Shown one piece after another: positions 1-64,000 of a stretch of 64,000 nucleotides of DNA; positions within the stretch are counted from its first letter, which is position 1; each line of letters starts with the position of its first letter. Position numbers and translations under genes: made by a program. The DNA comes from Idiomarina sp. MD25a (lineage in GTDB: Bacteria; Pseudomonadota; Gammaproteobacteria; Enterobacterales; Alteromonadaceae), in contig NZ_MDGT01000001.1 of NCBI RefSeq assembly GCF_001870515.1, positions 1-64,000 of the forward strand, written 5' to 3'. The notes beneath the pieces were generated by a model. It worked only from the letters and a program-made list of their open reading frames with translations. It was not told the DNA's origin and searched no databases.

Positions 1-195
1 CGTCAGCGCTGAACGTCCTACATTCGATCCCATTTGCACAAAACCGTGCACGGGGATGATTGCATGCGCGGGCAATACCGAAGCTAATACGGCAATAAGT
101 ACAGCGCCACCCCCCGCACCTGCGACAGCACTCAATAGTGATGTCAAAAACGAAAGGCCCACCAATAAACTAAACCAGATATCCTGTACGCCCAA
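1..195 (-). CDS. TauE/SafE-family sulfite exporter-like permease, N-terminal part (cut by window start)
   Basis: The reverse strand is open from 195 to the window edge and encodes a hydrophobic N-terminus. A helix is followed by the small-residue turn SAVAGAGGGAVL, and then a second helix leads to HGFVQMGSN. This glycine-rich turn and the following HxxxQ segment are typical of TauE/SafE permeases, which move sulfite, sulfoacetate or other organosulfur anions across the inner membrane. The start is taken as TTG at 195 because AGGGGG lies just upstream. About 65 residues are present and the rest lies outside the window. The substrate cannot be told from this fragment. Confidence 0.72.
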   Translation of the reverse strand, partial: MGVQDIWFSLLVGLSFLTSLLSAVAGAGGGAVLIAVLASVLPAHAIIPVHGFVQMGSNVGRSALT

Positions 196-290
196 CTTGC
201 CCCCTACACACAACGCTCTAATTTGGTTATAATCCGCTCGATTTTAACGCCTCGGATTTGCGATCCGACCTGCTGAAAAAGGAAGTAAAT

Positions 291-1220
291 ATGTATATCT
301 GTGCAGCCCTCTACAAGTTCGTTGAACTCAACGACTTCGAAGCGCTCCGTGAACCGCTCTACCAAGTGATGTTAGAGAATGATGTTAAAGGCACGTTATT
401 GCTCGCACGTGAGGGCATCAACGGTACTATCTGTGGTACGCGCCAAGGCATTGATAATGTATTGGCTCATATCAACGCAGATAAACGCCTCGCTGGTATT
501 GAGCATAAAGAGTCACCAAGCGATGAACAAGCGTTCTATCGCACTAAGGTAAAGCTTAAAAACGAGATTGTCACCATGGGCGTCGATTGGGTTGATCCGA
601 AGAACACCGTTGGCACTTATGTCGAGCCAGAAAAGTGGAACGACCTTATCTCAGATCCCGAAGTGCTCTTAATTGATACGCGTAACGAGTACGAATACGC
701 GGTAGGCACGTTCAAAGGCTCGGTCAACCCCAAGACGGAAACGTTCCGTGAGTTTCCTGAATACGTCAAAGAACACTTAGATCCGTCTAAACACAAAAAA
801 GTAGCCATGTTTTGCACTGGCGGTATTCGTTGTGAAAAGTCGACGGCTTACTTGAAAGAGCAAGGATTTGATGAGGTTTATCATTTAAAAGGCGGCATCT
901 TAAAGTACCTAGAAATGGTGCCAGAGGAAACCAGCCTTTGGGATGGTGAGTGCTTTGTTTTTGACCAGCGTGTAACGGTAAAACACGGTTTAGAGCAAGG
1001 TGCGTACGACCAGTGCTATGCTTGCCGCATGCCTATCACTGATGAAGAGAAGCAATCGGAACATTATGTGAAAGGTGTCAGTTGTCCACACTGTCACGAC
1101 AAAACAACTGACGAGCAAAAAGCGCGCTATGCCGAACGCGAACGCCAGATCCAACTCGCTAAACAGCGAGGTGAAGCGCACATTCGCGATGGCAAACGCG
1201 ATGCCACACTACAAAACTGA
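291..1220 (+). CDS. trhO: tRNA uridine(34) hydroxylase TrhO (rhodanese-domain protein, YceA family)
   Basis: This cytoplasmic enzyme of about 309 residues carries out the oxygen-dependent hydroxylation of U34 in tRNA, the first step toward 5-(carboxy)methoxyuridine. An N-terminal acylphosphatase-like part begins [11 protein letters not shown] central rhodanese domain carries the active loop CTGGIRC, with the catalytic-type cysteine at about residue 175 and a second one at 181. The C-terminal part has CxxC pairs (CYACR and CPHC) typical of the family. The frame is open from 258, but ATG 291 is preferred because GGAAG lies six bases before it and homologues start at MY. The gene stands alone upstream of dps, 57 bases apart. 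Confidence 0.93.
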
Positions 1221-1277
1221 TCGGAATTACGCTAGATTCGTATCAGTTCAACAGCATCGTTTTACTGGAGATAGGTA

Positions 1278-1754
1278 ATGAAGCAATTAAAAGTGATTGG
1301 TTTAGATGAGAAAAAAGCTGAGCAATTAGCCGACAAACTCAACGAGTTGTTGTCTAACTATCAGATTTTTTACATGAACGTTCGTGGCTTTCATTGGAAT
1401 ATTAAAGGTGAGCGCTTTTTCGAGCTACATGCCAAGTTCGAAGAAACCTACGACGATTTATTGTTGAAGATTGATGAAATTGCCGAGCGTATTTTGACAT
1501 TAGGTCAGCGCCCGATGCATGCCTATTCGACTTACATCAAGACTAGTGATATCGAAGAAGTCAAAGACGTTCATGATGGTCGTGCGTGTGTGGCTAACAT
1601 CTTAGATAGTTATCAAACGACAATTCGCCTACAACGCGAAATTCAAGATCTGGCGAATGACGCAAATGATGAAGGCACCTCAGCACTGATGAGTGATTAT
1701 ATCCGCGAGCAAGAGAAAACGGCGTGGATGCTCACCTCATACCTAAACGACTAA
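1278..1754 (+). CDS. dps: Dps-family ferritin-like DNA protection protein
   Basis: A 158-residue four-helix ferritin-like protein of the Dps family. Dps forms dodecamers that oxidise Fe(II) with peroxide, store iron and shield DNA in stationary phase. The inter-subunit ferroxidase ligands fit the family spacing: His39 (FHW), His51, Asp66 and Glu70 (IDEIAER) have the same spacing as His51, His63, Asp78 and Glu82 of E. coli Dps. There is no long lysine-rich N-terminal tail, so direct DNA binding may be weak. GGAGATAGGT precedes the ATG. A strong intrinsic terminator follows the stop. Regulation (OxyR, RpoS) is not visible in the 57-base upstream gap. Confidence 0.93.
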   Translation: MKQLKVIGLDEKKAEQLADKLNELLSNYQIFYMNVRGFHWNIKGERFFELHAKFEETYDDLLLKIDEIAERILTLGQRPMHAYSTYIKTSDIEEVKDVHDGRACVANILDSYQTTIRLQREIQDLANDANDEGTSALMSDYIREQEKTAWMLTSYLND

Positions 1755-1773
1755 GGTTGCGAAACTTGAAATT

Positions 1774-1801
1774 AAAGCCCACCCTGCGGTGGGCTTTTTT
1801 T
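1774..1801 (+). terminator. Rho-independent terminator after dps
   Basis: A perfect 10-bp stem AAAGCCCACC / GGTGGGCTTT closes a CTGC loop and is followed by a run of T. It sits 20 bases past the dps stop. The A-rich left arm means it may also terminate the convergent receptor gene that ends at 1810. Confidence 0.92.
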
Positions 1802-1809
1802 GTGAGCGA

Positions 1810-4275
1810 TTAAAAGCTGTACTTCGCTTTTACGTAGTAGTAACCACCGTTTATACCGAACGGTAGTGTTTCCCAGCCATATTTAAAACCTGCTTGAGAA
1901 AACGGAACGCCTGCACTGCCCCATTCATCTGGATACGTATCAAACACGTTATTTGCACCCACGACCACTTTAAAGTCCTCAGTTAGATCGTAGCCTACCG
2001 ACAAGTCCGTGAGCCACTTTCCATCCCACTTGTGTTTGACACCAGTGAAAGCCTGACCTTCTACAGCGCCAAAGTAGTTAAATGCAAGGTTAACGCTCCA
2101 ACGATCACGCTCCCAGTCGGCCATGATAGAGGCTTTCTCACTCGGCTGACCTTCTTCAATACGTAATACTTGCGTATCGTTAAATATCTGCTCAGCAGGA
2201 ATAAGTGATGACACTGAGTTAACGCGTTCGACATCGGTATTAACAAAGCTCAACGCCGTAGTTAACACCAGGTCGCCACTCAAAACTTCTGTCGGATATG
2301 ACGCGATAATATCGACACCCTGCGTTTTGGTATCCACAGAGTTAGTGAAGAACTGCGCCGCGCCGAGATTGTTATTATCGAGTATAGTTGCGAACTCGGT
2401 ACCGATATCTGCCGTTAAGGGCTCTGAGATAACGATGCGATCATCAATATTTATTTGATACAAATCGATGGTTAGGTCGAGTCCGTTTCGCCAACGTTTG
2501 ATGATACCGATACTCGCGCTCTCAGATGTTTCTTCTTCGAGTCGGTTAATGCCAAATTGACGGGCAACTTCATCGTCATTCGACACAGTACCCGTTTGTA
2601 CCAAAGTACCATTTACGATATTAGTAAGCACCTGTGAGTAATATATCTGTTGCACACCGGGCGCTCTAAAACCGGTCGCCAAAGTGCCACGGACCGAGAA
2701 ATCACTGGTAATATCGTACCGTGTTGAAATCTTACCGGAAATATTATCACCCGCGATATCGTAGTCTTCGTAACGTAACGCGCCGGCAAGCAACCAGTCA
2801 GGGGTTACGTAATATTCGGCATCAACGTATGCGCCATAGCTATCACGTGAGGCATCCACTTCTTGCCCTGGACTAAAGCCTGGAAATCCTTGTATACCGG
2901 CTTCTGCCGGTGCACCGGATGGGGTCAGAATAGTGACTGAAGGATCATTAGTTCGACCATAGGCCCAAGATACCGGATCACCTGCATTGATTTCATAACC
3001 ATCGGTTCTAAACTCAACCCCCAAAGCGAGATAGAGTAATTCGTTATTGACGTCGATGGTGCCGTTAAAATCGAGGTTGAAGGTGGTTTGGTCAAACACT
3101 AATTCACCATCAAAAGCCTCGGTCGGCGTGTCTGCGTAGATTCCGCCGCCTGGCGCCGGCTCATAATACCAGCTGACGTTTGCTGAGTTAGCGGAATTGA
3201 AACCAAACTCGTTTTTACCATACACAATGCTCGCGTCCCACAACCAAGCATTGGGTAGGTCGCCACGTACCCCAACGGCTAACGACTGATCATCCGCTTC
3301 GGTTTTAAGTTGTGGCAAAAACCCGTCTGGATAAATTGTTTCAATAGTTCGAGGATGTCCGCGGCCACGGAAAAAGCCCGCTGATCCACCATCGCGTGAC
3401 GAAATGCCACCAAACGCATAGAGCTCGGTAGACCCCGTCAGTGTGTAAGCTGAGTTAAACCATGCATAATAGTTTTCCGAATCCGCATCACCGACATGTA
3501 AACGTACAACAGGATCACCATTACGGTCCCACCAGTCACCGATTAGCTGCCCACCAGTCGCTTCCAACGTTGCGGGAGCGGCGCGGTTAGTCATACCGCG
3601 ATCACGGTATTCTAAGGTAAAGTTAAAGTAGCCTTTATCATTGGTCGTACCTAAGTTGAAACCGACTTGATTAACTTCGCCATCGCCTTCGTAGGTTTGT
3701 CCAATTTCAGCATTTACACTCCCCCCGTCACTCGACTTAAGCGTGATGTTGATAACACCTGCAATAGCATCAGAGCCATATTGAGCTGCTGCGCCATCCC
3801 GCAGAATTTCTACGCGTTCAACCGCGGTGATTGGGATCGCATTGATATCATAACCTGCCGAGCCTTTACCAATCGTCTCTTGCACGTTAACCAAGGCCTG
3901 CTGATGACGACGTTTACCATTGACGAGTACAAGTACTTGGTCAGGTCCTAGGCCACGTAACGTCGCTGGTCGAATGATATCCGAGCCATCTGAAATGGTG
4001 GTGGAAGAAAAGTTAAACGAGGGCGCGCTCATCTGAATCGCTTTACCTAGTTCTGTTGCTCCCGTCTCTGCCAGCTGTTCACTGGAGATGATATCTACAG
4101 GTGAGGCCGACTCAGTGGCCGTCCTTCCGTTAACCCGAGATCCCAGAGTTACGATACGCTCAATATTTTCGGGCGCTTCTTCAGCTTGCTGTTGCTGTGC
4201 CAAAACCGGTGAGGCACTGCAAACTGCTGATACGGCAAGCGCGATGACACTTAATTTTATTGTTTTTTCTTTCAT
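1810..4275 (-). CDS. TonB-dependent outer-membrane receptor, 821 residues
   Basis: A large TonB-gated outer-membrane barrel. A signal peptide of about 26 residues ends in PVLAQ. A TonB-box-like stretch (IERIVTLGSR) is followed by a plug domain of roughly residues 50-190 with the landmarks LRGLGPDQVLVLVNGKR and VERVEILRDGAAAQYGSDAI. The barrel runs to a terminal aromatic, KAKYSF, as the BAM signal requires. The plug sequence groups with large receptors common in Alteromonadales, and the ligand cannot be assigned. It is transcribed divergently from the DUF3185 gene. The 175-base gap holds an inverted/direct repeat (4353-4375) that could be an operator. No Fur box or riboswitch was seen upstream. 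Confidence 0.92.
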   Translation of the reverse strand: MKEKTIKLSVIALAVSAVCSASPVLAQQQQAEEAPENIERIVTLGSRVNGRTATESASPVDIISSEQLAETGATELGKAIQMSAPSFNFSSTTISDGSDIIRPATLRGLGPDQVLVLVNGKRRHQQALVNVQETIGKGSAGYDINAIPITAVERVEILRDGAAAQYGSDAIAGVINITLKSSDGGSVNAEIGQTYEGDGEVNQVGFNLGTTNDKGYFNFTLEYRDRGMTNRAAPATLEATGGQLIGDWWDRNGDPVVRLHVGDADSENYYAWFNSAYTLTGSTELYAFGGISSRDGGSAGFFRGRGHPRTIETIYPDGFLPQLKTEADDQSLAVGVRGDLPNAWLWDASIVYGKNEFGFNSANSANVSWYYEPAPGGGIYADTPTEAFDGELVFDQTTFNLDFNGTIDVNNELLYLALGVEFRTDGYEINAGDPVSWAYGRTNDPSVTILTPSGAPAEAGIQGFPGFSPGQEVDASRDSYGAYVDAEYYVTPDWLLAGALRYEDYDIAGDNISGKISTRYDITSDFSVRGTLATGFRAPGVQQIYYSQVLTNIVNGTLVQTGTVSNDDEVARQFGINRLEEETSESASIGIIKRWRNGLDLTIDLYQINIDDRIVISEPLTADIGTEFATILDNNNLGAAQFFTNSVDTKTQGVDIIASYPTEVLSGDLVLTTALSFVNTDVERVNSVSSLIPAEQIFNDTQVLRIEEGQPSEKASIMADWERDRWSVNLAFNYFGAVEGQAFTGVKHKWDGKWLTDLSVGYDLTEDFKVVVGANNVFDTYPDEWGSAGVPFSQAGFKYGWETLPFGINGGYYYVKAKYSF

Positions 4276-4352
4276 GCTCGCTCTTCCTTCACCATTTTGT
4301 AATAGTTCATTTACAGTGTTTACTTATATTACGGAAGAATATATATATGACA

Positions 4353-4375
4353 TTTGACGTAACGCTGACGTCAAA
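4353..4375. promoter_or_regulatory. Inverted repeat in the divergent receptor/DUF3185 promoter region
   Basis: TTTGACG and CGTCAAA form a perfect 7-bp inverted repeat with a 9-base spacer. The same stretch contains TGACGT twice in direct orientation, 11 bp apart, a spacing used by OmpR/PhoB-type activators. It lies between two divergent genes, so it could control either. The binding protein is unknown. Confidence 0.4.
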
Positions 4376-4450
4376 CTAAAAAATAAATGCTATGGTAGTT
4401 TGTGCAGTTAATTTATTTTATTTACAGAACAACAACTTAGGTGGAATCAG

Positions 4451-4648
4451 ATGAATAAAATCGTAGGTCTTATTCTTTTAGTGGTCGGAGCAATTTTGTT
4501 GTACTTTTCTTACGAGGCATCTCAGTCACTTGCGTCTGAAGCTTCACAAATGGTCACCAATGAGCCAACTGATAACACCATGTGGTACTTAATCGGTGGT
4601 GTAGTAGCCGTGATTATTGGGCTATATGCGGTATTTAAAGGAAAGTAG
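4451..4648 (+). CDS. DUF3185 small membrane protein
   Basis: A 65-residue protein with two hydrophobic helices, roughly residues 3-20 and 44-61, separated by a polar serine/threonine-rich loop and ending in FKGK. Size, topology and the opening MNKIVGLILLVVG match the DUF3185 family of small inner-membrane proteins, which has no known function. GGTGG lies just before the ATG. It is monocistronic and divergent from the 821-residue receptor. The following MFS gene is convergent. Confidence 0.8.
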   Translation: MNKIVGLILLVVGAILLYFSYEASQSLASEASQMVTNEPTDNTMWYLIGGVVAVIIGLYAVFKGK

Positions 4649-4669
4649 AATATAGAGCAGTGTGTCTGG

Positions 4670-5986
4670 CTAACTGCCAGACACATTTTTAAGTGACAGC
4701 GAGGACAGTGTGGCAAGCAAACCAATACCAACAAGCAACCATAATACCGCCGCCACGCCGTAAGACGCATCTAACCAACCGAGTAAGATACCGGCCAGTA
4801 GAATAACGCCCATCACCGTATTGGATACAGCAGTCAGTTGCGCGCGGTTATCTTGATTTGCCATGTCCACAAGGTAGGTTTTGCGCCCCACTCGCGCGCC
4901 ATGGTGCGCTACCGCAGATAGGAACATCAAACCACCCGCCGCCCAAATTGAGCTCAACGCTTGCGGGAACCAATAATAAATCGCCAAGGCTACCAACATC
5001 ACAAGCGTCGACATCACCGACGCCGCCGCCATCACATGATGGCTAGCAGAGTCGGACCAACGCCCCCAAAAGCGTCCGGCCAATAAGCCAGCTAAGCCAC
5101 TGGCCAATAGCAAACTACCTAAACTGGTATAGCCTGCATCCCCCTCGCGCTGGATAAGAACGACGATATACGGAATCGCAAAGGCCGCCGCAACTAATAG
5201 CGCACGAGTGAGAACAAAGTGACCAAAAAGCGCATTTCGCCACAGTAGCGAGAGTGATTTTAACGCTTCGCTGATAGCGTTGCCGCCGCCCTCTGTTGCA
5301 CCAGCAACTTCGGGTATACCCGCGTAGGTGATTGCCGCACAGGTCCAAAGCAGCACGCCACCACCGAGCAACACAAGGAAAAGACTGCGTTGTCCCTCAA
5401 CATCGGGGAACATTACGATGACTACAGCAGTCACTAGGGTCAGTAACCCCGCAGCCGAGGCGGCTACGCCCGACAGTCGCCCACGCCGCGTTTTCGAAAC
5501 GGTTTTACCCGTCACATCTTTATTGGCTACTGAACAAACCCCACGCGATAGTGAAAAAGTAATTAGGAATAAAATGACTGTCCAGCCCAACGCGGTACCG
5601 TCCAAAGTCGCGACAGCCACAAGCATTAGAGCCAATGATACGGCTTGCCCAACGCTCCCGGCGACCCAAAACCACTTTCGTACAGGTTGCTCGCGTAACT
5701 TTTGGGCAACAAAGAGTTGTGGTAGCAACGCCAAAGATTCTCGAATGGGCACTAAGGCGCTAATGAATACGGGTGGCGCACCCAGTGCACTGAGCATCCA
5801 CGCCAATACCAGACGTGCGCTCACCAGTGAATCGCCGAGCTTGGTGAACATTAGAGAAATAAGCATCAACACGAATGAACGCGGCTGTTCATTACATGCA
5901 TTTTCGGGGATATCCTTACATACGCGTGCGTCTTCGTCCTCAGCAAGGTAGCCGTAGACACGATTCATCAATTGCTTATCAGCCAT
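4670..5986 (-). CDS. MFS transporter, last gene of the thiamine operon
   Basis: A 438-residue major facilitator protein with about 12 hydrophobic helices. A hydrophilic N-terminal tail of about 30 residues contains an acidic stretch, EDEDARVCKD. A charged loop between the two halves begins near KDVTGKTVSKTRRGR. The frame opens with GTG at 5989 directly followed by ATG at 5986. ATG is preferred because AGGGAAAGG lies at a good distance. The gene starts about 10 bases after the ThiK-like kinase, on the same strand and without an intervening terminator, so it is probably the distal gene of the TPP-riboswitch operon. That suggests transport of thiamine, a precursor or a degradation product, but this is inference from position only. 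Confidence 0.82.
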   Translation of the reverse strand: MADKQLMNRVYGYLAEDEDARVCKDIPENACNEQPRSFVLMLISLMFTKLGDSLVSARLVLAWMLSALGAPPVFISALVPIRESLALLPQLFVAQKLREQPVRKWFWVAGSVGQAVSLALMLVAVATLDGTALGWTVILFLITFSLSRGVCSVANKDVTGKTVSKTRRGRLSGVAASAAGLLTLVTAVVIVMFPDVEGQRSLFLVLLGGGVLLWTCAAITYAGIPEVAGATEGGGNAISEALKSLSLLWRNALFGHFVLTRALLVAAAFAIPYIVVLIQREGDAGYTSLGSLLLASGLAGLLAGRFWGRWSDSASHHVMAAASVMSTLVMLVALAIYYWFPQALSSIWAAGGLMFLSAVAHHGARVGRKTYLVDMANQDNRAQLTAVSNTVMGVILLAGILLGWLDASYGVAAVLWLLVGIGLLATLSSLSLKNVSGS

Positions 5987-5995
5987 CACCTTTCC

Positions 5996-6712
5996 CTAAT
6001 CGTCAGCTAATTGATACCAAATGTCATTGACCCATTGCATCAGTTGCAGCGCGGCTAGAACATCATCCCACTTTAAAGGTACCGGCGACTGGCGACGGTA
6101 CTCATCAAAGCAGTAATGCTGCTCAGCCACCGAACAGCGGTTAATTAACATAGCACTGGCAAAATCAACGGCGGGGTTACCAAAACTGGCGTACTCCCAG
6201 TCCAACGCCACAGGTCGTTCTGTTAGTACGATATTATCGAAAGAAAGATCGAAATGGCAAAGACAAGATTGCGCTGAATCAATCGTTAACTGTTCTTGCA
6301 GCGCATGAATGCGTGCTAATTGCTGCTCAGAAGCGCACGCAAAATAGCCCTCAAGGCGTTGCCAGAAAGAAGGCCCCTGGTAATCAACGCGTGTTTGATG
6401 CAGCGTAGCCATGAGGCCAACCATGATAGTTAGCTTTTCGGTTCTCGGTAATGGGCTTTGCGTTAGTGTAGGTCCCTCGACGAACGCTTGCAGCACCCAA
6501 CGCCTGTAGTCACTATCAATAATGTCTGGCGCTAAATCCTGCACCGCCAAAGCACTTTGCAGCCGCAACTCATCCTCGCGATCAAGCAATAACCCCTCTG
6601 ATGCATTGAGCCACTTAAACAGATAGCTTTGGTTGGCGCAGGTAATGCGCCAGACGTCGTTAAGCTGTCCGGTCGATATACGTTCAACGCATTGAGGAGT
6701 TGGCAGTTTCAT
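5996..6712 (-). CDS. ThiK-like thiamine kinase (APH/choline-kinase fold)
   Basis: A 238-residue kinase of the aminoglycoside-phosphotransferase/choline-kinase superfamily. The Brenner-type catalytic motif HFDLSFDN (His153, Asp155, Asn160) is followed by the metal-binding ALDWEYASFGNP (Asp171). The DWEYA segment is shared with ThiK, which phosphorylates thiamine to thiamine monophosphate, and with choline kinases. The start overlaps the stop of the PnuT-type permease by four bases (ATGA), which indicates translational coupling, and the operon is behind a TPP riboswitch. Thiamine is therefore the likely substrate. It is shorter than E. coli ThiK (about 274 residues), mostly at the N-terminus. 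A role on choline or another alcohol is the alternative. Confidence 0.78.
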   Translation of the reverse strand: MKLPTPQCVERISTGQLNDVWRITCANQSYLFKWLNASEGLLLDREDELRLQSALAVQDLAPDIIDSDYRRWVLQAFVEGPTLTQSPLPRTEKLTIMVGLMATLHQTRVDYQGPSFWQRLEGYFACASEQQLARIHALQEQLTIDSAQSCLCHFDLSFDNIVLTERPVALDWEYASFGNPAVDFASAMLINRCSVAEQHYCFDEYRRQSPVPLKWDDVLAALQLMQWVNDIWYQLADD

Positions 6713-7317
6713 GTCGCCTGAGCCGCGGGTTCTTCATCCACTCGCCAACGATACATGGCATACACCACGAGTACCAAGTAGACCACAAACAGCATGGCTG
6801 TAGCGACAAAGCCTTTACTTAAATAGAGATAGACATAGACCGAATCGATTACAAGCCAATACCACCAGGTTTCCATCGCCTTTTTAGTAACCAAGTAGGT
6901 CGCCAGTAGACTAAATGCGGTCGTAAAAGTATCGAGCCAGACTGCATCTGCATCGGTATAGGTTTGTAACAGTAAGGCGATAACCACAGCAACCACCGAA
7001 ACCCAAGCCCATTGCTTGAGATGCCATTTCAAGGAATAGTGATGACCGCGTTGATTTTCCTCAATCGCACTTCCTTGTTGTCGCCATTGCCACCAACCAT
7101 AACCAGCCATGATGACGTAAATCACTTGCAGTAGCGATTCCATATACAGCTTTGCATCCCAAAAGATGCTTGCGTAAACACAACAGCTTACCGCCGCAGC
7201 GAGCCAACACCCTTGCCTTTGATGCGCGGCGAGCACTAAGTAAGCAAGCGCAAGTAGCAAAGCGCCAAGCTCCCAAAAGGAGCTCAGCATAAGTTGGTCC
7301 ATTAACTCACTTAACAT
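6709..7317 (-). CDS. pnuT: PnuT-type thiamine permease (PnuC family)
   Basis: A 202-residue inner-membrane protein of the PnuC (SWEET-like) family with about seven hydrophobic helices. Family landmarks are YVIMAGYGWWQW near residue 70 and ETWWYWLVIDSVYVYLY near residue 150. PnuC proteins carry nicotinamide riboside, but the branch found in TPP-riboswitch operons (PnuT) carries thiamine by facilitated diffusion with trapping by a kinase. The downstream overlapping kinase gene fits that mechanism. The start overlaps the end of the YkoF-like gene by 11 bases. The thiamine assignment is from context, while family membership is clear from sequence. Confidence 0.86.
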   Translation of the reverse strand: MLSELMDQLMLSSFWELGALLLALAYLVLAAHQRQGCWLAAAVSCCVYASIFWDAKLYMESLLQVIYVIMAGYGWWQWRQQGSAIEENQRGHHYSLKWHLKQWAWVSVVAVVIALLLQTYTDADAVWLDTFTTAFSLLATYLVTKKAMETWWYWLVIDSVYVYLYLSKGFVATAMLFVVYLVLVVYAMYRWRVDEEPAAQAT

Positions 7318-7567
7318 GATCGGGGGTCAGATCTTTATTGATAAACTTACAAACAAGAACCTGCGATGGCACCCGATCATATAACCAGTTGAGCTCTTTT
7401 GTCAGGGCGCCCATAACCACCTCAAGTTCACCAAATACTTGTGTGCTCATCGTGTTAGTGAGCACTGTTAAATCGGGATATTCATTCAATCTATCGATAA
7501 ACGCTTGAATGACCTCTAAGTAGTTATTTGCAAGCGGATAGAGCGAGAGTTCTGCAGAAAATGGCAT
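7307..7567 (-). CDS. YkoF-like thiamine-binding domain protein, single domain
   Basis: An 86-residue soluble protein. The pattern (AELSLYPL, then about 8 residues, IQAFIDRLNEY, NTMSTQVFGE, and a helix with VVMGALTKEL) matches the repeat unit of the YkoF/MTH1187 thiamine-binding fold. Bacillus YkoF has two such units and binds thiamine or hydroxymethylpyrimidine, whereas this gene has one, so it may work as a dimer. There is no signal peptide. It lies 9 bases after the TonB receptor and overlaps the permease start by 11 bases, inside the TPP-controlled operon. It probably binds thiamine in the cytoplasm or assists transport; its exact role is unknown. Confidence 0.74.
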   Translation of the reverse strand: MPFSAELSLYPLANNYLEVIQAFIDRLNEYPDLTVLTNTMSTQVFGELEVVMGALTKELNWLYDRVPSQVLVCKFINKDLTPDHVK

Positions 7568-7576
7568 ATAACCTCC

Positions 7577-9691
7577 TTAAAATGTGTAACGTGCGGTGAG
7601 GCCAAATCGACGCGGCTCACCATATTGGACGTAGGTTTCCGTCACGTATTCATCGCGCGGGTCGTTACCAAAATAGAAGCCTCGTATTTCGTAGTCTTCA
7701 TCGGTTAAGTTACGTCCCCAAAGGGTAAAACGCCACTGGTTCCAATCGTAGTTAAGTTGCGCGTGCAGCAAGGCCATACTATCGGCCTGCTGATTGTGTG
7801 AGTTAGAGAAGTAAAAGCCATCTTTTAGATCGGTTTGAACACTCCAGCTCAACGCATTCGTCAGTTGTCCCTCTAAGCCAATGTTGGCTTGGTAGTTAGG
7901 TGCGTGAGCTTGGTCGCGTCCACTCATATCCATGCCATCTTCAGTCACGAAGCCATCGATTTCCGTATCCAACCAGCCCAATGATCCAAACGCACTGATG
8001 GAATCACTCAAACGGTATCTTAGCTCGGCTTCTAACCCATAGTTACTGCCTTGTGCGGCGTTCTCAATGTAACCCACGAACGACTGATTGCGATTTACCC
8101 AGCTCTTGAGCTGTACATCATCACGCCAGTTGTAAAACGCCGCCACCCGATAACTCCAATCGCTGCGCGTGGCCTTCATACCCACTTCCGCATTCCACAA
8201 TATTTCAGGGGCAAAAGTCGCACGATCGAGTAAATAGGCTTCAAGTTCGTCGAGTTGTTGGTCTTTCGCGCGCCCTAACGCCTCACCATTAACACCACCC
8301 GCTTTATAACCCCGTGCGAGCGTGGCATAAGCATAACTTTGCGGCGCATATTGATACCGTAAACTCAGATTTCCACCAACCATGGTATCGCTAGGCTCTG
8401 CAACCACTCCGTTACTATCAACATAGTCATTGTCGTAACGTTCGATACGCAAACCACCAATCCAACTCCAGTTATCGTTGACTTGTTGGACAAGCTCACC
8501 ATAGACCGCCTGGTTCTGAGTTTCATAAATACTACCGAAAATACTCGGTGAACCGAGGTCCCAATTATAGTAATCACGGGTTAGATTCACGTCTTTGCTG
8601 TAATAGTAAACACCGGCTGTCCAATCTGTTGGCAAACCCCACAGGTCAATCGGCGCATCCGAGGTAAAGCGGATTTCAGCCGTCACATCGTCTCGCTCGC
8701 GATAATATGCGTCAAAAGAGGAGTACTCCCAACCTGGGGCAATACCTACATAAGTCCAATCTTCGTCAAACGCGTAGTCTTTGTCAGCGCTGAGTACGTT
8801 AAACGCGGTTTCAATCGTAACGTTTTCAAAGCCGCTGTAATCGAGCTGTAATCGAGCAGCCGTTGAATCCAAACGATCAAACCCAGGTTCATCAGATAAC
8901 GTGGTACGGTCGTTCTCTAAACTAAAAGCATCGTAGCCATTATCAATATCCATTTTGTGGATACGGGTTTTTAACAGCCAGTCCTGCCCGAGCTGAGTAT
9001 CGATGCTTAAGCGTGCCGTGAACTCATCACGTTGCTCAGTATCATCGCGGTTTAGAAAAGTATTCTCGGTATAGCCATCTTGGTCGAATTGCATGAGGGA
9101 TAAGCGTGCATTGCCCAACGCGCCTAAGGAACCACCCACAGCGCCGGCCAATGTGCTTTCAGAGTAGTTACCCACACCGATTAGCCACTCACCACTGGTA
9201 ACCTCGGTAGGCTGATTAGACTCGAGCAACACCATACCCGCTAGCCCGTTAACGCCAAAGCGACCACTTTGTGGGCCACGATAGACTTCCACTTGTCCGA
9301 CATCGAATAATGTCGCTGCAGAACCCAACCCAGAATAGTCGATGCCATCAATGACTAAGCCGACCGATGGATTAATTGCATCAACAAATTGTGAGCGTTC
9401 GCCGATACCGCGGATCTGGATGAAACGTGCCGTACTGGAGCCACCCGAAAAATTGACGTTAGCAACCGAGTTCAAGACGTCCTGCAAGTGACGTGATGCG
9501 CGTTGATGCATTGAGTTTTCATCAACAATGGCGATGCTGCGCGTGGTTTGTGTGATGGTCTGCTTTTGAAAGTCACCGACCACCTCAATGGATTCATCAA
9601 TAGTGGTTTCGTTGGTATCTTGTGCCCAAACAGAAGTGCTGCTCAGTAAACTGACCAGAAGCGCAGATAGTTTAAAACTGTTGTTATGCAT
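7577..9691 (-). CDS. TonB-dependent receptor for thiamine (TPP-riboswitch controlled)
   Basis: A 704-residue outer-membrane receptor. The signal peptide ends near TSVWAQ (residue 24). It is followed by a TonB-box-like segment SIEVVGDF, a plug domain (roughly 45-160, with VEVYRGPQSGRFG), and a beta barrel ending in ARYTF. It is the first gene behind a complete TPP riboswitch and is followed by a thiamine-binding protein, permease and kinase, so it most likely imports thiamine or a phosphorylated or precursor form. Riboswitch-linked TonB receptors of this kind are known in marine Gammaproteobacteria. A weak Shine-Dalgarno (AAGGGA) lies 9 bases before the ATG. Confidence 0.9.
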   Translation of the reverse strand: MHNNSFKLSALLVSLLSSTSVWAQDTNETTIDESIEVVGDFQKQTITQTTRSIAIVDENSMHQRASRHLQDVLNSVANVNFSGGSSTARFIQIRGIGERSQFVDAINPSVGLVIDGIDYSGLGSAATLFDVGQVEVYRGPQSGRFGVNGLAGMVLLESNQPTEVTSGEWLIGVGNYSESTLAGAVGGSLGALGNARLSLMQFDQDGYTENTFLNRDDTEQRDEFTARLSIDTQLGQDWLLKTRIHKMDIDNGYDAFSLENDRTTLSDEPGFDRLDSTAARLQLDYSGFENVTIETAFNVLSADKDYAFDEDWTYVGIAPGWEYSSFDAYYRERDDVTAEIRFTSDAPIDLWGLPTDWTAGVYYYSKDVNLTRDYYNWDLGSPSIFGSIYETQNQAVYGELVQQVNDNWSWIGGLRIERYDNDYVDSNGVVAEPSDTMVGGNLSLRYQYAPQSYAYATLARGYKAGGVNGEALGRAKDQQLDELEAYLLDRATFAPEILWNAEVGMKATRSDWSYRVAAFYNWRDDVQLKSWVNRNQSFVGYIENAAQGSNYGLEAELRYRLSDSISAFGSLGWLDTEIDGFVTEDGMDMSGRDQAHAPNYQANIGLEGQLTNALSWSVQTDLKDGFYFSNSHNQQADSMALLHAQLNYDWNQWRFTLWGRNLTDEDYEIRGFYFGNDPRDEYVTETYVQYGEPRRFGLTARYTF

Positions 9692-9722
9692 GGATCATTT
9701 CCCTTATTGACTGCAAAGAAAC

Positions 9723-9750
9723 GATCCGGTTGGATCAGTCAAAGACTGAT
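9723..9750 (-). promoter_or_regulatory. Candidate expression platform of the TPP riboswitch
   Basis: On the minus strand the leader between aptamer and start codon contains ATCAGTC TTT GACTGAT (9750-9734), a perfect 7-bp hairpin. It then contains AACCGGATC (9731-9723), which is exactly complementary to GATCCGGTT inside the aptamer (9817-9809). Pairing between these would break the aptamer, so the two states could be mutually exclusive. No T-run follows, so control of translation or Rho access is more likely than an intrinsic terminator. The switching role is inferred from complementarity. Confidence 0.5.
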
Positions 9751-9787
9751 ACTGAAGGAGGTTATTCACTCATTGTATGCGAGACTT

Positions 9788-9869
9788 TACCATCCCTACG
9801 CCAGTATTAACCGGATCAGGTAAAAAGGGTTCGCTTTCGCATCTCAGCCTAAAAAGGCACCCCTTGGTA
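9788..9869 (-). promoter_or_regulatory. TPP riboswitch (THI element) aptamer
   Basis: The minus strand shows the conserved core in order: GGGGTGCC, GGCTGAGATG, then ACCTGATCCGGTTAATAC and GGCGTAGGGA. The P1 helix is TACCA (9869-9865) pairing with TGGTA (9792-9788). The CUGAGA and CCUGAUC-type segments contact the pyrimidine and pyrophosphate of TPP in known structures. It precedes the TonB receptor by about 100 bases and should repress the operon when TPP is abundant. Confidence 0.96.
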
Positions 9870-9879
9870 CTCGGGCGCT

Positions 9880-9907
9880 AGTATAACGCCTTGTTTAAAA
9901 TTGGCAA
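9880..9907 (-). promoter_or_regulatory. Sigma-70 promoter of the thiamine operon
   Basis: TTGCCA (9907-9902) and TATACT (9885-9880) are separated by 16 bases on the minus strand. The predicted start of transcription is near 9873, a few bases before the riboswitch P1 helix, which supports the assignment. The -35 hexamer lies only three bases past the fre stop codon. Confidence 0.72.
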
Positions 9908-9909
9908 AC

Positions 9910-10611
9910 CTAGATGAATGCCAATGCGTCACCGTGCATATTTTCCATCGGCACATCACGTGCCGTAAAATCATCACGAATGACACGCACCATTTCAAAA
10001 CGTCCAGCCATATAGATCTGACATTCGGACAAATTCGGTTGCTGAGCCATAACTTCGTGGTGGACTAAACCAACGCCATAAGCCCAACCCTGCGGCGCTT
10101 CTTCGACCACAGGATGGTACGTAAATAATGGATGTTGAGTTGCTAATGCCTGCAGCTCCTCATGCAAATAAAGGTCATCCGCCGACTTTGCGCCCCAATA
10201 GAAATAAACAGGTTTATCTAAGCCATCTGTCAGCAGCTTCTGCAAAATAGAGTACGTATAAGAGAAGCCCGTACCTCCGGCAATCAACACCGTATCGCCA
10301 GCACGATCGGACTTAAATACAGCCTCGCCTGCCGGTGCTTCAATAGTGAGTTCACCTTTATCTTTTATAACATCTAACACTTCTGTCGCGTAGCTGTTAT
10401 CCGGTGGCGCGCCAATATGAAGTAACCATTCTTTATGCGCAGTCGGTGCCGACGCAATGCTAAACGGGCGTTTATCACGCTCACCCATGACCACCATTAA
10501 GTATTGGCCCGCTTCAAATTTTGTCGCCTCAGGTAAGGTCACACTGACTTCCCAGACGTGCTCTGCTAACTGACGGCTCACATGCGCTTTACAGTGCATC
10601 ACTTGCGACAT
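9910..10611 (-). CDS. fre: NAD(P)H-flavin reductase
   Basis: A 233-residue soluble reductase, the same length as E. coli Fre, which supplies reduced flavin (FMNH2, riboflavin) using NAD(P)H. The FAD/flavin-binding segment RPFSIAS is near residue 50. The nicotinamide-binding motif GGTGFSYTYSIL follows near residue 115, and the protein ends at MHGDALAFI. It directly follows ubiD with no gap, the same ubiD-fre order as in E. coli. That pairing is sensible, because UbiD needs prenylated FMN made from reduced flavin. It is probably transcribed from the rho-ubiD-fre unit. Confidence 0.94.
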   Translation of the reverse strand: MSQVMHCKAHVSRQLAEHVWEVSVTLPEATKFEAGQYLMVVMGERDKRPFSIASAPTAHKEWLLHIGAPPDNSYATEVLDVIKDKGELTIEAPAGEAVFKSDRAGDTVLIAGGTGFSYTYSILQKLLTDGLDKPVYFYWGAKSADDLYLHEELQALATQHPLFTYHPVVEEAPQGWAYGVGLVHHEVMAQQPNLSECQIYMAGRFEMVRVIRDDFTARDVPMENMHGDALAFI

Positions 10612-12084
10612 TTACTTCTCCAAAATATTTAATTCATCCCACAGCGAATCAACGCGCTGCTTGACTGCTTCGCTCATCACGATGGGTTCGCCCCACTCGC
10701 GATTAGTCTCCCCAGGCCACTTATTCGTGGCATCGAGACCCATTTTTGAGCCAAGACCCGAAACCGGTGAAGCAAAGTCTAAATAGTCGATTGGCGTATG
10801 CTCAACCATCGTCGTATCTCGCGCTGGATCCATACGCGTTGTCATCGCCCAAATCACGTCTTTCCAATCACGCGCGTTGACATCATCGTCACACACGATG
10901 ACAAACTTGGTATACATAAATTGTCGTAAAAAAGACCAAACCCCCATCATCACACGCTTTGCATGACCTGGGTATTGCTTCTTCATGGTCACAACAGCCA
11001 ATCGATACGAGCAACCTTCGGGCGGTAAATAAAAGTCGACTATTTCTGGAAACTGCTTTTGTAAAAGCGGAATAAACACTTCGTTCAATGCAACACCCAA
11101 TACGGCGGGTTCATCCGGCGGACGCCCGGTATAGGTGCTGTGGTAGATAGGGTCTTTACGATGTGTAATGTGAGTCACTGTAAATACAGGGAACTCATCC
11201 ACCTCGTTGTAATAACCTGTATGGTCGCCGTAAGGTCCTTCCGGCGCCATTTCTCCCGGCTCAATATAGCCTTCTAGGATCATCTCGGCGTGGGCAGGCA
11301 CTTGTAAGTCATTGCTCACACTCTGAGTCACTTGTGTGCGACTATCGCGTAACAAGCCAGCAAAAGCGTACTCCGATAAACTGTCTGGAACCGGCGTGAC
11401 CGCCCCCAAAATTGTTGCAGGATCAGCGCCCAAAGCGACCGACACAGGAAACCGTTTACCCGGATTTTGCTGACACCACTCTTGAAAGTCTAAGGCACCG
11501 CCACGGTGCGACAACCAACGCATGATGAGCTTATTTTTGCCAAGTACCTGTTGGCGGTAAATGCCCAAGTTCTGACGCTCTTTGTGCGGACCTCGGGTAA
11601 TCGTTAAGCCCCACGTGATTAAAGGTGCGGCATCACCTGGCCAACAATGTTGAATAGGCAACTGGGTCAAGTCAACGTCATCACCCTCTACAACCACTTC
11701 TTGGCAAGGCGCCTTTTTAATCGATTTAGGTGCCATGCTCAGCACTTTTTTGTACGTGGGTAGTAGATTTAGCGCGTCTTTGAAGCCTTTAGGGGGTTCA
11801 GGCTCTTTCAAAAAAGCCAGTAGCTTACCGACATCACGCAGTGCAGTGACCGATGTTTGTCCCATACCCATAGCGACACGGTCGGGAGTACCAAACAAAT
11901 TGGCGAGCACAGGAATCGAGTGACCTTTCACATTCTCAAATAACAATGCCGGCCCGCCCGCTTTTAGCGTGCGGTCGGCAATTTCTGTCATTTCTAAGTA
12001 TGGATCGATCTCGTGTTGAATACGCTTGAGTTCACCTTTCGCCTCAAGCTGCTGAATAAAATCACGCAGATCTTGATATTTCAT
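10612..12084 (-). CDS. ubiD: 4-hydroxy-3-polyprenylbenzoate decarboxylase UbiD
   Basis: A 490-residue cytoplasmic decarboxylase of ubiquinone synthesis that needs prenylated FMN made by UbiX (not in this window). Conserved UbiD segments are visible: an N-terminal [33 protein letters not shown] near residue 160, [11 protein letters not shown] near residue 285, and [14 protein letters not shown] near residue 400. Length is close to E. coli UbiD (497). It lies three bases downstream of the rho stop and is followed without a gap by fre. Confidence 0.96.
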
Positions 12085-12087
12085 AGG

Positions 12088-13356
12088 TTAACTATTGCGT
12101 TGACGCTTCATTGACTCAAAGAACTCGTCATTGGTTTTGGTCATTTGCAGACGGTCGATTAAGAACTCCATGGCCTCAACTTCACCCATCGGGTTCATGA
12201 TCTTACGTAGGATCCACATCTTCTGCAGTTCGTCTTGAGATGTAAGTAGTTCCTCACGACGAGTACCAGAGCGGTTAAAGTCAATCGCTGGGAATACACG
12301 GCGCTCTGCCAGCTTACGGTTTAAGTGCAGCTCCATGTTACCGGTACCTTTGAACTCTTCGTAGATGACTTCATCCATCTTCGAGCCAGTATCAATCAGT
12401 GCCGTCGCAATAATGGTTAAGCTACCGCCTTCCTCGACATTACGGGCAGCGCCAAAGAAGCGCTTAGGCTTATGTAACGCATTGGCATCAACACCACCGG
12501 TCAGTACTTTACCTGAACTAGGAATCACGGTGTTATAAGCACGCGCTAAACGCGTGATTGAGTCGAGCAAGATGACCACATCTTTTTTGTGTTCAACTAA
12601 ACGCTTAGCTTTCTCTATCACCATCTCCGCAACCTGGACGTGACGGTTTGCCGGTTCATCAAACGTCGACGCAACGACTTCGCCTTTAACCAACCGATGC
12701 ATTTCGGTCACTTCTTCTGGACGTTCATCAATCAGCAATACGATGAGTTCAGCTTCAGGGTGATTGGCTGCTAACGACGTTGCAATGTTCTGTAGCAACA
12801 TGGTTTTACCCGCCTTAGGCGGCGCAACGATAAGACCACGCTGACCTTTACCGATAGGTGCTGATAAATCGAGCACACGTGCAGTGATGTCTTCAGTACT
12901 GCCGTTACCACGTTCAAGGTGGAAGCGCTCATTCGCATGTAGAGGCGTTAGGTTTTCGAAAAGGATCTTATTACGTGAGTTTTCTGGTTTATCAAAATTA
13001 ACTTCACGGATTTTTAGTAGAGCAAAGTAGCGTTCGCTGTCTTTCGGAGGACGGATCTTACCGCCAATCGTATCACCGGTGCGTAGATTAAAGCGTCGGA
13101 TCTGACTCGGCGAGACATAAATGTCATCGGGTCCTGCGAGATATGAAGAATCGGCTGAGCGTAAAAAGCCAAAGCCATCTTGCAATATTTCTAGGACACC
13201 ACCGCCGTATATATCCTCACCACTTTTGGCGTGCGCCTTTAAAATCGCGAAGATAATGTCTTGTTTACGCAGACGAGCCATGTTTTCAAGGCCCATGCTA
13301 TCGGCTAGTTCTACTAATTCATTTACAGGTTTATTTTTAAGTTCAGTCAGATTCAT
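12088..13356 (-). CDS. rho: Transcription termination factor Rho
   Basis: A 422-residue hexameric RNA-dependent ATPase that ends transcription at unstructured C-rich RNA. The N-terminal [18 protein letters not shown] helix bundle and the cold-shock-like RNA-binding domain (about residues 50-125, GFGFLRS) are followed by the RecA-like motor. The motor has the P-loop APPKAGKT near residue 180, LIDERPEEV and [11 protein letters not shown]. Length is close to E. coli (419). The gene has a 264-base leader before trxA's terminator, consistent with autogenous control of rho, though no leader peptide is convincing. The ubiD and fre genes follow on the same strand. Confidence 0.97.
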
Positions 13357-13583
13357 AGGGGGGTTTCGAATTATCGATTCATCACAAAGTCGGTAAGGAC
13401 TCGCTAAGGTTATAAGTTAGGGTTACATTAAAATTTGAAATTTGGATTCCGAGCGGTTGGAAATCGAGTCAAGAAAGACTTGTTTTGCGTGCAATGATTA
13501 GCGCACATTGCCTCGATGCTCAGTTAATGAGCAAAACCTAACACCAAACTTCGGATTCGTCCAGTTTTTAGGCCATAAAAATT

Positions 13584-13612
13584 AAAAAACGGCGTCATGG
13601 ACGCCGTTTTTT
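13584..13612 (-). terminator. Rho-independent terminator after trxA
   Basis: ACGGCGTC / GACGCCGT forms an 8-bp GC-rich stem with a three-base loop. It is flanked by A6 and T6 so the structure reads both ways. On the minus strand it lies 8 bases past the trxA stop and separates trxA from rho. Confidence 0.92.
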
Positions 13613-13620
13613 ACGATCAA

Positions 13621-13947
13621 TTAGATGTGTTGGTCAAGAAACTCAGTTAACTGAGCTCGAGACAACGCACCTACTTTAGTGGCAACCACTTCACCGTTTT
13701 TAAACAACAGCAAGGTAGGGATACCACGAATACCATATTTCGGTGGCGTCTGATCGTTATGGTCTACGTTCAGCTTGCCGATGGTCAAACGACCTTCGTA
13801 GTCTTTAGAGATGTCGTCCAAAATAGGCGCGATCATCTTGCATGGACCACACCACTCGGCCCAAAAATCTACTAATACAGGTTTATCAGAATTGATGACA
13901 TCCGCTTCAAAGCTGTCATCGCTAAGCTGAACAATTACGTCACTCAT
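13621..13947 (-). CDS. trxA: Thioredoxin 1
   Basis: A 108-residue cytoplasmic protein-disulfide reductant, the same length as E. coli TrxA. The redox motif WCGPCK places the cysteines at 33 and 36, and the cis-proline region is [11 protein letters not shown]. It is divergent from rhlB across 93 bases and is followed by its own strong terminator before rho. This trxA/rhlB divergent pair with rho behind it is conserved in enteric and marine Gammaproteobacteria. A good ribosome site (GGAGATT) precedes the ATG. Confidence 0.97.
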
Positions 13948-14005
13948 GTTAATCTCCGCTACTCTTTTCGCGACTAATGTGTGTATGATGATATTATTTC
14001 TGTTT

Positions 14006-14032
14006 TTGATTACAAGCGCAAACTGATATGCT
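14006..14032 (+). promoter_or_regulatory. Candidate extended -10 promoter giving a leaderless rhlB transcript
   Basis: TGATATGCT (14024-14032) is an extended -10 element. A weak -35 TTGATT lies at 14006-14011, with 15 bases between hexamers. The expected start of transcription is about 14039-14041, that is, at the rhlB ATG. No Shine-Dalgarno sequence is present in the preceding 30 bases. Confidence 0.45.
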
Positions 14033-14040
14033 TATAACCT

Positions 14041-15306
14041 ATGAATAAAACACATTTAACTGAAACTCGATTCGAAACGCTGGGTTTGCATGAAAAAATC
14101 CAACAGGCACTTGCGTCTGCAGGATTCGAAAATTGTACACCCATTCAAGCACTTAGCCTACCGGTAGCGCTAGCTAATCAAGATGTTGCAGGTCAAGCCC
14201 AAACAGGCACTGGCAAAACCTTGGCATTTTTGTTGGCAACTTTCAACCGATTAATGCAATCGCAAAAATCGTCTGAACAGGGGCCTCGAGCCATTGTTAT
14301 GGCTCCGACACGTGAACTTGCGATACAAATTGCTAACGATGCAAACATCTTAACACAGAGCTGCGGTCTCAAAACGGCAGTCATCTATGGTGGCGAAGGT
14401 TACGAGGCACAACAGCAACAATTAGCCGACAAGCCCGACATCATCATTGGTACCACAGGTCGTATCATTGACTTCTACAAACAAAGCCTATTCCCGCTCA
14501 GTAATATCGAAGTGGTGGTACTCGACGAAGCTGACCGCATGTTCGATTTGGGCTTTATCAACGACATCCGGTATTTACTGAAAGCCATGCCCGATCCGAG
14601 TGAGCGACTCAACTTGTTGTTTTCTGCCACTTTATCTTATCGGGTGCAGGAGCTGGCGTATGAGCATATGAATGCGCCAACCAAAGTCGAGGTGGAGCCT
14701 CAACAGAAAACCGGCGTACGTATTTCGGAGGAGCTATTTTATCCGTCTAAGTACGATAAGATGCCGCTGTTGCTGACATTGATTGAGGAAGACTGGCCCG
14801 ATCGCGCTATCGTGTTTGCAAACACCAAACATGGATGTGACAAGGTTCATCAGTGGCTCGAAATCAACGGCCATCGAGTGGGCTTGTTAACGGGCGACGT
14901 ACCACAGAAGAAACGCTTGAAGATTTTGGATGACTTTGCCGAAGGCCATCTTGATATTTTAGTGGCAACCGATGTGGCAGCGCGTGGACTTCATATCCCA
15001 GAAGTAACCCACGTTTATAATTTCGACTTACCTGATGACTGCGAAGATTACGTACACCGTATTGGACGCACAGGGCGCGCGGGTGCGAGTGGGGCTGCAA
15101 TTAGCTTAGCCTGCGAAGAGTATGTCTATAATCTACCAGCAATCGAAGATTATATCGGGCATGTCATTCCGGTAACCAAGTATGATGAGACTGCGATTTT
15201 GACGGACTTGAAACGTCCTCGAAATCAACATCGCCGTCGCCGCGGACCTCATCCCAACAATCGTAATCGCAATCGCAATAACAAGCACAGAGGTCCTAAG
15301 AACTAA
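14041..15306 (+). CDS. rhlB: ATP-dependent RNA helicase RhlB
   Basis: A 421-residue DEAD-box helicase that works with RNase E in the RNA degradosome. Motifs in order: the Q motif around FENCTPIQ; Walker A AQTGTGKT (53-60); PTRELA; DEAD at 162-165; SAT; and the HRIGRTGR box. The C-terminal tail is basic and arginine/asparagine-rich (repeated R-N), as in RhlB. The N-terminus MNKTHLTE aligns with E. coli MSKTHLTE, so the start is secure although no ribosome-binding site is seen. gppA follows after a single base, the same order as in E. coli. Confidence 0.96.
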
Positions 15307-15307
15307 C

Positions 15308-19019
<3,712 letters not shown>

Positions 19020-19023
<4 letters not shown>

Positions 19024-19829
19024 GCTTGACTCAACATCTTGTCGCGGTTAAATAGGCGGAGTGCATTAGCGGTAGTCAACTTTGCGACGTCAGCCACGCT
19101 TAAATCCCAATGCTTAGCTAAGACTTCGCCAATATAAGGTACGAACGCGGGTTCATTATCGCGAGGCCGAGGGCGAATATTCCGAGGTAGTAGAAAAGGA
19201 GCATCAGTCTCAAGTACTGTTCTTTGTTTTGGTAGCGTCGGTAGTGCTGTCAATAAATCATGGTTTCTGCGCTCGTCGCACAACCAGCCAGTTAGACCAA
19301 ACCAATGTTCGCGTTCATTATAAGCATCTGCGGCGTTGCGCCCACCCGTAAAACAATGAGTTAAACGCGGTAAATTAGGGGAAGCATAACGATCGAGTAT
19401 ACGCAGTTGCTCTTTAAGCGCTTCGCGCTCGTGCAGATAAAGCGGCAGATTGAGCTCATTAGCAACTTCAATTTGCTCAATAAAAACACGCTGCTGATTC
19501 GTCGGACTTGAGAAATTTCGATTAAAATCAAGACCACACTCACCTATGGCTTTGACATGAGGCGACTGAGCTAATTGTAAAAGCTGTTGTTGTAAATCAT
19601 TGGGCGCATCATCAGCATCGTGAGGGTGAACCCCTACCGTCATATGTAATGAGTCAGGAAAACGCTGGCATAACTCCAGTGCTGCTTGAGCCTCAGCCAG
19701 ATTAGTGGCTATCACAAGCTGATTAAGGACACCCGTACTCTGTGCCCTTTCGATGACTGATTTAAGTTGGCGATCAAGTCGAGCGTGTGTCAGATTCACG
19801 CCCGCATCAAACCATTCCATAAAGCCCAC
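19020..19829 (-). CDS. tatD: TatD-family metal-dependent deoxyribonuclease
   Basis: A 269-residue TIM-barrel hydrolase. TatD is a 3'-5' DNase/RNase linked to DNA fragmentation and repair; despite its name it is not needed for Tat export. Metal-binding landmarks include DAGVNLTH near the start, VGVHPHDAD, GECGLDFNR, a conserved LHERE, THCFTGG and ETDAPFLLP. It follows tatC after six bases and overlaps the diguanylate cyclase start by four, giving the usual tatABCD order. Confidence 0.94.
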
Positions 19830-19835
19830 TTTAAT

Positions 19836-20558
19836 TTAATTATCGTTCAATTTGGGTTTATACCAGCTTCCGATAATAAGACCAAGCTCAAACAATAGCC
19901 ACATCGGTATCGCCATTAGCGTTTGCGAGATAACGTCTGGGGGAGTCAGCAGCATGCCGATAGTGAAAGCCGCAACAATGACATAAGGTCTCTTCTTACG
20001 TAAACTCGCGGGGTTGGTAACACCAGACCATATCAGAAGCACGATAGCTACCGGCGTCTCGAAGGCGATACCAAAGGCAATAAATATTGCTAGAACAAAA
20101 TCGAGATAGTTTGAGATATCCGTAGCGACCTGAATGTCGTCAGGGGCTGCGGCCATAAAAAAACTCATCGCTAACGGCAGCACAACGAAATACGCAAACG
20201 CGATACCAAGATAGAACAGCAATGTACTACTGGTTAATAATGGCACGACAAAGCGCTTTTCCTTTTTGTATAGCCCCGGCGCAATAAAGGCCCATATTTG
20301 CCACAAAATAATGGGCACTGCTAACGCAAACGCGACCACAAAAGTCAGTTTGAAAGGCGTGAAGAAAGGCGCCGCCACATTAGTCGCTATCATTTGCGAC
20401 CCCTCTGGCAAGTACCGAATGAGCGGATCGGCCAGTAGACGATATAGGTCATTGGCAAAATAAGCTAACGCAGCAAACACCGCCACGACTGCGATCACAG
20501 CTCTGAGCAAGCGTTTGCGAAGCTCGATAAGGTGACTTAGGAGAGGCGAATCAGTCAT
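19836..20558 (-). CDS. tatC: Sec-independent protein translocase subunit TatC
   Basis: A 240-residue polytopic membrane protein, the receptor for twin-arginine signal peptides. Six hydrophobic helices are visible. The cytoplasmic N-terminus [15 protein letters not shown] carries the conserved HLxELRxR signature. The conserved loop [12 protein letters not shown] lies between the second and third helices. The frame is open to 20636, but ATG 20558 matches the family start and gives an 8-base overlap with tatB, consistent with coupled translation. Confidence 0.96.
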
Positions 20559-20889
20559 GCTTTTTAGGCTCAGTATCCGATTCTTTTGCCGCTTGGTAGG
20601 GACGCTGAACGTCAGCTGCGGCGTTTTGTAACTCAACGATTGAACGCTGTAACTCAGGACTTAATTCGTGAAAATCTTTGCCTTCTTGCTCGAACTTGCG
20701 CAAATGTTCGTGTAACTCTTTAACTCTGAGTTCATGATCAAGCTCATTTTGTACGTTTTGAGAGAACGACTTTACTTTCGCCATGCCCCGCTGAACGCCA
20801 CGCAAAGCGGACGGCAAGCGCTCGGGTCCTAGCACTAATAGACCGACCACGATAATGACCAGCAACTCCCAAAATCCAATATCGAACAT
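20551..20889 (-). CDS. tatB: Sec-independent protein translocase subunit TatB
   Basis: A 112-residue single-span membrane protein that forms the substrate receptor with TatC. The N-terminal helix [20 protein letters not shown] is followed by the hinge GPERLP and an amphipathic helix, then a charged helical tail ending in a lysine-rich SDTEPKKHD. It is shorter than E. coli TatB (171 residues), with the difference in the disordered tail. The conserved GPERLP distinguishes it from TatA. It lies six bases after tatA. Confidence 0.96.
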
Positions 20890-20895
20890 AAAAAA

Positions 20896-21141
20896 TTAGG
20901 CGTTCTTATCTTTCTCGGATTCGCTGGTTGTGCTTTCCGCTTGTTGGTTTTGCTTCAGGTTTTTGGTTGGCTCATCGTCTTCGTTAGCGTCGTCATCCTT
21001 TTTAGGTTCGTCACTCACTGACTTTTTAAAGCCGCGTACAGCACTGCCAACGTCTGAACCGAGGTTTCGTAGGCGCTTACTACCAAAAAGTAGCACGATA
21101 ATGAGTAATAAAATCAGTAATTGCCAAGGACCTGGACTCAT
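20896..21141 (-). CDS. tatA: Sec-independent protein translocase subunit TatA
   Basis: An 81-residue pore-forming component of the Tat export system. A membrane helix (about residues 6-20) is followed by the [14 protein letters not shown] hinge with the conserved FG pair, an amphipathic helix ending near FKKSV, and a very acidic and lysine-rich tail. It lies seven bases after ubiB and six before tatB. The pairing of tat with ubi genes is standard in Gammaproteobacteria. Confidence 0.95.
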
Positions 21142-21148
21142 AATTCAC

Positions 21149-22801
21149 CTATTCCTTTATCTTAATTTGAGGGCGCGCGCGCCACGCTTTTAATCCAACC
21201 ATTACGGTAAGTATACCAGAACCCAGCGCCCACGCAGCAGTGCCCTGGCTAATTAACCATACCGAGCTGACAACCCCGCTTGCCGTTAAGATAGTCCAAA
21301 ACTGACTGGTGGCCGCTTGCTGTTGCGTCATCAATTGCTCTACGCGGTGCCTTTCTAGTTGCTCTTGAATACGTTGTTGAGAGCGCAGTCCATCGTACAA
21401 TAGGTTAGGGAGCTCCGGCAGCTTTTCAGCCCAATAAGGTGCGTTTTCCTTCACTGAACGCACTACTGCTCTCCACCCTAGTTGCTCATTCATCCAACGT
21501 TCTAAAAACGGCTTAGCGGTCTTCCATAAATCCAATTCGGGATACAACTGACGACCTAATCCCTCGATATACAGTAAAGTCTTTTGTAACAGTACCAACT
21601 GCGGTTGTACTTCCATCTGAAACCGGCGGGCGGTATTAAAGAGATTGACTAACACATGTCCGAATGAAATCTCCGCGAGGGGTTTTTCGAATATGGGTTC
21701 GCACACCGTTCGGATAGCTGATTCAAACTCTTCGATATTCGTTTCTCGTGGCACCCAGCCCGAATCCACGTGAAGCTCAGCCACCTTACGATAGTCGCGA
21801 TTAAAAAAGGCGAGAAAGTTCTCCGCCAAGTAACGTTTATCTTCACGATTAAGGGTGCCGACGATACCAAAATCAATACCGATGTACCGAGGATAAGTCG
21901 GGTCATCCTTGGCGACAAAAATATTGCCTGGATGCATATCCGCGTGAAAGAAGCTATCGCGAAACACTTGTGTGAAGAACACTTCGACACCGCGCTCCGC
22001 TAACTTTTTCATATCCACCCCGCGTGCTTTCAACATATCGACTTCGCTGACAGGGATCCCGTCGATACGCTCCATTACCATCACATTTTTACGACTTAAA
22101 TCGCTGTAAACAGTGGGTATATACAGTAACTCAGAGTCCTCAAAGTTGCGCTTTAACTGAATAGCGTTGGCGGCTTCACGCAACAAATCCAGTTCGTCCA
22201 ATAACGTCTTTCGGTATTCTCTTACCACTTCTTTCGGTTTTAACCGACGGCCATCGGGCAAATGCCGCGCTAATACGGCAGCAAGCGACTCCATCAGCTC
22301 CAAGTCAGCATTAATCGTCTCACGTATATCTGGACGAATCACCTTAATGACGATGTCTTTTAGCTCGCCATCTTTTTGCTTTAGCTTGGCTGTATGTACT
22401 TGTGCAATCGATGCAGACGCTAATGGCTTAACAGCGAAGTCTTGAAACAACTCACCGATATGCTCAATATCCAACGACCTTTCAATGATAAGTTGCGCGG
22501 CATGGCCATCGAATGGCGCAACCCTATCTTGCAGATAGGCCAGTTCTAATGCGATGTCAGGGGGGAGCAAGTCACGCCGTGTCGATAGCATTTGACCGAA
22601 CTTGACCCAGACAGGACCTAGCGACTCCAGCGCTAAACGCAAACGCTCTCCAGCGGGCTTTTCATTATGCTTATTTGGCCACCAAAACATCATATGGCGC
22701 CCAAAACGCAGATACCACGGTAGCCAACGTGCCGGAATCAAGTCATCCAAACCATAATTTAAAAAGGTTTTTGCAATGCGATATATACGTTTACTGCGCA
22801 T
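21149..22801 (-). CDS. ubiB: Ubiquinone biosynthesis protein UbiB (atypical kinase)
   Basis: A 550-residue ABC1/ADCK-family protein, close to E. coli UbiB (546), needed for ubiquinone synthesis as an ATPase partner of the Ubi complex. The family-specific KxGQ signature is [12 protein letters not shown] near residue 75. The catalytic loop is [10 protein letters not shown] and the metal motif IGIDFGIVG near residue 300. Two hydrophobic helices near the C-terminus (about 500-540) anchor it in the inner membrane. It lies 9 bases after ubiJ and 7 before tatA. Confidence 0.96.
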
Positions 22802-22810
22802 GCTGGGTCT

Positions 22811-23404
22811 CTACTTTAGTTTTCGCTGAAGTCGCTCAATTTGCGCACGCAAAGCCTGCACATCGTCTTTAAATAATTCAAATTCCAAACGGTTAGGAAG
22901 CACTTGCTTTTCTTCGGTGAGCACACCCTTGAACCAACGTTGGCGCATTTCGCTTTGTTGCTGAAAGCGCTCGCGACTCTGTTTAAACAAGGTGCTGATA
23001 CGGTGCGCCATACCGTCACCGAGCTTTTCTGCTAGTTTGGCTTCCCAATCAATATCCAGCGCTTTAACCAAATTCACCAATTGTTGCGCCAGCATAGGAT
23101 CGCCATCAATATCCAATTTATCGGCTTTAATAAGGCGCGTAAGGTTAGCCGTATCGCTTAACTCCGGTAACACGCCGAGTTCCGTTCTGACATGGCAATC
23201 CACTTCACCGCCATCGTCAACAGAGCTTAAATTGAGTCCGTCGGTGTGCACAGCGATATTGATATCAAAGGGTAGCTCTTTGAAGCTAAATCGAAAATGC
23301 TTACCCGCCAACTGATTTAATCGCTCGGTTGAATTCGGGTCCTGCTGCAACAGTGCATTGATAGTGCGCTCAAGCACCATCCACGGAATCAATTGCCAAA
23401 TCAT
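22811..23404 (-). CDS. ubiJ: Ubiquinone biosynthesis accessory factor UbiJ (SCP2 domain)
   Basis: A 197-residue cytoplasmic lipid-binding protein of the SCP2 fold, similar in size to E. coli UbiJ (201). UbiJ holds hydrophobic ubiquinone intermediates in the Ubi metabolon. The N-terminal SCP2-like domain is followed by helices with VNLVKALDIDWEAKLAEKLGD and a C-terminal coiled coil (FELFKDDVQALRAQIERLQRK). Its start overlaps the ubiE stop by one base. Assignment rests on both the sequence and the ubiE-ubiJ-ubiB order. Confidence 0.94.
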   Translation of the reverse strand: MIWQLIPWMVLERTINALLQQDPNSTERLNQLAGKHFRFSFKELPFDINIAVHTDGLNLSSVDDGGEVDCHVRTELGVLPELSDTANLTRLIKADKLDIDGDPMLAQQLVNLVKALDIDWEAKLAEKLGDGMAHRISTLFKQSRERFQQQSEMRQRWFKGVLTEEKQVLPNRLEFELFKDDVQALRAQIERLQRKLK

Positions 23405-24159
23405 TAAAATTTGTATCCTCGATGAAGTGCGACAATGCCGCCCGTCAAATTCTGATAGTCGACGTTTTCGTAACCTGCTTCCGACATCATCTGCTTCAAG
23501 GTGTCTTGATCAGGATGCATACGAATTGACTCAGCCAAATACTGGTAACTATCTGCGTCGTTAGCCACCAATTGCCCCATTTTGGGCAGGATATTAAATG
23601 AGTAAAAGTCGTAAAGCTGATTCAGTGTCGCTGTTGTTGGCTTGGAAAACTCCAAGATTAGTAAGCGACCGCCTGGCTTCAGCACCCGCAACATGGAGCG
23701 CAAAGCAGCTGGCTTATCGGTCACATTTCGCAAACCAAAAGCAATAGTCACAATATCAAAGCTATTATCAGCAAAGGGCAGGTTTTCCGCATCGGCTTGT
23801 ACACAATTAACATTTCCCACGATGCCCTTGTCGCGCAATTTATCGCGACCCACTTTAAGCATGGCGTCATTGATATCCGCTAAAACGACTTCGCCCGTCT
23901 CGCCAACACGACGCGAGAACTGTGCCGTTAAATCGCCGGTGCCGCCCGCGATATCAAGCACTTTCATGCCCTTACGCACACCGCTACAGTCAATGGTATA
24001 GCGCTTCCAAACACGGTGGATACCCATCGACATGAGGTCATTCATGACATCATATTTGGCTGCCACTGAGTTAAATACATTGGCAACAAGGCCCTTTTTC
24101 GCATCCTTTGGCACACGCTGGTAGCCAAAGTCGATTCCATCTTCGTGTTTATCTGACAT
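23404..24159 (-). CDS. ubiE: Ubiquinone/menaquinone C-methyltransferase UbiE
   Basis: A 251-residue SAM-dependent C-methyltransferase, the same length as the E. coli enzyme. It acts in ubiquinone synthesis and, where present, menaquinone synthesis. The SAM-binding motif [11 protein letters not shown] is near residue 68. Family signatures [18 protein letters not shown] (residues about 35-52) and AFGLRNVTD are intact. It is the first gene of the ubiE-ubiJ-ubiB-tatABC-tatD-dgc-hemB unit. The promoter must lie in the 52-base gap after recG or further upstream. Confidence 0.97.
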
Positions 24160-24211
24160 AATTTTTCCTAACGACTTTTTACCCTATTGTACGGGCGTCA
24201 CTGCTGTAATA

Positions 24212-26287
24212 CTACACCTGCGCATAATGATCTCGACGTGGTAACCAGCGCGCAATCAACGCATTGACGGTATTCGGGTAATCGCTGATAAGCTCCTCAG
24301 CAACCGTCTGAGCTTCGGGTATCAACACCTCATCACGTTCAATATCCGCCACTTTCATCTGTGTTAAACCAGTTTGCCGTTGACCGAGAAGTTCACCGTA
24401 CCCTCGGATCTCCATATCTCGTTGCGCGATCACAAAGCCATCATTACTATCCCTTAATACGGACAAACGCTCGGTCGCGGTTCTCGATAAGGGCGTTTTG
24501 TAGAGCAAAACACAATGACTCGCTACCGAGCCTCGACCCACACGTCCTCGTAACTGATGAAGCTGCGCTAAGCCTAACCGTTCTGGGTTCTCGATAATCA
24601 TTAAAGATGAATTAGGTACATCGACACCCACCTCGATCACAGTGGTCGCCACCAGCAAGTCAATTTCGCCGCTTTTAAAACGCGACATCACCGCTTCCTT
24701 TTGGTCGGCTTTCATTCGCCCATGCACGAGCCCTATCGTCAAGCCATCAAGTTGTTCTTGTAACTCCGTTGCAGTGTCTTCAGCCGCCTGACATTCCAAC
24801 ACCTCAGATTCTTCAATCAAAGTACACACCCAATAAGCTTGTCGACCTTCGTGAGTACACACTTCGCGCACACGCTCGATCACCTGGTCACGTCGTGTAT
24901 CCGGGATGGCCACTGTTGTGATCGGCGTGCGCCCCGGCGGTAACTCGTCAATCACTGAAGTCGCTAAGTCAGCATATGCGGTCATCGCCAATGTTCGCGG
25001 AATCGGTGTTGCTGTCATAATTAATTGGTGCGGTTGAAAGCCCGCTTGTACACCTTTCTCTCGCAATTGTAACCGTTGGTGCACACCAAAACGGTGCTGT
25101 TCATCAATAATAACTAACGCGAGTGAGTGATAGTGCACGTCGGCTTGAAACAATGCATGGGTACCCACAATGAGCTGAACTCTACCGCTCGCAAGCTGCT
25201 CTAACGTGTGCTGACGCGCCTTACCCTTGCTGCGACCACTCAGCCAAGCAACTTCAATACCTAAGGGCGCAAACCATTGTTCGAACGTCAATGCGTGCTG
25301 TTCTGACAGAATTTCGGTGGGCGCCATAATCGCCACTTGATGACCTTGCTCGATAGCGGCCAATGCGGCCAAGGCCGCCACGAGCGTTTTCCCCGAGCCA
25401 ACGTCACCTTGAACCAAACGCATCATCGGCTGATCTTGCGCGAGATCCGCATGGATTTCACTTAACACACGCTGTTGTGCAGCCGTTGGCTTAAACGGTA
25501 GTTGCTTTAAGAATTCACTTTGTAAGTGCGGCTCCGCATTCAGCGCATGTGCACGTTCTTGCTGACGTTTTTCGCGTAACTGCAATAAACTGACCTGGTG
25601 TGCAATCAATTCTTCCATTGCTAACCGCTGTTGTGCAGGATGGGCCCCCTGTTCAAGTTGCGCGAGACCGATATCCTTGGGCGGGTTATGCAATGTTTTG
25701 AGTGCCTCGACCAAAGATAGGTCGTGGGGCTGAAGAGGTGCTGGCAATAACTCGGGCAACGCTCGTTCGGTCACATAAGAGAGTGCTTGGTCGATAATCT
25801 TACGTAGAGAAGCCTGATAGACGCCCTCAGTAGTGGGATAGATAGGCGTCAAGGTCTCAGGCAACTCAATCGCGTCGGATGAGGAAAGTACACGATATTC
25901 GGGATGAATCACTTCAAACCCGCTAAGCCCCGCACGCACTTCACCAAAGACTAATAACGAGGTGCCAGCGCTGAACTGTTTTAGTTGCGCAGCGCTAAAC
26001 TGGAAAAAGCGCAATGTCATGGTGCCGGTTTCGTCACGCACTCGGCACACCAACATACGCTTGCGACCATATTTAATGTCCGCATTATCGACGGTTACCT
26101 GAAAGTGACCTGCCACCCCAGGACGCGCATAAGCAATTCGGTAAATCTGTGTGCGATCTTCATACCTTGCAGGTAGATGAAAAATCGCATCATTTACCGT
26201 CACTAAGCCCAGCTTTTCCAACTTCTTAGCGACTTTATCGCCGACCCCTTTGAGCGTGGTCAGTGGAATTTTGCTGAGAGGCTGCAT
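24212..26287 (-). CDS. recG: ATP-dependent DNA helicase RecG
   Basis: A 691-residue branch-migration helicase that reverses stalled replication forks and processes Holliday junctions (E. coli RecG: 693). The N-terminal wedge/OB domain (about 60-150) is followed by superfamily 2 motor domains with Walker A GDVGSGKT near residue 295, the DEQHRFG motif and MTATPIPRTLA. The C-terminal helicase part has GRVGRGS and the TRG-like hairpin region. It follows trmH after three bases, as in the E. coli spoT-trmH-recG order. Confidence 0.97.
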   Translation of the reverse strand: MQPLSKIPLTTLKGVGDKVAKKLEKLGLVTVNDAIFHLPARYEDRTQIYRIAYARPGVAGHFQVTVDNADIKYGRKRMLVCRVRDETGTMTLRFFQFSAAQLKQFSAGTSLLVFGEVRAGLSGFEVIHPEYRVLSSSDAIELPETLTPIYPTTEGVYQASLRKIIDQALSYVTERALPELLPAPLQPHDLSLVEALKTLHNPPKDIGLAQLEQGAHPAQQRLAMEELIAHQVSLLQLREKRQQERAHALNAEPHLQSEFLKQLPFKPTAAQQRVLSEIHADLAQDQPMMRLVQGDVGSGKTLVAALAALAAIEQGHQVAIMAPTEILSEQHALTFEQWFAPLGIEVAWLSGRSKGKARQHTLEQLASGRVQLIVGTHALFQADVHYHSLALVIIDEQHRFGVHQRLQLREKGVQAGFQPHQLIMTATPIPRTLAMTAYADLATSVIDELPPGRTPITTVAIPDTRRDQVIERVREVCTHEGRQAYWVCTLIEESEVLECQAAEDTATELQEQLDGLTIGLVHGRMKADQKEAVMSRFKSGEIDLLVATTVIEVGVDVPNSSLMIIENPERLGLAQLHQLRGRVGRGSVASHCVLLYKTPLSRTATERLSVLRDSNDGFVIAQRDMEIRGYGELLGQRQTGLTQMKVADIERDEVLIPEAQTVAEELISDYPNTVNALIARWLPRRDHYAQV

Positions 26288-26290
26288 TGA

Positions 26291-26983
26291 TTAGGCTCGC
26301 TTTTTAGCTGCGCGCATGGCTAACCACCACTCGTTATCCGCGACAATTTGCCCGTGTTCATCTAGCGGCGGATACGGTAGTCCCTTACGTTTACAGGCTT
26401 TGGCATAAATTGGATGGCCACCTTCAAACAGTACGCGGTGCTGTTCGGCATCACTTAAACGTATAGCGTCATACATTCCCGCTTGCTCACGTTGACGCTG
26501 CGCCTCATAAAGCATTACCGCACCTGCGACTGAGACATTCAGCGACTGCACCATACCAACCATCGGAATCTTGACGTGATGATCGGCAATTTTCAGCGCC
26601 TCTTCAGTCGCACCGTGCTTTTCCTGACCTAACAAGATTGCAGTAGGCTGTGTGTAATCGATTTCACGAAAATCCACCGCTTGATCAGACAAGTGAGTCA
26701 CCACGACTTGCATACCTTGTTGCTTTATTTGCTCTACCGCAGGGCTTAACTGGCTATGATGATGCACGTTGACCCAGTTTTGACTTCCCAAAGCAGTGCC
26801 GCCGGACACGCGCATTTTGCTGCTAAGCCATATGGCATGCATTTCATGGACGCCCACCGCGTCCGCAGTACGCACTACCGCCGATAAGTTATGGTGCTTA
26901 TGCACGCCTTCCATGACGACAGTTAAGTCGGGCTGGCGAAACGCCAGCATCTCGGTAATGCGTTGATAACGTTCTGGACTCAT
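26291..26983 (-). CDS. trmH: tRNA (guanosine-2'-O)-methyltransferase TrmH
   Basis: A 230-residue SPOUT-fold enzyme that methylates the ribose of Gm18 in tRNA (E. coli TrmH: 229). The three SPOUT motifs are present: motif 1 HNLSAVVRTADAVGV, motif 2 AILLGQEKHGATEEAL and motif 3 IPMVGMVQSLNVSVAGA, which forms the knot and SAM site. It lies between the GNAT-nitrilase gene (9 bases upstream) and recG. Confidence 0.96.
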   Translation of the reverse strand: MSPERYQRITEMLAFRQPDLTVVMEGVHKHHNLSAVVRTADAVGVHEMHAIWLSSKMRVSGGTALGSQNWVNVHHHSQLSPAVEQIKQQGMQVVVTHLSDQAVDFREIDYTQPTAILLGQEKHGATEEALKIADHHVKIPMVGMVQSLNVSVAGAVMLYEAQRQREQAGMYDAIRLSDAEQHRVLFEGGHPIYAKACKRKGLPYPPLDEHGQIVADNEWWLAMRAAKKRA

Positions 26984-26992
26984 TGATAGCCT

Positions 26993-28522
26993 TTAACTTC
27001 TGTGCTTTCTTACTACGTCATAAATATCGGTACGACGATCTTTCTTATTGGTCACTGAACCCTCGTGATGCAGATAACGCAGTTCATCTAAATTCAAGTC
27101 AGAGAACATCAGCATTTCTGTATTCGGGGTCGTTTCTGACATCACGGCATCGTGTGGGAAGGCAAAGTCCGACGGCGAAAATACAGCAGACTGCGCATAT
27201 TGTACGTCTAAACTTTCCACCTCAGGTAAGTTACCAACACTGCCACAAATCACTACGTAACACTCGTTTTCAACGGCACGTGCTTGTGCACAATGGCGAA
27301 CGCGCAGATACGCGTTCCGTGTATCGGTCCAAAAGGGCACAAACAGGATCTCAAGTCCCTCTTCAGCCATAATACGACCCAACTCAGGGAATTCGACGTC
27401 GTAACAAATCAAAATACCGACACGTCCCGCATCGGTATCGAATACGCGCACATCATCGCCGCCTTCAATGACCCAGTCACGCTTCTCGTGCGGAGTGATA
27501 TGCAGTTTACGCTGCTCTTCAACTGAGCCATCGCGACGACACAAGTAAGACACGTTGTAGATACTGTCGCCGTCTTGTAACGGCATTGAACCCGTGATGA
27601 TGTTTACATTGTAACTGACGGCCATTTGCGACATTTCGCGTTTAAATCGCTCGGTGAAACCGGCGAGAAAGCGAATGGCATTCATCTGTTGGCTCTGATC
27701 GGTTAACCCCATCAGCGGCGCGTTAAAAAATTCGGGTAGCACAGCAAAGTCACTCTGGTAGCTTGAAAGCGCATCAACAAAGTACTCGACTTGCTGAAGA
27801 AGCTCATCAACAGACTCGACTGATCGCATTTGCCACTGCACCGCACCGACACGCACATTTTGAACGCGCGTATTCAGCATGTTTGTTGACGGATCGTAGA
27901 GGAAGTTATTCCATTCCAATAACGTGGCAAAACCTCGCGAACGTTCGTCCTCAGGTAAGTACTTGCCCAGCAAGCGCTTCACACTAAAGTCGTTCGCTAA
28001 CTGGAAAGTCAGGATCGGATCATAGATTTCACGGCGTTGTACTTTATCTAAGTACTGTGACGGAGACAGATCGTTTGAGTACTTGTGGTAATTAACGATA
28101 CGCCCACCGGCAAGAATGGCGCGCAGGTTTTTCTGGCGACACAGTTCTTTACGGGCATCATAAAGACGGCGGCCCAAACGGTAGCCGCGATAATCTGGAT
28201 GAATCAGCACATCCAGGCCATACAATGCATCACCTTTCTTATCATTAAGAATGGCTTCGCGATGCCCAATCAAATCCTCGTAAGTGTGCGGGTTCGAAAA
28301 TTTGTTATAGGCAACTTTCACGGTCAACGCCACACCAATAATGCGACCATTATCTTCGAGGCAAAACTGTCCTTCGGCGAAGTCTTTGATCAACTTCTCG
28401 ATGGTAAAACTGCTCCACGCACCACCGATATCGGTGTAGATGGCATCCATTAACTCTTTTAACTGCTCGTAATCATCTAATCGAAGATTACGAATCTGAA
28501 GATGCAATTCTTCTGGGCTCAT
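26993..28522 (-). CDS. GNAT acetyltransferase - carbon-nitrogen hydrolase fusion
   Basis: A 509-residue two-domain enzyme. Residues about 8-190 are a GNAT N-acetyltransferase (LRLDDYEQLKELMDA, then HPDYRGYRLGRRLYDARKEL as the acetyl-CoA loop). Residues about 220-500 are a nitrilase-superfamily amidase with the catalytic triad: Glu in LPEFFNAPL, Lys in RKLHITPHEK and Cys in ILICYDVEFPEL. Proteins with this fusion are widespread, but their substrate is not established; coupled acylation and amide hydrolysis of a small amine is a reasonable guess. It is the first gene of a unit with trmH and recG. AGAGG precedes the ATG. Confidence 0.93.
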   Translation of the reverse strand: MSPEELHLQIRNLRLDDYEQLKELMDAIYTDIGGAWSSFTIEKLIKDFAEGQFCLEDNGRIIGVALTVKVAYNKFSNPHTYEDLIGHREAILNDKKGDALYGLDVLIHPDYRGYRLGRRLYDARKELCRQKNLRAILAGGRIVNYHKYSNDLSPSQYLDKVQRREIYDPILTFQLANDFSVKRLLGKYLPEDERSRGFATLLEWNNFLYDPSTNMLNTRVQNVRVGAVQWQMRSVESVDELLQQVEYFVDALSSYQSDFAVLPEFFNAPLMGLTDQSQQMNAIRFLAGFTERFKREMSQMAVSYNVNIITGSMPLQDGDSIYNVSYLCRRDGSVEEQRKLHITPHEKRDWVIEGGDDVRVFDTDAGRVGILICYDVEFPELGRIMAEEGLEILFVPFWTDTRNAYLRVRHCAQARAVENECYVVICGSVGNLPEVESLDVQYAQSAVFSPSDFAFPHDAVMSETTPNTEMLMFSDLNLDELRYLHHEGSVTNKKDRRTDIYDVVRKHRS

Positions 28523-28594
28523 ACTTGCCTCTTTACGCCAATTACTATACGAGTAGTGTACACGGTTTTTAATAAAGGTTGCATCACATCAGTT

Positions 28595-28618
28595 AGCTAT
28601 ATAAACTTCTGGACGTCC
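28595..28618 (+). promoter_or_regulatory. Candidate MetJ box upstream of the NhaC-family carrier
   Basis: Three adjacent octamers read AGCTATAT, AAACTTCT and GGACGTCC. Against the MetJ met-box unit AGACGTCT they match at 4, 6 and 6 of 8 positions, and the last is a perfect palindrome. MetJ binds two or more adjacent boxes cooperatively. The site lies 35 bases before the ATG and overlaps the TATATAA stretch that could serve as the -10. Confidence 0.45.
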
Positions 28619-28652
28619 AAATAAAAATATCGAATTACCATAAGGGTCACTT

Positions 28653-30002
28653 ATGTCGTCACAAATTCCTGCGCAACCCGCTAGTGCTAAGGCGTTGTTG
28701 CCACTTGCTTTGTTCCTCGCGCTGTTTTTAGGAACAGGCATTTATTTTCAGTCAGAGGGCGTCGAGTACGCCTTTTATCAACTACCAAGCCCCGTCGCTA
28801 TTTTACCTGCGATTGCGTTAGGTATTTTGCTCAGCAAACAAGCGTTCGAAGAACGCATCGCCACCTTTGTCGCGGGTGTAGGTGACAGCAACATTGTGAC
28901 CATGTGCATGATCTATTTATTAGCCGGTGCATTTTCTACGGTCGCCGAAGCAACCGGTGGTGTTGATGCCATGGTAGCCCTTGGTTTAGGTATTATCCCA
29001 GCGTCATTTTTACTGCCCGGCCTGTTTATTATTGCCGGTGTGATTTCGACCGCGATGGGGACTTCGATGGGCACCTTGGCTGCCCTTGCTCCCGTAGCAT
29101 TAGGCATTGGCGAAGCAACAGACATCAGTCTGCCGTTGCTCGCGGGGGTATTGGTCAGTGGTGCTATGTTCGGTGATAATCTATCAATTATTTCTGATAC
29201 CACGATCGCAGCCACACGCACACAAGGCTGTAGTATGCGGGATAAGTTTAAAGCAAACTTAAAAATCTCGATTCCCGCGGCAATTATTACGATGCTTTGG
29301 TTAGTCAGTTACGACACCAGTAACGCGCCGCTCAATATTCCCGACGCAAACCTATGGTTATGTATTCCCTATTTCGCCATTATCGTGCTGGCAGTAATGG
29401 GTTTGAACGTATTTGCGGTGTTGGGTCTTGGTATCGTATTGGCCGCTGCATTTGGCATGGTTGCGGTAGATTACCAGTGGGTAAAATTTAGTCAGGATAT
29501 CTACGATGGCTTTTCATCGATGCAAGAAATCTTCTTGCTGTCGTTGCTGATAGGTGGGCTTTCCGGCTTGATCCGTCAGCAGGGCGGTTTGGCTTTCCTT
29601 GCCAAAGCCGTTGAAGCGGTCACCAGCCGCTTAAGTAAGCATAAACAACGGTCTTCTGCGCTTGGCGTCGCTGGCCTTACATCACTTACAAATCTCTGTG
29701 TCGCGAATAACACAGTGAGTATTCTGCTTGCGGGAGAAGTCAGTGCTCGCTTAGCTAAAAAAGGTAATTTAGCAGCGCGCCAAAGCGCCAGCTTATTGGA
29801 TATTTTTGCCTGTGTTGTGCAGGGCGTATTGCCTTATGGCGCGCAGGCATTACTCATGGGGGCGAGTTTCGGTATTTCCCCATTATCGGTGAGTATCCAT
29901 ACCGGCTATTGCTTTATCTTAGGTGCGGTCGCTTTAGTAATTATCGTATGGCGTAAGCCACTTGAGGATCGTATACCCGAACAAACAGAAGCGGTCACTT
30001 AG
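28653..30002 (+). CDS. NhaC-family transporter, possible methionine carrier (MetT-like)
   Basis: A 449-residue inner-membrane protein with about 11-12 helices, belonging to the NhaC Na+/H+ antiporter family. Conserved parts include STAMGTSMGTLAALAPVALGIGE near residue 135, GAMFGDNLSIISDTTIAA near 170 and a second-repeat NLCVANNTVSILLAGE near 345. NhaC relatives named MetT have been predicted as methionine transporters in methionine-regulated regulons. The candidate MetJ box upstream points the same way. Without it, Na+/H+ or organic-acid antiport would be the default call. The gene is monocistronic and convergent with ridA. Confidence 0.85.
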   Translation: MSSQIPAQPASAKALLPLALFLALFLGTGIYFQSEGVEYAFYQLPSPVAILPAIALGILLSKQAFEERIATFVAGVGDSNIVTMCMIYLLAGAFSTVAEATGGVDAMVALGLGIIPASFLLPGLFIIAGVISTAMGTSMGTLAALAPVALGIGEATDISLPLLAGVLVSGAMFGDNLSIISDTTIAATRTQGCSMRDKFKANLKISIPAAIITMLWLVSYDTSNAPLNIPDANLWLCIPYFAIIVLAVMGLNVFAVLGLGIVLAAAFGMVAVDYQWVKFSQDIYDGFSSMQEIFLLSLLIGGLSGLIRQQGGLAFLAKAVEAVTSRLSKHKQRSSALGVAGLTSLTNLCVANNTVSILLAGEVSARLAKKGNLAARQSASLLDIFACVVQGVLPYGAQALLMGASFGISPLSVSIHTGYCFILGAVALVIIVWRKPLEDRIPEQTEAVT

Positions 30003-30010
30003 ACCGCTTC
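29988..30010. terminator. Hairpin between convergent NhaC-family gene and ridA
   Basis: GAAGCGGTC / GACCGCTTC is a perfect 9-bp stem with a five-base loop. It overlaps the end of the transporter gene and lies 10 bases past the ridA stop. The T-tract is weak on both strands, so termination may be partial. Confidence 0.55.
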
Positions 30011-30019
30011 TATCAAAAA

Positions 30020-30412
30020 TTAATTGGTGCTTGGTAGTTCGAGAATACCGTCGATTTCAATCTGAGCACCTTTTGGCAGCTGCTTCACACCAATAGCCGC
30101 GCGCGCTGGATAAGGTTTGCTGAAGTGGCGAGCCATGACTTCATTGACGATGGCAAACTCACCTAAATCAGTTAAGTAGATTTGTACTTTCACCATATCC
30201 TGAAGTTCGCCACCGGCGGCTTCACACACCGCTGCTAGGTTCTTAAACACTTGCTCGGCTTGATGTTGAAAATCCTCGGATACTAACTCCATGGTTTCAG
30301 GATCAAGCGGAATCTGACCTGAAAGATAGACGGTGGTACCGATTTTTACCGCTTGCGAGTATGTGCCTATCGCCGCAGGCGCTTTATCTGTTGCAATGAT
30401 TACCTTAGACAT
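30020..30412 (-). CDS. ridA: RidA family enamine/imine deaminase
   Basis: A 130-residue trimeric cytoplasmic protein of the YjgF/YER057c/UK114 family. RidA hydrolyses reactive 2-aminoacrylate and related enamines released by PLP enzymes such as threonine dehydratase. The signature [20 protein letters not shown] near residues 100-120 contains the arginine that binds substrate carboxylate. The N-terminal [19 protein letters not shown] is also typical. It follows spoT after one base and is probably cotranscribed with it. Confidence 0.95.
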
Positions 30413-30413
30413 T

Positions 30414-32519
30414 TTACTTCCTTAAGCGCGTCACGCGCTGTACATCAGGCATCTTACGGATATGACGAATCACATCAGCGAGATGCTTTCTATTTTTAAT
30501 AGTCAGTGCCACATCAATAAAATAAATGTTGGCATCGATTTCTTCAGTTTTGAGACCATCGATATTACAGCCTGTTGTCGCAATAGCTGAAGTCAGCTTA
30601 GCCAGTGCGCCCTGATGGTTGATAATCTCGATTCTAATCTCGGAAATAAACTCGGCTTCTGGATTATTATCCCATTCCACCGGGAAGTAACGTCCAGGCT
30701 CATCTTCATGACCACGAACGTTTTTACACTCACGACGGTGAATCACCAGCCCTTTCCCTGGACTGACATGAGCAATAATGTCGTCGCCAGGAATCGGCCG
30801 ACAGCACTTAGCGAAACTGACCAACAGCCCTTCAGCACCTTTGATCGACAAACTTTTACGGTTCAAGCTCTCATCTTTCAGTGGTTGCAACTCGCCCATT
30901 AGCCGTTTTGCAACAGCGAGCGACATCAGATTACCCAAACCGATTTGCTTCAGCAGTTCACCACGTGTTTCTAACTTCAATTCAGCAATCACACGTTCAA
31001 ACTCTGAGTTAGGAATTTCATCATAGCTCAGAGATCCCAACGCGGAGCGCAACAAACGCTCGCCCAAATGTTCTGCCTCGGAAGCTTCTTGCCCTTTTAA
31101 AAACTGACGGATCTTAGCGCGCGCTTTTCCGGTGACAACAAAGTTGAGCCATGCAATGTTGGGTCTTGAGCCAGGAACCGTTTTAACCTCGACTGTTTGC
31201 CCCGTTTCCAACGGTTTACTCAGTGAGTATGTGCGATGATTAACACGAGCACCGACGCATGTATTGCCCACATCCGTATGTACAGCATAAGCGAAGTCGA
31301 CAGCAGTAGCGCCTTGAGGTAACTCGACGATGCGCCCATCTGGCGTAAATACGTATATTTCGTCGGGGAACAAATCCGACTTAACATTTTCAATAAACTC
31401 GAACGAACTGCCTGCACTTTGTTGCAGCTCCAATAAGCTTTGCATCCATTTACGTGCTCTTACCTGGGCCGTGGTGCCCGAATCATCATTATTTTTATAA
31501 AGCCAGTGTGCAGCCACCCCGCGATCCGCCATCAAATCCATTTCTTCCGTGCGGATTTGAATCTCGACAGGAACGCCATGGGGCCCTTTTAACGATGTAT
31601 GCAGAGACTGATAACCGTTTGATTTAGGAATCGCAATGTAGTCTTTAAAACGAGTTTCAATCGGTTTGTATAGGTTATGTAGCGCGCCCAACACGCGATA
31701 ACAGGTATCCACCGAATCAACAATGACACGAAAAGCATAGATATCCATGACCTGATTAAAACGCAGCTCTTTATTCAACATCTTGCGGTAAATACTGTGC
31801 AAGTGCTTCTCACGCCCCATCACCCGTGCGCTAATACTATTGCCTTCGAGTCTGGCATGGATTTCATGTTGAACACGTTCCATAAATTCTCGACGGTTAC
31901 CGCGCGCTTTTTTAACTTCAGACTCCAATAGTTTGGCGCGCCAAGGAAATAGCGCCCAAAAGCCCAGTCGTTCAAGCTCATTTTTAACATCGTGAATACC
32001 CAGTCTGTGAGCAAGCGGGGCATAAATTTCTAGTGTCTCTCGGGCAATCCTGCGGCGTTTATCGGGTCTTAAGTGCTGTATTGTTCGCATGTTATGCGTA
32101 CGATCAGCTAGCTTGATCAAAATGACACGAATATCCTGCGTCATCGCCATGATCATTTTACGATAGTTTTCGGCTTGCGCTTCTTCTTTAGAGTTGAACT
32201 GCAACTTATCGAGTTTAGAAACCCCTTCGACCAACGCAGCGACTGTCGAACCGAACATTTCAGCAAGGTCCTCTTCCTTGATTTCGGTATCTTCAATGAC
32301 ATCGTGTAGCAGCGCTGCCATCAGGGTTTCGTGATCAAGGCGCATATCCGCTAGTAAGCTGGCAACCGCAACAGGGTGAGTTATATAGGGTTCACCGCTA
32401 CTACGCTTCTGGCTACTGTGGGCATCCTTGGCCACTTTAAAGGCATGTTCAACACGATCAACTTGATCGCTTGGCAAATACTCACTTATTTGATTTTTCA
32501 GGCCTTCAAATAAATACAC
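30414..32519 (-). CDS. spoT: Bifunctional (p)ppGpp synthase/hydrolase SpoT
   Basis: A 701-residue stringent-response enzyme (E. coli SpoT: 702). The HD hydrolase domain with [10 protein letters not shown] near residue 70 and [12 protein letters not shown] is intact. A synthetase domain with [12 protein letters not shown] and the following [10 protein letters not shown] is present, then TGS (about 390-450), a zinc-finger-like region with CCRPIPGD and a C-terminal ACT domain. The hydrolase motif is complete, so ppGpp breakdown is expected. rpoZ lies upstream on the same strand but is separated by a terminator and further hairpins, so spoT probably has its own promoter. ridA follows after one base. 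Confidence 0.96.
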
Positions 32520-32603
32520 CGAAAGACTCCATTTGTGGGCGATTAGGCAAAGTTTCTACTGCGGTAAATACCGATACTTACTGACAGCATAAGAGCAAAA
32601 GAC

Positions 32604-32635
32604 AAAAAAGCCAACGGAATAGACCGTTGGCTTTT
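32604..32635 (-). terminator. Rho-independent terminator after rpoZ
   Basis: On the minus strand AAAAGCCAACGG pairs with CCGTTGGCTTTT around a six-base loop, followed by T6. It lies about 60 bases past the rpoZ stop and before spoT, so it should end the gmk-rpoZ transcript. Confidence 0.88.
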
Positions 32636-32638
32636 AGT

Positions 32639-32679
32639 ATGAGTGCGAACTCATCCTGCTAAAGGGTCAGCCCTTTAGC
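32639..32679 (-). repeat. Two further hairpins between rpoZ and its terminator
   Basis: GCTAAAGGG / CCCTTTAGC (32658-32679) is a perfect 9-bp stem with a four-base loop. ATGAGT / ACTCAT (32639-32654) is a 6-bp stem with a four-base loop. Together with the terminator they make three consecutive hairpins in the rpoZ 3' region. They may stabilise the mRNA end or form part of a small RNA; no function is proven. Confidence 0.6.
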
Positions 32680-32690
32680 TAATAATTGGC

Positions 32691-32963
32691 TTATTCAACG
32701 CGACGCAACGCATCAACCGCGCGCATTTCTTCTGCGTCTGCTTCTTGCTGCGCCGCACGCTCTTCGGCGTCCAAGCGATCAGCATCAATTTTACCCTGCT
32801 CGATCTCGCGTAAAGCGATAACCGTGGGTTTCTCGTTTTTTGTTTCAACCAATGGATCTTTGCCTTGGACTGACAGCTGACGCGCTCGGCGTGCAGCAAG
32901 CAAGATCAAATCAAAACGGTTACCTACGCGGTCAACAGCGTCTTCTACAGTTACGCGAGCCAT
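32691..32963 (-). CDS. rpoZ: RNA polymerase omega subunit
   Basis: A 90-residue protein (E. coli RpoZ: 91) that assists assembly of the beta-prime subunit and is part of the ppGpp-binding site of RNA polymerase. The N-terminal [19 protein letters not shown] and ARRARQL segments are diagnostic, followed by [15 protein letters not shown]. The C-terminal tail is acidic and alanine/glutamate-rich. gmk lies about 70 bases upstream. The usual gmk-rpoZ-spoT order is kept, but strong hairpins separate it from spoT. Confidence 0.96.
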
Positions 32964-33031
32964 GCTCTACTCTCCATCCAACCTGAGTGAAATTCTTCGA
33001 AAGGCTAATAATTATACGGAAATAAGCGCAA

Positions 33032-33658
33032 TTAGCCAAGTAATTCGTTTATCACAGCTTTATGACGCTCTTGCTGCACAGTCATTGCATTACGTTGCGC
33101 TAAAACAATGTGCTCAAGCTGCGCTAATGAATCGTCAAAATTATCATTTACCAACAAGTAATCAAATTCATGATAGTGAGACATTTCTGCTTGAGCCTTT
33201 GCCATCCGCTTACTGATGACTTCATCACTGTCTTGTCCGCGGCGTCTGAGACGCTGTTCTAAAGTCGCCAAACAAGGCGGCATAATAAAAATAGAGCAAG
33301 TATCAGGATGGTGTTCACGCACTTGCTGCGCGCCCTGCCAGTCAATATCAAGGAAAATATCGATGCCTGCAGCTAAACCTTCCTCTATCACTTTTTTTGA
33401 GGTGCCATAATAGTTATCAAAGACTTTCGCCCACTCGTAGAATTCCCCTTTCTCGATTCTTTCCTCAAACCCTGCAACCGATAAAAAGTGATAGTGCACG
33501 CCGTCATGTTCGCCGGGACGCGGCGCTCGGGTAGTGCAGGAGACAGAAACCTGCATTGAGCCATCATTATGCTTATTCAACAACGCGCCGATCAGGCTCG
33601 ATTTGCCTGCGCCGCTTGGCGCTGCAATAATAAATAAATTGCCAGTGTGATTTGCCAT
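33032..33658 (-). CDS. gmk: Guanylate kinase
   Basis: A kinase of about 208 residues (E. coli Gmk: 207) that converts GMP to GDP with ATP. The P-loop [10 protein letters not shown] lies near residue 13 and the GMP-binding [11 protein letters not shown] follows. [10 protein letters not shown] is the conserved magnesium/base region. The frame also has GTG at 33667 three codons upstream. The AAGGT that could serve as ribosome site sits very close to that GTG but 13 bases from the ATG, so either start is possible. Homologues begin MA, which favours ATG 33658. Confidence 0.96.
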
Positions 33659-33788
33659 AAAAAACACAGTACCTTGCTTTATATGGGGAGCAAGAATAAC
33701 ACGGGCAGCGAGATTTGGAAAAAGTTAACATTCGCACTTTATACGGAAATCAGTATCATAAACGCTTTTAAATAATGCCAAGGACGCC

Positions 33789-34982
33789 ATGAGCATCACA
33801 CAGCAAGGCAATACACGTGTTTGGTTTGCGATACTCCTATTGATACTTTTAGGATTAAATTTACGCCCATTGCTTACCTCGATAGGCCCGCTCACTCAGG
33901 ACTTGCAGGCAGCCTCAGGCATGCCCTACAGTAGCTTCTCATTACTTACCACGATTCCCATCATGATGATTGGTATTCTTGCGCTGTTTGCAGGCAGAAT
34001 GACGCGAGCGCTTGGTTATCAACGCGGTATCGCCGCCGGCTTGCTTGTTCTTATCGGTGGTTTGTCTATTCGCGCTTGGCCCGCCTCGGCGACGACGCTT
34101 GTTACAAGTGCAATCATTGGTGGCTTCGGCATTGCGTTATTGCACATTATTATTCCCGAATTAACTAAACAACAATTCCGACATCGATTGGGTGCCATGA
34201 CCGGCGTTTGGTCAGCGGCGCTCATGGGCGGTGCTGCATTGGGAGCGGTTTTAACACCTTGGTTAGATACTCACTTTGACTCTCACTCCATCGCGCTCGC
34301 CAGTTGGGCCATTCTAGCGATCATGACTTTAGCGTTGTGGTCGGCCCCCGCCAACCGAGTGCCAAGAGCCGATATCCCTCCACGAAATGAACTGCTTAAA
34401 GCGTTCAAGTATCCTCGAAGCTGGCTATTAGGCGCCTACTTTGCTTTAGTTAATGCAGGTTACGCCGGTTTTATAGCTTGGATTGCTCCGTTTTATGGTG
34501 AATATGGCTGGACCACCCAGCAAGCCGGTAATCTACTCGCACTATTCTCTTTAGTTCAGGTAATGGGTGCGCTGATTTTGCCAACGCTATCACGCAGCAT
34601 GGATCGGCGTCCGTGGTTAGCATTAGCCGTGATTACACAAATGATTGGTTTTGCAGGGTTATGCTGGCTGCCAGAACAAGCACCTTGGTTGTGGTCTGCG
34701 CTCTGTGGCTTCGGTTTGGGTGGTGCGTTCCCGCTGTGTATTGTCATGGCACTCGATCATATCGAGGATCCCGTACAGTCGGGTAGACTCGTTTCGTTCA
34801 TGCAAGGCATTGGGTTTATATTTGCGAGTGTTATGCCGCTCGTGACCGGTGCGTTTCGAGATTTAAGTGGCAATTATCAGTTGGGTTGGGCGTTTCATAT
34901 TTTAGTAGGCGTCGTCATTTTACTTATGACGACGCGCTTTCGTCCTGCAGGCTACAGCGACGCATTTTTAGTTAAGCGGTAA
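33789..34982 (+). CDS. MFS transporter of the CynX/NimT type
   Basis: A 397-residue inner-membrane carrier with about 12 helices. The opening segment LLLGLNLRPLLTSIGPL is characteristic of the CynX/NimT (cyanate and nitroimidazole transport) branch of the major facilitator superfamily, where the conserved NLRPxxTSxGP begins the first helix. The real substrate is unknown; efflux of small organic compounds is usual for the branch. The stop overlaps the convergent TetR gene by 15 bases, so the regulator next door could control it. A 10-bp perfect inverted repeat lies within the 3' end at 34909-34935. Confidence 0.86.
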   Translation: MSITQQGNTRVWFAILLLILLGLNLRPLLTSIGPLTQDLQAASGMPYSSFSLLTTIPIMMIGILALFAGRMTRALGYQRGIAAGLLVLIGGLSIRAWPASATTLVTSAIIGGFGIALLHIIIPELTKQQFRHRLGAMTGVWSAALMGGAALGAVLTPWLDTHFDSHSIALASWAILAIMTLALWSAPANRVPRADIPPRNELLKAFKYPRSWLLGAYFALVNAGYAGFIAWIAPFYGEYGWTTQQAGNLLALFSLVQVMGALILPTLSRSMDRRPWLALAVITQMIGFAGLCWLPEQAPWLWSALCGFGLGGAFPLCIVMALDHIEDPVQSGRLVSFMQGIGFIFASVMPLVTGAFRDLSGNYQLGWAFHILVGVVILLMTTRFRPAGYSDAFLVKR

Positions 34983-35558
34983 AATACGCAACAAAGCATC
35001 CTCAACTAAGTGATTCAGATCTGTTTTATCTAAACCACGATGAGCATACGTCGTCACACCGATTAGAGTCGCTTGGTACAACAACGCCAAGCGCTCTGGA
35101 TCAGCCGAAGCGCTTAATTGCCCGCGCTCTTTTGCCAGTAGGAATGCTTCTTTGAATAGATTCTCAAACCGATCAATATAATTAATCGCTGTTGATGCAT
35201 CTGCATCATCAAGGGTATGCAATTCGAGCATGCTCTTTACGATCATACACGCCATGCTCGGCTTGTTCTGACCACATTCGCCCACCATAGTAATCATGAC
35301 TTGGCGGAAGCCGTCCATTACATCGGAGCCTTCAAACAATAACGCTGTGTACTGGTCGATAAGTCGCTCGCCGTAAGTTCTCAGTGCTTCATTAAATAAT
35401 GACTCTTTGTTACCAAAGGCCGCATAGATTGAACCTGGACGCATATCCAACGCATATTCAATATCCTTCATTGATGTTGCGTGGTAGCCCTGTTTCCAAA
35501 ACAAAAGCATGGCATTGTTGAGTGCAATATCCCTATCAAATTGTGGTGTTCTAGCCAT
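34968..35558 (-). CDS. TetR/AcrR-family transcriptional regulator
   Basis: A 196-residue repressor-type protein. An N-terminal three-helix DNA-binding domain (about residues 8-55, with MLLFWKQGYHATSMKDI and PGSIYAAFGNKESLF) is followed by a helical ligand-binding domain with a cysteine at GECGQ and MACMIVKS. The pattern resembles the AcuR/NemR-like group that senses electrophiles or short organic acids, rather than BetI. It is divergent from the BetT-like transporter (123 bases apart) and convergent with the MFS gene. Either neighbour may be its target; no clear operator palindrome was found. Confidence 0.9.
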   Translation of the reverse strand: MARTPQFDRDIALNNAMLLFWKQGYHATSMKDIEYALDMRPGSIYAAFGNKESLFNEALRTYGERLIDQYTALLFEGSDVMDGFRQVMITMVGECGQNKPSMACMIVKSMLELHTLDDADASTAINYIDRFENLFKEAFLLAKERGQLSASADPERLALLYQATLIGVTTYAHRGLDKTDLNHLVEDALLRILPLN

Positions 35559-35681
35559 TTTCCTTCCCTAAGAATGATTTCATTTGCCATTAAACAGTAA
35601 TCACCAATTGTGAGCTTTTTCCATAAAGACACAGTAGGCTATATATAAACGAACAAGAATTATAGATAACAGGAGCAATTT

Positions 35682-37721
35682 ATGTCCAACGCCAAAGGAA
35701 ATTGGCGCAACGCCATTTTGGTTCCCGTCTTCCTCCCCGCAGTTATCGTTATAGCCTTATTGGTAGTAGGCACTTTAAGCGCACCGGAGCTAGCTGGCAA
35801 CCTTTTTAGTGCAACTCTAGCTGGAATCACGGAGCATTTCGGTTGGTTTTATATGCTAGCCGTCGCATTATTCTTGATTTTTATTGTCGGTGTTGCCTTA
35901 TCACGATGGGGACGAATTAAACTCGGACCCGATCATTGCGAACCCGAGTATAGCTTTACCTCATGGTTCGCCATGCTCTTCTCCGCCGGATACGGCATTG
36001 CGTTATTATTTTTCGGTGTTGCAGAGCCTGTATTGCACTTTGCCGAGCCTCCAGTTGGGGCCGCCGAAACCGTCGATGCCGCTAAACAAGCGATGCAAAT
36101 CGCCTACTTCCACTGGGGCTTTCACATCTGGGCTATTTACGGCCTGGTAGGTCTTGTTCTGGCATATTTTTCCTTTCGGCATGGTCTACCGCTATCGATG
36201 CGGTCGACCTTATATCCTTTAATTGGTGATAAGATTCACGGCCCAGCAGGACACACTATCGACACTTTTGCGATTCTGAGCACCCTGTTTGGTATCGCAA
36301 CCACGCTGGGTCTTTCGGTTATCCAAATAAATACGGGATTGAATTACCTTTGGGAGGACATCCCCGTTGATACCACGGTACAAGTGATTGCCATTGCCGT
36401 GATTACGCTTGCCGCCATTGCTTCGGTTGTTGCCGGCATGGACAAAGGGATAAAGCGCCTTTCTCTATTGAACATGGCGCTGGTGATGTTCTTGCTGATA
36501 TTCGTTTTTGCAGTGGGTCCAACTATCCATATTCTTGAGACTTACCTACAAAACACAGGCGCCTACTTGAGTGGCATCGTGGAACGTACCTTCAATCTGC
36601 AGGCCTATACCCGCAGTGATTGGATAGGTAACTGGACACTCTTTATCTTCGGTTGGACCATCGCTTGGGCACCATTTGTCGGTCTATTTATTGCCAAAAT
36701 CAGTCGTGGGCGCACGATTCGTCAGTTCGTCTTGGGTGTGATGTTAGTGCCCACGTTCTTTACTTTCTTTTGGTTCGCGGTATTTGGGGATACGGCGCTT
36801 AACATGATTATGAACGAGGGCTATACCTCGTTGATCTCCGAGGTGCAAAACAACCAAGCTATCGCGTTGTTTAAGCTATTTGAAAACTTGCCACTTACGA
36901 ATGTACTGAGCTTCGCGACCGTACTATTAATTATTACCTTTTTCGTCACATCATCTGACTCTGGCTCGCTCGTTGTCGACTCGCTGGCGTCTGGCGGTGT
37001 TGGTGAAACGCCTGTATGGCAGCGCGTCTTCTGGGCATCGACCGAAGGCTTAGTTGCTGCGGTACTGCTCGTTGCAGGTGGTTTAAATGCATTACAGACC
37101 GCAGCCATCACAAGCGCCTTTCCGTTTGCGATTATCATATTGATTGCTGCCGTCGGCATGTGGCGCGCGTTAGTTATTGAGGGTCACCAGTATTCAAGCC
37201 TGAAGAGTCACCGTCAGTCTCACCGCCGTGGCGTTAACGAAGGACCTGATTACTGGAAGAAGCGGTTACGTGGCTTGGTCAAATTCCCGCAGCAAAGCGA
37301 AGTAAAAGAGTTTATTTATGGTCGTGCGAGCGAAGCTTTAGAGAAGGTCAAAGCTGAGCTCGAGGCACAAGATTGGCCCGCTCAATTTACTAAAGACGAA
37401 GAGCATGAACGTATTATGCTAACCGTTGAACGCGAAGGCGACCTCGACTTTGCCTACGAAATTCGTTTACGTGAGTATTCGATGCCGCAATTTGTGCTAC
37501 GTCCTAGCCACAAGAATGAGCACTACTATCGTGCCGAGCTGTTCTTACGCCAAGGCGGTCAATCATACGATCTCTATGGTTACGAAATGACAGATATTAT
37601 TAATGATGTCATTAACCAGTTCGAAAACTACTTACACTTTAGACATCACAGCCCAGGTGTACTGCCGTGGGAGATGGAAAAGCACGATGAGGATTTACAA
37701 GACATCGAAACCAATAAGTAA
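35682..37721 (+). CDS. betT: BCCT-family choline/betaine transporter, BetT-like
   Basis: A 679-residue inner-membrane carrier, close to E. coli BetT (677), with twelve helices and a cytoplasmic C-terminal domain of about 170 residues. BCCT landmarks are KLGPDHCEPEYSF, the glycine-rich FSAGYGIALLFFGVAEP, and WTIAWAPFVGLFIAKISRGRTIRQF. The latter holds the tryptophan box for the quaternary amine and the ISRGRTIRQF helix. The C-terminal tail, with a Y-R-AE-FL-GGQ-YDL pattern, is the osmosensing extension of BetT. It takes up choline, or possibly betaine, as osmoprotectant using the proton or sodium gradient. No bet oxidation genes are adjacent. AGGAGC precedes the ATG. Confidence 0.92.
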   Translation: MSNAKGNWRNAILVPVFLPAVIVIALLVVGTLSAPELAGNLFSATLAGITEHFGWFYMLAVALFLIFIVGVALSRWGRIKLGPDHCEPEYSFTSWFAMLFSAGYGIALLFFGVAEPVLHFAEPPVGAAETVDAAKQAMQIAYFHWGFHIWAIYGLVGLVLAYFSFRHGLPLSMRSTLYPLIGDKIHGPAGHTIDTFAILSTLFGIATTLGLSVIQINTGLNYLWEDIPVDTTVQVIAIAVITLAAIASVVAGMDKGIKRLSLLNMALVMFLLIFVFAVGPTIHILETYLQNTGAYLSGIVERTFNLQAYTRSDWIGNWTLFIFGWTIAWAPFVGLFIAKISRGRTIRQFVLGVMLVPTFFTFFWFAVFGDTALNMIMNEGYTSLISEVQNNQAIALFKLFENLPLTNVLSFATVLLIITFFVTSSDSGSLVVDSLASGGVGETPVWQRVFWASTEGLVAAVLLVAGGLNALQTAAITSAFPFAIIILIAAVGMWRALVIEGHQYSSLKSHRQSHRRGVNEGPDYWKKRLRGLVKFPQQSEVKEFIYGRASEALEKVKAELEAQDWPAQFTKDEEHERIMLTVEREGDLDFAYEIRLREYSMPQFVLRPSHKNEHYYRAELFLRQGGQSYDLYGYEMTDIINDVINQFENYLHFRHHSPGVLPWEMEKHDEDLQDIETNK

Positions 37722-37729
37722 ACAATTTT

Positions 37730-37755
37730 AGCCCCCACCGATGGGGGCTTTTTTT
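37730..37755 (+). terminator. Rho-independent terminator after the BetT-like gene
   Basis: AGCCCCCA / TGGGGGCT, an 8-bp GC-rich stem with a CCGA loop, is followed by seven T. It begins eight bases past the stop codon. Confidence 0.94.
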
Positions 37756-37758
37756 ATC

Positions 37759-37767
37759 TGATATACT
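37759..37767 (+). promoter_or_regulatory. Extended -10 promoter element for sbcDC
   Basis: TGATATACT is an extended -10 (TGn plus TATACT). It lies directly behind the BetT-like gene's terminator and about 32 bases before the sbcD ATG. No convincing -35 is seen; extended -10 promoters can work without one. Confidence 0.5.
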
Positions 37768-37798
37768 GACTTTTTTGTTTGGCGTTCAGTTAATCATC

Positions 37799-38947
37799 AT
37801 GAAGATTTTGCACACCTCAGACTGGCATCTTGGCCGCCTATTTCATCAGCAGTCGCTGCTTGAACAGCAGCTTGAACTTCTCCAACAGCTGGTCAATGTC
37901 ATTGATGAGTACGCGGTTGATGCGGTCATCATCGCGGGCGACATTTACGACCGTTCAGTACCGCCTTCAGCCGCTGTGAAAGCGTTCAGTGACTTTGTCG
38001 AACAAGTTGCGGTAAAACGGCAGTGTACCATCGTCGCCATTTCAGGTAATCACGATGGTGCCGAGCGCCTTGGCTTTGCACATAGCCTGCTTAAACAAGC
38101 TAAGTTGCACTTGATTACCGACTTACCGCAGTCGGTCGAGCCCGTTGTATTGAGCGATGCAGACGCCGACGTATATTTATGGTGCGTTCCCTTCCACGAT
38201 CCATTGCAGGTAAGCCATTGGTTCGGAAGTGACTGTAAAAACTTTAATACAGCTCATCAGATGATTGTTGACCGTATCAACGCTCAACGTAATAGCCAGT
38301 ATCGCAACATCATCGTCAGTCACTGCTATTTAGACGGTGCATCAGAGTCAGAGTCAGAAAGGCCACTCTCGATCGGCGGGGCCGATCGCGTTGATTGGCA
38401 AATGTTTGCTGATTTTGATTACGCGGCTTTAGGACACCTTCATCAGCCTCAATATAAAGGCCTTGAACATATCCGCTATAGTGGCTCCTTAATGAAATAT
38501 AGCTTTTCTGAAGTGAACCAAAGTAAGTCGGTCACGTTAATTGATATAAACAACCAGGGTGTGCAGAACATTGAACAAGTCGCGCTTAAACCCAGCCAGG
38601 ATATGCGCGTGCTTAAGGGTGAGTTAGCCGATTTGATTGAACAGGCTAAACACGATCCGCATAGTAACGACTTCATTCAGGCGATACTGACTGATAAACA
38701 AGCGATTCTACATCCGATGGCGAAACTCCGCGCCTATTACCCTAATTTGATGCAGTTAAGAAAAGCGCAGTTTGAGCACGAACAACGCTCCCCCGCGGCT
38801 CACTCTCAGGAACAGCTGAAAAAGGCAGATTGTGAGCTCATCCAAGACTTCTTTTCTGAAGTCCACGGAGAGCCGCTTACTGAAGATCAGAAAAACGCAA
38901 TTTCGCAGGTCATTCAACAGATTGAACAAGAGGAGTCAGGATCGTGA
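37799..38947 (+). CDS. sbcD: Nuclease SbcCD subunit D
   Basis: A 382-residue Mre11-type manganese nuclease that with SbcC cuts DNA hairpins and processes double-strand-break ends. The phosphoesterase motifs run in order: DWHLGR, AGDIYDR, SGNHDG, VSHCY and GHLHQPQ. The frame is open from a TTG at 37775, but the ATG at 37799 (MKILHTSDWHLG) matches the family. Its Shine-Dalgarno is poor. The stop overlaps the sbcC GTG start, so the two subunits are translationally coupled. Confidence 0.96.
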   Translation: MKILHTSDWHLGRLFHQQSLLEQQLELLQQLVNVIDEYAVDAVIIAGDIYDRSVPPSAAVKAFSDFVEQVAVKRQCTIVAISGNHDGAERLGFAHSLLKQAKLHLITDLPQSVEPVVLSDADADVYLWCVPFHDPLQVSHWFGSDCKNFNTAHQMIVDRINAQRNSQYRNIIVSHCYLDGASESESERPLSIGGADRVDWQMFADFDYAALGHLHQPQYKGLEHIRYSGSLMKYSFSEVNQSKSVTLIDINNQGVQNIEQVALKPSQDMRVLKGELADLIEQAKHDPHSNDFIQAILTDKQAILHPMAKLRAYYPNLMQLRKAQFEHEQRSPAAHSQEQLKKADCELIQDFFSEVHGEPLTEDQKNAISQVIQQIEQEESGS

Positions 38948-41900
38948 AACCGCTCGCGCTTACGATGCAGGCATTTGGCCCCTTTCCCACGCAACAGTCA
39001 ATTGACTTTACGCTGTTGGGCGAACACCCCTTGTTTCTAATCAATGGAGCCACGGGAGCCGGTAAAACGACACTACTCGATGCCATTAGTTTTGCACTCT
39101 ATGGTGAAACCACAGGGCAAGACCGCGCTGGAAAACAAATGCGCTGTGATCATGCAGACGATGACTGTATTACCGAAGTGGAGTTCACATTTGCCATCGG
39201 TACCAAAATCTATCGGGTGACGCGCCAGCCCACACAACATGTTTTAGGGCAGCGTGGCAATGCCACTGTTGAGCGTCGTACTACTGCGTCATTATATGAG
39301 TTACGCGGCGAATGGCATAGCCAGCAGTCACTTAGCACAATGGACTGGCAGCCGATCGAAACGCGTAAAGTAACCGAGGTGAATAAATTCATAGAAGGGC
39401 TTCTCGGGTTACGTGCCGAGCAGTTTCGGCAAGTGGTTGTGTTACCGCAAGGCAAATTCCGTGAGCTACTCAACGCCGATGCCAATGAGCGTGAAAATAT
39501 TCTGTCGCAATTATTTCAGACCCAGCGTTTCAAGCGTTATGAGGAGTTGTTTAAACAACAGGCCGGCGATCTTAAAAAAGCATTTGAAAAGCTCGAGCAA
39601 CAGAAAGCACACATACTCGAAGGCACAGGATGTGATGACCTGACTCAGCTTGAGCAGCAGGTCGCAGAGCTAAAACCTCGCCTGGAAACCCAGCAGAACG
39701 CCCTGCAACAACTTCATCAGCAGGTCGTTGATACCGATTATCAACTCAAACAACAACACACGCGCAACGCCAAATCCAAAGATTTACAACACGCCAAGCA
39801 ACAACACGATGAGTTGCACACCCAGCAAGCAGAAATCGATAACAAACAACACCGTATTAACAAGGCTCAAGCCGCCATTCGCTTGGTTCCTGCCTATAAT
39901 GACTGGCAACAAGCGGAGGTACGGCTAAACGCAAGCCGACAAAAACAAACCCAGCTTAGCGAGGACAAACAGCAACAAGCTAAGTCACTGACAAACACTG
40001 AAGCTAAGCTCGAGGACGCACGAACAAAGCTTGAGCAAAATAAACCGCTTAGAAGTACACTCCAACGCTTAGAGGAGCTTTTACCAACCGTAGAGCAACT
40101 GGAGCGTTTAACACAGCAAGTCGAGCAGTATCAGTCTACGCTTGTTCAACAAGAAAAGGAGGGTAAGCAACTCAGAACAGACTACGACGCCGCTCAGTCA
40201 GAGCTCAAGCAACTACGAACAGAGCAACAGCAAGTACAGACACAAATTGATGAGTTACCCGAGTTGGAAAGCCGTACTCAAGCATTATTAGAGCAACGCA
40301 AACAACTCTCGAAAAAGCAGCAGTTGGCTGAACAAGCAGCTGTGCTTAAAAACACTCAGGCTCAATTACAACGCTCATTGGAGGCGAAACTCGCTCACAA
40401 ACAGCACGTCTACAATCAGGTCAACGAACTTGAACAACGCTGGCTTGCGAGCCAAGCCCCCTTGCTTGCCCGCCGGCTCGAACCTCAACAGCCTTGTCCC
40501 GTTTGCGGTAGCACAGAACATCCTAGCCCTGCTCAATCGGACGCAAACGCATTAGTTGAGCAGCATGAACTCGAGCAAGCTCGTGAAAGCTATCGCACGG
40601 CAGAGCAGGCGTTTTACGATGAACAAACAACGCTCACAAAAACCAGTGAACATGAACACCAACTAACTCAACAATTATCCGAGCTGGCTGACTTATCCGA
40701 AGCAACACTGGAGCAGCAAGAAGCTCGACTTAATAATGAGCGTAAACAGCGAACAGCACTGTTAAACCACCGCCAAACGCTTCAACACAAGCTTGAACTA
40801 GCGGAGCAACAGCGCGGGCAACTTGAAGGACAACTTGACCACTGCCGTTCACAATACGCCGAAGTGAAAGCTAAACATGCGAGCGCACAAACCGAGCTAG
40901 AAAACTTAAGACAGCGTTGGCAGCAAAGCGACATGAGTGTCGCCGAAGTAAAACCACGAATTGCAGAACTTAAGCGACAGCTCGGCCAGCTTGAACAGCA
41001 ATTTGAGCAGGCGCAGCAAGCAACACAGAAGCAATCGCAGCAGTACCATGCCACTCAAGCTCAGTTGAAGGCAGAGACAGAGGAGGGCGAACGCCTTACG
41101 CAAGCCTTGAAATATGCACAACAGACTTGGGAAGCCCAGCTTTCAGCCAGCAACTTTATTTCCGATGAAGATTTCAAGTCGGCACAAATCGACGAGTCAG
41201 AACTTAAACAACTCAGCCAAGCGGTTGCCGAATACAATCAACGTGCTATCGAACTCAAGTCGACTATCAAAGAGCTACAACGCTATATTGATGATATTCC
41301 GCCAGCTGATATCGAACAGCTAACCTGGCAACTCGAAAAGTTACGTAAAGATCGTGAGTTGGAACAAAGTCGATTTAACCACCAGCAAAGTGTATTACTT
41401 AACAACGAAAAGGCCGCAGAACGCCTGCAGCAATTGGCAATACAGAACCAAGCATTGGAAGCGCAGTATGCCAGTATTGGCACGCTTGCCAATCTAGCTA
41501 CAGGCCAAAACAGCCAACGTTTAAGTTTGCACCGATTTATATTAAGTGTTCTACTAGATGATATACTAATTGTTGCATCGCAACATTTAGGGCAAATGAC
41601 GCATCACCGATACCAATTAGTACGTGAAAACGAAGTCAGTGATGCTCGCTCAGCCAGTGGTCTGAACCTTGCTGTTACGGACGCTTACACAGGCATTCAA
41701 CGCTCTACTAAGACACTTTCCGGCGGAGAGAGCTTTCAAGCCGCATTAGCGCTAGCACTCGGACTCTCTGAGGTGGTACAACAATATTCTGGCGGCATCA
41801 AGCTCGATATGTTGTTTGTCGATGAAGGGTTTGGCAGTCTCGATGAGCAGGCATTAGACGCCGCAATCGATGTGCTGGCTAATCTACGCGCCAGTGGTCG

Positions 41901-42012
41901 GAGTGTTGGAATCATCTCCCATGTGAGAGAATTAAAGGAGCGTATCGATACGCGCATTGATGTTCACAAAGGTCAACACGGTAGTCACATCACTACGAGG
42001 GTAAATAACTAA
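38944..42012 (+). CDS. sbcC: Nuclease SbcCD subunit C (SMC-like ATPase)
   Basis: A 1022-residue Rad50-type ATPase (E. coli SbcC: 1048). Walker A NGATGAGKTT near residue 35 and the Q-loop/FRQVVVLPQGKF region form the N-terminal ATPase half. Long glutamine-rich coiled coils flank the zinc hook CPVCGS (Cys518 and Cys521). The C-terminal half has the ABC signature LSGGESFQAALALALGLSE and Walker B MLFVDEGFGSLDE. The start is GTG, overlapping the sbcD TGA. Heptads are unusually rich in Q, H and E, as is common for this gene. Confidence 0.96.
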   Translation: MKPLALTMQAFGPFPTQQSIDFTLLGEHPLFLINGATGAGKTTLLDAISFALYGETTGQDRAGKQMRCDHADDDCITEVEFTFAIGTKIYRVTRQPTQHVLGQRGNATVERRTTASLYELRGEWHSQQSLSTMDWQPIETRKVTEVNKFIEGLLGLRAEQFRQVVVLPQGKFRELLNADANERENILSQLFQTQRFKRYEELFKQQAGDLKKAFEKLEQQKAHILEGTGCDDLTQLEQQVAELKPRLETQQNALQQLHQQVVDTDYQLKQQHTRNAKSKDLQHAKQQHDELHTQQAEIDNKQHRINKAQAAIRLVPAYNDWQQAEVRLNASRQKQTQLSEDKQQQAKSLTNTEAKLEDARTKLEQNKPLRSTLQRLEELLPTVEQLERLTQQVEQYQSTLVQQEKEGKQLRTDYDAAQSELKQLRTEQQQVQTQIDELPELESRTQALLEQRKQLSKKQQLAEQAAVLKNTQAQLQRSLEAKLAHKQHVYNQVNELEQRWLASQAPLLARRLEPQQPCPVCGSTEHPSPAQSDANALVEQHELEQARESYRTAEQAFYDEQTTLTKTSEHEHQLTQQLSELADLSEATLEQQEARLNNERKQRTALLNHRQTLQHKLELAEQQRGQLEGQLDHCRSQYAEVKAKHASAQTELENLRQRWQQSDMSVAEVKPRIAELKRQLGQLEQQFEQAQQATQKQSQQYHATQAQLKAETEEGERLTQALKYAQQTWEAQLSASNFISDEDFKSAQIDESELKQLSQAVAEYNQRAIELKSTIKELQRYIDDIPPADIEQLTWQLEKLRKDRELEQSRFNHQQSVLLNNEKAAERLQQLAIQNQALEAQYASIGTLANLATGQNSQRLSLHRFILSVLLDDILIVASQHLGQMTHHRYQLVRENEVSDARSASGLNLAVTDAYTGIQRSTKTLSGGESFQAALALALGLSEVVQQYSGGIKLDMLFVDEGFGSLDEQALDAAIDVLANLRASGRSVGIISHVRELKERIDTRIDVHKGQHGSHITTRVNN

Positions 42013-42013
42013 T

Positions 42014-42898
42014 ATGGATGGTGTCATGCATTCACCAACAACGCTCCCAGCAATGCCCGGCATGCTCGCACGCTCGTTGCTCACCTTGCTGCGTAACGAT
42101 AATAGCCAGGCTGAAGCTGATAAAATCGAGCATGAATATAGTTTAGAAGCCCTATCGGTCAAACGCATTGATGCCTACAAAAATATGTTCGGTGGTTTTG
42201 TCAGTGATATCCCCTTATCCTTGTTTTATTGCCTCGCACAACGGACTCACTTAGCGCAAATGCTCGATAAGCGCTTCCCATGGCCGGCACCGGGTTTGGT
42301 TCATTTGAACAACCGCCTCGAGCAATTAGAACAAATTCAACCTGACCAACCTTTTTATATTAAAGCTTCGGTCAGTGTTCCAGCACGAGGCCCTCAAGTC
42401 TCGCCTCGCCGTTTGCGCCCCAAGTTCGAAGTCAGTTTTTATCAAGACAATAAAGAAGTGGTGCGCTGCGTTAGCACATACCAGGTGATGAAAGCCCAAG
42501 GTAAAGAGGCACCGAGAGCCAAGAAACCAGAGGCTAAGATTGACAAGCCCAACTGGACCTACTTACATCATTGGCAACTAGGATCGGGGCTTGGGAGACG
42601 TTACGCGCGTGTATCGGGTGATTTCAATCCAATTCATCTACACCCATTTACTTCGCGTTGGTTTGGTTTTAACAAACCAATTATTCATGGCATGTATATG
42701 ATGGCCCGAGCACAAGCCGATATCGAACGCATCGAGGGTCAAAGTGCTAACTATATTGATGTCACTTTTAAGCGCCCAGTCATTCTGCCAGCTCGTATTC
42801 GCCTTTGGCGTAACAGTGACTCACCCGAGGGTTACGAAGTACGGAATAACGACAACACGCAAGTACAACTCGAAGGGAAGATTCGCTTCCCTTCGTAG
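42014..42898 (+). CDS. MaoC-like (hot-dog fold) dehydratase-domain protein
   Basis: A 294-residue protein. The second half (about residues 185-290) is a MaoC/hydratase-2 hot-dog domain with the catalytic-type segment VSGDFNPIHLHPFTSRWFGF (Asp and His of the hydratase signature) and HGMYMMAR. The first half may be a degenerate hot-dog unit (with LFYCLAQRTHL). Enzymes of this type hydrate or dehydrate acyl-CoA or acyl-ACP thioesters, as in fatty-acid or polyhydroxyalkanoate metabolism. It starts one base after sbcC, which probably reflects tight packing rather than a shared role. Confidence 0.87.
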   Translation: MDGVMHSPTTLPAMPGMLARSLLTLLRNDNSQAEADKIEHEYSLEALSVKRIDAYKNMFGGFVSDIPLSLFYCLAQRTHLAQMLDKRFPWPAPGLVHLNNRLEQLEQIQPDQPFYIKASVSVPARGPQVSPRRLRPKFEVSFYQDNKEVVRCVSTYQVMKAQGKEAPRAKKPEAKIDKPNWTYLHHWQLGSGLGRRYARVSGDFNPIHLHPFTSRWFGFNKPIIHGMYMMARAQADIERIEGQSANYIDVTFKRPVILPARIRLWRNSDSPEGYEVRNNDNTQVQLEGKIRFPS

Positions 42899-42908
42899 TT
42901 ACTGCTTA

Positions 42909-44174
42909 TTATTGCTTGTGAATTTGTCCATTTTTCATAACAAAGGTCACACGCTGCAGTTCGGTGATATCCTCAAGTGGATTACCATCGACTGCAATGA
43001 CATCGGCGTATGAACCGCTTTTAATACGACCTAAACGCGGATCTCTTAAGATATCTGAGGCAGCTATCGTTGCCGCTTGAATAGCCTCTTCGGCAGGCAT
43101 ACCCGCCCCAACCATGTATTCAAACTCTTTCGCATTATCGCCGTGAGCAGAAACACCACTATCGGTGCCAAATCCAATTTTCACGCCAGCTTTATAAGCC
43201 GTCGCAAAGGTATCTTGAATTTTTGGACCAATAGCCAAAGCTTTCGGTTTAACAACAGCAGGAAAGTAGCCGTCGATCTTAGCCTTTTCAGCAACAAACT
43301 TACCCGCCATAATCGTAGGCACTAAGTACGTTCCATTAGCCTTCATCGCTGCGATCACCTCATCATCCATATAAGTGCCGTGCTCAATAGTATCGATACC
43401 CGCGTTCACCGCCCGCAGCATACCGCTCTTGCCATGTGCATGCGCAGCAATATGGAAATTATAGTCATCCGCAATCGCGACCAATGCTTCAAGTTCATCA
43501 TCAGTAAACTGAGGATTCTCACCACTTGAAGCCATACTTAACACGCCTCCGGTAGCCGTGATTTTTATAAAGTCAGCACCATCTTTATAATGTTGACGAA
43601 TCGCTTCTTTAACATCTGCGGGGCTATTCACAACGCCTTGTTTCGGCCCCGGCTCACCCATTAAATCAGGTCTGACACCATTGGTAGGATCCGCATGTCC
43701 GCCCGTAGTAGCAAGCGATTTACCTGCACTATATATACGAGGCCCATTGACTTTGCCTGCTTTAATCGCATCACGCAACGCCAGAGTCACATTAAAAGAA
43801 TCACCTGGATTGCGCACCGTAGTAAAACCAGCGAGCAAGGTCTTCATACCGTAATTTTGAGCGGTATAAGCCAGATCGGCAGGCCCCTCGGTAAAACGAT
43901 TTAAATAGGCGCCAGGGCCTGATTGACCATCTAAATGAACATGTAAGTCAGTTAACCCCGGAAGACAGGTTTTATCACTCAAATCGACAACGTCTGATGC
44001 CGGCTTGTCAGAAGTGACACTCACAATTTTATCATTATTAAACTGAATATAGCGCTCACCCACTAACTCGCCACGTTCGCTATCAAATACGTCTCCGCAA
44101 TGTAACCAGCCATCTGCATGAGCAGCAGAACTACAGACCGCTAACACCAAACTAAGAGCTATTTTATGATTCAT
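42909..44174 (-). CDS. Secreted amidohydrolase (imidazolonepropionase/prolidase-like)
   Basis: A 421-residue metal hydrolase with a signal peptide of about 20 residues (ending SSAAHA), so it acts in the periplasm or outside. Amidohydrolase-superfamily landmarks are the HVH metal pair in [10 protein letters not shown], a lysine in [10 protein letters not shown] that can be carboxylated, [13 protein letters not shown], and the aspartate of GFGTDSG. The closest characterised relatives are Xaa-Pro or Xaa-Arg dipeptidases and imidazolonepropionase-like enzymes, so a peptidase or cyclic-amide hydrolase role fits. It is the last gene after a lipoprotein and an NsrR-like regulator, ten bases downstream of the latter. 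Confidence 0.9.
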
Positions 44175-44184
44175 TATTCAACTC

Positions 44185-44616
44185 CTAAGTATTTATGTGC
44201 CAATGCACTTGAATTTCCTCTGGTCGCTCAACCAGAGAAGCAATGGTGTATTTAGCAAGGTAATTATAAAACTGCTCTTTACCTGCGTGAATAATGCCTT
44301 TTAAATCACATACTGGATAAATCTTACATCTTGGGTTTAAACAATCAATCCACTCTTCATCACCTTCTAGCTGGCGGATAACGCTATCAAGACGCATTCG
44401 GTTGGCGTTAGTAGCAAGAGAAAAACCGCCTCCTTTTCCGCGCCAAGTCTTAATGAGCCCAAGTTTTCCCAGATGGTGAACGACCTTGTTTAAATGGTTT
44501 TTAGGTACCGAAAACACCTCGCTCAAATCACTAATCGTGGCTCTTTTATCTTGCTCAGATGCAGCAAGGTAAATCAGTACTCTGAGTCCATAGTCTGTAT
44601 ATTTCTTTAATTGCAC
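44185..44616 (-). CDS. Rrf2-family regulator, NsrR-like
   Basis: A 143-residue winged-helix regulator. The DNA-binding domain (residues 1-70) begins MQLKKYTDYGLRVLIYLA and includes the Rrf2 wing RGKGGGFSLA. Three cysteines at 92, 97 and 103 (C-x4-C-x5-C) have the same spacing as the [Fe-S] ligands of the nitric-oxide sensor NsrR. By family knowledge NsrR represses hmp and other NO-detoxification genes. None of those is nearby; its operon partners are a lipoprotein (8 bases upstream) and an amidohydrolase (10 bases downstream). The NO-sensor role is therefore likely by sequence but the target genes are not known. Confidence 0.88.
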   Translation of the reverse strand: MQLKKYTDYGLRVLIYLAASEQDKRATISDLSEVFSVPKNHLNKVVHHLGKLGLIKTWRGKGGGFSLATNANRMRLDSVIRQLEGDEEWIDCLNPRCKIYPVCDLKGIIHAGKEQFYNYLAKYTIASLVERPEEIQVHWHINT

Positions 44617-44624
44617 GCGGTTTC

Positions 44625-45557
44625 CTAGAGTTTTTCATTTTTTAGTTTTAATTGGGTTCCGTTGCGACTTTCTATTACGAGCCGATTCTGATCAAAGCTA
44701 ATGGCGCGGACATTGTTAACTGCTTCGGCAAATATGTTTGCGTCCTGCATAATGGTTTCTGAACATGCACGACGTGTACTTCCTATCCACTTCAAGTGCA
44801 CCATTTCGCTGCCAAACTGATACTGTCCAAAACGACGGTTACACCCGTCCGAGCCCACTAACTTGCCATCGGCTAAGAACTGAATATACATATTAGACGA
44901 AGGCGTCATTGATGCATTAGTCTCGGTCAGAATCCACTTAGGGCCTTGCACCAAGTCCAACGTTTCGCCGCCACACCCTGTCACATTTAATTGTCCCGAG
45001 TACCTCACCGAAAAGGGATACACCATTCCACTCATCGTATCCCGACACACCTCGGAACGAATATCTATTTGGTCGCCGTTCGCCGTAGACAATCGCCAAC
45101 TCGGCGTATCGGAATCTTCATTTACGGGTTCAACGGACGCAATCGTGGCAATCCACTCCTTCTCTGGTGTGCTTACCTCAGCCTGCTTTCCATTAAGCGA
45201 TAACGCCCAAAATGGCTCATTACCCGATGCTGAGAACGCCTTGGGGAGAGAGTCAGCGGCTCGACACTCGGGAAGCGACTCGCCCCGCCAGATAAATGTG
45301 GCCATATTGCCTTTGTTCCAGAAGCTACTTTCACCATCATCAGAAACAAATTTAGCGCCCGATGCCACGGGTTGTTGCTTTAGTGTGTCTTGGCGGTCTC
45401 CAAAACGTACTTTAAGTTGCTCATTCTGCCACTCGGTATACACCGTATAGGCGCCACAAATGAACACTTGTTCTTGCTTCATATCTCTTTTCGATGAGGA
45501 CGAGCATCCCGCGATAACGACGCTGGTCAGAAAGATAACAACTACAAACCGAAACAT
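44625..45557 (-). CDS. Lipoprotein with MliC-like, COG3650 and META/HslJ domains
   Basis: An envelope lipoprotein of about 310 residues. The lipobox VIAGC follows a hydrophobic signal. Three parts follow. An MliC-like beta-barrel (FICGAYTVYTEW) resembles lysozyme-inhibitor domains. A COG3650-type segment reads ASGNEPFWALSLNG. A C-terminal META/HslJ domain has KWILTE and GSDGCNRRFGQYQ. Each domain is known from stress or envelope-protection proteins, but the combined protein has no established function. ATG 45557 gives a better signal peptide than the in-frame ATG at 45578. It is the first gene of an operon with the NsrR-like regulator. Confidence 0.85.
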   Translation of the reverse strand: MFRFVVVIFLTSVVIAGCSSSSKRDMKQEQVFICGAYTVYTEWQNEQLKVRFGDRQDTLKQQPVASGAKFVSDDGESSFWNKGNMATFIWRGESLPECRAADSLPKAFSASGNEPFWALSLNGKQAEVSTPEKEWIATIASVEPVNEDSDTPSWRLSTANGDQIDIRSEVCRDTMSGMVYPFSVRYSGQLNVTGCGGETLDLVQGPKWILTETNASMTPSSNMYIQFLADGKLVGSDGCNRRFGQYQFGSEMVHLKWIGSTRRACSETIMQDANIFAEAVNNVRAISFDQNRLVIESRNGTQLKLKNEKL

Positions 45558-45693
45558 AATCAATCCAATAAAATTCATATAAATCTCTGATTCTCAGCAT
45601 ACCTCGCTAGGTCAAAAGCTCAAGCACTTAACTAGGTGTTTACATTAGTTACACCTTTGCTAAATAAATAATTAATAAATTCTTAATTTTTAA

Positions 45694-45722
45694 TTGCGAA
45701 TTATTCGCATTTTAATTACTAT
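45694..45722 (+). promoter_or_regulatory. Fur box over the -35 of the receptor promoter
   Basis: TGCGAAT T ATTCGCA (45695-45709) is a perfect 7-1-7 palindrome fitting the Fur core TGnnAATnATTnnCA. It overlaps a -35 (TTGCGA, 45694-45699), which is spaced 17 bases from a -10 (TACTAT, 45717-45722). Fur bound here would block RNA polymerase when iron is plentiful. Confidence 0.78.
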
Positions 45723-45755
45723 CTGCCGCATCAAAATAACGTGTGGAGATAAACA

Positions 45756-47888
45756 ATGAAAAAAGCCCCGATTGCATTCGCTATCGCAAGCTTGCTAAGT
45801 AGCCCGCTGATAATGGCGGAAGAGAACACCGAAATCGAAACAATTAAAATCATTGGCTCAACCGAACAAGCGCGTCAGATCGCAGGCTCATCAGCCGTGA
45901 TAGATGAAGAACAAATGCGCGTTGAAGTACCCACCGATATTAACCAGTTGATGAAAACCCTTCCTGGCGTTTACGTGTTAGAGGAAGACGGCTTTGGTCT
46001 ACGTCCGAACATCGGTATTCGCGCGGCAAATGCGGGGCGGGTAAGCAAAGTCACGCTATTAGAAGATGGTGTGATGATGGCACCAGCACCTTATTCAAAC
46101 CCAGCAGCGTATTATTTCCCAACCACCATGCGGATGGCCTCTGTTGAAGTACTGAAAGGGGCACCACTACTGCGTTACGGCCCTCAAACAACAGGCGGCG
46201 TGCTTAATCTGGTATCTACGCCCATTCCTGAACAGACTATTGCAGGTCAGCTATTAGCACAATGGGGTGAGTTCAGCAGTAACGATATTCATGCTTATGT
46301 CGGTGGCACGCAAGGCGCTTGGGGCTTCTTACTTGAGACAGTGCAACGCGAAAGTAATGGTTTTAAAGCCATTGATCGCAGTCATGGCGACAGCGGCTAT
46401 GATATTCAAGACTACACCGCGAAGCTGAGCTTTGATCAAGGACCACACCACCTGCTTTTCAAGGCGCAGTACTCTGAAGAAATCTCTAACGAGACCTATC
46501 TTGGCCTAACCGATGCCGATTTCGCGAAGACACCAAATCGTCGCTACGGCATCTCATCGATTGACCAAATGGACAACAGCCATAAAAGCTTTAGCTTGGC
46601 TTACGGCTTTGATGTAAACAGTGATGTTACGCTCAATGCTGTCGCATATCGTAACGAATTCAAACGTGACTGGTTTAAGCTCAACGGTGGTGGGTCGTAT
46701 GTTAGTGCAGCGAACCAAGGCGACATGCTAGCACAAGATATTCTTGACGGTACCGAAGATGCCCTCGGCCTTGAATACAAACATAATAACCGCGCTTATG
46801 AAAGCTATGGCATTGAGCTCAATGCACAGTGGCAACTTGGCGCGCATGCACTTGAAGTCGGTGGACGCGACCACACGGATGAAATGGATCGCTTTCAACC
46901 TGTGGAGATCTTCGACCAAATCAACGGCAGCTTAGTCTATCAATCCACGGTCAGCCCTTCAGGTAGCAATAACCGTATTGAAGGTGCCGATGCAACCAGC
47001 CTCTGGGTGACCGATAGTTGGCAAGTTAACCCAGCGCTAAAAGTTAATTTAGCCTTGCGTTATGAAGATGTGTCATCATTCCGTAACCAGTACGATGAGG
47101 CTGCACGTACTACTGCGCCAGCATCCCGTTCCAACTCAAGCGATGAGTGGCTACCCGGCGCATCGTTTACCTACGACTTAAGCGACTCATGGCAGGTGCT
47201 AGCGGGCATCCACAAAGGCTTTTCACCACTCGGTGGCGGTGCAACAGAAAACCAAGAGCCCGAAACGAGTATTAACTACGAAGCCGGCCTACGCTATCAA
47301 CAACAAAATACTTTTGTTGAAGCCATTGCATTCTATAGCGACTTTAGCGACACCACCCAGTTGTGCTCTATCGCCACACCATGTGATAACGGTGCTGAAT
47401 CCGGTACTTATGTACTTGGCGAATCGGTTGTGCAAGGTTTAGAGTTCCAAGCGCAACACACCTTTGCTGCGGGCAAGTTTTTGATTCCGATTGATATTGC
47501 TTACACCTACACTCAAGGTGAGATCAGTAAAGATAATGCAGTCTCGGGGCTTATGGACGGTGATCGGTTAAACGACATTCCAGAGCACACGGCAAACGTC
47601 CGTATTAGCCTTGATAACAATGCCGGTTGGATCAACTACCTCAACTTTAAATATATTGATTCTATGTGTGTCAGCGTAGGCTGTAACAACAGCACTGCGG
47701 CGTTTAACGAAACAGAGTCTCTATTCGTTACCGATGTAGTCAGCCGCTACGAACTTAACACGCAGACATCCGTCTATGTAAAAGTCGAAAATATCTTCGA
47801 TCAGCAAGCGATCGTTGCACGTACACCTGATGGCGCTCGCCCGAACAAACCACAGACCGTTTGGATGGGTATCGACTATAAATTTTAG
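45756..47888 (+). CDS. TonB-dependent iron/siderophore receptor, FecA-like
   Basis: A 710-residue outer-membrane receptor. A signal peptide of about 21 residues (ending PLIMA) is followed by a TonB-box-like ETIKIIGS and a plug (about 30-150, with LMKTLPGVYVLEEDGFGLRPN and VEVLKGAPLLRYGPQTTGG). The barrel ends in IDYKF. The plug resembles FecA-type receptors for ferric dicitrate and related chelates. The Fur box upstream supports iron uptake. There is no N-terminal signalling domain as in FecA proper and no fecIR nearby, so regulation is by Fur alone. GGAGAT precedes the ATG. Confidence 0.93.
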   Translation: MKKAPIAFAIASLLSSPLIMAEENTEIETIKIIGSTEQARQIAGSSAVIDEEQMRVEVPTDINQLMKTLPGVYVLEEDGFGLRPNIGIRAANAGRVSKVTLLEDGVMMAPAPYSNPAAYYFPTTMRMASVEVLKGAPLLRYGPQTTGGVLNLVSTPIPEQTIAGQLLAQWGEFSSNDIHAYVGGTQGAWGFLLETVQRESNGFKAIDRSHGDSGYDIQDYTAKLSFDQGPHHLLFKAQYSEEISNETYLGLTDADFAKTPNRRYGISSIDQMDNSHKSFSLAYGFDVNSDVTLNAVAYRNEFKRDWFKLNGGGSYVSAANQGDMLAQDILDGTEDALGLEYKHNNRAYESYGIELNAQWQLGAHALEVGGRDHTDEMDRFQPVEIFDQINGSLVYQSTVSPSGSNNRIEGADATSLWVTDSWQVNPALKVNLALRYEDVSSFRNQYDEAARTTAPASRSNSSDEWLPGASFTYDLSDSWQVLAGIHKGFSPLGGGATENQEPETSINYEAGLRYQQQNTFVEAIAFYSDFSDTTQLCSIATPCDNGAESGTYVLGESVVQGLEFQAQHTFAAGKFLIPIDIAYTYTQGEISKDNAVSGLMDGDRLNDIPEHTANVRISLDNNAGWINYLNFKYIDSMCVSVGCNNSTAAFNETESLFVTDVVSRYELNTQTSVYVKVENIFDQQAIVARTPDGARPNKPQTVWMGIDYKF

Positions 47889-47903
47889 TGATAAAGAACA
47901 AGC

Positions 47904-47933
47904 GACCGAGCTCATTAAGAGCTCGGTCATTTT
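47904..47933 (+). terminator. Rho-independent terminator after the FecA-like receptor
   Basis: GACCGAGCTC / GAGCTCGGTC is a perfect 10-bp stem with an ATTAA loop followed by ATTTTTC. It ends close to the convergent ATP-grasp gene and could serve both. Confidence 0.93.
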
Positions 47934-47934
47934 T

Positions 47935-48834
47935 CTAACCGGCTAATGCGATTAAATAATCCGCCAACGCACCCATGCCAGTTTTAGCAACGTGCGCACG
48001 CTGCTCGGCGTCTTGGTTATAATTTGTATTGGTATTCACATCATAAACAAACAGTTCACCCTGACTGTTTTCTATAAACTCAATGCCTGCTACGTCAATG
48101 TCATTACTACGTAAGAACGTTTCCAATTGGTGAATAATCGAGTGTTCATTAAAACGCGTGGTAATTTTGAATTTTTCAGCAATCTCACAAGCATCCGCTG
48201 GGCACAATTCGAAGCCCTGTTCAGTATTAACCTGCACCGCGTAAACGAACTTCTGACCGACGAATTCAGCCCGCGTAATAACCGGTGATTTAGCCTTTAT
48301 ATATTGTTGCACTAACCAGGTACCATCGAGCGGCTCCTCATAGTCGGCACTCTCTGTATAAGCAACCAACTCATCAAGCTGATTGAACTTTTGTACGCCG
48401 AGACCTTTACCTCCACGGTTAGGCTTGACGATTAAAGGCCAATCGTTAAATTGCCTCGCAGCTTCAACGAGTTGCGCTTTACCAACTGCTGCAAAAGTAC
48501 GCGGTACCGACAAGCCTGAACGTTGCAATGCGGCATACTGTGAAAGTTTACACACCTCGAGCGCTAACACTTGCGAACCATTCACGACGGTACGATTCTG
48601 GCTTTCTAACCAAGTTAACACCAGCTTAGTCAGTTCCGGCGCGAAGCGATGTCCCCGCGTATGTGACGACGCGCTCATTCGATTGTAGTAAACCGCATCG
48701 TCCGGTTGGTCATGAAACGGTACAACACCTTCATCTAAAAACCAGCTTTTAGGTGTCACGCCACGTTCTCCGAACGCTTTGTATAGAGGCTTCAACCATT
48801 CTTCATTTTCGTGCAAGATTACGATATCGCGCAT
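47935..48834 (-). CDS. RimK-like ATP-grasp ligase
   Basis: A 299-residue ATP-grasp protein of the RimK/glutathione-synthetase group. The glycine-rich ATP loop is PLIVKPNRGGKGLGVQ near residue 140. A central WLVQQYIKAK segment follows, and the metal-binding end is FIENSQGELFVYDVNTNTNYN, with a D-N-N-N pattern. Such enzymes join an amino acid to a carboxylate (for example glutamate tails or peptide-like metabolites), and the substrate here is unknown. It is not close enough to known RimK to call ribosomal S6 modification. It is monocistronic, convergent with the iron receptor and divergent from the DASS transporter (44 bases). Confidence 0.82.
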   Translation of the reverse strand: MRDIVILHENEEWLKPLYKAFGERGVTPKSWFLDEGVVPFHDQPDDAVYYNRMSASSHTRGHRFAPELTKLVLTWLESQNRTVVNGSQVLALEVCKLSQYAALQRSGLSVPRTFAAVGKAQLVEAARQFNDWPLIVKPNRGGKGLGVQKFNQLDELVAYTESADYEEPLDGTWLVQQYIKAKSPVITRAEFVGQKFVYAVQVNTEQGFELCPADACEIAEKFKITTRFNEHSIIHQLETFLRSNDIDVAGIEFIENSQGELFVYDVNTNTNYNQDAEQRAHVAKTGMGALADYLIALAG

Positions 48835-48878
48835 GCTACACTTCCTTACAATAAAAAGAACACGTCTAAAGGTCGCTC

Positions 48879-50243
48879 ATGTCCCATAAAATCATCGGCC
48901 CTATTGCCGCCCTATTAAGTGTCATAGTAACACGAAGTTTAGAAATGCCGCTTGATGCTGCGCTGACTTTAGCAATCGTCATATGGGTGGCTTGGTGGTG
49001 GGTTTCTGAATGTATTCCACTAGCGATAACGGCGTTGCTACCTTTTATTTTACTACCGGTTATTGGTGTTCTTGACCCTAAAGAGGCAGCGACAGCCTTA
49101 GGCGATAACATTATTCTGCTATTCATGGCGGCGTTCATGATGGCAAAAGCCATTGAAGCCAGCGGCGTACACAAGCGACTCGCACTATCATTAATTGCGC
49201 TCATTGGACCCGACAGTGGCCGTCGCATCGTTGTCGCGTTCATGTGTGCAACCGCCTTCCTTTCGATGTGGATCTCTAACACCGCGAGTGTGTTGGCTTT
49301 ACTGCCCGTAGCATTGGCACTTGCAGATGCCACCGACAACAAGCCATTCCAAAAAGCCCTGCTGTTAGGTCTTGCCTATTCAGGGTCGGTGGGCGGCATT
49401 GCCACCTTAGTCGGTACCCCACCTAATCTTATTTTTGCCTCAATATATGAAAATATCTCAGGGCAGGGCTTCGACTTCACGCGTTGGCTAGGTATTGGCA
49501 TACCCATGATGGTTATCAGCATCCCATTAATGGCTTGGTATCTCACTCGTAACGTTCATTTGAGCATGCCATTACAATTACCCAAACAAGATAAAATGTC
49601 AGCTTATGAGAAGCGCGTGCTGACTGTGTTTGGTGTCGTAGTATTACTGTGGGTGATGCGCACCACCCCGTTTGGCGGCTGGACAGGTCTGCTGGGGCTA
49701 CCCGCACTGAACGATGCGACTGTCGCTTTAGCGGGTGCGTTAGCCATGTTCATTATTCCAACGGGAGAAAAGCAACAACCCACCTTACTCGATTGGTCGC
49801 TAGCGAAAGATATCCCATGGGGTATTTTATTATTATTCGCGGGCGGCATTTGTCTCGCTAAAGGCGTCATGGCAAGTGGTCTCGGCACGTTAATGGGCGA
49901 ATCGTTAACAGTACTAGGAGAATGGCCACTGTGGTTGTTGGTACTGGTGCTCACGCTGGCGGTTTCATTTATGACCGAGTTTACCTCTAACACAGCCACA
50001 GCAACGCTATTAATGCCCATTTTAGCGGCAACCGCACAGGCAATTAATCAGCCTATCGAGATACTCATGATTCCAGCGGTTATTGCTTGCAGCTGCGCGT
50101 TTTGCATGCCCGTGGCAACGCCACCTAACTCCATTGTATTTGCGTCTAATCGCATCAGCATCCGCGATATGGCACGCACAGGCATTGTGTTGAACATTCT
50201 TTTAGCCTTTGTAACGACCGCAATTGTCATGGTTTTGGTCTAA
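48879..50243 (+). CDS. DASS (SLC13) family sodium/anion symporter
   Basis: A 454-residue inner-membrane transporter of the divalent anion:Na+ symporter family with about 11-12 helices. Two SNT motifs mark the substrate/sodium site: SNTASVLALLPVALALAD (near 130) and SNTATATLLMPILAAT (near 370). These transporters take up dicarboxylates, citrate, sulfate or phosphate with Na+. The substrate is not clear from sequence. Conserved CxxxPxATPPNxI near residue 410 is typical of dicarboxylate carriers. It is divergent from the ATP-grasp gene. Confidence 0.92.
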   Translation: MSHKIIGPIAALLSVIVTRSLEMPLDAALTLAIVIWVAWWWVSECIPLAITALLPFILLPVIGVLDPKEAATALGDNIILLFMAAFMMAKAIEASGVHKRLALSLIALIGPDSGRRIVVAFMCATAFLSMWISNTASVLALLPVALALADATDNKPFQKALLLGLAYSGSVGGIATLVGTPPNLIFASIYENISGQGFDFTRWLGIGIPMMVISIPLMAWYLTRNVHLSMPLQLPKQDKMSAYEKRVLTVFGVVVLLWVMRTTPFGGWTGLLGLPALNDATVALAGALAMFIIPTGEKQQPTLLDWSLAKDIPWGILLLFAGGICLAKGVMASGLGTLMGESLTVLGEWPLWLLVLVLTLAVSFMTEFTSNTATATLLMPILAATAQAINQPIEILMIPAVIACSCAFCMPVATPPNSIVFASNRISIRDMARTGIVLNILLAFVTTAIVMVLV

Positions 50244-50305
50244 ATCAAATGTTCTATTAAGCAAACTCGGGTAAACTGAGCGCTTTTTTAAGATGGAGTC
50301 TCTCG

Positions 50306-50641
50306 ATGGATCAATTGCCTGCTTGCCCACAATGCGCTTCTGAATACGCATACGAAGACGGTAACGTATTAGTCTGCCCGGAATGCGGACACGAATGGTC
50401 ACCGCATGACGAGAGCAATGAAGACAGTAAAGTGATTCGTGATGCCAATGGCAATGAGCTCAATGATGGCGACACCGTCACCGTCATTAAAGACCTGAAA
50501 GTCAAAGGTTCATCATTAGTTGTTAAGGTCGGCACTAAGGTCAAAAACATTCGTTTGGTCGATGGCGATCATGATATCGATTGCAAGATTGACGGTGTCG
50601 GTGCAATGAAATTGAAATCTGAGTTTGTTAAAAAGGTTTAA
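50306..50641 (+). CDS. PhnA/YjdM-family zinc-ribbon protein
   Basis: A 111-residue soluble protein. The N-terminal zinc ribbon has two CxxC knuckles (CPQC and CPEC) in the first 30 residues. It is followed by the PhnA domain with [26 protein letters not shown]. Despite the historic name alkylphosphonate uptake protein, the family has no proven function and is not needed for phosphonate use. Predicted size and sequence match E. coli YjdM. The secreted phosphodiesterase gene follows 23 bases downstream and may share its transcript. Confidence 0.93.
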
Positions 50642-50664
50642 TAGACCGAATCAGGGAATCTGCC

Positions 50665-51885
50665 ATGCAACGTTTTCTTACCTCACTACTGTTGGTTTGT
50701 AGTAGTTTATTGGCCGCAACGTCAGCCTTTGCAAAAACTGACCAACAGACTATTGTGCTTATTTCTATTGATGGCTTTCGCTATAACTATATTGAGCAAC
50801 ATCACGCCGAGCATCTTAGTCATTTAGCTGAGCAAGGTGTTCGCGCCAAGGGGCTCATGCCAGTTTATCCATCTAAGACGTTCCCGAACCACCTTTCCAT
50901 AGTCACCGGTCAGTACCCATCCCACCACGGTATCGTTGATAATAATTTTTACGATACGGAACGCGAAGAACATTACAAAATGGCTGATGGTACTGAGGAC
51001 AGTACGTGGCTGCATACGTTACCAATTTGGAATTTGGCGGAGTTCCAAGGCGTAAAATCAGCGACTTTCTTTTGGCCTGAATCCAGCGCACGCATCAATG
51101 GACGCACACCCACCTATTATTACCCGTACAGCCACTTTGCCCCTAACCAGCAGCGAGTTGACCAAATCATTCAGTGGTTACAACTGCCCGAACAAAGTCG
51201 CCCTCGAATGATCACCGGCTACTTTTCAATCGTTGACTCAATGGGTCATAAGTTTGGTCCCGACTCGAAGCAGACAAAAGGCGCGGTCCAAGCCGTCGAT
51301 AAGCTGATAGGACAACTGTGGCAGCGTATTCAGAACGAAACCGAAGGTTCAGTTAACTTAATTGTGGTTTCCGATCACGGCATGGCGCCGATTAAAGCAG
51401 ATGCCATGATCGACCCAGATGACTTAGCCATTGATGAAGAAAAGTTTACCACCGTAAATTCGCAAACACGCTATCTCATTTATGCTAACGAAGACACCAG
51501 CGCTGATGATATTGCGGCACTTCGAACACAGCTAGAGAACAGTAGCGACCTTGGCTATCGCGTTGAAACCGATGACAAGCTTAAACAATTACATGTCAGT
51601 GATGGCCCACGTAAGCCCGCCATCGTGCTTTCAACTGATGCACCGGTGAGTTTCGCAACTCGACCTGTCGAAGAGCGCTCCGACGGTGGCACGCACGGTT
51701 ATTACAACAATCGTGACATGGATGGTTTATTTGTCGCAGTGGGTCCAGCGTTTAAAAACGGGATGACTATCGATCGGTTTGAAAATATTCACATATATCC
51801 ATTAATGGCGGATATTTTAGACCTCAAATTAATGACCAAAATTGATGGCAAAATAGCTGTTTTAAAACCTATTTTAAATAATTAA
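50665..51885 (+). CDS. Secreted nucleotide pyrophosphatase/phosphodiesterase (NPP family)
   Basis: A 406-residue alkaline-phosphatase-superfamily enzyme with a signal peptide of about 23 residues (ending TSAFA). Metal and active-site motifs: LISIDGFRYNY (Asp), the nucleophile Thr in PSKTFPNHLSIVTG, DSMGHKFGP, VVSDHGM and GGTHGYYN. By family it cleaves phosphodiester or pyrophosphate bonds in nucleotides or lipid head groups in the periplasm, which can release phosphate or nucleosides. It follows the PhnA-like gene by 23 bases. A long AT-rich hairpin lies after the stop. Confidence 0.94.
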   Translation: MQRFLTSLLLVCSSLLAATSAFAKTDQQTIVLISIDGFRYNYIEQHHAEHLSHLAEQGVRAKGLMPVYPSKTFPNHLSIVTGQYPSHHGIVDNNFYDTEREEHYKMADGTEDSTWLHTLPIWNLAEFQGVKSATFFWPESSARINGRTPTYYYPYSHFAPNQQRVDQIIQWLQLPEQSRPRMITGYFSIVDSMGHKFGPDSKQTKGAVQAVDKLIGQLWQRIQNETEGSVNLIVVSDHGMAPIKADAMIDPDDLAIDEEKFTTVNSQTRYLIYANEDTSADDIAALRTQLENSSDLGYRVETDDKLKQLHVSDGPRKPAIVLSTDAPVSFATRPVEERSDGGTHGYYNNRDMDGLFVAVGPAFKNGMTIDRFENIHIYPLMADILDLKLMTKIDGKIAVLKPILNN

Positions 51886-51918
51886 TTCGCCTTCGAGTGA
51901 TCTGTTTTAAATAGCCGA

Positions 51919-51968
51919 GCGAATTGTAAAGATTACTAAAATACTTGGTATTTTTCTTTGCAGTTCGC
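51919..51968. terminator. Long imperfect hairpin after the NPP gene
   Basis: Nested arms GCGAA/TTCGC, AAAGA/TCTTT and AAAATAC/GTATTTT around a TTG loop form one extended imperfect stem with a five-base bulge. It sits 34 bases past the NPP stop and before pgsB. It could act as a weak terminator or as a leader structure of the pgs operon. Confidence 0.4.
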
Positions 51969-51973
51969 TAAAT

Positions 51974-51999
51974 ATATACATGCACGTTCGTATGTATAT
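51974..51999. promoter_or_regulatory. Inverted repeat upstream of the pgs operon
   Basis: ATATACAT and ATGTATAT form a perfect 8-bp inverted repeat with a 10-base spacer, ending 26 bases before the pgsB ATG. Size and placement suit a dimeric repressor or activator site. The right arm merges with TATATT, which could act as a -10. The regulator is unknown. Confidence 0.45.
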
Positions 52000-52025
52000 T
52001 CATAACCTAAAAGGCTATTTAAATT

Positions 52026-53279
52026 ATGGCAGAGACACTCTCGTCACAGTATTGGGCCGAGGGATATTGGATGAACGATATTCCCATCCTGCTCGGAATT
52101 GTCGCTGCGATCTGGCTTTTACTGGTTATCGCTGCGGCGTTTGAAGCGTTCCGGCACAAATTACTGGTCGATAAAATTCCAGTACGAGTGCATGTTAATG
52201 GGACCCGCGGCAAAACCAGTGTCACTCGGCTTATCGCAGCGGGCTTAAGATCAGGTGGCAAGCGTATTTGCGCTAAAACCACCGGCTCTGCAGCCGCTAT
52301 CACTGACCCTCAAGGAAGAGAGTTTCCTATCTACCGCATTAGCGGTGCCAACATTATTGAGCAAATGCGCACGCTCAAACGCATGGCCTCACTTAAACCC
52401 GAAATTGTAGTGATGGAATGTATGGCACTGCAGCCACATTACCAATCGCTCAGCGAACTGCGTATGGTGCGCTCTAACGTGGGCGTCATCACCAATGCGC
52501 GCGCCGACCACCTGGATGTCATGGGTCCGGGCGAAGAGGACGTTGCCTTAGCATTAGCGGGCAGCACACCCGTCAAAGGTAATCTCTTCACGGCAGAACG
52601 CGATCTATTAGGTGTTTTCGAGCACTCGACCAAAGACCGCAACAGTCAGCTACACGGCGTCACTGAACAAGAGGTCGACGCCATCGGTGACGATATTCTC
52701 AAGCAATTTAAATATTCCGAACATGCTGAGAATGTGGCGTTGGCATTAAAAGTTTGCGAGCACCTCGGTGTTGAGCGAGAGCAGGCATTGCAAGGCATGA
52801 TTGGACTCGAACCCGAAGCCGGCGCTATGCAAGTACTTCACGTAAATTATTTCCGCCGCGAAATTGTTTTCGTTAATGCATTTGCTGCAAACGATCCCGA
52901 GTCGACCGGTAAGATTTGGGAAAACATGCTAGAAAAACACGGCAAGGAGCGCAAACGCATTGTATTGATCAACTGCCGAGCCGACCGTCCGCACCGTTCT
53001 CAGCAAATGGCTGAGGCTGCTGTTGAGTGGACCCAAGCGGATCGCTATATCCTGATGGGTTCAGGCACCTTTATTTTTGTTCGCGCCGCAGTGAAATACG
53101 GACTCGACCCAGAAAAAATTCTCGTAATGGAGAACGCTGCCATTACTGATATTACCGAAACCTTGCTGGAAGAAGCTGGCAACAGTGCACTCGTTGTCGG
53201 CATGTGTAACATTCATGGTGGCGGCGAAGAAGTCGCTCGGTTCTTCCAAAACCGTTCCTTGAAGGAGGAAGACCTGTGA
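52026..53279 (+). CDS. pgsB: Poly-gamma-glutamate synthase subunit PgsB/CapB
   Basis: A 417-residue amide ligase of the Mur-ligase-like family that polymerises glutamate through gamma-amide bonds. One N-terminal membrane helix (about residues 19-40) is followed by the P-loop HVNGTRGKTSVTR (58-68) and a conserved TNARADHLDVMG segment. It ends with a CNIHGGGEEV region. This matches PgsB/CapB, including the usual membrane anchor. The stop overlaps the pgsC GTG start (GTGA), so synthesis of the two subunits is coupled. The product would be a secreted or surface polymer of glutamate. Confidence 0.93.
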   Translation: MAETLSSQYWAEGYWMNDIPILLGIVAAIWLLLVIAAAFEAFRHKLLVDKIPVRVHVNGTRGKTSVTRLIAAGLRSGGKRICAKTTGSAAAITDPQGREFPIYRISGANIIEQMRTLKRMASLKPEIVVMECMALQPHYQSLSELRMVRSNVGVITNARADHLDVMGPGEEDVALALAGSTPVKGNLFTAERDLLGVFEHSTKDRNSQLHGVTEQEVDAIGDDILKQFKYSEHAENVALALKVCEHLGVEREQALQGMIGLEPEAGAMQVLHVNYFRREIVFVNAFAANDPESTGKIWENMLEKHGKERKRIVLINCRADRPHRSQQMAEAAVEWTQADRYILMGSGTFIFVRAAVKYGLDPEKILVMENAAITDITETLLEEAGNSALVVGMCNIHGGGEEVARFFQNRSLKEEDL

Positions 53280-53851
53280 TCGCATTAAATATTTTAGCCG
53301 TTGCCATTGGCATCGGATTGTTCTTTACGTTATTGCTCACACAAACGCTCGGACTCGCCGCCGGTGGCCTCGTTGTTCCTGGTTATGTTGCCCTGCAACT
53401 GACCGAACCCATGAGTCTGGTGATTACGCTCGTAGCGGCCTTGCTCACGTTCTTGATCGTGCGCGTAATATCTAGTTTTGCCATTATTTACGGCCGTCGA
53501 CAAACGATCATTATGATCCTGACTGGCTATCTCATCGCAGGCTTGATGGATTTGTTCCTCGGCAGCTTAGTTAACTGGGTCGATTTACAAATGGTCGCGG
53601 GTGGTGACGATGCACAAGCACAAGTCGCGACACTGGAGTCATCCTTTATGATGGCCGTCATGTCGAGCAATATTATCGGCTATATTATTCCCGGTCTGAT
53701 CGCGATCTGGTTTGAACGCCAAGGTGTTCTGCAGACGCTGTGCGGCTTGGCCGTCACCGCCGTATTAGTGCGCCTCGCACTGATTGTCATCATGCCTGAA
53801 GCGTTGCAGATGTATGAAGCAAGCAGCGCCTTCCACATGCCTGGCTGGTAA
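53276..53851 (+). CDS. pgsC: Poly-gamma-glutamate synthesis membrane subunit PgsC/CapC
   Basis: A 191-residue membrane protein with about five hydrophobic segments. The conserved start LGLAAGGLVVPGYVAL and the central YGRRQTIIMILTGYLIAG are hallmarks of PgsC/CapC, which forms the synthase complex with PgsB. It is longer than the Bacillus protein (about 149 residues), with extra sequence around residues 100-130. The GTG start overlaps the pgsB stop. Confidence 0.92.
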   Translation: MIALNILAVAIGIGLFFTLLLTQTLGLAAGGLVVPGYVALQLTEPMSLVITLVAALLTFLIVRVISSFAIIYGRRQTIIMILTGYLIAGLMDLFLGSLVNWVDLQMVAGGDDAQAQVATLESSFMMAVMSSNIIGYIIPGLIAIWFERQGVLQTLCGLAVTAVLVRLALIVIMPEALQMYEASSAFHMPGW

Positions 53852-53863
53852 GGAGAATCCCAA

Positions 53864-55015
53864 ATGAGTAGTTTTACTAAGATTTATTGGCGTTCTTCAG
53901 GTGTGCCAGCCTGGGGACTCATCGTATTAATGATCGCGGCATTAATTGCTTTACTCGCCGTCGAAAACGTTAAAGAAACCGATCCAATCGTGGACGAAAA
54001 CTACGCCACCATGGTAACGGCTGCAAAAATTATGCGCCAAGGAATGGAAGTCATCCGTCCATTGCGCGCTGAAAAGGAGCCGATTAACCCAGAGTTCGAC
54101 CCTCAACGCTCGGGCTTTGTCGGTCTCGATAATAGCATCGTCACGACTAACCATGGTGGACGCGAGTCTAAACAGACCACAGTGAACCCCAACTGGGCAG
54201 CCGTGGCGGTTAAACTATTAGCTAAAGCAGGCGTTAAAAAAGGTGACTTAGTCGCGGTGACTGTATCTGGCTCTTTCCCTGCTCTAAACCTTGCCGTGTA
54301 TTCTGCAATTGAAGCCATGGAAGCGGAGCCGGTTATTATCGCTTCGGCGTCGTCATCGCAGTGGGGAGCTAACGTACCCGGTTTCTTGTGGTTGGACATG
54401 GCACGTGAACTCAACAAAGCCGGCGTGATCTCGTTCGAGCCTAAATATGCCTCGATTGGCGGCATCGAAGACCGCGGCATTGGTATCCCACAAGCCGGTA
54501 TTCAATCGATTCGTCAAACGATTGAACGCGCTGGCTTGCCGATTATTGAACCGGCGAACTATCAAGAAGCGGTGGCCGACCGTATCGCGATTTTCCGTGA
54601 ATACTCATCCGATCGTAACTACAAAGCGTTCGTCAACGTCGGCGGTGGTGCGACTATCGTAGGTCCTCCAGGTATCGATGATATGTTTAAATCAGGACTA
54701 CAGTACGACGCACCGGCTCGCGCTTACGCGGTGGATACGGTGATGGGCTACTTCTTACAAGAGAATATCCCAGGCATTCATTTTATCGGCATTAAGAAAA
54801 TGGCGGAACGCTACGGTCTTCCACTCATGCCTCCCGAGCCTGTGCCCGTCGGTAATGGCGGTATCTATTCCTCAAGCACATACAGTCGGTTACTCGCTTT
54901 CGGGCTCGCTGTGGCATTGTTTGGACTCACTTGGCTCATCGTGCGTTCAGCGCGGATCACCAGCCTCTGGCGTCGCGATAGTAGTAGCGGTAAAGGCACT
55001 AAACCGATGGTATAA
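53864..55015 (+). CDS. Poly-gamma-glutamate system protein (PgsW-like)
   Basis: A 383-residue protein with one membrane helix near each end (about residues 18-34 and 345-362) and a large loop between. The middle contains VTVSGSFPALNLAVYSAIEAM, SSSQWGANVPGFLWLDM and VNVGGGATIVGPPG. Genes of this family are found immediately after pgsBC in several bacteria and are called poly-gamma-glutamate system protein; the biochemical role is unknown. It is 12 bases after pgsC with AGGAGAA before the ATG. No pgsA/capA or pgsE is present, so this protein may stand in for release or transport. Confidence 0.84.
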   Translation: MSSFTKIYWRSSGVPAWGLIVLMIAALIALLAVENVKETDPIVDENYATMVTAAKIMRQGMEVIRPLRAEKEPINPEFDPQRSGFVGLDNSIVTTNHGGRESKQTTVNPNWAAVAVKLLAKAGVKKGDLVAVTVSGSFPALNLAVYSAIEAMEAEPVIIASASSSQWGANVPGFLWLDMARELNKAGVISFEPKYASIGGIEDRGIGIPQAGIQSIRQTIERAGLPIIEPANYQEAVADRIAIFREYSSDRNYKAFVNVGGGATIVGPPGIDDMFKSGLQYDAPARAYAVDTVMGYFLQENIPGIHFIGIKKMAERYGLPLMPPEPVPVGNGGIYSSSTYSRLLAFGLAVALFGLTWLIVRSARITSLWRRDSSSGKGTKPMV

Positions 55016-55030
55016 ACACCTCGGTCATAT

Positions 55031-55058
55031 AAAAAAGGAGCCGAATGGCTCCTTTTTT
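55031..55058. terminator. Bidirectional terminator between the pgs and DSD1 operons
   Basis: AAAAAAGGAGCC / GGCTCCTTTTTT forms a 12-bp stem with a GAAT loop. The A6 and T6 arms allow it to end transcripts from both directions. Confidence 0.94.
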
Positions 55059-55059
55059 G

Positions 55060-56187
55060 TTACCAGAAATTAAACCGTGACCATTGTTCGCTCAATTGCC
55101 CCTCTGCATCAGCAACATAATACTTATCGAACTGAGAGGCTGTGGCACAAGCATGATTCGGAAGGATGCGTAATTTATCGCCGATCTGAACATCGCTGGG
55201 TATTTCGCTCGAGCCTGCACGCTGTTTAATGACCCCATGCTCTTGGCTAGTGCTCTCTACTATCCAGTCGGTAAGCGGTCGTCCCGCAGCATCTAGCACC
55301 ATACCATAGCCATAATCGACCGCTTGCGATGCTGTACCGCGGTCGCGCGATAACGCCATCCAGCCCGCATCAATGAGGATCCAACCTTTCTCCGGCTTCA
55401 CCCCTATGACAGTGGTCACCACAGATAACGCGATATCATCAAGTGAGCACACATTGATATTCGCCATCACTAAATCAAAAAATGTATAAACACCGGCACG
55501 CACTTCCGTCACGCCCGTGAGATCTTGGGCAAAGTGTGCGGTAGGCGTAGAGCCGATACTGACCATCGGGCAGTCAATTCCTACCAGTTCAAGTCGCTCC
55601 TTCACATGAACCGCAGTGGCACGTTCGTTCTCAGCCGCCGCGACTTTGTCTGAACGTGTCATACAACCGTACGAGCCACCTGCATGCAACAGAATACCCT
55701 TAAAAAGTTCGGCTTGCGCTAGGATTTTGCTGACATCCATCAGCGTAGGACTCTCAGCAGTTAATCCTGCACGGCTGCCATCGCAGTCAATTTCAATAAG
55801 CACAGGAATAACGATGTCATGCATACGACAAAACTCGACCACCTGAAGCGCCTGTGTCTCACTCTCTAAGATGATTTTTAAATCAACGCCTTGTTCGATC
55901 AACCGCTTAACGTGAGGCAGTTTGTTCTGCGCAATCCCCACCGCATAAATTTGATCTAGAAAGCCGTGTTCTGCAAAAAAGTCAGCTTCTTTTAGCGTCG
56001 ATACGGTAATCGGTCCCGTGCCACCATTAAAGATAGCCTTAACCGCAGGCAGCGATTTGAGCGTTTTTACGTGGGGCCGCAAGGGCGTCTTTAATGCGCT
56101 GAGATGGCAGTTCAAACGCTTGATATTGGCATCAAACCGCGGACGATCAACACGTAAATAAGGCGTTTCAAGCGCATCCCATGTCAT
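55060..56187 (-). CDS. DSD1-type PLP enzyme (D-serine dehydratase/D-threonine aldolase-like)
   Basis: A 375-residue fold-type III PLP enzyme. An alanine-racemase-like barrel carries the PLP lysine in RPHVKTLKS (Lys41), EIDCDGSRAGL and a GSTPTAHF phosphate-binding turn. The C-terminal domain ends with the zinc-binding NHACAT pair (His345, Cys347) found in eukaryotic-type D-serine dehydratases and D-threonine aldolases. It should act on a D-amino acid. It starts directly after the LOG-family gene and is the last of the LysR-DUF1543-LOG-DSD1 run. Confidence 0.9.
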   Translation of the reverse strand: MTWDALETPYLRVDRPRFDANIKRLNCHLSALKTPLRPHVKTLKSLPAVKAIFNGGTGPITVSTLKEADFFAEHGFLDQIYAVGIAQNKLPHVKRLIEQGVDLKIILESETQALQVVEFCRMHDIVIPVLIEIDCDGSRAGLTAESPTLMDVSKILAQAELFKGILLHAGGSYGCMTRSDKVAAAENERATAVHVKERLELVGIDCPMVSIGSTPTAHFAQDLTGVTEVRAGVYTFFDLVMANINVCSLDDIALSVVTTVIGVKPEKGWILIDAGWMALSRDRGTASQAVDYGYGMVLDAAGRPLTDWIVESTSQEHGVIKQRAGSSEIPSDVQIGDKLRILPNHACATASQFDKYYVADAEGQLSEQWSRFNFW

Positions 56188-57078
56188 TTATTTACTCCCC
56201 TCACTGAGTTCATAGCATCGGCAGATATGCGCCCACGCTTCTTCCGCCGTATTGACTAACGTAAACAACTTCACGTCATCGGGCGCTATTAAACCTTCTT
56301 CAATCAATAAGTCGAAATTAATTAACTTCGACCAAAAGCCTTTGCCTATCAGTACAATAGGCACTGGATCGATTTTCTTTGTTTGAATTAAGGTGAGCGT
56401 CTCGAACAACTCATCTAAGGTGCCGTAGCCGCCTGGGAGCGCAACTAGAGCGCGTGCCCGCATCAAGAAATGCATTTTTCGAATGGCAAAATAGTGAAAT
56501 TGGAAGCAAAACTCGGGCGTGATGTAAGGGTTCGGATATTGCTCCTTGGGTAACACAATATTAAGTCCGATACTCTCACCACCGGCCTCAGTCGCACCGC
56601 GATTAGCCGCCTCCATCACACCTGGACCACCGCCTGAAATTACCACAACGCGATGCTCAGGGTAATTCTGGCTGTGCTCAGTAACTAAATGCGCAAATTT
56701 CTGCGACTCTGAGTAATAGCGGCTGTTCTTTAAATCCCGCTTTGCTTTAATCCAGTGTGCTTTAGTCGTCGCATCGTTGGGGGTTTTATCAAGCTCAGCT
56801 TGCGCAATATCGAGGTTATATTGCGCCTGTTCCGGTGATAAAAAACGCGCGCTACCAAACACGACTACCGTCGCATCAATCTGATGCTTATCGAGCACGC
56901 GCTCAGGCTTTAAGTACTCTAATTGCAATCGAACATGGCGAAGATCGTCTTCCAGTAGAAAGTCGTTATCAGCAAATGCCAGTTTATAGCTGTCATTATT
57001 CTGCAGTCGCGCGATGGCTTCTTCCGACTGCTTAGCCGAAGCGTGGTGTCGTTGATGCAGGGGGTGTTTGTCCGCCAT
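56188..57078 (-). CDS. LOG-family (TIGR00730) nucleotide phosphoribohydrolase-like protein
   Basis: A 296-residue Rossmann-fold protein. The family signature is GGGPGVMEAANRGA (near 150) and the catalytic PGGYGTLDELFE near residue 215. Proteins of this type include cytokinin-activating LOG enzymes and bacterial nucleotide 5'-monophosphate nucleosidases; they were once mislabelled lysine decarboxylases. An N-terminal extension of about 80 residues, partly helical, separates it from short LOG proteins. It lies 9 bases after the DUF1543 gene and runs directly into the DSD1 gene. Confidence 0.9.
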   Translation of the reverse strand: MADKHPLHQRHHASAKQSEEAIARLQNNDSYKLAFADNDFLLEDDLRHVRLQLEYLKPERVLDKHQIDATVVVFGSARFLSPEQAQYNLDIAQAELDKTPNDATTKAHWIKAKRDLKNSRYYSESQKFAHLVTEHSQNYPEHRVVVISGGGPGVMEAANRGATEAGGESIGLNIVLPKEQYPNPYITPEFCFQFHYFAIRKMHFLMRARALVALPGGYGTLDELFETLTLIQTKKIDPVPIVLIGKGFWSKLINFDLLIEEGLIAPDDVKLFTLVNTAEEAWAHICRCYELSEGSK

Positions 57079-57087
57079 TCGAAAATC

Positions 57088-57627
57088 CTACGGTAGAGGG
57101 TGGTAGCCCATCCAATTGGGCTTTAACGGCTGTTGCACGCCATCGTATTCAAGTTTAATGGCATAGCCATCGAGTAAATCAATCTTGAGGCAGTCATCGA
57201 CTTCAAGCAAGTCGTCTTTATGCAGTTGTTCGGCCCCCGCAAGCCCTGTGGCAGAAACGTGCACTCGCGCCCGTTGTTTAGCATCCGCGGCTGACTTCGC
57301 CACCACTACAGTAAAATCATGGAATTCCGCCAAACGACCCGGGAAATAACCACCAAAATTCACAAAGTATAAGGATACCCCCTGATTGTCGACAGGCTCT
57401 TTAATGAGCGAAATGCGATAGCCATCGACATGATGTAAGGCAACGTAGCTATCCATGTGGAGACCCTTCTGCGAACCGAACCACTGCTGTCGTAATGCCG
57501 GAAAAGTGGCTTCAATCGCTGGCGCGACGACAAACCGCACATCATGGAGCTCAATATGTGCACCCGGCGCGCTACCGCCGATATAAATCATAAAAAGTTG
57601 GTTAACTTGAGTGCTCTCTGCAGACAC
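57088..57627 (-). CDS. DUF1543 domain protein
   Basis: A 179-residue soluble protein. The N-terminal LFMIYIGGSAPGAHIELHDVRFVV and the second-half repeat LYFVNFGGYFPGRLAEFHDFTVVVA show a duplicated DUF1543 unit with a GG-x-PG-x(4-5)-E-x-HD/FHD pattern. Function is unknown. The start is GTG at 57627, because the conserved LFMIYIGG must lie inside the protein. This overlaps the LysR gene by 26 bases. It is probably translated together with that regulator. Confidence 0.84.
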   Translation of the reverse strand: MSAESTQVNQLFMIYIGGSAPGAHIELHDVRFVVAPAIEATFPALRQQWFGSQKGLHMDSYVALHHVDGYRISLIKEPVDNQGVSLYFVNFGGYFPGRLAEFHDFTVVVAKSAADAKQRARVHVSATGLAGAEQLHKDDLLEVDDCLKIDLLDGYAIKLEYDGVQQPLKPNWMGYHPLP

Positions 57628-58531
57628 GTTGGAGTACCTCTTGTATTGTGTTTCTTAACCATCGACGCATCGGATCAGCATCCGTCCGTTCATGCCAAAT
57701 CTGCATTACCTGCACATTCGGAAGGTCAAGGGGGGGTTCAAGTATGACTAAATTATCATCCAATGCGGTCGCCTGCTCAGCTATTGAGCGCAAACAAGTC
57801 AGCAACCACCGCGTCTCGGTTAACAACCGAGTCGGCACAATAAAACTGGATAAACCTGCAACGATACTACGTTCACGCCCCAACTCTGCTAGCTTTTGAT
57901 CGACCAACCCTTTCAAATCACCTGTTAAGGTAGTAAGTAAATGCTCACACTCTAAGTAATCGTCAAGTGAAAACCCGCCGATGACATGCGGATTATCCCT
58001 AGCTGCTAATACTTTAAATGGCTCCTCAATCAAGCGTTGTTGTCGCAACGTGTCAGGTAAGTCATTGTAAAAGCCTGCGATAGCAATATCACATTCGCCT
58101 GTTTCCAACTCTTGGCGTGGAAGACGACCTCGCGTATTTTGCGTAACTATGGTGACATTAGGTGCAGCTTGCCGAACTAAAGGCAATAGATGAGGCAATA
58201 GCGCTTGCTCCATATAATCTGTCGTATATATCCGTATCGACTCCGTTCTGCTCAGATAGTCATGTCCCTCGGTTTGTTCATAAAAGTTTCTGAGCTGATG
58301 AATAAGTGGTTGCATCTGACGCGCAAGCTCATGGGCACGCGGTGTCGCGGTCAACCCTCTCGCTGCACGCACGAATAATGAGTCTCCCATTTCGTGGCGA
58401 AGTTTATTTAACTTATGACTTAATGCGGGCTGACTCAGTGACATACGTTGCGCTGCCCGGGTAGCATTTAACTCTTCATAAAGTGTATGAAAAACCAACA
58501 GAAGGTTAATATCCTTAGTGTATAAATTCAT
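57602..58531 (-). CDS. LysR-family transcriptional regulator
   Basis: A 309-residue LysR-type protein. The winged helix-turn-helix is at residues 8-65 (ATRAAQRMSLSQPALSHKLNKLRHEMGDSLFVRAARG). The rest is a two-lobed substrate-binding domain. It is divergent from the DJ-1/OYE gene pair with 106 bases between starts. It is followed by DUF1543, LOG and DSD1 genes, so it likely controls one or both sides. The inverted repeat at 58584-58602 is a plausible site. The ligand is unknown. Confidence 0.94.
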   Translation of the reverse strand: MNLYTKDINLLLVFHTLYEELNATRAAQRMSLSQPALSHKLNKLRHEMGDSLFVRAARGLTATPRAHELARQMQPLIHQLRNFYEQTEGHDYLSRTESIRIYTTDYMEQALLPHLLPLVRQAAPNVTIVTQNTRGRLPRQELETGECDIAIAGFYNDLPDTLRQQRLIEEPFKVLAARDNPHVIGGFSLDDYLECEHLLTTLTGDLKGLVDQKLAELGRERSIVAGLSSFIVPTRLLTETRWLLTCLRSIAEQATALDDNLVILEPPLDLPNVQVMQIWHERTDADPMRRWLRNTIQEVLQRVCREHSS

Positions 58532-58583
58532 TCGCTATTCATTTTTTCGATGGGTCAAATAGATATTTTCTTATTATCGAATG

Positions 58584-58602
58584 ATAGTACACACGCTACT
58601 AT
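58584..58602. promoter_or_regulatory. Inverted repeat in the LysR/DJ-1 divergent promoter
   Basis: ATAGTA and TACTAT form a perfect 6-bp inverted repeat separated by 7 bases, within the 106-base divergent region. The right arm also fits a -10 hexamer for the DJ-1 gene. LysR regulators commonly bind such dyads next to their own gene. Confidence 0.5.
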
Positions 58603-58637
58603 AAGCGCATCAAATTTACGCCTTAATTGGAGGCTTT

Positions 58638-59492
58638 ATGACAACCGGTTTTATCAAGTCACTCTTACTCACTGCCACTTTAGGTGCAGTATTGCTGTTT
58701 TGCCAAGCAGCGGTGGCGAGCAAGGGCAAGGTGCTCGTTTTACTCTCCAGTGAAACACAATTGGAACTTGCTGATGGCAGCCAATATCCAACGGGATACT
58801 ACCTGAACGAATTTGGTGTACCGGCTGATGCGCTTCAGCAAGCGGGCTACGAGCTCGTTTTGGTCACTCCAAAAGGTAACGCGCCGCGGGTCGACCAACG
58901 TTCTGTCGATACACAATATTTCGGCGGCGATGAGCAAGAAATGCAGCGCATTCAAAAAGTCATCGCTAACCTTGATGGTATTAACGATACCCACAAACTC
59001 GCCGACGTACTCAAAAGTGATTTGAGCCAATTTGATGGTCTATTCATACCTGGCGGTCATGCACCTCTGATTGACTTGGTCGGTAATCCTGAAGTCGGTA
59101 AGCTACTGACTTATTTCCACAACCAACAAAAGCCTACCGCCGCAATTTGCCACGGCCCTATTGCGCTGCTGTCACCACAGCAAATGCCGGCACAGTTTAT
59201 TGACCAATTTGCGAAAGAAGGTCAATCACAAGCGCAAGATTGGATCTACGAGGGCTATAACATGACCATCTTCTCGACCCCAGAAGAACAAGTTTTCGAG
59301 CGCTCACTTAATGGCAAACAAATCCGTTATTACCCAGCCGCTGCGATGCAAGCCGCAGGCGCGAATCTCGAACAAGCCGAAGCGTGGCAGCCCAACGTCG
59401 TTATCGACCGCGAACTGATTACCGGTCAGAACCCTTTTTCCGACAAAGTTCTAGCAGAAGCGTTAATTAAGCAACTAGAACAAGCGCAGTAA
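58638..59492 (+). CDS. Secreted DJ-1/PfpI-family protein
   Basis: A 284-residue class-I glutamine-amidotransferase-like protein with an N-terminal signal peptide of about 27 residues (ending AAVASKG), which suggests a periplasmic location. The nucleophile elbow is AAICHGPIAL with Cys171. FIPGGHAPLIDL near residue 140 supplies the conserved Gly-His region. The GYYLNEFGVPADALQQAG start is characteristic of the chaperone/glyoxalase-III branch. It may repair glycated molecules or remove methylglyoxal; this is inferred from family. GGAGG precedes the ATG. The OYE gene follows after 20 bases. Confidence 0.9.
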   Translation: MTTGFIKSLLLTATLGAVLLFCQAAVASKGKVLVLLSSETQLELADGSQYPTGYYLNEFGVPADALQQAGYELVLVTPKGNAPRVDQRSVDTQYFGGDEQEMQRIQKVIANLDGINDTHKLADVLKSDLSQFDGLFIPGGHAPLIDLVGNPEVGKLLTYFHNQQKPTAAICHGPIALLSPQQMPAQFIDQFAKEGQSQAQDWIYEGYNMTIFSTPEEQVFERSLNGKQIRYYPAAAMQAAGANLEQAEAWQPNVVIDRELITGQNPFSDKVLAEALIKQLEQAQ

Positions 59493-59511
59493 TCAACAAG
59501 GAGTACTTAGC

Positions 59512-60600
59512 GTGTCAGCTTTATTTCAACCATTTGAGTTAAAAGATGTTCGTTTGCGTAACCGTATTGCCGTACCTCCGATGTGCCAGTACATGGCAGA
59601 AGAAGGCGTGGTCAACGATTGGCACCTCAGTCACTACACCAGCTTAGCGCGCGGTGGTGCAGGCTTAGTTATTGTTGAGGCGACCGCAGTTTCTCCTGAA
59701 GGACGTATCACCCCGAACTGCACCGGGTTGTGGAATGACGAGCAAGCACAAGCGATGCAGCCGATTGTCGACAACATCAAAGCCGCCGGTGCGGTAGCGG
59801 GTATTCAAATTGGTCATGCGGGACGGAAGGCAAGTGCCAACCGTCCATGGGACGGCGACGACCATATTGCTGAAGAGGACGTCCGAGGCTGGGAAACGCT
59901 CTCGCCCTCACCAATCGCTTTTGGCGCGAACCTGCCTCGCCAACCCAAAGAGATGACGTTAGAAGATATCAAGCGTGTACAAACTGACTTTGTTGCCGCT
60001 GCTGAACGTGCTCGAGACCTGGGGTTTGAATGGCTCGAGTTACACTTTGCTCATGGGTACCTTGGTCAAAGCTTTTTCTCGCCACATGCTAACCAGCGTA
60101 CTGACGAATATGGCGGGTCATTTGAGAACCGCGCACGCTTCTTAGTCGAAACTGTGCGGGCGGTCAAAGCCGTATGGCCCGATAACTTCCCGCTAACTGC
60201 ACGTTTTGGTGTTATCGAATTTGATGGCAATGACGAGGAGCAGTTGCAAGAGTCGATTAAGTTAACTGAGTTGCTCAAAGCAGAAGGGTTGGATTTTCTA
60301 AACGTCAGTATCAGTTTCTCAACGCCGCACGCCAATATCCCATGGGGACCGGGCTTTATGGCGCCGATTGCTGAACGCATCAGAAACGCCGCGGATATTC
60401 CCGTTGCATCGGCGTGGGGAATCGATTTACCACAGCTGGCAGAACACACCGTCGCACAGGGTCAGTTAGACTTAGTGATGGTTGGCCGTGCACATTTATC
60501 GAACCCACACTGGCCTTACGATACTGCTAAAGCATTGCGTGTTGAGAAGCCGTCTTGGGTATTACCCGCCCCTTATGCGCATTGGTTAGAACGGTATTAA
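59512..60600 (+). CDS. Old Yellow Enzyme-family NADPH dehydrogenase (YqjM/NamA-like)
   Basis: A 362-residue FMN-dependent ene-reductase of the YqjM class. Motifs include RNRIAVPPMCQYM (residues 17-29, with the cysteine that tunes FMN), GHAGRKAS with the substrate-binding His, FEWLELHFAHGYLG with the second His, and MVGRAHLSNPHW. It reduces activated C=C bonds of electrophiles, quinones or nitro compounds with NADPH. The start codon is GTG with AAGGAG before it. It is the second gene behind the divergent LysR regulator and shares its transcript with the DJ-1-like gene. Confidence 0.94.
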   Translation: MSALFQPFELKDVRLRNRIAVPPMCQYMAEEGVVNDWHLSHYTSLARGGAGLVIVEATAVSPEGRITPNCTGLWNDEQAQAMQPIVDNIKAAGAVAGIQIGHAGRKASANRPWDGDDHIAEEDVRGWETLSPSPIAFGANLPRQPKEMTLEDIKRVQTDFVAAAERARDLGFEWLELHFAHGYLGQSFFSPHANQRTDEYGGSFENRARFLVETVRAVKAVWPDNFPLTARFGVIEFDGNDEEQLQESIKLTELLKAEGLDFLNVSISFSTPHANIPWGPGFMAPIAERIRNAADIPVASAWGIDLPQLAEHTVAQGQLDLVMVGRAHLSNPHWPYDTAKALRVEKPSWVLPAPYAHWLERY

Positions 60601-60615
60601 GCTCACTTTTAAAGC

Positions 60616-61038
60616 TTAAACACCTTGTACAGTGAGCACCAGTTTTCGACTGCTGGCGTGGTCGCGGTGCTCACACAAGTAGATACCTTGCCATGTGCCC
60701 ATATTAAGACGCCCTTGGGTTAACGGTACAGTCACACTCGCGCCTAGAATACTCGACTTCAAGTGAGCTGGCATGTCATCAGGCCCCTCATAGGTGTGCT
60801 CATAGTAGGGCGCGTTCTCAGGCACCATCTCGTTGAAATGGCGTTCAAAGTCACCCCGCACGGTCGCATCGGCATTTTCATTGATCGTCAATGAAGCCGA
60901 GGTATGTTGAATAAACACATGCACGAGACCAGTCGATAATTGGCACTTTTCAGCTAATAACCGCTCTACGCGATCAGTGATTAAGTGAAAGCCTCGATTA
61001 AAGGCTGGCAGCGTTAACTCAAATTGTTGTACGTGCAT
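60616..61038 (-). CDS. YjbQ/UPF0047-family protein (secondary thiamine-phosphate synthase type)
   Basis: A 140-residue beta-rich protein. The signature HVFIQHTSASLTINENAD (residues 38-55), DMPAHLKSSILGASVTVPL and GTWQGIYLCEHRD matches the UPF0047 family. E. coli YjbQ has weak thiamine-phosphate synthase activity in suppressor assays, but the family's normal role is unknown. Histidines in this pattern form a metal-like site. It is convergent with the OYE gene and lies 24 bases before the stop of no other reading frame, so it appears monocistronic. Confidence 0.9.
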   Translation of the reverse strand: MHVQQFELTLPAFNRGFHLITDRVERLLAEKCQLSTGLVHVFIQHTSASLTINENADATVRGDFERHFNEMVPENAPYYEHTYEGPDDMPAHLKSSILGASVTVPLTQGRLNMGTWQGIYLCEHRDHASSRKLVLTVQGV

Positions 61039-61062
61039 AGAACTCTCAAAAATAAGCGTCTA

Positions 61063-61509
61063 CTAGCGCATTAAACGCATAGGCACCATCTGTGGATCGC
61101 TATTGGTTTGCTCTACAAACCCTAAACTGCGATATAGATTCAATGCGCGATGATTTTCTGGCAATACGTTTAATGTAACATGCTCAACGTCAGGATGTTG
61201 CCAAGCGTAATCAAGTAACGCCTGCACAAATAGGCGCCCTAGCCCTTTACCTCGCTCCTGTGGGTTTACGATTAAACACGCAATGTGTCTTGCACCTTCA
61301 TATTTTTCATAACATTGTGCAAAACCAACTAACTTATTGTCGTACCAAAACCCAAGAGAAGGGCGTTCGTCACATTTTAGGCGCGCCCAAACGTCATTGA
61401 TGGGACTATCGGTGTGCACATTAGGGCCAAGCCAAAAGAGACGATCGCGTGCCGTTTGAGCCCATGAAAAAACTTTTTGAAACTGCTGTGGTGAAATCGT
61501 TTTTAGCAT
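61063..61509 (-). CDS. GNAT-family N-acetyltransferase
   Basis: A protein of about 148 residues with the GNAT core. ARHIACLIVNPQERGKGLGRLFVQALLDYAW carries the acetyl-CoA motif QERGKGLG, and LNVLPENHRALNLYRSLGFVE is the C-terminal beta-bulge region. The open frame continues to 61671, but ATG 61509 (MLKTISPQQF) gives the normal GNAT start, and the upstream part is hydrophobic and without a ribosome site. The substrate is unknown. It is adjacent to, but 24 bases before, the YjbQ gene on the same strand, so they may be cotranscribed. Confidence 0.87.
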   Translation of the reverse strand: MLKTISPQQFQKVFSWAQTARDRLFWLGPNVHTDSPINDVWARLKCDERPSLGFWYDNKLVGFAQCYEKYEGARHIACLIVNPQERGKGLGRLFVQALLDYAWQHPDVEHVTLNVLPENHRALNLYRSLGFVEQTNSDPQMVPMRLMR

Positions 61510-61746
61510 TTTGATTCTATTTAAAGGCTTTATCAGAACTATAAAGGATAAGCCCGTTAAGCCAATAAGCGGATTGTCAGATTCATAGCGTAATCGCCTA
61601 ATTACGTAGATATATACGATAAACCGACTATTAAAGGCGCTAGACAGCAAACTAACGGGTAAAAAATCCATTGAAATATTCTGTTACAACCAAGATAATA
61701 TAACATGAATATATTATTATAATCATAAAAGGATGTTACTCGAGAC
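61510..61746. other. AT-rich intergenic region between the acetyltransferase and diguanylate cyclase genes
   Basis: This 237-base stretch is markedly AT-rich and holds the divergent promoters. An AATATA-N7-TATATT dyad and several TATAAT-like hexamers lie near 61695-61735. No RNA gene or additional coding region could be supported. Confidence 0.5.
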
Positions 61747-62841
61747 ATGGAACTGTCCTCGCTCAGCGCGCTTTCACCCAAGCGCCCACAGTTTTGGCAA
61801 GTTGCCAAGCGTTGCTGCATTATAGCGGCGTTCATCGATGTGGCGTTCTTTGTCATCTTTATGCTGCTCGACTCGCCCTTGCTTGCATGGATTAATCTAT
61901 TAAGTATTTCCATGTATCTGACCGCGTATTGGGCGTACACAACGCGTAAAAACACACTCGCAACTCTGCTAATCTGGGCAGAGGTGTTATATCACTCTGC
62001 CTTCGGCACGCTGTTGATCGGTTGGGATAGTGGCTTTCATTATTTTCTACTGATGTTTGTACCCGCAATTTTTGTCAGTATGAGTTTAAAGCCCGCTATC
62101 CTATCACTGTGTGGCTTGTGGATTTACTATGTCTCGCTCGATTTATTCGGTTGGTACTATCCGCCCATTCAGCCTATCCGCGGTGATGCATTGGTTTTGG
62201 TGCACCTATTCAACTTAACCGTTGTTTTTGCAATGTTTGCCTACCTTGCACTCTATTATCTCAATAAGGTCAGTATCACACACGACAAGCTACGCTTTTT
62301 TGCCACCACCGATCCTTTAACGCGGTTACGCAACCGTCGCCACATGTCTGAATTATTGAAACGTGCGGTGGAGAGCTATCAAAAAGAACAACGGCTTGTC
62401 TCGGTATTATTGCTCGATCTCGACCACTTTAAGACAATTAACGATACTTATGGGCACGACGCAGGCGATAAGGTACTAAAAGTAGCAGCGGATATTCTTC
62501 GCGACACCGCACGCGACCATGACAAGGTTTCTCGTTGGGGGGGTGAGGAGTTTTTGGTGTTTTTACCACGAACAAACTTAAATCACGCAGCCCAAGTTGC
62601 TGAGCGCATTCGCAAAGCAATTGCAAAATATCCCTGGCACACAGTCATTAATGAGAAAATTACGTTGACCACCAGTATCGGAGTGAGTGAACTCAAACCC
62701 GATGACTCGGTCAATACATTAGTAAAGCGTGCGGATGACGCACTGTATCGCGGCAAGGAAGCTGGTAGAAATTGGGTCGAACTCGAATCGGAGGCTTCAT
62801 GTCGCAAACCAAAAGCAGCATCATCATCGCTATCGGACTGA
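61747..62841 (+). CDS. Membrane diguanylate cyclase (GGDEF)
   Basis: A 364-residue c-di-GMP synthase. Six or so hydrophobic helices cover residues about 20-175, followed by a short linker and a GGDEF domain (about 190-350). The catalytic motif is GGEEF at 265-269. RDHD five residues earlier is the inhibitory I-site. The active domain is thus complete and product-feedback controlled. The N-terminal sensor resembles other membrane-only input domains, and no ligand is known. The last 43 bases overlap the start of the SIMPL gene. Confidence 0.92.
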   Translation: MELSSLSALSPKRPQFWQVAKRCCIIAAFIDVAFFVIFMLLDSPLLAWINLLSISMYLTAYWAYTTRKNTLATLLIWAEVLYHSAFGTLLIGWDSGFHYFLLMFVPAIFVSMSLKPAILSLCGLWIYYVSLDLFGWYYPPIQPIRGDALVLVHLFNLTVVFAMFAYLALYYLNKVSITHDKLRFFATTDPLTRLRNRRHMSELLKRAVESYQKEQRLVSVLLLDLDHFKTINDTYGHDAGDKVLKVAADILRDTARDHDKVSRWGGEEFLVFLPRTNLNHAAQVAERIRKAIAKYPWHTVINEKITLTTSIGVSELKPDDSVNTLVKRADDALYRGKEAGRNWVELESEASCRKPKAASSSLSD

Positions 62842-63512
62842 TCGTCAGTTGTGGGATACTTGGTACATTTTTTTCAAAAGGCTTAACCGACTTTCGATCA
62901 ATGGATCGCAGTGTCACTGTGAAAGGGCTCTCTGAACGCGAGTATGTTGCCGACACCGTGATTTGGCCGATTCAATTTACCGCTGCCAGCAATCAGCTTT
63001 CGGATATTTATCAAACTATTGAACAAGGCAAGCAGCAAGTCAGCGAATTTCTAAAGGGTAAAGGGGTTAAAGCCGATGAGATTTCCGTCGCAGCTCCCTC
63101 GATCACCGATAAGTCGGCACAACGTTACGGCTCAGGCCAACCGGCTGAGTTTCGCTATACCGCCACCCAAACCATTACCGTGTATTCAACGCGCGTCGAA
63201 ACAATACGCGACATGATGAGTTCGCTATCGGAGTTAGGTAAACAGGGTATGGTGCTATCTACCGACGATTACCAAGCGCAACCTGAGTACCTATTCACCC
63301 GATTGAACGATGTGAAACCCGAAATGATAGAAGAAGCCACTAAGAACGCACGCGAAGTGGCAGAGAAGTTCGCCCAAGATAGCAATAGCGAGCTCGGCAA
63401 AATAAAAGATGCCCGCCAAGGCCTATTCAGTATTCAAGAACGTGACCGTCATAACCCACACCTTAAAAAAGTACGTGTCGTCTCAACGGTTGAATATTAC
63501 TTATCCGACTAG
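62799..63512 (+). CDS. SIMPL/DUF541-domain periplasmic protein
   Basis: A 237-residue protein with an N-terminal signal/anchor helix (about residues 6-25). It is followed by the SIMPL domain with SVTVKGLSEREYVADTVIWPI and a C-terminal RVVSTVEYYL strand. The frame opens at 62772, but ATG 62799 follows GGAGG by five bases and begins before the helix. Family members (E. coli YggE) are linked to oxidative-stress resistance but without a known mechanism. The start lies inside the diguanylate cyclase gene by 43 bases, which suggests translational coupling. Confidence 0.9.
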   Translation: MSQTKSSIIIAIGLIVSCGILGTFFSKGLTDFRSMDRSVTVKGLSEREYVADTVIWPIQFTAASNQLSDIYQTIEQGKQQVSEFLKGKGVKADEISVAAPSITDKSAQRYGSGQPAEFRYTATQTITVYSTRVETIRDMMSSLSELGKQGMVLSTDDYQAQPEYLFTRLNDVKPEMIEEATKNAREVAEKFAQDSNSELGKIKDARQGLFSIQERDRHNPHLKKVRVVSTVEYYLSD

Positions 63513-64000
63513 TCAGCCGTTTCATCATTTTTAGGTCGAGGGCATTGTCCCTCGACATTCACTTCAACATAATTCATATCGAAGCATCGCAGATAAGATT
63601 CAACAATAGTTAAGTTAGGTGGCCACGGCACTTCAATCGGATTACCTTCAGCATCGCGCGGATCAAATCCCTCGGGGCGCGGAACGGCTTTTAGACGCGC
63701 TATTGCATCAACCAGTTTCGGTTTGTCCTTTTTAATAAATGCAATGGTCGCATCCATATAGGGGTTCCACCCGCTACGGTCCTGCTCGTCCGGTTTATAA
63801 CTCTGTCTAAATAAAGCAATCGCCGCCTCATTGTGACCTAACTCCGCATGCAGCTGGGCTTGATGTACACGGAGCGTGTGCTTCATACCGTCCGATAAGT
63901 CAGTTCGTTGTTGTTGATACGCCTCAATCAGTTTAACCGCTTCGGGCTTACAACCGGGTGTATCGGCAACGGCGCGCCAGCCCCCTTCAAAGTCTTGGTC
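63509..64000 (-). CDS. Hypothetical protein, TPR-like, cut by window end
   Basis: The frame is open from 64000 to the stop at 63509 and continues beyond the window. The visible 163 residues contain a helical pair with HQAQLHAELGHNEAAIALFRQSY, which looks like one tetratricopeptide-type repeat, and a tail ending in VNVEGQCPRPKND. The segments GWNPYMDATIAFIKKDK and VPWPPNLTIVESYL are not recognised. An internal ATG at 63886 is not needed as the start, because the frame reads on upstream without a stop. The stop overlaps the convergent SIMPL gene by four bases. Confidence 0.6.
   Translation of the reverse strand, partial: DQDFEGGWRAVADTPGCKPEAVKLIEAYQQQRTDLSDGMKHTLRVHQAQLHAELGHNEAAIALFRQSYKPDEQDRSGWNPYMDATIAFIKKDKPKLVDAIARLKAVPRPEGFDPRDAEGNPIEVPWPPNLTIVESYLRCFDMNYVEVNVEGQCPRPKNDETAD

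What the first reader, a model, noticed from the sequence alone, without database searches (positions are those of the whole stretch)
52026..55015. Poly-gamma-glutamate genes pgsB-pgsC-pgsW-like without pgsA
A Gram-negative, core-genome window carries a compact pgs operon. Bacillus and Francisella systems use CapA/PgsA for transport or release. Here the third gene is a PgsW-like protein with two terminal membrane helices and a conserved soluble loop of unknown chemistry. Gram-negative gamma-PGA may serve for osmotic tolerance or attachment, which would suit the neighbouring BetT-like osmolyte transporter.
Basis: partly seen in the sequence, partly recalled or inferred. Interest (0 to 1): 0.5.

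Follow-up and report, generated by a model that had tools for sequence, protein, structure and literature searches.

The report
Gram-negative poly-glutamate operon with PgsW
A marine Idiomarina bacterium carries the three-gene PgsB-PgsC-PgsW set that some other Gram-negative bacteria also carry, probably to make and export a glutamate polymer; the set is already named in databases, but what its third protein does is not known.

Summary
Three intact genes at 52026-55015 match NCBIfam PgsB (509 bits), PgsC (115) and TIGR04332 'poly-gamma-glutamate system protein' (346), gene symbol pgsW in RefSeq. The host is Idiomarina baltica or very close. 'Without pgsA' is the normal state here: in three overlapping samples of Pseudomonadota genomes, ordinary-length PgsB over its cut-off and PgsW occur in exactly the same genomes, 25 of 246, 6 of 369 and 1 of 299. 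Strong CapA/PgsA-domain proteins occur in 6 of the 30 PgsW genomes, beside pgsBCW in two. This genome's copy lies in a polysaccharide locus. The contrast with Francisella is probably wrong: its 'CapA' FTT_0807 is itself listed as a poly-gamma-glutamate system protein (PMC5362203). PgsW shows no relation to CapA, is predicted to be anchored at both ends with a periplasmic domain, and has 22 invariant residues. Most likely it is the obligate third subunit handling the chain in the periplasm. The BetT link is unsupported (14 kb away). A known kind with an unsolved subunit.

The parts
52026..53279 (+). pgsB: Mur-ligase-like amide ligase with an N-terminal hydrophobic segment and a P-loop (starting at residue 58); predicted ATP-dependent poly-gamma-glutamate synthase subunit
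   Evidence: TIGR04012 508.9 bits, cut-off 222.7; PF08245; hydrophobic segment at 21-39; P-loop; no relative among PDB sequences at E 0.001
53276..53851 (+). pgsC: small multi-span membrane protein, predicted membrane partner of PgsB
   Evidence: TIGR04011 115 bits, cut-off 96.45; PF14102; about five hydrophobic segments; overlaps the pgsB stop codon by 4 bases
53864..55015 (+). pgsW: two-span membrane protein with a soluble alpha/beta domain of about 300 residues, predicted to be periplasmic
   Evidence: TIGR04332 345.6 bits, cut-off 100; the only copy in the genome; charge pattern N-in/C-in; 22 residues invariant over 16 diverse rows; B-C-W order in 21 of 21 loci examined

Best explanation
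This is the Gram-negative (B-C-W) form of the poly-gamma-glutamate synthase/export complex. PgsB, anchored by its N-terminal helix, would join glutamates through an acyl-phosphate (Mur-ligase chemistry). PgsC would form the membrane partner through which the chain leaves. PgsW, tethered at both ends with its domain in the periplasm, would be an obligate subunit that receives, guides or releases the chain on the far side: the position that PgsA/CapA holds in Bacillus, filled by an unrelated protein. Shown here: gene identity, order, co-occurrence of B and W in every sampled genome that has either, parallel divergence of B and W, and no detectable relation between W and CapA. Inferred: polymer identity, topology and PgsW's role.
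For: Family models well over cut-off. Ordinary-length PgsB over its cut-off and PgsW sit in the same genomes: 25 of 246, 6 of 369, 1 of 299; in the 25 family-sample genomes the two lie close together on the same contig and strand. Order B-C-W in 21 of 21 loci examined, from Idiomarinaceae to a Fusobacteriota plasmid. PgsB and PgsW pairwise distances correlate, r = 0.99 over 231 non-independent pairs. dN/dS of pgsW 0.03-0.10 in 5 of 6 pairs, undefined in one. Strong PF09587 in only 6 of 30 PgsW genomes. W against a CapA profile of three proteins: probability 0.1%. Positive residues in both tails. Literature passages: in Bacillus, PgsBC polymerise and PgsA/PgsE mediate transport (PMC5751247); Fusobacterium nucleatum is listed as a Gram-negative PGA producer (PMC3815933).
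Against: No product has been shown in Idiomarina; one search found one unrelated review, and none of the 15 papers listed of 629 mentions Idiomarina. In Francisella the capBCA locus is needed for virulence, but capB and capC were reported as not needed for capsule (PMC4688374 passages), so the product may not be a capsule there. The PMC3815933 passage calls the F. nucleatum system homologous to that of B. subtilis and does not mention pgsW, so that producer may not be a B-C-W case. In two relatives (G315, G334) a CapA-domain protein follows pgsW directly, so W and CapA are not strict alternatives. The PgsW models are weak (mean pLDDT 56.3 and 60.5). Topology rests on hydropathy and charge only, and 4 of 16 rows show further weak hydrophobic stretches inside the soluble domain at the lower threshold used.
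Confidence: 0.72

Rival explanations
1. PgsW is a processing enzyme: a periplasmic hydrolase or transpeptidase that cuts, releases or anchors the polymer (works like PgdS or CapD), and is not needed for synthesis.
For: Invariant polar residues (T94, K103, N108, D128, S137, S161, S165, D203, N258) could be a catalytic or binding site. Neighbours in other lineages include gamma-glutamyltransferase and a desuccinylase-like gene, or cyanophycinase and an isoaspartyl-peptidase-like gene.
Against: Constant co-occurrence with PgsB is more typical of a core subunit. No match to a hydrolase family in Pfam. No confident fold match.
Confidence: 0.25
2. The CapA-domain protein elsewhere in the genome supplies the PgsA function in trans.
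For: It is present and over the PF09587 cut-off.
Against: It sits in a polysaccharide locus and its translation shows no obvious N-terminal membrane segment (my reading). No strong match was found in the other 10 same-genus genomes searched, nine of which have pgsBCW; four of these ten have a weak match of about 30 bits.
Confidence: 0.05
3. The product is not a gamma-PGA capsule but another isopeptide-linked polymer, or a short chain kept in the periplasm.
For: Francisella capB/capC are reported as not needed for capsule.
Against: PgsB and PgsC pass equivalog cut-offs. None of the 11 same-genus genomes searched has a cyanophycinase over the cut-off, though all have weaker matches; the window genome's best (70 bits, cut-off 126.6) lies 26 kb beyond pgsW. 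I saw no such genes beside pgsBCW in the other loci whose translations I read.
Confidence: 0.15
4. The operon serves osmotic tolerance together with the BetT-like transporter.
For: A BCCT transporter is in the window and the host is a marine bacterium.
Against: It is 14 kb away. Genes within 7 kb of pgsBCW are not conserved between Idiomarina and Pseudidiomarina. A salt role of the polymer itself stays possible but untested.
Confidence: 0.08

Closest known systems
Gram-negative pgsB-pgsC-pgsW operons (TIGR04012, TIGR04011, TIGR04332), e.g. Cetobacterium somerae plasmid NZ_CP143320.1
   Same: Same three genes in the same order, named pgsB, pgsC, pgsW in RefSeq
   Different: Cetobacterium's unit is preceded by a succinylglutamate desuccinylase-like gene, a small ORF, a TRAP permease, DUF6305 and ggt. 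The genes beside pgsBCW in the window that I scanned are other families. Idiomarina PgsW is 64 residues longer and 26-30% identical
Francisella capBCA (FTT_0805-0807)
   Same: A paper lists FTT_0807 CapA as a 'Hypothetical poly-gamma-glutamate system protein', the TIGR04332 name (PMC5362203 passages)
   Different: Studied as a virulence locus with unclear product (PMC4688374 passages; its table gives capA as FTT0805 and capB as FTT0807, the reverse of its own reference to 'CapA membrane protein FTT0807'). A named Francisella sequence was not compared here
Bacillus pgsBCA(E)/capBCA(D)E
   Same: PgsB and PgsC are of the same families (the PgsB model rings over its cut-off in the Bacillus subtilis control or one other control genome, which names six genomes for matches and one over cut-off without saying which)
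   Different: PgsA/CapA is a PF09587 protein (PF09587 rings in the B. subtilis control, TIGR04332 in none of 14 controls). PgsW has no PF09587 match and no profile similarity to CapA
Alteromonadaceae pgsB-pgsC-pgsW-capA units (L040, L041)
   Same: pgsBCW in the same order
   Different: A CapA-domain protein with a CarboxypepD_reg domain follows pgsW directly

Membership tests
PgsBCW (Gram-negative poly-gamma-glutamate synthase) | PgsB over the TIGR04012 equivalog cut-off | tested here: met
   508.9 bits against 222.7
PgsBCW (Gram-negative poly-gamma-glutamate synthase) | PgsC over the TIGR04011 equivalog cut-off | tested here: met
   115.0 bits against 96.45
PgsBCW (Gram-negative poly-gamma-glutamate synthase) | Third gene over the TIGR04332 cut-off, directly downstream of pgsC | tested here: met
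   345.6 bits against 100; 12 bases after pgsC
PgsBCW (Gram-negative poly-gamma-glutamate synthase) | Makes gamma-linked polyglutamate | not testable with these tools
   Needs polymer isolation and NMR
Bacillus-type PgsA/CapA | PF09587 (PGA_cap) domain in the third gene | tested here: not met
   No PF09587 match listed for any of 16 PgsW rows; hhalign probability 0.1% against a small profile of three CapA-domain proteins
ANL adenylate-forming enzymes (resemblance of the PgsW core) | Profile and fold similarity over the whole N-terminal domain | tested here: inconclusive
   Recurs among the top Foldseek rows, but with TM 0.22 or less and rmsd 8.6 A or more; VIA Z up to 6.8 with the full model and 5.3 with the soluble-domain model, tied with unrelated rows; hhalign 48.7% over 32 columns for a four-member profile; single members EntE 0.5, Acs 26.3, FadD 4.7, MenE 0.2, a PaaK-like protein 0.2; nine unrelated single proteins 2.8% or less
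ANL adenylate-forming enzymes (resemblance of the PgsW core) | AMP-binding domain recognised by Pfam | tested here: not met
   No AMP-binding match listed for any of 16 rows at E 10 (HMMER's filters drop most very weak matches)

The most novel reading that the evidence does not exclude
Gram-negative poly-gamma-glutamate systems are a distinct class in which an unrelated two-span protein with a periplasmic alpha/beta domain of unassigned chemistry replaces PgsA as the obligate third subunit. The protein called CapA in Francisella would belong to it, so reading that protein by analogy with Bacillus CapA would be wrong.
Probability: 0.55. Interest if true: 0.5.

Novelty: new member of a known kind. 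Interest (0 to 1): 0.3.

Why it matters
In the genomes sampled PgsW is tied to PgsB without exception, yet no paper in the held library holds TIGR04332, and the four that hold the word PgsW are on other subjects by title and abstract. Idiomarina is not on any list of dangerous germs that I know of and is kept in culture collections (strain names), so the subunit's role could be tested there; the answer would bear on how Gram-negative bacteria export poly-glutamate and on how the Francisella locus is read.

Tried and rejected
Lost-pgsA reading: rejected because B and W co-occur and CapA is mostly absent. CapA elsewhere as partner: unlikely, polysaccharide locus. Gamma-PGA hydrolase PF05908: no match in the genome. 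A gamma-glutamyltransferase is present, one copy, on contig C3, but that family also rings in 8 of 14 control genomes. Cyanophycinase link: 30 of 32 genomes have some match to the model, 4 over the cut-off, three of them the one genus with the gene nearby. Viral contigs: no PgsW relative in two scans. Plasmids: one record of 72,556. Sequence search of PDB with the PgsW profile: three matches with E 1.5-1.7, not credible.

Fold of PgsW: two AlphaFold models from 13 and 12 close sequences, mean pLDDT 56.3 and 60.5. Foldseek and VIA gave only Rossmann-like resemblances, Z below 8. ANL enzymes recur, but the supported similarity is one stretch of 32 columns, and the four-member profile was set against single-protein controls, which is not a fair match; no function is drawn from it. 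Promoter scan: one promoter-like site, on the - strand, against 4.4 expected; terminator-like sites 7 against 3.7 expected, not followed.

Identity of the unnamed genus (G582, G713, G814): genome size, gene content and neighbours suggest Francisella to me, but PDB searches with two of its proteins did not settle it; I leave it as a guess. Rows left out of the PgsB count: PgsB-model matches at E 0.001 or better are in 71 of 246, 54 of 369 and 31 of 299 genomes; all but 26, 6 and 1 are below the cut-off (giant PgsB-like proteins, and short matches that I take for Mur ligases and similar). G390 (223.2 bits against 222.7) passes but is a 1373-residue protein and was left out, so 25 are counted. 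Two genomes of the clade lack both B and W (G462, G306). One row of alignment A2 (L031) was given with coordinates that cut 18 residues off its C-terminus and left an N-terminal extension; its C-tail charge is therefore not counted.
Full report
What is there. The window carries three co-directional, tightly packed genes at exactly the coordinates given. They match the NCBIfam models for PgsB, PgsC and the 'poly-gamma-glutamate system protein' TIGR04332, all above the curated cut-offs. RefSeq uses the gene symbol pgsW for the last family, as seen on a Cetobacterium somerae plasmid. The host is Idiomarina baltica or a very close strain: the PgsW of strain OS145 is identical. PgsB keeps its P-loop, pgsC starts inside the pgsB stop codon, and pgsW starts 12 bases after pgsC. 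pgsW is under strong purifying selection, with dN/dS 0.03-0.10 in five of six comparisons; dS was saturated in the sixth. This is a real, intact operon.

How common it is. In the family sample 25 of 246 genomes have PgsW, among them 10 of 11 of the same genus. In the class sample it is 6 of 369 and in the phylum sample 1 of 299, the window's own genome. The samples overlap. So the system is nearly core in Idiomarina and rare elsewhere in what was sampled.

Is the lack of pgsA special? I searched the same samples for PgsB. Many genomes have some match to the PgsB model (71 of 246, 54 of 369, 31 of 299), but over the cut-off there are 26, 6 and 1. One of the 26 is a 1373-residue protein that barely passes (G390, 223.2 against 222.7 bits); without it, the PgsB genomes are exactly the 25, 6 and 1 PgsW genomes. 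The two clade members that lack PgsW (G462, G306) have no PgsB match either. In all 25 family-sample genomes the two genes lie close together on the same contig and strand. In 21 of 21 loci examined the order is B, C, W. PgsB and PgsW distances over 22 rows correlate at r = 0.99; the 231 pairs are not independent, and few branches of the two trees are well supported.

By contrast, among the 30 PgsW genomes a strong CapA-domain match (PF09587, 108 bits or more) occurs in six (G334, G365, G885, G315, G456, G000); weak ones (21-30 bits) occur in five others; nineteen have none. Of the weak ones I viewed the proteins from two of the five, and a second weak match in G315; they read like 5'-nucleotidases to me. 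Only in G315 and G334 does the CapA-domain gene follow pgsW directly. In G365, G885 and G456 it lies on another contig; G365 is a fragmented assembly, but no CapA-domain gene follows pgsW on its 9.8 kb contig. In the window's own genome it lies on contig C3 in a locus of glycosyltransferase, wecB/wecC-like and polymerase-like genes. PgsW, not PgsA, is therefore the constant partner of PgsBC in the Proteobacteria sampled. That W and CapA coexist in one operon in two genomes shows that W is not simply a swapped-in CapA.

Francisella. The finding contrasts this operon with Francisella CapA. In passages of PMC5362203 the capA product FTT_0807 is listed as 'Hypothetical poly-gamma-glutamate system protein', which is the TIGR04332 name. 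PMC4688374 passages call the locus homologous to the Bacillus anthracis cap locus, report that capB and capC were not needed for capsule, and cite a 2014 study that suggested CapA as an integral inner-membrane protein interacting with CapB and CapC to export carbohydrates (the study itself is not held). The table in that review gives capA as FTT0805 and capB as FTT0807, against the title of the study it cites. I could not score a named Francisella protein, so the correction is probable, not proven.

What PgsW is. It has one hydrophobic segment near each end. In all 16 rows the N-terminal tail carries at least one K or R, and in 15 of 16 rows the C-terminal tail does; in the other row (L031) my coordinates cut the C-terminus. 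This predicts both ends in the cytoplasm and the roughly 300-residue domain in the periplasm. Four rows show further weak hydrophobic stretches inside the domain at the lower threshold used for that comparison. Twenty-two residues are invariant across rows down to 27% identity, including T94, K103, N108, D128, S137, S161, S165, the GAN at 168-170, D203, N258 and GG at 260-261. No Pfam family matches credibly and no PDB sequence does. Two models, built from 13 and 12 close sequences, show a Rossmann-like alpha/beta core with moderate local confidence and an unreliable remainder. Structural matches are weak and mixed. Adenylate-forming (ANL) enzymes recur, and a profile of four E. coli ANL enzymes aligns to one 32-column stretch with 48.7% probability, against 2.8% or less for nine unrelated single proteins; but single ANL members gave 0.2-26%, a PaaK-like protein 0.2%, and a four-member profile against single-protein controls is not an even comparison. 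I treat this as a shared beta-alpha-beta unit, not as evidence for adenylation, which would also be odd in the periplasm.

How it most likely works. In the Bacillus system PgsB and PgsC polymerise and PgsA/PgsE serve transport (PMC5751247 passages). By position and constancy, PgsW most likely fills the outward-facing role here. Whether it guides, cuts or anchors the chain is open; a processing enzyme is the main rival. Polymer identity is inferred from the family models and from Fusobacterium nucleatum being listed as a producer (PMC3815933 passages); those passages call its system homologous to that of B. subtilis and do not mention pgsW, so this support is indirect.

The osmolyte idea. The BCCT (BetT-like) gene is at 35682-37721, 14 kb from pgsB. 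Upstream of pgsB lie a phosphodiesterase-like gene, yjdM and a DASS symporter. Pseudidiomarina loci carry pgsBCW with other neighbours. Nothing found here ties the two.

Verdict. A correct observation of a known but little-studied kind. Its interest lies in the unassigned third subunit and in the likely misnaming of the Francisella protein, not in the operon as such. Statements about print, from search listings only: PgsW as a word is in 4 held papers, all on other subjects by title and abstract; TIGR04332 in none; Idiomarina with polyglutamate in one, a review on surface-active agents; a wider search listed 15 of 629 papers, none with Idiomarina.

Noticed in passing
L097-L099; hits: A family of giant proteins (mostly about 1,350-1,670 aa in open frame) with a PgsB-like domain near residues 720-1075 in the two scanned, a weak HEAT-repeat signal in one, and preceded by an unmatched ORF of about 770-870 aa in the three loci read. 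Seen in other gammaproteobacteria and other Pseudomonadota, below the PgsB cut-off except one just above.
   Followed up: partly
L040:5350-7050 and L041:8567-10687: A CapA-domain protein with an N-terminal CarboxypepD_reg domain directly downstream of pgsW in two Alteromonadaceae genomes.
   Followed up: partly
   Followed up: partly
L044:1469-8876: Cetobacterium plasmid: ggt, DUF6305, TRAP permease, small ORF and succinylglutamate desuccinylase-like gene directly before pgsB-pgsC-pgsW.
   Followed up: no
L040-L042, L052, L053 against the Idiomarinaceae loci: Idiomarinaceae PgsB/PgsW are closer to those of two genomes of other families (G809, G885) than to those of three genomes that the tool places in the window's own family (G315, G334, G365), which suggests past transfer of the operon.
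   Followed up: no
47935-48834 (-): RimK-like ATP-grasp protein, fourth gene upstream of pgsB; present in several of the Idiomarina loci but not in the Pseudidiomarina loci.
   Followed up: no
55060-56187 (-): PLP protein with alanine-racemase-N and D-serine-dehydratase-like domains, convergent with pgsW; found in the three closest of the 12 loci compared.
   Followed up: no
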